NCBI GenBank assembly: GCA_003644265.1 | Contig: QNBX01000030.1 | Coordinates: 1 to 34,006, forward strand | Origin: Planctomycetota bacterium | Lineage (GTDB): Bacteria; Planctomycetota; B15-G4 | Length of the DNA stretch: 34,006 nt | Direction: 5' to 3' | In this document: positions 1-34,006 of the stretch, piece by piece | How the letters are laid out: the number at the start of each line of letters is the position of its first letter | How positions within the stretch are numbered: the stretch's first letter is position 1 | Notes under the pieces: generated by a model | Told to the model about the DNA's origin: nothing | The model's input: the letters and a program-made list of their open reading frames with translations, nothing else | Databases searched by the model: none | Translations under genes and position numbers: made by a program

Positions 1-63
1 CCACACCTCCACACCTCCACACCTCCACACCTCCACACCTCCACACCTCCACACCTCCACACC
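1..63. repeat. 8-bp tandem repeat (ccacacct)n
   Basis: Seven perfect copies of the octamer ccacacct followed by a seven-base partial copy; the array probably continues beyond the left edge of the window. It lies about 70 bp upstream of the lipoprotein gene at 135. An 8-bp unit does not preserve reading frame and no protein is evident, so this reads as a non-coding simple-sequence repeat prone to slippage. The 70 bp after it contain nothing I recognise. Confidence 0.95.
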
Positions 64-134
64 GCTGCACGGCCACACCGCCGCCCATCGACTCCGCTAC
101 CGCGCGCGGCGCATCCGGCGCGTATCATGTCGCC

Positions 135-1484
135 ATGACCCGTACACTCGCCCAGCTGACCCTGCCCCTGACCCTGGCGCCGCTGCTCGGCGCCGCGTTG
201 GCCTGCACCTCGCCGCGCACCGACGTGGACGCCGCCACCGGAGGTCTGGCCCAGCCCCGCCTGCGGGTCGAGGACAGCGCCGCCTGGTCCCGGCACATCG
301 CCCCCGCCGGCGACGAGCTGGCCTTCGAGTCGGTGGGCTGGATCCCCGACTTTGGCCAGGGGCTGGTGGCCGCCGATGAGGCGCAACGCCCGCTCTTCTT
401 CTGGGCCATGAACGGGCACCCGCTGGGCTGTACCTGAGCCAACGGCTTGGCGGACCGTCGGTCCGTCTTCCAGGACGAGCGCGTGCTGAGCATGGCCAAG
501 CGCTTCGTGTGCGCCGCCGATGAGATCTGGCGCCTGCAGCGCGGCGCGGACGCCGACTGCTTGATGTTCCAGTCCATCGTCACGGGCGGCGAGCGCATCA
601 GGGACCGCGGCACGCGGCAGGGCACCTGGGTCATCGCGCCTGGCGGCGCGCTGCTGGCCTTCACCAACAGCCGCGACCCCCAGCGCGTGCTGGCCGCGCT
701 GCAGCTGGGGCTCGACGCCTGGGAGCAGCTCAGCGACGCGCAGCGTCACCTGCCTGCCGACGTCGATCTGACGCCCGCGCACCGCTGGGAGCAGAGCCTG
801 CCCGAGGGTGGCCTTGTGCTCGAGCGCATCGCCCGCGTGCTGCCTGAGGAGGGGCTGGCGGGCGCGCGCAGCGACCGCTGGAACCGCGATTTCGTGTGGT
901 TCAGCGCGGACGAGCTGGCGCGCGAGTTCCCCGACCAGCTGCCCGTGGGCGAGACGTTCAGCCTGCCTCTGGTAGCCAGCCGACTGGCGCGCCTGCACCT
1001 GGTGGACAACGCGCGCGGGCAGACCATCCCCTACGCGCCGCAGGAGCTGGAGCTGGCGCGGTTGGACGCCACGGTCGTCTCGCGGGAGGGCGACCACGTG
1101 CAGCTTGAGTTCGACGGCCACACGCTCGCGGTGTCCGACGGCAGCTGGCACCTGGGCGAGAACGACTGGAAGCCCTCACAGCCCCTGCCCCACGGCATCG
1201 AGACGCGGCTGGTGGGCCGCGCCGTCTGGGACACCCGCGCAGCCCGGCTGCTGGAGCTCGAGCTGATCGGCCTGGGCCGGCATTGGGGGCGCACCGAGAA
1301 CAACGGCCGCGGCCTCGACCCGTCGCCGGGCCTGGTGGGCTTCCTGATGCGGCCTGCGGCAGCGGACCAGGCCGTGGCGCCCACATTCATCCTGGCCTAC
1401 GACGCCGACTGGGTGCGCCGGCCCGAGGTGCCGACCTGGCGCGTATCGCCAGACGAGGTGAGCGCAGACCGCGCGTCGGACTGA
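135..1484 (+). CDS. Putative thioredoxin-like selenoprotein (lipoprotein), TGA-encoded Sec at residue 101
   Basis: One continuous frame of 449 residues interrupted only by TGA at 435-437. The N-terminus is a lipoprotein-type signal (hydrophobic stretch ending ALAC, Cys24). Residues ~80-101 read LFFWAMNGHPLGCT then TGA, a thioredoxin-like strand followed by a Cys-Thr-Sec (C99, U101) redox-type motif. The frame continues without a break into ANGLADRRSVFQDERV, with helix and strand texture typical of the fold (GTWVIAPGGALLAF further on), then a C-terminal domain of unknown function to residue 449. A hairpin with bacterial SECIS geometry sits 19 nt after the TGA (separate entry). A conventional caller would split this into a 100-aa ORF and a TTG-started 345-aa ORF at 447, which would sever the thioredoxin-like domain. 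Seen: in-frame TGA, C-x-U context, hairpin. Known: selenoproteins often pair Cys with Sec in thioredoxin folds. Inferred: selenocysteine insertion, envelope thiol redox role. Alternatives are a nonsense mutation or sequencing error. No selABCD genes lie in this window. No strong Shine-Dalgarno is seen at 135. Confidence 0.72.
449..467 (+). promoter_or_regulatory. Candidate bacterial SECIS hairpin
   Basis: Bases 449-456 pair with 460-467 (eight pairs, one of them G-U at 450/466) around a three-base loop, gtc, at 457-459. The loop begins with G and starts 19 nt after the last base of the TGA at 435-437. These match the known bSECIS rules: a stem-loop in the coding sequence just after UGA, loop roughly 16-37 nt from the UGA, and a G in the first two loop positions, for SelB binding. 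A small competing hairpin (ccaa/ttgg, 439-450) overlaps the base of the stem. Function is inferred from geometry alone. Confidence 0.6.
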
Positions 1485-1509
1485 CGCGCGCGTTGGCGCG
1501 GACCGCGGC

Positions 1510-1938
1510 TCAGCCCCCGGCCTGCTTCACCTGGTAGCCGCGCGCCTCCAGTTCAGCCACCAGCGTGTCGCGCTGGTCGCCCTGGATCTCGATCACGCCG
1601 TGCTTCGCGGTGCCGCCCGTGCCGCAGCGCTGCTTGAGCTGCTTGGCCAGCGCGGCCAGCCCGGCGGCGTCGAGCGGCAGCCCGGTCACCAGCGTCACGC
1701 CCTTGCCCTTGCGGCCCTTGCTCTGGCGCGACACCCGCACCACGCCGTCGGCGGGCGCCTGATCGCGGGCCGCCTGCGCCTTGCCGCCACGCCGCTTGCC
1801 CCGGCCCGGGCCGCCGCCCTGAACGCCCTGCTTGCGGCAGGTGCAGCGCGCGAACGCCAAGCCACAGTCGGGGCAGCGCCCCCCGCCATCGGGCGACCAG
1901 ATCAGGTCACCGCTCTCGTGATGCATGCGTCCGGCCAT
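1510..1938 (-). CDS. yciH: SUI1/eIF1-family translation factor (YciH-like)
   Basis: A 142-residue protein whose C-terminal ~75 residues form a SUI1 domain: RVSRQSKGRKGKGVTLVTGL, then a GTGGTAKHGVIEIQGDQR loop-strand region and a final GYQVKQAGG. This is the bacterial counterpart of eIF1, proposed to act on the 30S subunit during initiation. The N-terminal part has C22-x2-C25 and C32-x-C34, a likely zinc-binding knuckle seen in several YciH proteins, followed by a Gly/Arg/Lys-rich linker that could contact RNA. I chose the ATG at 1938; the frame is open 11 codons further upstream, and an internal ATG at 1926 is also possible. No strong Shine-Dalgarno is visible. It lies 49 bp downstream of the regulator gene on the same strand and could be co-transcribed. 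Its stop is 25 bp from the convergent selenoprotein gene. Confidence 0.85.
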   Translation of the reverse strand: MAGRMHHESGDLIWSPDGGGRCPDCGLAFARCTCRKQGVQGGGPGRGKRRGGKAQAARDQAPADGVVRVSRQSKGRKGKGVTLVTGLPLDAAGLAALAKQLKQRCGTGGTAKHGVIEIQGDQRDTLVAELEARGYQVKQAGG

Positions 1939-1987
1939 GGGCCCAGGGTAACGGCGTGACGCGGGCGGCACACGACCTCGCCAGCCG

Positions 1988-2305
1988 TCAGTCCGGCAGT
2001 TCGCCCAGCAGGCGCTGCATCTGCTCGCGGTACCGCCGCAGGGCCTCGCGGCCTGGATCGGAGAGCGTCAACAGCGTGCGCGGGCGGCGATCCACGAAGA
2101 CCTTCTCGATCTGCACGTAGCCGGCCCGCTCCAGCTTGCTCAGGTGCGAGGAGAGGTTGCCCCATGTGAGCCCGGTCTGCTTCAGCAGAAACGGGGCGTC
2201 GGCCGTGTCGACCACCGACAGGGTGGCCAGCACGATCAACCGCGCCGGCTCGTGTACCAGCCGATCGAGCCCCTCCAGCGGCTGCGCGTCGTCGGCCTCA
2301 GGCAT
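1988..2305 (-). CDS. Winged-helix transcriptional regulator (HTH_34/ArsR-like)
   Basis: A 105-residue single-domain protein. The order is typical of small winged-helix regulators: helix (RLIVLATLSVV), helix (FLLKQTGLTWGNLSSHLSKLERAGYV) with recognition-helix texture, then a basic wing (EKVFVDRRPRTLLTLSDPGREALRRY) and a C-terminal dimerisation helix. It has no metal-binding cysteines, so metal sensing is unlikely. The start overlaps the end of the upstream membrane-protein gene by 8 nt (ATGCCTGA), which implies one transcript and translational coupling. In known families, winged-helix proteins of this type are commonly encoded beside a small membrane protein and control their own operon; autoregulation and a membrane-linked signal are inference. 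The DNA target and ligand cannot be read from the sequence. Confidence 0.85.
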   Translation of the reverse strand: MPEADDAQPLEGLDRLVHEPARLIVLATLSVVDTADAPFLLKQTGLTWGNLSSHLSKLERAGYVQIEKVFVDRRPRTLLTLSDPGREALRRYREQMQRLLGELPD

Positions 2306-2927
2306 CGAGCTCCTCGAACTCGTCGATCTTGATCACCGGGTGCTCGCGCAGGAAGCGCGTCAGGATCACGGCGCCCGCCACGAAGATGAACCCGCCCACC
2401 AGCGACAGAGACAGACCCAGCTCCAGCCCGAGGACGTGCCCGCCGGTGACCGCCACGATGATCAGCGCGGCGTAGCCGTAGCCCCGCGAGAGGCTCAGCA
2501 GACGGGCCGACACGGCCACCAACGCGGCCAGCATCACGCCGAAGGGCGTGGGACCCAGGTCGGGCACGCGCGCGAGCCAGCCGCTGGCGCCGTCGGCGTT
2601 TGCGTTCAGCAGCCACAGGACCACGCCCGCCAGCATCGAGACGCCCAGAGCCAGCGCCAGTATCAGCTGCTTGGCCACGATCTTGCCGCGGCGCGCGCGG
2701 GTGAAGGTCACATAGCCAAGGCGGGGCACGATCAGCTTGTCGTGCAGCGGCTTCCACATGGGCAGCAGCATGGCGCCCCAGACGCCGCCGAGTCCGCCCA
2801 CGTCCGTCATGAAGGTGATGCCCATGAGCGTGATGAACAGCCCCAGCAACACGTCGGCCAGACCATCTCCGAAGCGGGATCGGTAGACGCGCTGCTCTAA
2901 CCCGGTGAGATCGATGCTCGCTTCCAT
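2298..2927 (-). CDS. Integral membrane protein paired with winged-helix regulator
   Basis: A 209-residue protein with about five or six hydrophobic segments (residues ~23-42, 45-57, 86-107, 127-165 as one or two passes, 172-193). The soluble N-terminus has the basic/aromatic motif EQRVYRSRFGDGLADVLLG, and the C-terminus is acidic (IDEFEELDA). The frame is open far upstream, but the ATG at 2927 is preceded by GGAG eight bases before it and begins where membrane-protein composition starts, so I use it. I do not recognise a catalytic motif; function is unknown. The 8-nt overlap with the downstream regulator suggests the two act together, for example a membrane sensor or sequestering partner, but that is inference. 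Confidence 0.75.
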   Translation of the reverse strand: MEASIDLTGLEQRVYRSRFGDGLADVLLGLFITLMGITFMTDVGGLGGVWGAMLLPMWKPLHDKLIVPRLGYVTFTRARRGKIVAKQLILALALGVSMLAGVVLWLLNANADGASGWLARVPDLGPTPFGVMLAALVAVSARLLSLSRGYGYAALIIVAVTGGHVLGLELGLSLSLVGGFIFVAGAVILTRFLREHPVIKIDEFEELDA

Positions 2928-3180
2928 GGCGCTGACTCCGTCGAGTAGGTGACACTGCACCACAGTGTACTTTGCAGCGCAAAGCCTGCACACCCTGCGC
3001 ATCTCCGATCGAGCCGCTGCCCCTGTCTTCGAGCCAGAAACACCCCTATTGAGCCCGGATGGCGAGATCAAGGCCGAGCGCACCGAATCTTCGCACGGCG
3101 TGGGTCCGGTCGCAGATCGCGCCCTGGAGCACCCGGGAACCCCGCCGTTGCGTTGCGTACCCTCGGTCGAGACGCCCTCC

Positions 3181-4020
3181 ATGACCAGCCCCCGCACCGA
3201 TCCACCGCAAGCGCCTCCGCGCGACTCCTGGCGCGAGCGTCTGTACGTCGTCATCTTCGAAGCCGACACGCCGGCCGGCAAGGCCTTCGACGTGGCGCTG
3301 CTGCTGCTCATCCTGGCCAGCGTGCTGGTGACCGTGGTGGACAGTCTGCCCTCGCTCTCAGCCGAACAGCACGACCAGCTGCTGCTGGCGGACTGGGTCT
3401 TCACCGTGCTGTTCACGGTGGAGTACGTGCTGCGCCTGATGTGCGTGCGCCGCAAGCTCGGCTACGCGCTCAGCACCTTCGGCATCATCGACTTCGTGGC
3501 CATCGTGCCCACGTATCTCAGCCTGCTGGACCTGGGCTTCCGCGGCGGCGCGGTGGTGCGCGCCCTGCGCCTGCTGCGCGTGTTCCGCATCTTCAAGCTG
3601 GGGCGCTTCCTGACCGAAGCGGCCACGCTGCGCCAGTCGCTCAGGACCAGCCGGGCCAAGGTCACGGTGTTCCTCACGTTCGTACTGATCCTGATCTGCA
3701 TCATGGGCGCGGCCATGTATCTGGTGGAGGGACCCGAGTCCGGCTTCGCATCCATCCCCGACGGCATCTACTGGGCCGTCGTCACCGTGACCACCGTGGG
3801 CTACGGCGACTTGTCGCCGATCACTCCGTGGGGCAAGGCGCTGGCCGCATTCGTCATGCTGCTGGGCTACTCGATCCTGGTGATCCCGGGCGGCATCATC
3901 TCGGCGGAGTGGGTCGCCGCCCGGCAGCACGAGGTCTCCACGCAGGTCTGCCCTGACTGCACGCACGAAGGGCACGAGATCGACGCCGATTTCTGTAAGC
4001 GCTGCGGCGGCAGGCTCTGA
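3181..4020 (+). CDS. Voltage-gated potassium channel with C-terminal zinc ribbon
   Basis: A 279-residue six-transmembrane channel. S1-S3 lie at ~35-115. S4 at 121-140 (RGGAVVRALRLLRVFRIFKL) has arginines at about every third residue, as in voltage sensors. S5, the pore helix and S6 follow, with the K+ selectivity filter TVGYGD at 205-210. After S6 the protein lacks the usual RCK/TrkA-N domain and instead ends in C257-x2-C260 and C272-x2-C275, a compact zinc ribbon (CPDC ... CKRCG). It would conduct K+ across the inner membrane in response to depolarisation; the ribbon may act in tetramer assembly or as a redox or zinc sensor (inference). The frame is open upstream to 2965, but that stretch is not channel-like, so I chose the ATG at 3181. 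The 253 bp before it separate it from the divergent membrane-protein gene and should hold both promoters. Confidence 0.9.
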   Translation: MTSPRTDPPQAPPRDSWRERLYVVIFEADTPAGKAFDVALLLLILASVLVTVVDSLPSLSAEQHDQLLLADWVFTVLFTVEYVLRLMCVRRKLGYALSTFGIIDFVAIVPTYLSLLDLGFRGGAVVRALRLLRVFRIFKLGRFLTEAATLRQSLRTSRAKVTVFLTFVLILICIMGAAMYLVEGPESGFASIPDGIYWAVVTVTTVGYGDLSPITPWGKALAAFVMLLGYSILVIPGGIISAEWVAARQHEVSTQVCPDCTHEGHEIDADFCKRCGGRL

Positions 4021-4032
4021 CCCGGCTCCGCG

Positions 4033-5973
4033 CTACAGGATGCGCAGCGCCTCGGCGATGGCGGGCACCTGGGCGTAGTAGTTGTTGTCGGCCTTGAGCG
4101 CGGCGTTGAAGGGCAGACGATCGCGCTCGCCCAGCAGGCCAAGAGCCACCAACGAGAAGGCGCGCGGCAGGGCCGCGGCATCGGCGTCCCCCGCCATCTC
4201 GAGCAACGCCGCGCCGGCCGCCTGGTCACCGATCAAGCCGATGGCCCGGGCCTGACTGGCCAGGGACTCCAGCGACTTCGCGCTCTTGAGCGCGTCCACG
4301 ATCAGCGGCACAGCGTCCACGTCTCCCAGCAGCCCCAGACCGGTGCCGGCCTTCAGGCGCAGGGTCTCCGACACGCCCGGGTCGAGGCACAGAGACCTCA
4401 GCACCGGCGTCACCTGGGTGTAGCGCAGCAGCCCCAGGGCCTCGGCGGCGTGGCCGCGCAGGTCGTCCTGGCCTGCCTCCGTCAGGTCGGCCGCGATGGC
4501 GGGGGCCGAGGCGCGGTCATTGAGCAACGCCAGCGCCAGGGCAAAGGCTCCGCGGAACGAGGGGTCGTGCTCGCGCCGGTGAGCCTCGCGCAGCGCCGTC
4601 AGCAGCTCCGGCACGAGATCGGGCTGCGCGCGCCCCAGCAGCGCGGCCGCCATGGCCACCCATGAGCGGTGTTCGCGGCTGGCACCCTGGCCCCGGAGCT
4701 CGAGCAGCAGGCGCCGGACCACCCGCGCGCGCGCCTCATCGCCCGCCCCGCCGGCGTTGGCCGACGGCCGGGCCGCGATCTGGCCCAGGGCCACCAGCGC
4801 GAAGTGGCGCGTCTGCTGGTCGCGACCCTCGGCCACGTAGTCGTCGAGCGCCTTGAGCACGGCCTCGTCGTCCGGCCCCGCGAGCTGCCCCAGGCCGATG
4901 GCCAGCGACTGCCGCACCGGGTTGGGCGTGTCGCGCGCCACGAAGACCGCCAGCATGGGCGCGGCGGCGAACTCGTCACCCAGCTTGCCCAGGGTCGTGG
5001 GCACGTAGCTGCGCACCACGTCGTCCAGGTGCTCGTCGACGAGGCGCTCCAGCAGCACTTGCTGGGCCGTGGCCGCCAGCGCGGCGCCACGTGGGATCAG
5101 CCCCAGCGCCGCCAGCGAGCAGCACTTGATGTCGCGCTCGGAGTCGGGGAACTCGACGCTCACGGCCAACAGCGCCCGCACCGCCGGCGCATCGGCGATC
5201 AGCCCCAGAGCCAGGGCCGCGTGGGCACGCACCAGCGTGGGTACCGCGCCGCCACCCACGGCCTGGCGCCCCGCCGAGTCGTCCTGCAGCAGGTGCTGGA
5301 GCAGCGGCACGGCCTCGCTGTCCCGCAGCACGCCCAGCCCCAGGGCCGCGGCGGCCTGGACCGAGAGCTCACGGTGCGCCAGCAGGCCGGTCAGGGCCTG
5401 CACCACCTCGGCGCGGGCGCCCTCGGGCGCGCTGCGAGCCAGGGCCAGGATGGTGGAGTCGAGCACGTCGCGATCATCGGCCGAGGACGCCACGGCCAGC
5501 AGCCGGGGCAACAGCACGCTCTCCACCCACTGCACCGACGGCCGCACTCCGCTGCCGTGACGGGACTTGGGCCCCCGCCCCGTGAGCTGCCCGGGCGACC
5601 CGGACACCTGGGAGCGGTAGGCCAGACGCGCCTTGAGGTCGAGATACGCGTCGCGATTGCTCTCCCACCAGAACTCCCAACCCAGGTAGGAGGTGCCGAG
5701 GCCGCCCCCGGACGACGAGCCGGACGTGACGCGACCCGATTGCCCACGGGCGCCCAGGCGCGAGCCGCCCGAAGAGCTCGCGGACGGCAGGGGGCCTGGA
5801 GCGCGTGTTCCTGACGCTCCCTGCGCCCCGCCACTTGATGCTGAGGAGCTGGCAGCCCCGCTGGAGCCGCCCGCGACGTCCTTCGGCCCCTGGTACGCGC
5901 CACCATGGGCGCGCACGCCGGGCGAGAGCGAGACCAGCACCAACAGCGGACTGAGCAGGGCGACGAGACGCAT
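4033..5973 (-). CDS. Secreted HEAT-repeat (PBS-lyase-like) protein
   Basis: A 646-residue protein. It starts at the ATG at 5973, with GGAG six bases upstream. Residues 1-22 form a Sec signal peptide. Residues ~32-92 are a Ser/Gly/Ala-rich linker. Residues ~92-114 carry an aromatic motif, LGTSYLGWEFWWESNRDAYL, that I associate with planctomycetal and myxobacterial HEAT proteins. From ~150 to the end come repeated ~32-residue units of helix pairs such as LSVQAAAALGLGVLRDSEAV and RGHAAEALGLLRYTQVTPVL, each with the A-x-x-A-L-G-x-L signature of HEAT_2/PBS-lyase repeats. These superhelices bind proteins; no enzyme motif is present, so phycobilin lyase activity is not implied. It probably acts outside the cytoplasm as a scaffold. 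The gene ends 12 bp from the convergent channel gene. The open frame above 5973 is a GC-rich artefact. Confidence 0.88.
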   Translation of the reverse strand: MRLVALLSPLLVLVSLSPGVRAHGGAYQGPKDVAGGSSGAASSSASSGGAQGASGTRAPGPLPSASSSGGSRLGARGQSGRVTSGSSSGGGLGTSYLGWEFWWESNRDAYLDLKARLAYRSQVSGSPGQLTGRGPKSRHGSGVRPSVQWVESVLLPRLLAVASSADDRDVLDSTILALARSAPEGARAEVVQALTGLLAHRELSVQAAAALGLGVLRDSEAVPLLQHLLQDDSAGRQAVGGGAVPTLVRAHAALALGLIADAPAVRALLAVSVEFPDSERDIKCCSLAALGLIPRGAALAATAQQVLLERLVDEHLDDVVRSYVPTTLGKLGDEFAAAPMLAVFVARDTPNPVRQSLAIGLGQLAGPDDEAVLKALDDYVAEGRDQQTRHFALVALGQIAARPSANAGGAGDEARARVVRRLLLELRGQGASREHRSWVAMAAALLGRAQPDLVPELLTALREAHRREHDPSFRGAFALALALLNDRASAPAIAADLTEAGQDDLRGHAAEALGLLRYTQVTPVLRSLCLDPGVSETLRLKAGTGLGLLGDVDAVPLIVDALKSAKSLESLASQARAIGLIGDQAAGAALLEMAGDADAAALPRAFSLVALGLLGERDRLPFNAALKADNNYYAQVPAIAEALRIL

Positions 5974-6242
5974 GCGGAACTCCGGGTGGCGACGCCCGCC
6001 CTCGCGGGCAGGCCACAGACGACGTGAGCCGCGGACGCGGCCGTGACCCCTGCAACGTCTTGGCGGCAGCGATCGGTCGCAGGATCTCACATGGCCTGGC
6101 GAGGGCCGGCCCTGGCGCCCCCGCTCGGGCGCCGCAGCGCGCTCCCGCGGCCAGAGCGGGCCCACCGCCGCGCCTGTTACCCTGCCGGCGCTCGTCGGGC
6201 GTCGGTGTCGACTCCGCCCGCGCTCTGGGAGCGCTGCAACAG

Positions 6243-9143
6243 ATGGCCTCGCCGACTCTGGGGAACGACGCGCACCACAGCCCCCTCGTCCCAGCGCCCC
6301 GCCAGCGCCGCGAGTGGGCCCTGGCCGCGCTGGCCCTGGCCCTCTATACGGCCATCGGGCTGGCTCTGCTGCACGACACGCTGGGCGGCGAGAACGTGCT
6401 CTCGGCCGCACAGTGCGTGGTGGTGCGGGGCCCCTTCCCCGACGCCCTCCGGGAGGGCCTCTCCGGCGACGACACGCGCTTTGCCGACAACTACCGGCAG
6501 TTCGAGCCCTGGATGCGCTTCGCCGCGGACAGCTGGGCCGAGCACGGCCAGCTCCCGCTCTGGAAGGACCACACGCTGCTCGGGGCGCCGCTGCTGGGCA
6601 ACGGCCAGTCGGCCCTGCTCTACCCACCCAACCTGCTGACCCTGATGCTGGGCGCGCCGCCGGCGTCCCTGGGTTGGCGCGCGCTGTTCCGACTGGTGGC
6701 CGGCGCCCTGGGTGCCTGGATGTTGGCGCGACACCTGCGCTGCAGCTTCGTGGGCAGCCTGGTAGCGGGGCTGACATTCGGGTTCTTCGGCTACGGCGTG
6801 GTGTTCCTGCTCTGGCCCCACTCCAACGTGTCCTGCCTGCTGCCGTGGCTGGTGCTGGTCAGCGTGCGCGCCGTACAGCATCCGTCCGGCCGGCGGCTGG
6901 TGGCGCTGGCGCTGGTCTGCGCCCTGCAGCACCTGGGCGGGCACCCGGAGACCGCGCTGCTGAGCCAGCTGACCGCCTTCGCGCTCAGCGCGGCGGCGGT
7001 CCGGGAGCACGTGCCCGATCTGGCCGCGGCCCTGCGGCGCATGGCCTGGGTGGCCGCGGGCTTCGTGCTGGGCGCCCTGCTGGCCGGCCCCCAGCTCGTG
7101 CCGCTGGTGGAGTACCTGTTGCACAGCGATGCCCTGGCCACGCGCTCCGGCCAGCACGCGGCAGACGGAGCGGAGGCTCCGGTCGTGCTCGGCTTCCTGG
7201 CCTGTCTGTCACTGTGCGCGCTGGCAGGCCGTCGTCTGAGCCAAGCGCATCGCGCCATCCTGCCGTGGGCGGCGCTGCTGAGCGTGTCGCTGGTCGTGGC
7301 CATTCGTGTGGCCATGGCCGCACGCTCCATGACCGACCTGACCTCGTTGCTGGCCGCCGATTGGATGGGCGCTCCCCAGCGCCTGCGCGTGCCGGTCAAC
7401 TACATCGAGGGCGTGGCCGCCTACGCGGGCCCCGCCTTGGCCCTGGCCGCGGTGGCCCTCATGGCGGGAGGCAATCGGCGCACCGTGCGCACCTGGACCT
7501 GCCTGGGTCTGTTGGCGCTGCTGCTGCGTGGGCGCGCGCCCGGCCTGCAGGAGCTGGTGCAGTCCTTGCCCGTGGTCAGCCTCATGCCCAGCGCGCGCGC
7601 CGCGCTGGTGTTGCAACTGGCCGTGGCCATGCTGGCCGCCCTGGGCTACGACGCCCTGCGACGGCCCCTCGCAGACAAGCGCTTCCGCGCTCGTTACCTG
7701 GCGTGGGTGGGCGTCCCCGTCCTGGTGGCCTTCGCGAGCATGGCCTGGGCCACCGCCGACGGCGCCCTCGGCGCGGGCAACGTGTTGCCCATCCCCAAGA
7801 GCCAGAAGCAACGCCTGCGGGTCGACCTCGCCCCCGCCAGCCCACTAGCGGACGGCCCAGCCGTGTTTCGCGGCACCTTCGACGCCATCGGAGAGGTGCA
7901 GAAGCTGCGCGTGCACTGGTCGCGACGAGCCCTCCCCATCGAGGCCCGATTCTGGCGCCAGCACGCCCCCGGGCCCCGCGGCGACGGCCGCTACAACTTC
8001 GAGGTCGAGCTGCCCGGCGAGCGGCTTCCGGCCGTCACCGCCACGCTGCGCGTCGAGGTCGTGTTGCAAGATGGCCGCAGGCTCTGGTCGCGCGGGCTTT
8101 CCGCAGAGGCCAGCCTGGGCACCATCGTCTCATCCGTGCCGGTGCTGCCGCGCGACGGCAACGCCCTGCCCCAGCTGCTGCTGTTCGTGGGGCTGGGCCT
8201 GGGCGCCGCGATGCTGGCGGGCCGGCCGCGAGCTCCCCACGCGCTGCTGTCGCTGGTGGTCCTGGCGGGCGTGCCCTGGTTCACCGACGCGCAGCTGCCG
8301 CGCACACCGAGGGAGCGCTTCTGGCCCGACTCGCCGGCCCTGGAGTTCGTGCGTCAGGTCGAACCCGACGGCCGCGTGCTCACCTTCAAATCGGCCTGGC
8401 TGTCGGGACCGAGCGGGTACTACGGCATCCCCATGGTGCTGGGCTACGACGCGTTGGTTCCGATCCACACCGCCGCGCTGCTGCGAGCCGCCCTGGCGCC
8501 GGGCTCGGAAGGCATGCCCTTCAAGAACCTCCCGCAGGGCTTCCAACCCGATGACCGGCTGTTGGACCTGCTGGCCGCGAGCGCCTCGCTGGGCCCCGCC
8601 TCCGACTTCCGCGTGTTCTTCTACGACGGCTACGAGCGCGGCCAACGCATGGAGGTGTTCGTCAACGAGACCGCCCTGCCCCGCGCCAGGCTCGTGCCGC
8701 GCGCGCGCATCGAACCCGACCAGGAGACCGCCCTCGCGCTGCTGCTCGACCCGGAGTTCGACCTGATCAACGAGCTGGTGCTGGCCGCTGGCGAGCCCCT
8801 GAACAGCGCGCTCCCCGCCGGCCAGGTCGGCCGTACGGCCATCGTGGTCTCGGAGCCCGATCGGGTGCGCGTGGACGTGTCGCTGGTGCAACCGGCCTAC
8901 CTGCTGCTGGCCGACTCGTACTTCCCGGGCTGGGTGGCGCTCGTGGACGGAGAGCCACGCCCCATCCGGCGCGCCGACGTGGCCCTGCGCGCGGTCAAGC
9001 TGGAGCCGGGCGATCGCCAGGTGGAGTTCCGTTACGAGCCGGGTTCGTGGCGCCTGGGGCTCGCGCTGGCAGCTCTGGGCCTGCTGGCCTGTCTGGGCGC
9101 GCTGCTCCTGAAGCGAGACCGTCCAGGCGTCCCGCACGCCTGA
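6243..9143 (+). CDS. YfhO-family polytopic membrane protein (putative GT-C type glycosyltransferase)
   Basis: A 966-residue protein with an N-terminal membrane anchor (~24-44), a lumenal or periplasmic loop (RFADNYRQFEPWMRFAADSW ... PLWKDHTLLGAPLLGNGQSA) and many further transmembrane segments up to ~residue 510. A long soluble region with an interspersed helix pair follows, then a C-terminal beta domain (LLADSYFPGWVALVDGEPRP ... VEFRYEPGSW) and a last membrane helix. The DSYFPGW-x-A-x-VDG-x-x-x-PI-x-R pattern is the hallmark of the YfhO family, membrane proteins required for sugar modification of cell-wall polymers or lipids in Firmicutes. Substrate here is unknown. The frame is open to 6024, but the ATG at 6243 directly precedes the sensible N-terminus; no clear Shine-Dalgarno. 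The 269 bp to the divergent HEAT gene should contain both promoters. The stop codon lies in a 9-bp tandem repeat. Confidence 0.85.
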   Translation: MASPTLGNDAHHSPLVPAPRQRREWALAALALALYTAIGLALLHDTLGGENVLSAAQCVVVRGPFPDALREGLSGDDTRFADNYRQFEPWMRFAADSWAEHGQLPLWKDHTLLGAPLLGNGQSALLYPPNLLTLMLGAPPASLGWRALFRLVAGALGAWMLARHLRCSFVGSLVAGLTFGFFGYGVVFLLWPHSNVSCLLPWLVLVSVRAVQHPSGRRLVALALVCALQHLGGHPETALLSQLTAFALSAAAVREHVPDLAAALRRMAWVAAGFVLGALLAGPQLVPLVEYLLHSDALATRSGQHAADGAEAPVVLGFLACLSLCALAGRRLSQAHRAILPWAALLSVSLVVAIRVAMAARSMTDLTSLLAADWMGAPQRLRVPVNYIEGVAAYAGPALALAAVALMAGGNRRTVRTWTCLGLLALLLRGRAPGLQELVQSLPVVSLMPSARAALVLQLAVAMLAALGYDALRRPLADKRFRARYLAWVGVPVLVAFASMAWATADGALGAGNVLPIPKSQKQRLRVDLAPASPLADGPAVFRGTFDAIGEVQKLRVHWSRRALPIEARFWRQHAPGPRGDGRYNFEVELPGERLPAVTATLRVEVVLQDGRRLWSRGLSAEASLGTIVSSVPVLPRDGNALPQLLLFVGLGLGAAMLAGRPRAPHALLSLVVLAGVPWFTDAQLPRTPRERFWPDSPALEFVRQVEPDGRVLTFKSAWLSGPSGYYGIPMVLGYDALVPIHTAALLRAALAPGSEGMPFKNLPQGFQPDDRLLDLLAASASLGPASDFRVFFYDGYERGQRMEVFVNETALPRARLVPRARIEPDQETALALLLDPEFDLINELVLAAGEPLNSALPAGQVGRTAIVVSEPDRVRVDVSLVQPAYLLLADSYFPGWVALVDGEPRPIRRADVALRAVKLEPGDRQVEFRYEPGSWRLGLALAALGLLACLGALLLKRDRPGVPHA

Positions 9144-9174
9144 GACGCCTGAGACGCCTGAGACGGCCGAGACG
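9139..9174. repeat. 9-bp tandem repeat (cctgagacg) across a stop codon
   Basis: Three perfect copies of cctgagacg (9139-9165) and a fourth with two changes (gccgagacg). The TGA in the first copy is the stop of the YfhO-family gene. Because the unit is nine bases, each perfect copy repeats an in-frame TGA, giving tandem stops. Confidence 0.9.
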
Positions 9175-9313
9175 GGCCGGCGGGGACGGTGCTGTCGGCA
9201 CAGGCGTGCGGCAGGACGCGAGACGCATAGCAGCCCGCGCGGGCCCGCAGGTCCCACGAGTTGTCGCAGGCGAGTACCCTGGTCGCCCCCTTGCCCCGAT
9301 CAGCAGACCCGCC

Positions 9314-11089
9314 GTGCCCTCTCCGCGCCCCCCATCTGCCGCCAGCGAAAGGCCCAGCACGGTCCACGCGCCGTCCGCGGGCCATGCCACGCCGGCGACG
9401 TCCGGCCCCAGCGAGACACCCGAGACGCAGCGTGTGGACGCGGCCGCGGCGTTGGTGGAGGCCCTGGCCTTGGATCGCGAGAGCCTGGCCCGCCTGCCGG
9501 ACGCCGTGCGCGTGCGCCTGCTCAAGGCCTGTGGCCAGCTCGCACGCCCCGACTACGCCGAGCGCGCGCGCTTCAACAAGACCCGCCGACGCCAGGCGCG
9601 CAGCGAGCGGCGCGACGCCGACGAGCGCCTGCTGCGACGCACGGGCATCCGCAATCAACGCACGGCGCTGGTGTACCCGACGCCGGCCCCCGAGCAGCTC
9701 CCGGCCCCGGAGCCGAGCGTCGATCGGGGGCACCTCGCCGCGCCCGAGCCCGCGCTCCAGGGCACGGCCGAGCTGCCCAGCAGAGCCGCCGTGCCAGCGC
9801 CCGACGACGCGCCGAGCCGGCTGGTCGCGGCGCGCACCTGCTACGTCTGCAAGGCCGAGTACCGCGAGGTCCACAGCTTCTACGACGCGCTGTGCCCGCC
9901 CTGCGCCGCGTTCAACTACGACAAGCGTCAGGCCAGCGCCGACCTCAGCGGACGCGTGGCCCTGCTCACCGGCGGGCGCGTGAAGATCGGGTACCAGACC
10001 GGCATCAAGCTGCTACGCGCCGGCGCCAGCCTGGTGGTCACGACGCGCTTCCCGCGCGACGCCGCCGCGCGCTACGCCGCAGAGCCCGACTTTGCCCAGT
10101 GGGCCGAGCGGCTCGAGGTGTTCGGTCTCGACCTACGTCACACGCCCAGCGTGGAGGGCCTCGCCGCCCACCTGCGCCAGCGCTACGAGCGGCTCGACTT
10201 CATCCTGAACAACGCCTGCCAGACCGTGCGGCGACCGCCCGCGTTCTACGCCCACCTGATGCAGGGCGAACAGCAAGCGCTGGAGCAGCTGCCCGCGCGC
10301 ACCCGGGCGCTGCTGGCGTCCAACGAGCGGCTGCGCGCACAGGGCCTGCTCACGGCCATCGGCCCCGGCGGCGACCCCGCCCAGGACCAGCGGCATGACG
10401 CGGGCTCAGGCCACGACGCCGACTGCACAGCCTCCGCCGACAGCACCGGCGGACCGCTCGCACTCGGCCGGGCCCTGCCGGGAGTGGCCGCCTCCGCCGC
10501 GCTCAGTCAGCTCAAGCTGGTCCAGGGCGACGGCGACGTGGGCGAGCAGCTGTTCCCCGGCGGCCGCCTCGACGCGGACCTGCAGCAAGTCGACCTGCGC
10601 GACATCAACAGCTGGCGCCTGCCCCTGGCCGACGTGCCCACGCTGGAGCTGCTCGAGGTGCACCTGGTCAACGCCGTGGCGCCCTTCGTGCTCAACGCGC
10701 GCCTCAAGCCGCTCATGCTGGCGGGCCCGGGTCGCGACAAGCACATCGTCAACGTGTCGGCCATGGAGGGGCAGTTCTACCGCAGCTTCAAGACCGACAA
10801 GCACCCGCACACCAACATGGCCAAGGCCTCGCTCAACATGATGACGCGCACCTCGGCGGCGGACTACCAGCGCGACGGCATCCACATGAACAGCGTGGAC
10901 ACGGGCTGGATCACCGACGAAGACCCCGTGCACGTCACCCTGCGCAAGCAAGCGGAGCACGGCTTCCACCCGCCGCTCGATCACGTGGACGCGGCGGCGC
11001 GCATCCTCGACCCGATCTTCGACGGCATCAACACGGGCGAGCACATCTGGGGCCAGTTCCTGAAGGACTACAAGCCCACCCAGTGGTGA
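9314..11089 (+). CDS. SDR-family oxidoreductase with zinc-ribbon N-terminal extension
   Basis: A 591-residue protein if the GTG at 9314 is used; the start is uncertain because no Shine-Dalgarno is visible and the frame is open upstream. Residues 1-~165 are Pro/Ala/Arg-rich with a basic helix (ARFNKTRRRQARSERRDADE). Residues 176-197 form a zinc ribbon, C176-x2-C179 ... C194-x2-C197. The Rossmann fold follows: an altered cofactor loop T219-GGRVKIG-Y in place of TGxxxGxG, D-L-R-H after beta-3/4, and NNACQT at 299-304. S482 (NVSAMEG) is present, but in the helix that normally holds YxxxK the sequence is T500-N-M-A-K504. A disordered insert lies at ~360-410. The subfamily with an N-terminal C-x2-C pair, TGxRVKIGY and HPHTNMAKA also occurs, as I recall, in eukaryotes and other bacteria; its substrate is unknown to me. 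Dehydrogenase activity is uncertain given the missing Tyr. Confidence 0.82.
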   Translation: MPSPRPPSAASERPSTVHAPSAGHATPATSGPSETPETQRVDAAAALVEALALDRESLARLPDAVRVRLLKACGQLARPDYAERARFNKTRRRQARSERRDADERLLRRTGIRNQRTALVYPTPAPEQLPAPEPSVDRGHLAAPEPALQGTAELPSRAAVPAPDDAPSRLVAARTCYVCKAEYREVHSFYDALCPPCAAFNYDKRQASADLSGRVALLTGGRVKIGYQTGIKLLRAGASLVVTTRFPRDAAARYAAEPDFAQWAERLEVFGLDLRHTPSVEGLAAHLRQRYERLDFILNNACQTVRRPPAFYAHLMQGEQQALEQLPARTRALLASNERLRAQGLLTAIGPGGDPAQDQRHDAGSGHDADCTASADSTGGPLALGRALPGVAASAALSQLKLVQGDGDVGEQLFPGGRLDADLQQVDLRDINSWRLPLADVPTLELLEVHLVNAVAPFVLNARLKPLMLAGPGRDKHIVNVSAMEGQFYRSFKTDKHPHTNMAKASLNMMTRTSAADYQRDGIHMNSVDTGWITDEDPVHVTLRKQAEHGFHPPLDHVDAAARILDPIFDGINTGEHIWGQFLKDYKPTQW

Positions 11090-11178
11090 GCGGTCGCGAT
11101 GGTCGGCGGGCTGCGGGCTGCGGTCTCCGCCCCCCCACCGAGTCAGCGCCGCGACGCTCGCACGCCGGCGCCGCCGCG

Positions 11179-11415
11179 TCAGTAGTTGAACAGATCCCGC
11201 AGCTCGTAGCGGTTGCCGGTGGCGCCGTTGATCGCGCGTAGCAGCTTGCCGCGCACGTTGGGCGTGAGCCGGCGCCCTTTGACGCCGCGGGCCACCATCT
11301 TGTGCGTGAGCTGCTCGCTGGAGGCCGCCACCAGGTCGTGGTGCGTCAGCTCGTGCAGCGTCATCAGCTCGGCCAGGGGCTGGGGGCCGAGCTCGCGGGG
11401 GCGTTCGTCAGGCAT
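11179..11415 (-). CDS. Small conserved hypothetical protein
   Basis: A 78-residue, Arg/Lys-rich, probably cytoplasmic protein from the ATG at 11415, with AGGA a few bases upstream. The core HELTHHDLVAASSEQLTHKM is followed by a basic stretch, VKGRRLTPNVRGKLLRAING, and the end YELRDLFNY. The strict basic/hydrophobic pattern and C-terminal LFNY look conserved, and I have the impression of similar small planctomycetal proteins, but I know no function. Size and charge would suit a nucleic-acid or protein-binding role. It is convergent with the SDR gene (stops 89 bp apart) and divergent from the ABC-F gene. Confidence 0.7.
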   Translation of the reverse strand: MPDERPRELGPQPLAELMTLHELTHHDLVAASSEQLTHKMVARGVKGRRLTPNVRGKLLRAINGATGNRYELRDLFNY

Positions 11416-11561
11416 GGGGTCCTCAGGCTGCGGCGGGCGCGCGGGGAGGGAGCGAGACGACAGCATAGACCGGCAACGCGCCCGGTCGGCACAGCCCGCT
11501 CGCGCCCCGGCTTGCCTCGGAGCGAGCCGGCGGAGAAGATCTCACCCTGCTCTCGCGCGTG

Positions 11562-11581
11562 AGGGCGCCACTCGGCGCCCT
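11562..11581 (+). promoter_or_regulatory. Leader hairpin upstream of the ABC-F gene
   Basis: A perfect 8-bp inverted repeat (11562-11569 with 11574-11581) around the loop actc, 93 nt before the ABC-F start codon. No T-run follows, so it is not a classical terminator. Its place in the long leader suggests an RNA structure that could act in attenuation or mRNA stability. The region is GC-rich, so chance pairing is possible. Confidence 0.35.
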
Positions 11582-11674
11582 GATGCACGGCTCGGCGGCG
11601 GCCTGCGCCCCGAGTTCGCCACGCGCGGCGGCCCACGTCCCTCCTCCCTGCCGCCCCACGGCCCCCCACCCGCG

Positions 11675-13516
<1,842 letters not shown>

Positions 13517-13546
<30 letters not shown>

Positions 13547-13594
13547 GCGCGGCGGCTGAACGACCGCGACAGCAAGAGCTCGTGAACACAGCGG
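13517..13594. repeat. 39-bp imperfect tandem duplication over the ABC-F stop codon
   Basis: Bases 13517-13555 and 13556-13594 align without gaps with 8 differences in 39. The first copy encodes the last codons of the ABC-F protein (SDLDSKGS-stop, TGA at 13544-13546). The second repeats them in the same frame (NDRDSKSS-stop, TGA at 13583-13585). It ends seven bases before the next gene. Confidence 0.85.
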
Positions 13595-13601
13595 GCGCGC
13601 C

Positions 13602-16025
13602 ATGCTGAGCGCCCCGCTCGCGCCCGAGCTGATCTGGGGGCTGCTGCCGCGCATCATCGGCGCGGCCTTCGCCGTGGCCTTCCTCTCGCTCAGCCGACAG
13701 GTCGTGCCGCTCGTGGGTCGGCGCGGCATCTCCCCGCTGCATCAACGTCTGGCGCGGCTGGCCCGCGACGTGCCCGCGCCGCGGCGCTGGTTCGAGCAGC
13801 CCACGCTGTTCTGGCTGCACTGCAGCGACCGAGCCCTGGCGCTCACGCCGCTGCTGGGCACAGCGGGAGCCGCCCTGGCCATCTGCGGCGGACCGCTGGG
13901 CTGGTGGGGACTCCTGATCTGCTGGCTGTGCTACCTGTCGCTGGACGTGTGCGGGCTGTGGCTGCCGTGGGACACCATGCTGCTGGAGCTGGGCTTCCTG
14001 TCGTTGTTCCTGCCCACGGCACAGGCGCTGCCCGAGCTGGCGGCCACCGAGCTGCCCCTGCCCAGCGTGGCCTTCATGTTCCGCTGGCTGGTGATCCGGC
14101 TCATGTGGGGCTTCGCCAAGCTGAAGTTCATCGGCACCGAGCGCGGCGACAGCCTGTACCTGCAGGGTTTCCTGACCTGGCTGCCCATGCCCACCAAGCT
14201 GGGCTGGTTGCTGCAGCACGCGCCGCCCGCCTGGCTGCGCCTGGGCTGCGCCTTCATGTGGACGGCGGAGGTCATCGCACCGCTGCTGGCCTGCCTGGGC
14301 GGGACGCCGCAGCTGGTGGGTGCGGGGCTGCTGGTCATGCTCATGCTGGGCATCTGGGGCACCGGCAACTGGGGCCACTTCAACCTGGCCTACGCCGGCG
14401 TCTGCATCGTGCTGCTGGACACCTCCTCCACGCTCAGCGATGCCTGGGCGCCGGGCGCGCCCGCCTGGCAGGCGGCCCCCGATGTCTGGGTGCACGCCGC
14501 CATGGCCGCGCTGTTCGTCATCAGCCTGGCGCTGTTCCCGCTCAACAGCTGGGTCACCCAGGCCGCGCCGCAGTGGAACGCCGATCGTTTCAGCTGGAGC
14601 CGCCCCTGGCTCGCGCGCCTGCTGGCCGCCCTGCGCCTGCTCAATCGCCTGCGGCTGGTGGGCGCCTACGGCGTGTTCCCGCCCAACACCAGCCCGCCCA
14701 TCAAGCTGGTGCCGGTCATGCAAGGCAGCCACGACGGCCTGACCTGGACGCCCATCCCCTGGCGCTTCATGCCCGTGGGCGAGCGCAGCCCGCCGCGCTG
14801 CATCGCGCCACACCACCCGCGCCTCGACCACTCGTGCATCTACGTGGGCCTCGGCCTGAACGAGTCCGACCCCGTGGGCGGCATGATGTTCGAGGCCAAG
14901 CCCTACGGCATGTCGCCCTACTCGCAGCACTCGTGGCTGCAGCGCCTGGTGCAGCGCGTGCTCGAGGGCGAGCCCAGCGTGCTGCGTCTGCTGGGCAGCA
15001 ACCCCTTCGCCGGGCGCCCGCCCAGCTGGGTGCGCGTGGTGCATCAGTGCCTCAAGCCCACCAGCCTGGAGCAGCGCCGGGCCAGCGGACGCTGGTGGCA
15101 CGCGCGTCCCATGTGCCTGCTGCACGAGCCGGTGCGCAGCGACCCGTCGCTGTGGGAGCGCTGGATCGCCGAGCCCGAGGGCGTTCACCCCGAGCTGAGC
15201 CACTGGCGCCGACGCAGCCCGGCCCTGACCGCCATGGTGCGCGCCGCCGAAAGCAGCGGCAGCACAACGCAGGGCCGGACACGCAGCCCAACGCAGGACT
15301 CGACGCAGGACTCAACGCAGGTCCCGACGCAGGACTCGACACAGATCCCGGCGCGAGGCGCCCCACCCGCTGCGGCAGCCGAGACGGCGCAGGGGTCAGT
15401 GCACTGCGCCTCCCTGCGAGCCGCCCTGCGCGTGGCCAGCGAGCTCTCGGCCGGCGACGTGCAGGCCTTCTGGGAGCAGTTCATCCCCTGGGTGAGCGCC
15501 CCCTCCCGGCGCGACGACTGGGACGCCCTGCCCGGCACCGTGGCCCAACTGCGCGCGCGCTTCGGCCCTCAGCGCCTGGCCGTCTTTGAGCGCCTCCACC
15601 AACGGGCCGTGCACCTGCTTGAGCGACGCGTCGAGCCCCACGTCTACGGACACCACCAGCCCCAGGTCGCCATCGAGCACCCGTTCCAGCTCCAGGCCGC
15701 CCTGGGCGCCGCGGTCTTCGACGGCGAAGCGGCCTTCGTCGCGCTGTGGCACGCGCCCGGCGCCCTGAGCGCGCGCCTCGCCACGCTGAGCGAGGCGGCC
15801 CTGCTCTACCCCACCGGCCTGCTGCGCTGGGAGCTGGTGCGCTTCGTCATCCTGGGCCTGCGCGCGCGCACCCAGCTCTCGCGGGCGCCGGACATGCCCT
15901 GGGGCATCGGCCGCTACAAGCACTTCCTGCTGGCGCGCGAGGTCGGTCCGCAGTGGTTCCCTACCTGCACCAAGAGCCCCGACGGCATCTGGAGCGTGCC
16001 CGCCGAGCCCTTCGAGCAAGGCTGA
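13602..16025 (+). CDS. Lipase maturation factor (LMF1)-like membrane protein
   Basis: An 807-residue polytopic membrane protein. The region ~60-300 has many hydrophobic segments with features of the lipase maturation factor family: WDTMLLELGFLSLFLP, FRWLVIRLMWGFAKLKFIG and GTGNWGHFNLAYAGVCIVLL. Residues ~345-500 form the conserved soluble part (PPNTSPPIKLVPVMQGSHDG, then W-R-F-M-P and HHPRLDHS). In vertebrates LMF1 helps lipoprotein lipase fold in the ER; bacterial members are common but uncharacterised, and their client is unknown. The domain is followed by a low-complexity Thr/Gln/Asp/Ser stretch (repeat at residues 564-583) and a C-terminal extension (to 807) of helical character. It lies 55 bp after the ABC-F stop on the same strand and may be read through. 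The ATG at 13602 has no evident Shine-Dalgarno. Confidence 0.85.
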   Translation: MLSAPLAPELIWGLLPRIIGAAFAVAFLSLSRQVVPLVGRRGISPLHQRLARLARDVPAPRRWFEQPTLFWLHCSDRALALTPLLGTAGAALAICGGPLGWWGLLICWLCYLSLDVCGLWLPWDTMLLELGFLSLFLPTAQALPELAATELPLPSVAFMFRWLVIRLMWGFAKLKFIGTERGDSLYLQGFLTWLPMPTKLGWLLQHAPPAWLRLGCAFMWTAEVIAPLLACLGGTPQLVGAGLLVMLMLGIWGTGNWGHFNLAYAGVCIVLLDTSSTLSDAWAPGAPAWQAAPDVWVHAAMAALFVISLALFPLNSWVTQAAPQWNADRFSWSRPWLARLLAALRLLNRLRLVGAYGVFPPNTSPPIKLVPVMQGSHDGLTWTPIPWRFMPVGERSPPRCIAPHHPRLDHSCIYVGLGLNESDPVGGMMFEAKPYGMSPYSQHSWLQRLVQRVLEGEPSVLRLLGSNPFAGRPPSWVRVVHQCLKPTSLEQRRASGRWWHARPMCLLHEPVRSDPSLWERWIAEPEGVHPELSHWRRRSPALTAMVRAAESSGSTTQGRTRSPTQDSTQDSTQVPTQDSTQIPARGAPPAAAAETAQGSVHCASLRAALRVASELSAGDVQAFWEQFIPWVSAPSRRDDWDALPGTVAQLRARFGPQRLAVFERLHQRAVHLLERRVEPHVYGHHQPQVAIEHPFQLQAALGAAVFDGEAAFVALWHAPGALSARLATLSEAALLYPTGLLRWELVRFVILGLRARTQLSRAPDMPWGIGRYKHFLLAREVGPQWFPTCTKSPDGIWSVPAEPFEQG
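15291..15350 (+). repeat. 12-bp in-frame tandem repeat encoding TQDS/TQVP
   Basis: Five 12-bp units (type acgcaggactcg) encode T-Q-D-S, T-Q-D-S, T-Q-V-P, T-Q-D-S, T-Q-I-P at residues 564-583 of the LMF-like protein. The unit is a multiple of three, so copy-number change would alter only linker length. Confidence 0.9.
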
Positions 16026-16040
16026 AAGCCCGCGCCGTCA

Positions 16041-16058
16041 GGCGGCAGCTCAGCCGCC
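16041..16058. terminator. Possible bidirectional terminator between convergent genes
   Basis: A 6-bp GC-only stem (ggcggc/gccgcc) with loop agctca lies 16 nt after the LMF stop and overlaps the last codons and stop of the convergent MscS gene. No T-tract follows on either strand, so the call rests on position and stem strength only. Confidence 0.3.
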
Positions 16059-16868
16059 CAGCTGCTCCATGTGCACGTCGAGCTGCGGGAACGGGATACC
16101 GATCGACGCCTGGTCCAGGTGCTGCTTCACCGCGCGGGTGAGCGCGTCCTTGACGGGCCAGAAGTCGTCGGCGTTGACCCACAGGCGCACCTTCCAGTCG
16201 ATGCACGAGCCGCCCAGCCCCGCCAGCACGATGGCCGGCTCGGGATCGGACAGGCCCGCGCTCACGGACTTGGCCGCGGCCATGAGCACCTCACGGGTCT
16301 GGTCCAGGTCCGCGCCGTAATCCGTGCCCACCTCGACATCCACGCGCCGCGTGACGTGGTGGCTGATGTTCTCGATGGTGCCGCCGAAGACGATCCCGTT
16401 GGGCACGATGATGCGTCGGTTGTCGGGCGTGTCGAAGACCGTGGTGAACACGCCGATCTCCACCACCGTGCCGGTGGTGCCCGCCGCGTTGACCACCTGC
16501 CCCACCGTGAAGGGCCGGAACAGCAGCAGCATGACGCCCGAGGCGAAGTTACCCAGGCTGCCCTGCAGCGCCATGCCCACCGCGAAGCCGGCGGCGGCGA
16601 GCACGGCCGCGAAGGACGTCATGTCGATGCCGAAGCGCCCCAGGCAACCCATGATCACGATCGCCAGCGTCAGCCAGCGCGCCATCTTCCCGAAGAAGAT
16701 GGCCAGGGTGTTCTCCAGCTGGGCCTTGAGCAGGGCCTTGCGCGCCGCGCGCCCCACCCAGCCCGCAACCGCCAGGCCCACCACCAGGAAGACGATCACC
16801 GTCGCGAGGCTGGTGCCGTACTCGATGAGCGTCTCGCTGTGCTCATTCCAAAGCGCCTGCAAGTCCAT
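16050..16868 (-). CDS. mscS: Small-conductance mechanosensitive channel (MscS family)
   Basis: A 272-residue protein close to the length of E. coli MscS (286). TM1 ~18-38, TM2 ~62-80, and TM3 ~85-118 with the Gly/Ala-patterned pore helix FAAVLAAAGFAVGMALQGSL and GNFASGVMLLLFRPF, the classic MscS signature. Then comes the beta domain (VVEIGVFTTVFDTPDNRRII, VPNG) and the C-terminal alpha/beta domain ending FPQLDVHMEQLGG. It would form a heptameric inner-membrane channel that releases solutes on hypo-osmotic shock. The ATG at 16868 is preceded by AGGAA about eight bases upstream. It is a single gene, convergent with the LMF-like gene; the 286 bp upstream contain the terminator hairpins of the metalloprotease gene. 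Confidence 0.93.
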   Translation of the reverse strand: MDLQALWNEHSETLIEYGTSLATVIVFLVVGLAVAGWVGRAARKALLKAQLENTLAIFFGKMARWLTLAIVIMGCLGRFGIDMTSFAAVLAAAGFAVGMALQGSLGNFASGVMLLLFRPFTVGQVVNAAGTTGTVVEIGVFTTVFDTPDNRRIIVPNGIVFGGTIENISHHVTRRVDVEVGTDYGADLDQTREVLMAAAKSVSAGLSDPEPAIVLAGLGGSCIDWKVRLWVNADDFWPVKDALTRAVKQHLDQASIGIPFPQLDVHMEQLGG

Positions 16869-17071
16869 GGCCGCTGTTCCTCGGGAGGGTGGTGACGGAC
16901 GGCCCCATCATGTGCATGCACGCCCTCGACGCCAGCCTGCGGGGGGACGCGCGTCAGCGCTCAGCCGAATCTGCGCTTCGAGCGACCCCGACCCCAACCC
17001 CGGCGCCTACTGCCGCTCCGAGCTCTGAGCCCCAAGCCCCCCTGGGCCTGCGCTTCGAGTCGCCCCACGCA

Positions 17072-17141
17072 GACGGCCCGGCCAGCGAGTGCTCGCCGAC
17101 CGGGCCGTCGCGCCCCGTTGTGCGCGCCGGCAAACCGGCGC
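17072..17141 (-). terminator. Compound hairpin region after the metalloprotease gene
   Basis: Two structures lie downstream of the metalloprotease stop on its strand. Nearest is gcgccgg-caaa-ccggcgc (17124-17141, perfect 7-bp stem), 13 nt beyond the stop. Next is an extended structure at 17072-17109 whose outer 10-bp arms (17072-17081 and 17100-17109) are perfect complements, with an inner gcgag/ctcgc stem. No U-tract follows either, as is common in high-GC genomes. Termination is inferred. Confidence 0.5.
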
Positions 17142-17154
17142 AGGGAGAGAGCGA

Positions 17155-19599
17155 CTACGGCAGGAAGTCCGCCTGAATGGCGTTGCTGAAGTCGAGACCA
17201 TGGGGCTGAGCGCCGTCCTGGATCGCGAACTGCAGCACGAACGACATCGGCCCGTTGCCGCCGGGGATGCCGGCCAGCAGCACGTCACCGGCCACGCTGG
17301 TGGTGTGGGGCTGGGCCGCCAGCACCGGGATGGGCACCAGCGTGCCGCCCTTGAACGGCATCGGCGCGGCGGAGAGACTCAGCACCAACCAGGCCGACGC
17401 GTTGGGCGCGGCGCCCGTGAGCAGCAGGTCGGCCGAGGTGCCGCTGGACAGGTCACCGCCGCACATGCTCAACGTGGAGTTGCCGGGACCGCCGAAGCCC
17501 AGGTCGAGCTGGCAGATCTTGGTGCCGGCGTCGGGCAGGTCGCGAGCCACGATCGTGACCGCGGCCGTGTCGGTGGAGACCATGCCGTCGCTATCCGTGA
17601 CGGTCAGCGTGACCACATGGTCGCCCGCCGAGAGATCGTTACGCGACGTGCGCCGGCCCGTGCCGAGGGCGCCGTCCAGGTCCGAGCTCCAGGCGACGCG
17701 GGCACCATGCAGACCCTTGTCCTCCAGGTCCCAGGCCATGCCGTGCAGGATCACGGTGGCGCCTTCGAGCAGGGTCGCGCCGGCGTCCGGCGTGAGGATG
17801 TGCGCCCACGGCGGGTTGCCGCCCCCGCCCGCAAAGCTCGGCGCGTTGATCAGCAGCTCGCTGCGCACCACGGTGGTGTTGAGGCCGTCCGTGGCGAACA
17901 GCTCAAAGAAGCCCTGGCCGTCGACCAGCGCCGGGAGCTGCTTCATGTTGACCGTGAACGAGGTGTCCTGGGTGCTGGTGTGGATGGGCGAGAACTGCAC
18001 GCCGTCACGGGAGTAGCGCAGGTAGTAGGTCAGCTCGTCGCCGTCGGCGTCGCTGCCTTCCCAGGCCACGCGCAACACGTCGCCGTCCAGCTGGGCGGCG
18101 GCCGGCGAGACGAACGCCACCCGCGGCGCGTTGGCCGAACGCTCGAGCATGAGGCTCGACAGCGCGCGCCCGTTGCCCTGGACGATGACCACCTGATCGA
18201 TCGGCACGCCCGCCGCGGACCGGACGGGCAGGTTCACGTTGAAGCCCACCAGCGGAGAGCTCTCGTCGGAGTCGCTGGCGTCCGAGCAGTCGCTGCTGCT
18301 GACCGTCGCCACCGCCAGCTCGCGCACGATCTGCCCCTGGGCGAAGGCCCGCACGATGATCTCGGAGCCGTCGCCGGCCGTGTCGCTGAGTCGGCCCGAG
18401 GGCAGGGTCAGCATGTCGGTCATCTGCACCTGCCCCGTGACGGCGTTCCAGATACCGGCCACGAACAGCGTCTCGCCCTCGTCGGAGCCAGCCGATGCCG
18501 CGTTGATGCCCGGCTGGAACTTGGGGTGGCTCATCCAGCCGGTGTAGTTGGGCAGGTAGACCCAGGCCTGATGGCTAAGCAGCCCCGCCACCATGATGTC
18601 CTTGGCTGTCGGCGGCTTGATCTTGGGCAGGACCTGGGTGATGGCCAGGTGGTGCTCCACATCCACGCCCCACAGCCCGGTGCTGCCGTTGTGGTGGAAC
18701 AGGCCGGTGCAGTGCCCGACCTCGTGGGCAAACGTGCGCTGGTGGCGGATGGGCTGCGTGTTGCCCATGGACGCCACGCCGTTGATGATCGACTGGCCGT
18801 TGTACGGCAGCGACCCGGGGATCCAGCCGTAGATGTACTGCGGCTTGGGCACCATCAGGTTCAGGTCGGCCGTGAGCGAGTTGTTGAGCGCGCTGCCGCC
18901 GCCGTTGAGCGAGCTGGTCCACAGCTTGGTGGGCGCGTCGATGCGGCGGTAGTCCCAGTCGGGCACGGGGTAGACGCCCTGGATGAAGTTGTCGCCCACG
19001 CCCGGCTCGATCAGCGCGGTGTCGGGCGGGTTGGGGCTCGAGCCGCCGCCGAGGCGGTAGTCGACCGGCGCGTAGGCCATGTCGGGGCGCCCCAGCGCGA
19101 TGAAGGTGAGCGGCCCCTTGATGGTGATGTTGTTGGCGGCGGTCTGCTCGGGCACCTGATTCGGGCCGGCCGGGTTCACCTCCACCGAGAGCGTCACGTT
19201 ATTGGACGTGGGCGGGATGAACGTGAAATTCATGGTCTGGTCGAGTTCGCCCTCGTTGATGCTCACGAGCACCTGGTAGGGGCCGTTGTCCGTGTACACG
19301 GGCGAGTCGTCGACCTCCTCACCATCGACGAAGACGCGCATGAGGCCGTCGACGAAGACGGGCGTGCCCGGGTCGTTGGTCAGGCGCACTGTGGCCCGCA
19401 CGATGGCGGTCTTCTCGCCGACCAGCGTGGTGGCGCCGTTCTGGACGGCCTGGTTGACGTCGATCGTCTGCACCGAGAAGTCGGGAATCTGGGCGGACAA
19501 CCCGGTTGCACCGAGACCCAGCGCGAGCGCGCTCATGGTCAGGGCCCGGAGCGATCCGATCGGGCACAACGGGGACGCGGAGAGAGCGCGGAATTGCAT
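17155..19599 (-). CDS. Secreted metzincin-type metalloprotease with planctomycetal C-terminal module
   Basis: An 814-residue protein. The ATG at 19599 is preceded by a perfect AGGAGG seven bases upstream. Residues 1-37 are a signal peptide ending LSAQ. Residues ~38-155 form a CARDB-like beta domain (VNPAGPNQVPEQTAANNI). The protease region carries H292-E-V-G-H296-C-T-G-L-F-H302, matching the metzincin HExxHxxGxxH zinc motif. Beta-rich domains follow, including a fibronectin-like part (YYLRYSRDGVQFSPI) and a PKD-like domain (~605-690, SAGDHVVTLTVTDSDG). Residues ~697-814 (CQLDLGFGGPGNSTLSMCGG ... FSNAIQADFLP) resemble a C-terminal module I know from many secreted planctomycetal proteins, possibly for surface attachment. 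The protease is inferred to act outside the cell on proteins; no prodomain Cys-switch is obvious. It is a single gene with hairpins downstream and a 241-bp upstream region. Confidence 0.88.
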   Translation of the reverse strand: MQFRALSASPLCPIGSLRALTMSALALGLGATGLSAQIPDFSVQTIDVNQAVQNGATTLVGEKTAIVRATVRLTNDPGTPVFVDGLMRVFVDGEEVDDSPVYTDNGPYQVLVSINEGELDQTMNFTFIPPTSNNVTLSVEVNPAGPNQVPEQTAANNITIKGPLTFIALGRPDMAYAPVDYRLGGGSSPNPPDTALIEPGVGDNFIQGVYPVPDWDYRRIDAPTKLWTSSLNGGGSALNNSLTADLNLMVPKPQYIYGWIPGSLPYNGQSIINGVASMGNTQPIRHQRTFAHEVGHCTGLFHHNGSTGLWGVDVEHHLAITQVLPKIKPPTAKDIMVAGLLSHQAWVYLPNYTGWMSHPKFQPGINAASAGSDEGETLFVAGIWNAVTGQVQMTDMLTLPSGRLSDTAGDGSEIIVRAFAQGQIVRELAVATVSSSDCSDASDSDESSPLVGFNVNLPVRSAAGVPIDQVVIVQGNGRALSSLMLERSANAPRVAFVSPAAAQLDGDVLRVAWEGSDADGDELTYYLRYSRDGVQFSPIHTSTQDTSFTVNMKQLPALVDGQGFFELFATDGLNTTVVRSELLINAPSFAGGGGNPPWAHILTPDAGATLLEGATVILHGMAWDLEDKGLHGARVAWSSDLDGALGTGRRTSRNDLSAGDHVVTLTVTDSDGMVSTDTAAVTIVARDLPDAGTKICQLDLGFGGPGNSTLSMCGGDLSSGTSADLLLTGAAPNASAWLVLSLSAAPMPFKGGTLVPIPVLAAQPHTTSVAGDVLLAGIPGGNGPMSFVLQFAIQDGAQPHGLDFSNAIQADFLP

Positions 19600-19840
19600 C
19601 GGGGTGCCTCCTGCTTGGTACGAATTCGGGGTCTGACCTCGGGATCGGCCGTTGGGGGAGAACCGCTCCCGATGCCTGCAGGCTACTCCCGATTCCCTGA
19701 TCCGCCCAGGGGGCCAGCCCGCACGAGCGAGGAAATGGCAGGGCCAACAGGAGCCTGTCCTGAGCCGGGTCGCCAACCCTGGCAGGGGGCGACGCCAGAC
19801 CGACGCTACGCGCACGCGGGCGCCCAGCCGGCAGCGTGCT

Positions 19841-20287
19841 TCAGCCTGCGACCTTGACCGTCAACACGGGGCAGGCGCAGTGACGCACCACGCGCTCCGC
19901 CACCGAACCCAGCAGCGCGTGCTTGAGACCGGTGTGGCCGTGGGTGGCCATGACCACCAGGTCGATGGCGTTGGTCTTCACCAGTTCGACGATGCGCTGC
20001 GAGGGGCTGCCCGCGCCCACCAGAGAGGAGCACGGCACGCCGCGCTCGCTGACCTCCGCCACCACCTTCTGGAGTTCCTGCTCGGCGGCCTGCTTGGCGC
20101 GCTCCTCAAAGTTCTCGGTGGTCAGGGGGGCGGCGCCAAACGCCACGGGATAGAGCACCGGTGCCACCACATGCAGCATGACGAGCTGGGCGCCCAGGGC
20201 GCGGGCCAACTCCTCGGCCTGATCGAGCGCGGAGCGGCTGTGCTCGGAGAAGTCCACCGGACAGAGGATGGTCTTGATCTCGTTCAT
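19841..20287 (-). CDS. Universal stress protein (UspA family), second gene of a pair
   Basis: A 148-residue single UspA domain. It has the N-terminal strand KTILCPVDFSEHSRSAL with the ATP-contacting Asp, and the C-terminal ATP-binding loop in MATHGHTGLKHALLGSVAER. The usual first Gly of the G-x2-G-x9-G-S motif is Ala here, while the rest of the loop (G-x9-GS) is kept. The ATG at 20287 has AGGAGG five bases upstream, in the 9-bp gap after the first usp gene, so the two form an operon. Nucleotide-binding Usp proteins respond to starvation, oxygen or redox stress; the exact role here is unknown. The promoter candidate lies before the first gene. Confidence 0.93.
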   Translation of the reverse strand: MNEIKTILCPVDFSEHSRSALDQAEELARALGAQLVMLHVVAPVLYPVAFGAAPLTTENFEERAKQAAEQELQKVVAEVSERGVPCSSLVGAGSPSQRIVELVKTNAIDLVVMATHGHTGLKHALLGSVAERVVRHCACPVLTVKVAG

Positions 20288-20296
20288 GACGGCCTC

Positions 20297-20710
20297 CTAA
20301 GGACGGGTGTACACAAAGTCGGGCACGCGCACGGTGAGCACCGGGCACGTGGCGTGCTGCACGACGCGCTCCGCCACCGACCCCAGCAAGACGTGCGCGA
20401 GGGCGCTGTGGCCGTGGGTGCCCAGGACCACGGCGTCGTAGTGACCGGCGTCGGCCTCGTGCACGATGCCCACGTCGGCGTGCACGGCCTTGACCATGCG
20501 GCGCTCGGTGACCGTGTCGGCCAGCTCATCGGGGACCAGGCCATCGAGGGCCTTCTGGGCGCTGACGGGGTCATCGGCCCCCAGCACCAGCACGTGCACC
20601 AGATGCACCTCGCCGCCGAAAGCCCGCGCCAACCTCACGGCGTAGGGCAGCGCCTGCTGTGCGGCCGGAGAGAAGTCGGTGACGCAGAGGATCTTGCGGA
20701 GCGCAGGCAT
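20297..20710 (-). CDS. Universal stress protein (UspA family), first gene of a pair
   Basis: A 137-residue UspA domain with KILCVTDFSPAAQQAL at the N-terminus and a complete nucleotide loop, LGTHGHSALAHVLLGSVAER (G-x2-G-x9-G-S). The two Usp proteins share the end pattern GSVAERVV-x-H-x-x-CPVLTV, so they are likely duplicates that diverged, one with an intact first Gly and one without. The ATG at 20710 has AGGAGG eight bases upstream. A palindromic, AT-rich element lies 18-38 bp upstream of the start and could be the operator. The divergent acyl-CoA synthetase gene lies 300 bp away. Confidence 0.93.
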   Translation of the reverse strand: MPALRKILCVTDFSPAAQQALPYAVRLARAFGGEVHLVHVLVLGADDPVSAQKALDGLVPDELADTVTERRMVKAVHADVGIVHEADAGHYDAVVLGTHGHSALAHVLLGSVAERVVQHATCPVLTVRVPDFVYTRP

Positions 20711-21010
20711 GGTTCGAGCCTCCTGGACAACTGACTCTGATATCAGTTTAGCACACTTACCTGCCTACCTTAGCCGCTCGCGGCCTCTGAACGCAGCACT
20801 TCGGGAAGCGGAACGCCAGCGTGCGCTACATGGTTGCGGCCCTGCTGCTGCAGTCGGAGCTTGAGGCGTCCACGTTCTGCAGTGAGTTGGAGCGCCTCAG
20901 CGCGCCCTTCAAGCAGTACGGGCTGCGGCGGCGAGCAGCAGCCACTGATCCGGCGCGTCCGCCCTCGTTCTCGCAAGACGCCGCCACCGGCCACCGGTTA
21001 GCCTCGCGCC
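20711..21010. other. Intergenic region between usp pair and acyl-CoA synthetase
   Basis: A 300-bp divergent spacer. The end near usp (to ~20760) is noticeably AT-rich for this window and holds the palindrome described separately. The remainder has an open frame on the plus strand but no protein-like sequence I trust. Promoters for both directions should lie here. Confidence 0.6.
20729..20748 (-). promoter_or_regulatory. Candidate operator for the usp operon
   Basis: The inverted repeat aactga-N8-tcagtt spans 20729-20748 and overlaps a perfect 10-bp palindrome, ctgatatcag, at 20737-20746. It sits in a short AT-rich island, 18-38 bp upstream of the first usp start, between the Shine-Dalgarno and the putative -10 zone. 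The position suits repression or activation by a dimeric regulator; I do not assign the factor. Confidence 0.5.
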
Positions 21011-23137
21011 ATGAGCTCCCTCGACTGCATCCTGCGCCCGCGCTCCGTGGCCGTGGTGGGCGCCTCGCGCCAGAGCAACACCATCGGCTGGAACATCGTC
21101 GACAATCTGCTGCGCCACGGCTTCACCGGCCCCGTCTACCCGGTCAACCGCAAGGCCAGCTCGGTCCACTCCGTCCCTGCATGGCCCTCGCTCGAGGCCA
21201 TCCCCGGGCCGGTGGACCTGGCCGTGGTGGTGGTGCCCAAACAGCACGTGCTGGACGTGGCCGAGGACTGCGCCGCCAAGGGTGTGCGCGGCCTGATCGT
21301 CATCTCGGCCGGCTTCGGCGAGGTGGGCGGCGAGGGCAGCGAGCGCCAGGCCCGCCTGACCGCCATCGTGCGCGCGGCCGGCATGCTCATGGTTGGACCC
21401 AACTGCCTGGGCGTGCTCAACACCGACCCGGAGATCTCGCTCAACGCGACCTTCGCGCCGGTCATGCCGCCGCCGGGGCCGGTGGCCTTCATCAGCCAGT
21501 CGGGCGCCATGGGCGTGAGCATCCTGGAGAACGCCTGCCGCCTGGGCATCGGCATCTCGACCTTCGTCTCCATCGGCAACCGCGCCGACGTGAGCGGCAA
21601 CGACCTGCTGGCCTACTGGCGCGACGACCCCGCCACGCGCGTGATCCTCATGTACCTGGAGAGCTTCGGCAACCCGGCGCGCTTCGTGGAGGTCTGCCGG
21701 GAGATCACGGCGGTCAAGCCGGTCTGCATCGTCAAGTCGGGGCGCACGGGCGCCGGGCAGCGGGCGGCCGCCAGTCACACCGGCGCGCTGGCGGGCACGG
21801 AGCTGGCCACCGACGCCCTGATCGCCCAGGCCGGCGCGCTGCGCGTGCCCACGGTGGCGGCGCTGTTCGACATGGCCCAGGCGTTTGCCAACCAGCCCCT
21901 GCCGCGCGGCAACCGCGTGGCCATCGTCACCAACGCGGGCGGCCCGGGCATCATCGCGGCGGACGCCGCCGAGACCAACGGCCTGGACGTGTGCGAGCTC
22001 TCGCCCGCCACCCAGGAGCTGCTGCGCGCGCGCCTGCCCGACGAGGCCAGCGTGCGCAACCCCGTCGACATGGTGGCCAGCGCCGACGCCGCCAGCTTCG
22101 AGCACGCCCTCTCCCGCGTGCTGGAAGATGAGCGCGTGGACGCCGCCATCGCCGCCTTCGTGCCGCCGCTCGGCGTGCAGGTGGCGGACGTGTCTGTGGC
22201 CATCGGGCGCGCCCATGCCCAGCGCCCCGAGAAGCCCGTGCTGGCCGTGCTCATGTCGCCCGGGAGCGCGGGCACGGCGCCCGAGAACGCCGGCTCCGTG
22301 CCCGCGTACCAGTTCCCCGAGTCCGCCACGCGCGCCCTGGCCGCCATGTGGTTGCAGCGCCAGATGGCCGCGCGCCTGCCGGGCTCGAGGCCTGACTTTG
22401 CCTGCGACGACGACGCCGTGGAGGCGCTGATCGACGAGACCCTGGCCGCCGGTCGCCGCAGCTTCACCGAGTACGACGCCATGCGGCTGCTGTCCCTGGC
22501 CGGTGTCCCGGTGGTCCCCTGGCGCTTTGCCTGCGCCGACGGCGACACACCCCTGCCGCGGTCATCGGCCGAGGCCGCCCGGGCGCTGGGCTTCCCCGTG
22601 GCCATCAAGGTGGTCAGCGCTCAGGTGCTGCACAAGTCCGACGTGGGCGGCGTGGCCCTGAACCTGACCACGGAGGCCGAGGTCGAGCAGGCCACGGAAG
22701 ACATGCTCGCGGGGCTCTCCGAGCAGCTGGGCGACGACGTCAAACCGGACGGGATCCTGGTGCAGGCCATGGCCGGCAAGGGCACCGAGACCATCGTGGG
22801 CGTGACGCGCCTGCCGCGCGTGGGCGCGCTGGTCATGTTCGGCATGGGCGGCATCTTCGTGGAGGTCATGAAGGACGTGGTGCTGCGCCTCGCTCCGCTG
22901 ACGGACATCGACGCCGCCGAGATGGTGGCGGGCGTCAAGCTGCACCGCCTGCTGGAGGGCGTGCGCGGGCAGCCCCCGCGGGACCTGCCCGCGCTGCACG
23001 ACGTGATCCTGCGCGTGGCCCAGCTGGCCGTACGCCACCCGCGCCTGGAGGAGATGGACATCAACCCCCTGATGGCCATGCCGGACGGCGCCGTAGCCGT
23101 GGACGCTCGGGTCATGCTGCGCGCCGAGCCAGGCTGA
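21011..23137 (+). CDS. ADP-forming acyl-CoA (acetate-CoA) synthetase, fused alpha-beta
   Basis: A 708-residue protein joining both subunits of NDP-forming acyl-CoA synthetase. Residues ~1-130 form a CoA-binding Rossmann domain (RPRSVAVVGASRQSNTIGWN). Residues ~140-460 form the succinyl-CoA-synthetase-like domains (FISQSGAMGVSILENA) with the phosphohistidine H256 in AASHTGALAG. Residues ~480-708 form the ATP-grasp beta part (FPVAIKVVSAQVLHKSDVGG, GMGGIFVEVMKDV, EEMDINPLMAMPDGAVAVDA). The reaction is acyl-CoA + ADP + Pi giving acid + ATP + CoA, reversible. It can conserve energy during fermentation or activate acids; acetate is only the default substrate. No lysine acetyltransferase domain is fused. 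It is divergent from the usp pair, which suggests possible co-regulation under energy stress. The ATG at 21011 has no clear Shine-Dalgarno. Confidence 0.9.
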   Translation: MSSLDCILRPRSVAVVGASRQSNTIGWNIVDNLLRHGFTGPVYPVNRKASSVHSVPAWPSLEAIPGPVDLAVVVVPKQHVLDVAEDCAAKGVRGLIVISAGFGEVGGEGSERQARLTAIVRAAGMLMVGPNCLGVLNTDPEISLNATFAPVMPPPGPVAFISQSGAMGVSILENACRLGIGISTFVSIGNRADVSGNDLLAYWRDDPATRVILMYLESFGNPARFVEVCREITAVKPVCIVKSGRTGAGQRAAASHTGALAGTELATDALIAQAGALRVPTVAALFDMAQAFANQPLPRGNRVAIVTNAGGPGIIAADAAETNGLDVCELSPATQELLRARLPDEASVRNPVDMVASADAASFEHALSRVLEDERVDAAIAAFVPPLGVQVADVSVAIGRAHAQRPEKPVLAVLMSPGSAGTAPENAGSVPAYQFPESATRALAAMWLQRQMAARLPGSRPDFACDDDAVEALIDETLAAGRRSFTEYDAMRLLSLAGVPVVPWRFACADGDTPLPRSSAEAARALGFPVAIKVVSAQVLHKSDVGGVALNLTTEAEVEQATEDMLAGLSEQLGDDVKPDGILVQAMAGKGTETIVGVTRLPRVGALVMFGMGGIFVEVMKDVVLRLAPLTDIDAAEMVAGVKLHRLLEGVRGQPPRDLPALHDVILRVAQLAVRHPRLEEMDINPLMAMPDGAVAVDARVMLRAEPG

Positions 23138-23252
23138 GCGCCCCCGGCGGCGCGGCGAGCGAGTCGCGCCCGGCAGCGTCGCCTCGCGCCTCGCGCCGCA
23201 ACCGGCGCCGATCGTCAGGCCTGCTCCACGCCCCGATGCCCGTCCCCTGCCG

Positions 23253-23789
23253 TCAGGCCCCGGCCTCCACCTTCTGCTTGAGCGAGGCCAGGCCCTTGTC
23301 GAACTCGCCGCCGATCATCCAGGCGGACATGAGCTGCATGAGCCCGTCGAGCACGGGCGGCACCGCGCCCTTCCAGTCACCCTGCATGGCCCAGGTGACC
23401 TGCGTGCCGCCGTCCACCAGCTCATACGTCATGGAGCACTGCGCCGGGAAGCGCTCGCCGTCCATGACGAAGGCCATCTCGTAGGCGATGCCGGTGGCAG
23501 GATCGCTGGCGGTGAACGTCAGTTCGCCGTCGCCGTCGTCGCTGGTCCAGCTCTGCGAGGCCCCCACGCCCGTGGACGTGGCCCCCATGCTGACCTTGAC
23601 CGACGGGTCGTTCTGCTCCCAGGGCGACCACTCGGGCCAGCGCTCGAGATCGCCCACGTACGCATGCACCGCTTCGGGCGAGGCATCGATGACGGTGCTC
23701 GTGCCGACGTCGTACTCCGTGGGCGCGACGAAGCCCACCGCGGCCACGGCCACGACGAGCAAGAGCAAGACGGCAAACAGCTTCTTCAT
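23253..23789 (-). CDS. SRPBCC (START/polyketide-cyclase-like) family protein with N-terminal membrane anchor
   Basis: A 178-residue protein. Residues 1-22 (KKLFAVLLLLVVAVAAVGFV) form an uncleaved anchor or signal. The rest is an SRPBCC helix-grip fold: VIDASPEAVHAYVGDLERWP with EWSPWEQNDP, then strands (GVGASQSWTSDDGDGELTF, GTQVTWAMQGDW) and a long C-terminal helix (FDKGLASLKQKVEAG). The fold binds hydrophobic ligands in a cavity; the ligand is unknown. The ATG at 23789 has GGAG eight bases upstream. It lies 56 bp downstream of the pseudopilin operon on the same strand, so read-through is possible, but a pilus role is not implied. Confidence 0.87.
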   Translation of the reverse strand: MKKLFAVLLLLVVAVAAVGFVAPTEYDVGTSTVIDASPEAVHAYVGDLERWPEWSPWEQNDPSVKVSMGATSTGVGASQSWTSDDGDGELTFTASDPATGIAYEMAFVMDGERFPAQCSMTYELVDGGTQVTWAMQGDWKGAVPPVLDGLMQLMSAWMIGGEFDKGLASLKQKVEAGA

Positions 23790-23845
23790 GGCTGGAACTC
23801 CGGTGGGTGCCTCCCCGACCGGACAGGATAGGGCAGCCCCCCGAT

Positions 23846-24337
23846 CTACTCCAGCTTGCCGGTGGCCGCATTGAGCACCAGGATGCGCTCCACGTCCTGG
23901 TGCCGGATGGTCACGCTCCCGCCCTGCACGGGCACGCCCTGGCCGTCATAGATGGCGGCCGCGCCCGTGACCCCGAAGTCCGCTGACACGAGGTCCAGGC
24001 CCGACAGATTGTCGGCGCGGCGAAAGTCGAGCTCATACGCGCCGTGGGTCAAGGGGTCGGAGATGGCCTGACCGTCCACGGCCACCACCGCCAGGCGCTC
24101 GCCGGCGGGATCAAACACCACGCCGTGGGGCGACCCCATGGCCAGGGAGAGCGTGCGCGCCATCTGCAGGGCGTCCGCGATCTGCACCTCGGCCAGATCG
24201 ACCTGGGTGCCGCTGCGTTCGCTGGTGGGCGTCCCTACCAAGGAGATCAGGATCCCCATCAGCGCCACCACCACGAGCAGCTCCACCAGCGTGAAGCCCC
24301 GCGTGGATCGACGACGGCCTGCGGTCAGCGAGGACAT
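23846..24337 (-). CDS. Type IV pilin-like/pseudopilin (GspH/FimT type)
   Basis: A 163-residue protein with a class III prepilin leader: basic residues 8-13, G14 at the cleavage site, then FTLVELLVVVALMGILISLV with Glu at mature position 5. The rest has GspH/FimT texture (IADALQMARTLSLAMGSPHG and beta-rich C-terminus with IRHQDVERILVLNAATGKLE). It should be processed by a prepilin peptidase and enter a type II secretion or type IV pilus filament as a minor subunit. GGGAG lies 9-13 bases upstream of the ATG and overlaps the end of the preceding gene; the spacing to that gene is six bases. It is the last gene of the four-gene operon. Confidence 0.9.
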   Translation of the reverse strand: MSSLTAGRRRSTRGFTLVELLVVVALMGILISLVGTPTSERSGTQVDLAEVQIADALQMARTLSLAMGSPHGVVFDPAGERLAVVAVDGQAISDPLTHGAYELDFRRADNLSGLDLVSADFGVTGAAAIYDGQGVPVQGGSVTIRHQDVERILVLNAATGKLE

Positions 24338-24343
24338 ACGCGC

Positions 24344-25348
24344 CTACTCCCAGTACGTGATGATCGGGGCCAACTGCTGAAGCGACCAGACCTGCGGCAC
24401 GAAGGCCAGCGAGACCGGCTGCAACACGCCGCCCAGATCGAGGTCCTGCGACCAGCTGCGCGGCTTGCGCTCGCGCCCGACGCGGTCCAGCAGCGGTGAA
24501 ATCACGGCTGGCTCCACGCTGACCACGTTGCCGTCCAGCACGCCGGCGAAGCCCAACTCCACGGTGTGGGCCACGATGTCACCGTGCAGGGACAAGCGCG
24601 CATCCTGGGACGTGCTGCTGATGACGCCGTCGGGCATGAGCACCGCCAGGTTGTCCAGCGCGCTGAGCGCGTCGATGCGCACGTTTCCGTCCAGCAACAC
24701 GGTCGGAGCCGTGGCCGCGTCGAAGGCCGTCAGTGAGGGGCCACCCAAGGCCGATGCCGTGACCAGCGCACCCTGGATGACCACGTCGTCCAGTTCCAAC
24801 ACCGTGTTTGGATACAGCACGAACACGCCCGTGAGCACGCTGTGCTCCAGGCGCTGATAGCCGTGCAGATCGATCTGCTCCACATCGGGGTTGGACAGCA
24901 AGGCCGAGAGGCTGGCGGGGGCGAGCTCTGGCAGCTGTTCGGAGCTCTCAGGGGTCGAGGCGGCGACAGGCTGATACGCCAGCTCCAGCACCTGTCGCAC
25001 GCCCAGGCCATCGTCGCCCAGCGCCGACAGATCGAACTGCTGCAGCGTGTCCGACGACGAGTGGACCAGCACGTCGGCCGAGCCGTCCCCGGCCGCTAGC
25101 GGCCCGGACACCAGGCCCAGGCCCGAGACCAACGCCTGACGCGCCGCGGACAGGCCCGCGTGACAGGTCTCCTGCGATTGCAACAGGAAGGCCGAGGCGT
25201 GGGACCAGCGGCCGTCCACCACGACGTGCCGTCCGAACGAGGCCACGAACGACATGATCACACTGACGGCGATCAGCACGGAGACCAGCACAAATCCGGG
25301 CGTGCGCTGGGAGGCCGGGGCGGCCCGGCGGGGCAGGTTTGTCTTCAT
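24344..25348 (-). CDS. PilX/GspK-like minor pseudopilin
   Basis: A 334-residue protein that starts at the ATG overlapping the preceding stop by ATGA. The leader is basic and ends TPG18, followed by F19-VLVSVLIAVSVIMSFVASFG. Mature position 5 is Ser, not Glu, as is usual for GspK/PilX tip subunits. The body is beta-rich with short repeats (VVIQGALVTASALGG, LLDGNVRIDALSALDNLAVL, LHGDIVAHTVELG), suggesting a parallel beta arrangement. It has no obvious calcium-binding site. Tip or priming function is inferred from family and gene order. Confidence 0.78.
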   Translation of the reverse strand: MKTNLPRRAAPASQRTPGFVLVSVLIAVSVIMSFVASFGRHVVVDGRWSHASAFLLQSQETCHAGLSAARQALVSGLGLVSGPLAAGDGSADVLVHSSSDTLQQFDLSALGDDGLGVRQVLELAYQPVAASTPESSEQLPELAPASLSALLSNPDVEQIDLHGYQRLEHSVLTGVFVLYPNTVLELDDVVIQGALVTASALGGPSLTAFDAATAPTVLLDGNVRIDALSALDNLAVLMPDGVISSTSQDARLSLHGDIVAHTVELGFAGVLDGNVVSVEPAVISPLLDRVGRERKPRSWSQDLDLGGVLQPVSLAFVPQVWSLQQLAPIITYWE

Positions 25349-25869
25349 GGGGTGATCCACCAGTGCGCGGTCTCGATGGGCTGACCCCCTTCGGAGACGA
25401 TCACCTCCAGCCGATACAGCTTGCTACCGTCGGCGGGCAGCGCATCCAGCGGGGAGTCTTCCGTGGGGGTAGAGAGGTCGGAGAGGTCGTACACGGCCAG
25501 GCTGCACTGCTGGCGCCAGCTGGACATCTCCGCGTGCGTGCTGCCGTTGGCCTTGAGCGGCGGCGAGAAGCTGCCTCCCGCCAGGGAATCCAGGGCCAGC
25601 ACGCCAGCCGCGCTGGTGGCGCCGGGCGCGCCTCCCGGCTGCTTGGGCAGGGTCTCTGCCAGCTCGTACAGCTCCTTGGCCAGGGCCAGCGCCACGTAAG
25701 AGCGCTCCGAGTACATGGCCTGGGTGCGCGCCGTGGCCGACATGGCCCAGGTCGCGCCCACGAAGCCCATGCTGATGACCACGGCCGCCATCAGCACCTC
25801 CACCAGGGTGAAGCCAAGCGTAGGCCCGGGCCGGACAGCGCGACACGGCCGCTGAGTGAGTGTCCTCAT
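25345..25869 (-). CDS. PilV-like minor pseudopilin
   Basis: A 174-residue protein. Its prepilin leader ends LG19, followed by FTLVEVLMAAVVISMGFVGA with Glu at mature position 5. The body begins with a polar helix (YSERSYVALALAKELYELAE) and ends in beta strands (KLYRLEVIVSEGG, TAHWWITP), the usual minor-pilin shape. It overlaps both neighbours by ATGA, which indicates tightly coupled translation. The frame is open upstream inside the preceding gene, but the leader fixes the start at 25869. Confidence 0.88.
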   Translation of the reverse strand: MRTLTQRPCRAVRPGPTLGFTLVEVLMAAVVISMGFVGATWAMSATARTQAMYSERSYVALALAKELYELAETLPKQPGGAPGATSAAGVLALDSLAGGSFSPPLKANGSTHAEMSSWRQQCSLAVYDLSDLSTPTEDSPLDALPADGSKLYRLEVIVSEGGQPIETAHWWITP

Positions 25870-27470
25870 GGGGAGACGCTCCTGAGCTGCCCTGCCACCA
25901 CGCCCTGCCAGACGCCTGACACGGCGGTCTGACCGGTGACGTTGGCGGAGCCGCTGGCGCCGTCGCCCGACTCCATCTGCAGCGTGATGCCCACCTGGCT
26001 GATGGACTCGTGGCGCACGGTCTGGGTCATGGCCTGCACACCCGCGAGGCGGTACGCGACGGACGCGGCGTGGGTCAACAACGGCCCACCGGGCGCGGCT
26101 CCCAGCGCCACGCCGCTGTTCTGTGCCGACGCCAGCGGCACCGCGGCGAGCTGCACCGAGCCGGGGCCCTGCAAGCTGAGCACCAGGCTGTAGGCCACGC
26201 CGGGCTGCACCAGGTAGCCGAGCGCCGTTAGGTTCAACTCGATCTCGGTGCCGGGCGTCTCGACCTGCAGCGTGAACACGTCGCCGCCCTCGCCATGGTC
26301 GCCGCAGCAGCCGAAGTAGTCGCCATGAGCCAGGTGCGCGTCCACGGCGGCAGGCGCGATCTCGATGGCGTGGGCGTTGGCCGGATTGCCTGGCGGAACG
26401 TGACACATGATGACCTTGCCCCCGGGAGTACTCGAGGCGCACTCGTCGGGATCATGATCGTGGCCACCGCCGTGCTCCCCCGTGGGCGAGAGCACCCAGG
26501 TGGCCGAACCCAGCGGCAGGTAGATGGCCGGAACGCTGACCGCCCCCAGCGCCGGGCCGACGGGGCGCGCATCGTCCGGCGCCCGGGCTCGGAACAGCTC
26601 GACCACCAGGGTCGAAGCCGAGCCGGGAGGAGGCGCGTCGCCCGACGCGCAGTCGCCCAGGCTGTCACCGTGGGCCAGGTGGGCCTCCACGGCCGGCTCG
26701 CCCACCGAGAGGGTGTGCGCGTTGGCCGGGTTGCCGGGCGGGATGTGGCAGATGGTGACCTTGTTGCCGTTCCCATTGCCGTTCCCATTGCCATTGCCAT
26801 TGCCATTCCCGTTCCCACTCGGCGCGTCGGAGTCACCGCTCACGGCCTGGTTGGGGTCATCGGGGATGTCCTCCACGAAGCTGATGGCCAAGCCGAGCGT
26901 CTCCAGGTTGGCGTGCAGCGCGTGCTCGGAGACCTGCTCGACCGCATCGAACTCATCCGGCACGTCGGACGACATGGTGAAGCCGAGCGCCAGCGGCAGC
27001 CCGCTCTCGAGCGCCAGGGCCTCGGGGTCACCTGCCTGCGCCGGTGCCGACCACCAGGTGCGCTGCTCGTTCAGAGGCTCCCCGTCCCGCAGGCGCTCGA
27101 CCTCGCGGGTCGAGAACCCCAGGGACTCCACACCCTTCAGCAGGGGACCGCTCAGGCCCGAGGGCCGGGTCACATGCAGCGTCGAGCCGGCCAGCTCGAA
27201 GCGGGTCACGGCCCCGTTGGCGTCGGCCACCTCCAGCAGGTGCGAGCTGGGCTGCTCGACCCACCAGGCGTGCCGCACCATGTCACTCATGAGCGCGACG
27301 GCCTCTTCGGGACCGCTGCCCGCCTCCCCGCGGACACGCTGGACGTGTTCGCCGAAGAGCGTCATGCCTGACGCGAGCGCCACCATCACGAGGGCGCTGG
27401 AGGCGGTGGCGATCAGGAGTTCGGGGAGCGTGAACCCACGCTCACGTGTGCTTCGATCCGGAATGGACAT
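25866..27470 (-). CDS. PilW-like pseudopilin carrying two CHxPPGNPANAH modules
   Basis: A 534-residue first gene of the operon, much longer than typical PilW/GspJ (~200-350). The leader MSIPDRSTRERG12 precedes FTLPELLIATASSALVMVAL with Glu at mature position 5. Residues ~40-215 have PilW-like texture (HVQRVRGEAGSG, EEAVALMSDMVRHAWWVEQ). A (Gly-Asn)9 linker at 219-236 follows, then the module KVTICHIPPGNPANAHTLSV with HLAHGD (237-274), a beta region, an acidic His stretch (GEHGGGHDHDPDEC), a second module KVIMCHVPPGNPANAHAIEI with HLAHGDYFGCC (352-389), and a beta-rich end. The CHxPPGNPxNAH module occurs in many extracellular bacterial proteins, often after Gly-Asn repeats; its function is not established to my knowledge. 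Its conserved Cys and His could bind metal (inference). The ATG at 27470 has no strong Shine-Dalgarno; an upstream ATG at 27503 is less likely. Confidence 0.85.
   Translation of the reverse strand: MSIPDRSTRERGFTLPELLIATASSALVMVALASGMTLFGEHVQRVRGEAGSGPEEAVALMSDMVRHAWWVEQPSSHLLEVADANGAVTRFELAGSTLHVTRPSGLSGPLLKGVESLGFSTREVERLRDGEPLNEQRTWWSAPAQAGDPEALALESGLPLALGFTMSSDVPDEFDAVEQVSEHALHANLETLGLAISFVEDIPDDPNQAVSGDSDAPSGNGNGNGNGNGNGNGNGNKVTICHIPPGNPANAHTLSVGEPAVEAHLAHGDSLGDCASGDAPPPGSASTLVVELFRARAPDDARPVGPALGAVSVPAIYLPLGSATWVLSPTGEHGGGHDHDPDECASSTPGGKVIMCHVPPGNPANAHAIEIAPAAVDAHLAHGDYFGCCGDHGEGGDVFTLQVETPGTEIELNLTALGYLVQPGVAYSLVLSLQGPGSVQLAAVPLASAQNSGVALGAAPGGPLLTHAASVAYRLAGVQAMTQTVRHESISQVGITLQMESGDGASGSANVTGQTAVSGVWQGVVAGQLRSVSP
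26763..26816. repeat. Gly-Asn coding hexanucleotide repeat
   Basis: Nine hexamers encode (Gly-Asn)9 on the minus strand in the PilW-like gene. Codons alternate GGN with AAT/AAC. Units differ by one or two bases, so slippage is partly damped. The repeat works as a flexible linker before the first CHxPPGNPANAH module. Confidence 0.92.
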
Positions 27471-27478
27471 AGGCAGCG

Positions 27479-27515
27479 TCTCTCTCACTGCTCTCCATAT
27501 CATTCTCTCTCACTG
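27479..27515 (-). promoter_or_regulatory. Direct repeats upstream of the pseudopilin operon
   Basis: Two identical copies of tctctctcactg (27479-27490 and 27504-27515) with a 25-bp period lie just upstream of the PilW-like start. In the gene's direction they read cagtgagagaga. Spacing of about 2.5 helical turns suits a regulator that binds direct repeats, but purine-rich repeats could also be a translational element. Function is inferred. Confidence 0.4.
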
Positions 27516-27586
27516 TCAGGCCCTTCATCGGCCCCGTGGCTGCGCGAGTTGGGCAGAGAATCGTGAGTCTTCTGCGGCACACCTGA

Positions 27587-27607
27587 GCGGCGCTGCGCGT
27601 GCGCCGC
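27587..27607 (-). terminator. Candidate terminator of the phospholipase D gene
   Basis: A perfect 7-bp stem (gcggcgc/gcgccgc) with a 7-base loop lies 41 nt beyond the phospholipase D stop and upstream of the pseudopilin operon on the same strand. There is no U-tract. Its position between two transcription units supports a terminator role weakly. Confidence 0.38.
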
Positions 27608-27648
27608 CGTGGAGGTCGTGCTGCGTGACTCCTCCCGTCCAAAGGACG

Positions 27649-29250
27649 TCAGAGCTGGTCCTCGATCGGGAGAATCCCCAGGAACCACGCGTTGAAACGC
27701 TGCCACCAGCCGCTGTGCGGGTCCTTGTTGAAGGCCAGCAGGCGCCCGCCCACCACGCTCAGCCAGACCACGTCGCCGTCGGTGTCGAGCAGCAGGCGAA
27801 AGGCGTTGTCGGGCAGCACGCCCTCGTCCAGGTGCGCGGCCACGAGGGCCCCCAGCTCCGGGCTGTCCACCAGCAGCCCGACCTCCATGTTGATGTGCGC
27901 CGAGCGCGGGTCCATGTTGAAGCTGCCGATGAACACCAGGCGCTCGTCCACCACCAGCGCCTTGGTGTGCAGGCTGGCGCGGGACTCGGCTGAGAGGCGA
28001 GACCAACGGTGCATCACGTCCGGGTCGGGACGCAGCTCGTACAGGTCGACGCCGGCCTCGAGCATCTCCTCGCGGTAGTTGGCGTAGCCGGAGTGGGCCG
28101 CCAGCACGTCGTTGGTCACCAGCGAGTTGGTCAGCACGCGCACCTCCACACCGCGCTCCACCAGCTCGCGCATGGTCTCCACGCCACGCTCCGTCGGCAC
28201 GAAGTACGACACCTCCAGGTGGAGCTCTTGCTCGGCGCCCGAGATCACCTCGCGCAGGCGCCGGACGATTTTGGCGTCCGCGTCGATCACCTTGCTGGGG
28301 TCGTCGTGCAGCACCTCCACGGGGGCCCAGATGAGCCGATCACGCACGCCCTCCAGGTGATTCATGATCTTGGCGAGGTCATGCTCGAGCTCGTAGGGGT
28401 AGTCGACATCGACGAGTTCCTCATGCAGGGCGGCGCGGGCGGCGTCGGGCGTGGCGGGCTCACGGACGAAGGCGTCAAAGGGGATGGAGTGGAGGTCGTT
28501 CCAGAACTCGTCGAACAGCGCGGACATCTCGCGCACCGCGGGGCCGGCGGCGATCAGGTCGAGGTCGCGGAAGTTGGAGCCCGTGTCCACGCCGAAGTAG
28601 TGGTCGCCGATGTTGCGCCCGCCCACCATCGCCAGGGCGCCGTCCATCACCATCAGCTTGTTGTGCATGCGATGATTCACGCGCCCAGCGTCCAGCACCA
28701 TGTCGAGCAGCTTGCCCCGGGCGGCGAAGGGGTTGAACGAGCGCACCTCGACGTTGGGGTGCCCGCCCAGCGCGGAGATGCGTGCGCCGCGGTCGCCCAC
28801 GCCGATGTCGTCCAGCAGCACACGCACACGCACGCCCCGATCGGCGGCGGCCAGCAGGCGCTCGACCAGCATGCGGCCCGTCGTGTCCCCGCTCCAGATG
28901 TAGTACTGCAGGTCGAGCGAGCGCTCGGCCAGGTCCGCCATGGCCATGCGGCCGTTGAAGGCGTCCTGGCCGTAGCGCACGGGGTACACGCCGGAGAGAC
29001 CGGGGTGCGCCTCAGCCGCGGCTCCGAAGAGCCGCCCCACGCTGGTCTGCTCGGGCTGATCGAAGGCATAGCTGACCGTGCGCGGGTAGTCGAGCGGCAG
29101 GCCGCCGCAAGCGGGCAGCAGCGCCAACAGCGCCAGAGCCCGCGCAGCGCCGCGCGGACCACGTGGCCGAGGCGCTCCATCACGGTGGCGGACGCTGAGA
29201 GCAGACACGGCAGGGGCATGAACTCGCGCGGGGCGGGGACGCCACAGCAT
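27649..29250 (-). CDS. Phospholipase D / cardiolipin synthase-like lipoprotein
   Basis: A 533-residue protein (from the ATG at 29250) with two HxK(x)4D motifs: H196-N-K198 ... D203 (MHNKLMVMD, then GGRNIGD) and H428-T-K430 ... D435 (LHTKALVVD, then GSFNMDPRS). These are the catalytic pairs of the phospholipase D superfamily, which act through a phosphohistidine. The N-terminus has a hydrophobic run ending LLPACGG, a lipobox, so the protein is probably an anchored lipoprotein. Layout is closest to the ClsC type, which makes cardiolipin from PG and PE, but a nuclease or other phosphodiesterase is possible. The start is uncertain: GTG codons at 29277 and 29208 are alternatives, and none has a good Shine-Dalgarno. 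The gene is alone on the minus strand, 123 bp downstream of the dehydrogenase gene. Confidence 0.88.
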   Translation of the reverse strand: MLWRPRPARVHAPAVSALSVRHRDGAPRPRGPRGAARALALLALLPACGGLPLDYPRTVSYAFDQPEQTSVGRLFGAAAEAHPGLSGVYPVRYGQDAFNGRMAMADLAERSLDLQYYIWSGDTTGRMLVERLLAAADRGVRVRVLLDDIGVGDRGARISALGGHPNVEVRSFNPFAARGKLLDMVLDAGRVNHRMHNKLMVMDGALAMVGGRNIGDHYFGVDTGSNFRDLDLIAAGPAVREMSALFDEFWNDLHSIPFDAFVREPATPDAARAALHEELVDVDYPYELEHDLAKIMNHLEGVRDRLIWAPVEVLHDDPSKVIDADAKIVRRLREVISGAEQELHLEVSYFVPTERGVETMRELVERGVEVRVLTNSLVTNDVLAAHSGYANYREEMLEAGVDLYELRPDPDVMHRWSRLSAESRASLHTKALVVDERLVFIGSFNMDPRSAHINMEVGLLVDSPELGALVAAHLDEGVLPDNAFRLLLDTDGDVVWLSVVGGRLLAFNKDPHSGWWQRFNAWFLGILPIEDQL

Positions 29251-29353
29251 AACCAGCTCGCCGCCGGCTCCCGGCACTTGCTCACCGGGCGCTCGTCAAC
29301 CCGCTCCGGGGCGTCGCCCCACCGGCCGGCGCCCAGCTTGGGCCGCTCGCGCA

Positions 29354-29400
29354 GCGCGTCAACCGCGGCGCGTCAACCGCGGCGCGTCAACCGCGGCGCG
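29354..29400. repeat. 14-bp tandem repeat (gcgcgtcaaccgcg) at the dehydrogenase 3' end
   Basis: Three perfect copies (29354-29395) and a five-base partial. The dehydrogenase stop (tca at 29373-29375 on the plus strand) falls in the second copy, so the last eight codons and the stop come from repeat or repeat-edge sequence. The unit is not a multiple of three, so copy changes alter the C-terminus. Confidence 0.93.
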
Positions 29401-30311
29401 CCAAGCTCAGCTGGCCAGCTGGCCAGCGGGCCGTCGGGGATGCCGGCGTTGCGGCGAACCGTGCGCGCGATGCTGGACATGTCCTCGTCCCCGTGGCCGG
29501 CGTGGATCAGACCGTCCTCCTGGGTGGCCACGTAGCTGGCCACCGGCAGGGGGATGCCGTGGGCCCGCGCCGTGTCCAACGCGATGCCGAGGTCCTTGCG
29601 GTGCAGGCGCACGCGAAAGCCCAGCGGGTAATGGTCGGCGCGCATGTTGGGGCCGCGGTTGGTCAGCACCCAGGAGGACGCAGCGCCGTGCTCGATGGCC
29701 GCCATGACGCGCTCGGCGTCGGCACCCGCGCGATGGGCCAGCACCATGCCCTCGGCCACGCCCTGGTAGACACCCGCCAGCACCACCTGGTTGACGGCCT
29801 TGGCGATCTGCCCGCAGCCCACCGGGCCCACGCGAGTGATGGCGCCGCCGATCACGTTCAGCACCGGCAGCGCCCGCGCGAAGTCCTGCTCGCTGCCGCC
29901 GCACATGATGGCCAGGCTGGCGTTCAGCGCGCCCTCGCTGCCGCCGCTCACGGGCGCGTCGACGAAGCCCACGCCCCGCTCGGCGAAGACCGCCGCCATG
30001 CGCCGCGCGCCCTCGGGCGAGATGGTGGAGCAGTCGATCACCAGGGCGCCCTTTGCCAGCCCGGCCAGGGCGCCGGTGTCCGCGTCGGTCAGCACCTGCT
30101 CGGCGTCGGCCGTGTCGGAGACGCAGCTCAGCACGACCTCGGCGCCGGCCGCGGCCTCGGCCGGCGTGGCGGCGGCGGCGGCTCCCAACTCCAGCAGGGG
30201 CCGCTCCCGCGAGCGGGTGCGGTTGTGCACGCGGACCTCATGGCCTGCGCGCACGAGGTGGCTCGCCATGGGCGCGCCCATGGTCCCGAGGCCGATGACT
30301 GCGATCTTCAT
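29373..30311 (-). CDS. NAD(P)-dependent beta-hydroxyacid dehydrogenase (3-hydroxyisobutyrate dehydrogenase family)
   Basis: A 312-residue protein with the N-terminal Rossmann motif G7-L-G-T-M-G12, VHNRTRSR after beta-2, the substrate motif DAPVSGGSEGA (118-128) and the catalytic GCGQIAKAVNQV with K171 and N174. The C-terminal helical domain carries FRVRLHRKDLGIALDTARAH. The family oxidises 3-hydroxyisobutyrate, tartronate semialdehyde (reverse) or related beta-hydroxyacids; the substrate is not determined by these motifs. The C-terminal end (PRLTRRG) is encoded in the 14-bp repeat array. The ATG at 30311 has no clear Shine-Dalgarno. The 211 bp upstream are shared with the divergent small lipoprotein gene. 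Confidence 0.93.
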   Translation of the reverse strand: MKIAVIGLGTMGAPMASHLVRAGHEVRVHNRTRSRERPLLELGAAAAATPAEAAAGAEVVLSCVSDTADAEQVLTDADTGALAGLAKGALVIDCSTISPEGARRMAAVFAERGVGFVDAPVSGGSEGALNASLAIMCGGSEQDFARALPVLNVIGGAITRVGPVGCGQIAKAVNQVVLAGVYQGVAEGMVLAHRAGADAERVMAAIEHGAASSWVLTNRGPNMRADHYPLGFRVRLHRKDLGIALDTARAHGIPLPVASYVATQEDGLIHAGHGDEDMSSIARTVRRNAGIPDGPLASWPAELGAPRLTRRG

Positions 30312-30522
30312 GCTGCTCTGGCGTCCGTGTGGGGCGAAGCGCGCGGGCCGCGGGACCGGCCGCTTGAGCGGCGATCATGCCACGCCGGACCCTCACGTCG
30401 AGATCGTCGCGCCCAAGCCCCTGCCGGCGCTACGATGGCAGCTCATCCCAGACCCCGCTGGCTCGCGCCCAGGCTGCGTACCCTCGCGCCCACGGTCGGC
30501 CCAGCAATCGGAGAGACCCAGC

Positions 30523-30873
30523 ATGAAGATCCTGCTCACGATCACCGCCGTCCTGGCCCTCGGGCTCGGCTCCTGCAGCGGCGAGACCGCCGACGACACA
30601 AGCGAGTCCCAAGCGAGCCACACTCTCGGAGCGATGGGCATGACCGTCGTCCACCTGCACGACACCATCGCGCGCTGTGGCTGCGCGATCGAGGAGGTCG
30701 GCGAGTGTGGCAACTACGTGCAGATCGACGGCTCGTTCGTGGAACTCACCAACTCCAAGAAGCTGGGGCTGGGCGAGATGGCCTGGTGCGGCCAGGACGG
30801 CGTCCGGGTGCAGACCGCCGGCGAACTGAGTGACGGCGGCTACGTGGCCGCCGAACTCACGCCTATCGACTGA
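30523..30873 (+). CDS. Small cysteine-containing lipoprotein
   Basis: A 116-residue protein. The ATG at 30523 follows GGAGAG seven bases upstream. MKILLTITAVLALGLGSC is a lipoprotein signal with lipobox LGSC (Cys18). The mature part has a core of ARCGCAIEEVGECGNYVQID and later EMAWCGQDGVRVQTAGE, with four Cys that could form two disulfides or bind a metal. There is no recognisable enzyme motif; the CGCxIEEVGxCGNYxxxDG pattern looks like a small planctomycetal family, but I cannot name a function. It is a single gene, divergent from the dehydrogenase. Confidence 0.82.
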   Translation: MKILLTITAVLALGLGSCSGETADDTSESQASHTLGAMGMTVVHLHDTIARCGCAIEEVGECGNYVQIDGSFVELTNSKKLGLGEMAWCGQDGVRVQTAGELSDGGYVAAELTPID

Positions 30874-31202
30874 CGCAGGCCCGGGCGGCGGCCAAAACGC
30901 GCGAATTTCCTTCCTCCGCTCTGACATGCAGCGAGCTCCATTTCAACCCCTTCAGCAGACTCAGGACCGGATTCCACGGGGTCGGATTGCAAGCCCCTGT
31001 CGATACCTGTGCCATCCCCCCCACGATCGCAACACGGAACCCCCAGTCAGGCGTATCGTCAGGTCTTCGGGAGAGACGCGCCAGCCATCGAGCAGCGGCA
31101 TCGCTCGGCGTGTTTCGAAGACGCACGTCATGCCTCTTCATGGACTCAAGCCAGTGAAGGAGTTCGCCATCAATCACAAGAGAACATCGGGGGATGTAGC
31201 TC
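30874..31202. other. Less GC-rich intergenic region
   Basis: A 329-bp stretch visibly less GC-rich than its surroundings, between the small lipoprotein gene and the secreted protein gene. I see no convincing gene. On the minus strand a frame here reads SRRPDDTPDWGFRVA, faintly like the C-terminus of formylglycine-generating-enzyme domains, without the rest of that fold. The last bases carry the Shine-Dalgarno (ggggga) of the next gene. Confidence 0.5.
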
Positions 31203-32729
31203 ATGAGTAAGCAATGGATGATCCGCACCCTATTGTTGACAGCCGCCATCGGGCTGGCAATCGCACCCGTCGCCACGGGCCAGACCGTCCTCATCCTGGG
31301 TGGCACCGTGTCCGGCGGCGCCGCCAGTCTCGAGGCTACCAAGGCCATGGATGCCGGCATGAGCGTCGAGGTCGTCGATGACGCCGGTTGGCTGGCCAAG
31401 ACCGAGGCCGACTTCTCGACCTATCGGGCGCTGATCCTGGGTGACGCGACCTGCATCAGCATCAACGCGTCCGTCCTGGCAGCCGAATCCAACGCGGCAA
31501 CGTGGGCCGCCGCCGCCTCGGGCAACATCATCATCATGGGGAGCGACCCGGAGTTCCACGCCTCCCAAGGCGGCGAGGCGTACACGGAGTCGGGCATCGA
31601 TTTCGCACTGGCCGATGCCGACAACACTGGCGCGTACATCACGCTCAGTTGCTACTACCACGGCGTCGCGCCGAACACACCCGTACCGCTGCTCGACGGC
31701 TTCGCGCCCGGTGGCTTCACGGTGAAGGGCGTGGGCTGCTTCAACGACGCCCACATCGTGGCATCGCACCCCGCGATGGACCCGCTCACCGACGTACTGC
31801 TGTCCAACTGGGGTTGCTCGGTGCACGAGGCCTTCGACATGTGGCCGGACGTAGGACTCAGCCCCTTCCTCGTGCTGGCCATCGCCGAGAACGCGGGCGG
31901 AGAGTTCACGGCAGCGGACGGCTCCGTCGGTACGCCCTACATCCTCGCCCGCGGCGAGGATCTCTCGGTCATCAGCGACATCACGCTGACCCCCGAGGAG
32001 AGCCTGGGGCTGGCCCTGGGCAGCGAGTGCTGCCTGACCGCCACCGTCACTGAAGACGACGTGCCGCTCATGGGCGAGACGGTGCACTTCGAGATCATCG
32101 CCGGCCCGCAGTCCCCCCAGAGCGCCGATATCGTCACGGACGTGAACGGTGAGGCGGTGTTCTGCTACTCGGGCTTCGTCGAAGGCGTCGACACCATCGT
32201 GGCCAGCTTCGAGGACAGCGGGGGTACGACCCAGTCTTCGAACCAGGCCGTCTGTGAGTTCATCGCCGAATGCCACCTCGTGATCGGAAGCGACAGCGGG
32301 AGCTCGGGTGCTTGGCAGCCCGACTACCACGTGTTCCACCCGCAGGTGGGACAGGTGCAGGAGAGCCACCCGGTGCTGATGGACGACATCCCGGCGTTCC
32401 CGCTCCCCAGTGGCGTCAGCGCCGTCGCGACCGTCAGTGCCATCGGAGTCGCTCCGCATTGGGTGCCGATCACCACGAGCGGCGTGCCCCTGCCCGACTG
32501 GATGGCTGACGACATGCTCTTCTCGGTCGAGGTGGTCATGTGGAACCCCGTGGCATTGCCGGCCACTCCTGAGCTGGACTCACCCACCCTGGTCGTGGCG
32601 GTCACGCCCAACGGCAGGGTGCGCACCAGCCTCACCGGCAGCGGGGCCATCGACATCTGGGCGGAGACGTACACCGACGCCGACGGCCAGCGTTGGATCC
32701 GGTTCCCGTTCCAGGTTCCGGGCTTCTAG
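31203..32729 (+). CDS. Secreted multi-domain protein with Rossmann-like N-domain and Big-1-like domain
   Basis: A 508-residue protein. The ATG at 31203 follows ggggga eight bases upstream. Residues 1-26 form a signal peptide ending ATGQ. Residues ~27-255 form an alpha/beta domain (TVLILGGTVSGGAASLEATK, YRALILGDATC, GNIIIMGSDPEFHASQGG, ITLSCYYHG, NWGCSVHEAFD) resembling class I glutamine-amidotransferase-like folds. As I recall, similar domains recur in secreted actinobacterial and myxobacterial proteins, with no known function. Residues ~262-350 look like a Big-1 Ig domain (CCLTATVTEDDVPLMGETVH, VDTIVASFED). Residues ~355-508 are beta-rich and unrecognised. It is probably exported and extracellular; no anchoring motif is visible. 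Cysteines are frequent for this genome and may form disulfides. Confidence 0.82.
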   Translation: MSKQWMIRTLLLTAAIGLAIAPVATGQTVLILGGTVSGGAASLEATKAMDAGMSVEVVDDAGWLAKTEADFSTYRALILGDATCISINASVLAAESNAATWAAAASGNIIIMGSDPEFHASQGGEAYTESGIDFALADADNTGAYITLSCYYHGVAPNTPVPLLDGFAPGGFTVKGVGCFNDAHIVASHPAMDPLTDVLLSNWGCSVHEAFDMWPDVGLSPFLVLAIAENAGGEFTAADGSVGTPYILARGEDLSVISDITLTPEESLGLALGSECCLTATVTEDDVPLMGETVHFEIIAGPQSPQSADIVTDVNGEAVFCYSGFVEGVDTIVASFEDSGGTTQSSNQAVCEFIAECHLVIGSDSGSSGAWQPDYHVFHPQVGQVQESHPVLMDDIPAFPLPSGVSAVATVSAIGVAPHWVPITTSGVPLPDWMADDMLFSVEVVMWNPVALPATPELDSPTLVVAVTPNGRVRTSLTGSGAIDIWAETYTDADGQRWIRFPFQVPGF

Positions 32730-32841
32730 CCTTCGCTCCGGTTCCCTGTTGACGGGGACCAAGAGCAGCAGTTCCCAGCGCCCGTCGCCTGGGGTCGCAA
32801 CGACCCGGGGCGGCGGGCGGCTTGCTTGCCAGATCGCTTTC

Positions 32842-34005
32842 ATGAGGGCTGCGTCCATGCTGTTGCCGCTGCTGCTGCTGTGCCTGCTCGCGATGGGTGA
32901 CCCACCGGTGGATACCCCAGCCACGCCGGGCCTCGATCGCGAGGCGCTGGCCCGCGACGTGAGGGCCTGCTTCGACGAGCTAATCGACCTCGACACGACC
33001 AACTCGCCCGTCCCCGTGCAGAGACCCACGCAGCCCAACGGCTACGAGCTGCAGGTCGCCGACTGGTTGCACGCAGCCTGCGAGCGGGAGTTCGGGCCCG
33101 ACTTCGAGCAGGACTACCAGTCGCACACGCGCTTCGGCGAGATCGTGTTCCTGCGGACCGACCGCAACTGGGCCGGCCAGGGCGTGGAGACCCACCGCGT
33201 CGAGCTCGCATCGGCCCGCGCCGTCTTCATCGCCCGCATCCGGGCCGGCGACCGCAGACGGCGACCGGTGCTGCTCGTCGCCCACATGGACGTCGCTCCC
33301 GCTGACCCGGAGCGCTGGGCCACGCCGCCGTTTGTCTCCACAGAGCGCGCGGGCTACCTGCACGGCCGCGGCGCCGTGGACAGCAAGGGCCCCCTCGCCG
33401 CACACTTCGCCGCCTTCCTGGCGCTGGCCCGCAACCGCTCGGTGCTCAAGCGCGACATCGTGCTCGTGGCCACCTCCGGCGGCGAAGGCGGGTCGGGCGT
33501 GGGCCTCGACCTCATGCTGCAGGAGAGCTATCACGCCAAGTGGCTGGGCGCTCCCGAGTTCGCCCTGATCTCCGAGTCAGGCCGTGTGCGCCTCACGGAC
33601 GGTCAAATCACGTCGGTGGGAGTTCAACTCGCCGAGAGCGCGGCGGAGAACCCGTCGGAGGATCAGTCGGAGGACCTGGCGGAGTCAGACGCTCGGCTGC
33701 ACCCCGTGGGCACAACGGCGCCCCCCCCACCGGCGACCTCGCCGGACACGCCGCTGTACCGACGCATCGTGGGCGTCATGGCGGAGATGGCCCCCCACGC
33801 GACCGTGACGCCCGTCGTGGATCAACGCATCAGCGAGGCCTCCGTGCTGCGTCTGAACGGCATCGAGACCTACGGCCTCGTCCCGCTGCCGCTCACGGAC
33901 GATGACTGGAATCGCAGCCACGGCCCCGACGAGCGCGTCCCGATCGAAGCCCTCACCTGGGGCGCCGAGGCCATCTACAGGATCCTGGTGGGGTTCGACC
34001 GCTGA
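32842..34005 (+). CDS. M20-family peptidase-like protein, probably defective active site
   Basis: A 387-residue protein with a signal peptide (residues 1-18; SMLLPLLLLCLLAMG). M20 landmarks are present: H148-M-D150 (LVAHMDVAP), D180 in GRGAVDSKG, E215, ISESG as the next metal-ligand region, and HGPDER near the C-terminus. However, the motif normally DEE is G213-G214-E215, so the general-base Glu is Gly. The dimerisation/lid domain, usually ~100 residues, is reduced to ~50 acidic and Pro-rich residues (257-306), and the usual GGTDAR reads DQRISEAS. The family hydrolyses peptides or acyl-amino acids with two zincs. Here hydrolysis is doubtful: it may be a binding protein or a decaying gene. The frame is otherwise intact to the stop at the window edge. 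The ATG at 32842 has no strong Shine-Dalgarno. Confidence 0.8.
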   Translation: MRAASMLLPLLLLCLLAMGDPPVDTPATPGLDREALARDVRACFDELIDLDTTNSPVPVQRPTQPNGYELQVADWLHAACEREFGPDFEQDYQSHTRFGEIVFLRTDRNWAGQGVETHRVELASARAVFIARIRAGDRRRRPVLLVAHMDVAPADPERWATPPFVSTERAGYLHGRGAVDSKGPLAAHFAAFLALARNRSVLKRDIVLVATSGGEGGSGVGLDLMLQESYHAKWLGAPEFALISESGRVRLTDGQITSVGVQLAESAAENPSEDQSEDLAESDARLHPVGTTAPPPPATSPDTPLYRRIVGVMAEMAPHATVTPVVDQRISEASVLRLNGIETYGLVPLPLTDDDWNRSHGPDERVPIEALTWGAEAIYRILVGFDR

Positions 34006-34006
34006 C

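Follow-up and report, generated by a model that had tools for sequence, protein, structure and literature searches.

Among the closest known thioredoxin folds to the protein described here are the C-terminal domain of DsbD, DsbH and the AGR2-AGR3-ERp18 group (Pfam Thioredoxin_7 and DsbH-like), although the similarity is sub-significant (best PDB profile E-value 0.069). These proteins carry CxxC or CxxS, whereas the family studied here has C-x-U-x-x-G, with selenocysteine (Sec, U) in place of cysteine. In alignments the loop that precedes the site is longer, and an extra β-rich domain follows at the C-terminus. The CxxC active site of classical thioredoxin, DsbD and DsbH is not present; the family motif is C-T-U-x-N-G, with Gly at +3 from the Sec site in 44 of the 47 chosen members in our A2 alignment.

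Several described selenoproteins can be compared with the family. The thioredoxin-like selenoprotein Sec.1 (PF13192) is likewise thioredoxin-like with a CxU motif (Table 1, PMC13188914); a search with 42 members at E≤1 gave no match to PF13192. The Trx7/PDZ (NF041199) and VPGUxxT (NF041382 and NF041383) selenoproteins are thioredoxin-like and remotely similar, with motifs that differ from that of our family. Their best E-values were 0.098, 0.051 and 0.025, in 1, 1 and 2 of 47 members, respectively, all sub-significant. No member reached the cut-off of the Trx7/PDZ model. Glycine reductase selenoprotein A (GrdA), unrelated in function, is given in the available excerpt of PMC1794560 as a family for which no Cys homologs were known; the deep-Sep paper (accessible part of PMC12013277) later reported such homologs. 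For the hypothetical protein GOS_A, the excerpt of PMC2398784 gives 155 Cys homologs, unlike our family. Table 1 of a 2026 review (PMC13188914; 119 families) has no entry that we could match to our protein, and ‘planctomycet’ is absent from the main text of that review. Selenoproteins in two planctomycetes are mentioned in the available portion of PMC4807772. With the candidate table of that paper excepted, the family appears undescribed in the accessible parts of PMC13188914, PMC12013277, PMC9312934, PMC2398784, PMC5029168, PMC1794560, PMC5330540 and PMC1242214.

Our locus lies at one end of a 34,006-nucleotide stretch of planctomycete DNA (the window), and its predicted features are as follows.

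135-1484, forward strand: complete candidate selenoprotein gene (ATG at 135, Sec codon TGA at 435-437, terminal TGA at 1482-1484; 449 residues)
135-206, forward strand: N-terminal hydrophobic export signal, residues 1-24, with a weak lipobox-like ALAC ending at Cys24 (simple script)
306-734, forward strand: thioredoxin-fold domain, residues 58-200, split by the Sec codon (AlphaFold2, structure and profile comparison)
429-437, forward strand: putative active-site motif Cys99-Thr100-Sec101, TGT ACC TGA (sequence, tblastn column, alignment)
435-437, forward strand: in-frame TGA probably read as selenocysteine, codon 101 (TGA conservation, motif counts)
449-467, forward strand: SECIS-like hairpin with an 8-bp stem, 449-456/460-467, and loop GUC, 457-459 (folding, codon permutation, stem survey)
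747-1460, forward strand: C-terminal β-rich domain, residues 205-442, without a clear structural relative (predicted structure)

Inspection of the reading frame bore out what an earlier note on this DNA had described: TGA 435-437 is the only internal stop between 135 and 1484, Cys99 (codon 429-431) lies two residues ahead of it in the context HPLGC-T-TGA-ANG, and 348 uninterrupted codons follow. Upstream of the gene, positions 1-63 are a perfect tandem array of CCACACCT in 7.9 copies. The gene is adjoined at 1510-1971 on the reverse strand by a SUI1/eIF1-type translation factor domain (PF01253, E 1.3e-18), and a protein with the lipase maturation factor domains LMF1 and LMF1_C is encoded at 13602-16025 on the forward strand.

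The TGA is conserved among relatives far beyond chance. The family was found in 96 of 392 sampled genomes from the phylum of G001, the genome of L001 (a Planctomycetota bacterium), at 141 places. Our tblastn set comprised 110 loci, which cover 114 of these places, loci from earlier searches and the window. Codon 101 was spanned by 114 HSPs (111 loci counting the window; L001 and L019 are one gene). Of these HSPs, 105, from 82 sampled genomes and the window, have TGA. Ser occurs in six (TCA and TCG twice each, TCC and AGC once each); in three of these (L090, L094 and one row of L108) a neighboring insertion makes the alignment at the site less sure. Asp and Gly occur once each, and the remaining HSP, with TGT, is a misalignment of L080. 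An exact degenerate motif, NGHP[L/F][G/A]CT followed by TGA, has 76 occurrences spread over 66 of 382 genomes. The same motif followed by a Cys codon occurs in none of the 382, and as it requires Cys99, a Cys form with a different flank would be missed. Homologs with TGA at position 101, which the earlier note had proposed looking for along with Cys homologs, are thus abundant, while the Cys homologs did not appear. The A2 alignment of the 47 chosen members also shows the in-frame TGA with coding sequence on both sides. Three divergent members keep the TGA; L114 and L119 have Cys at -1, and L120 has Cys at neither -1 nor -2.

Protein databases hold the two halves of the family as separate proteins, as the note had expected of ordinary annotation. 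In a first search, covering 5.8 billion proteins, 43 were recovered, the window’s own downstream ORF among them, and every one of these alignments starts past the TGA, at query residue 105 or later. Of 7994 candidates scored with a profile of the N-terminal half, 6282 reached E≤0.001; among the matches listed, 120 of 120 stop exactly at HP[L/F][G/A]CT, the residue preceding the TGA. The full-family profile found 40 proteins; one of them, P0045, spans 94% of the query and is the Ser member of L112. One protein, P0037 (728 residues), has the family’s C-terminal part fused to a peptidase-like region (PF04389, PF01546).

AlphaFold2 predicted a confident thioredoxin fold, which matches thioredoxin folds in structure comparison, with Sec roughly at the position of the catalytic cysteine. 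Based on the model and sub-significant alignments, Sec101 would lie just ahead of the helix that follows strand 87-92, approximately where the attacking Cys of CxxC is found in thioredoxin relatives. No Pfam or NCBIfam model matched the window protein at E≤1. The best matches of the 47 chosen members had E-values of 0.011 (Pfam) and 0.017 (NCBIfam), none convincing, and Thioredoxin_7 (PF13899) gave weak matches in 17 of 42 members (best E 0.0023), the window protein having none. A simple script, not SignalP, identified a hydrophobic N-terminal segment in 97 of 109 members and a lipobox-like site in 13 of 109; ALAC in the window protein (residues 21-24) is weak. The protein had been called a lipoprotein. 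Its export is well supported by these predictions, while the lipoprotein assignment is weakly supported and too specific.

Genomes with the family tend to have the machinery for Sec insertion. A tRNA-Sec above the Rfam cut-off was found in 227 of the 392 Planctomycetota genomes. Of the 96 family genomes, 88 have it, compared with 139 of the remaining 296 (Fisher p 3e-16); of the 82 TGA-bearing genomes, 78 have it, compared with 149 of the remaining 310 (p 6e-17). These p-values overstate the evidence because related genomes are not independent. SelB was matched in all four TGA-bearing genomes without a tRNA-Sec match (G104, G216, G281 and G290), at E 1e-87 to 5e-102. Among 14 chosen TGA-bearing genomes, SelA was matched in 12 (absent in G216 and G281) and SelD in 13 (absent in G104); 10 of 14 SelD rows have one in-frame TGA inside SelD itself. 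A tRNA-Sec match is present in the genomes of four of the six Ser members and absent from those of the other two (G099 and G176), as it is from that of the Gly member (G297). From these relatives we infer that the window’s own genome probably also has the Sec machinery.

The predicted hairpin begins 12 bases 3’ of the TGA, and its GUC loop opens at the 20th base past the TGA. Across 71 offsets, the mean folding score of 103 distinct TGA members has its minimum at +6 and its next lowest value at 0. When codons were shuffled within alignment columns, leaving the protein unchanged, the native RNA was more stable than the permuted RNA at starts 0, +3, +6 and +9 (z -6.1, -7.6, -6.0 and -4.4), although these scores are noisy, since among ten other windows -60 gave -4.2 and +21 and +24 gave +3.7 and +3.1. 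Two registers were tested for stems of 6 bp or more: the first has them in 36 of 103 members and the second in 19 of 103, one member having both; 49 of 103 have a stem of this length in neither. Codon choice at Arg108, within this region, is skewed. CGC accounts for 5 of 103 codons at this position and for 1934 of 3650 at the other Arg positions of these genes; for AGA the counts are 16 of 103 and 101 of 3650. Fourteen of the 16 AGA codons belong to members with the second stem register. Compared with dinucleotide shuffles, the window RNA by itself does not stand out (z -0.07 for 51 nt and -1.18 for 39 nt). The comparisons across members show family-wide selection on synonymous sites of a predicted hairpin 3’ of the TGA, and a SECIS-like signal is found at the level of the family.

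TGA conservation, tRNA-Sec, SelA, SelB and SelD in relatives, the SECIS-like hairpin and the predicted fold all support the proposal of the earlier note that this is a selenoprotein with a thioredoxin-like Cys-x-Sec center. A gene seemingly broken by a stop is most likely an intact exported selenoprotein. We estimate a probability of roughly 0.88 that positions 135-1484 encode a 449-residue exported selenoprotein of an unnamed planctomycete family, in which UGA 435-437 is read as Sec under the guidance of the hairpin.

The most likely function is that of an envelope selenol oxidoreductase. SelB and Sec-tRNA would decode UGA 435-437 as selenocysteine with the downstream hairpin guiding them. 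Sec101 would then be the catalytic selenolate, which may attack an envelope substrate such as a peroxide, a sulfoxide or a disulfide. In most members the intermediate would be resolved by Cys99 through an Se-S bond, and outside thiols may take over where Cys99 is absent. The β-rich C-terminal domain probably binds a partner or substrate. No neighbor genes that could hint at a pathway are widely shared among the family loci. A resolving role for Cys99 fits the finding that 95 of 104 distinct TGA members have it at -2 and that all five Ser members of A2 lack it. However, Sec is retained in the remaining nine, which have H, A, P, V, N, D or R at -2, two TGA members have Cys at -1, and +3 is predominantly Gly, not Cys. 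The protein may instead be a selenoprotein in which Sec101 works alone, as a peroxidase or in binding a metal or metalloid, and Cys99 does not resolve. We regard this as possible, at clearly less than even odds.

Readings in which the TGA does not encode Sec are far less probable. Were translation to end at the TGA, the N-terminal stub and the ORF that follows it would be two genes or a coupled pair. The separate database entries and a possible TTG start at 447, shortly 3’ of the TGA, are in line with this arrangement. However, the TGA cuts a single thioredoxin domain that models confidently as one fold, the conserved N103 and G104 (A2 alignment) precede the TTG, neither TAA nor TAG occurs at the site in any of the 114 spanning HSPs, and the family co-occurs with tRNA-Sec. 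We therefore consider a true stop very unlikely. Decoding as another amino acid, either Trp by an altered code or by near-cognate readthrough, would also give a full-length frame, and the stop at the site is invariably TGA. It is made more improbable still by the use of TGA as the terminal stop in 45 of the 105 TGA members, the window included, by the existence of tRNA-Sec and SECIS-like signals, and by the non-TGA members, which have Ser, Asp or Gly at the site and no Trp. A pseudogene or sequencing error at codon 101, a frequent cause of a premature stop, is hardly credible and already contradicted by conservation, as the same codon recurs in 105 of 114 HSPs from 82 sampled genomes and the window.

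The selenoprotein reading raises the question of how the Sec site evolved. In Planctomycetota, the scope of our searches, neither the 114 HSPs (L080 being misaligned) nor the motif search of 382 genomes yielded a Cys homolog at the Sec position. A quick tree of 108 rows, with SH-aLRT support and no bootstrap, was drawn at the midpoint. It requires at least three changes between Sec and non-Sec, with the Ser members forming two separate groups nested among Sec rows and a single Asp row nested there too. Drawn in this way, the tree fits Sec as the older state with subsequent losses. Adjacent paralog pairs occur as Sec/Ser (L108), Sec/Asp (L063) and Sec/Sec (L110). We tentatively suggest, at somewhat below even odds, that the family is obligate-Sec: Cys cannot perform the chemistry, and loss of Sec leads to Ser (in two groups), Asp or Gly with the activity abandoned.

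If so, the family would contradict a 2025 remark, in the accessible part of PMC12013277, that Cys homologs seem to exist for every known selenoprotein. A Cys homolog is commonly asked for in selenoprotein screening, though it is not required of a selenoprotein. Screens of that kind would tend to drop this family, and in the same excerpt the authors of deep-Sep admit that their own method may overlook selenoproteins without them. In many planctomycetes, an obligate-Sec family would also rank among the main users of the Sec machinery and might help to explain why it is retained, although 139 of the 227 genomes with tRNA-Sec have no family match.

Our study joins two sets of hypothetical-protein fragments, annotated apart, into one large planctomycete family and prompts re-annotation of planctomycete genomes. 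The family offers a natural case for studying why a redox site needs selenium over sulfur.
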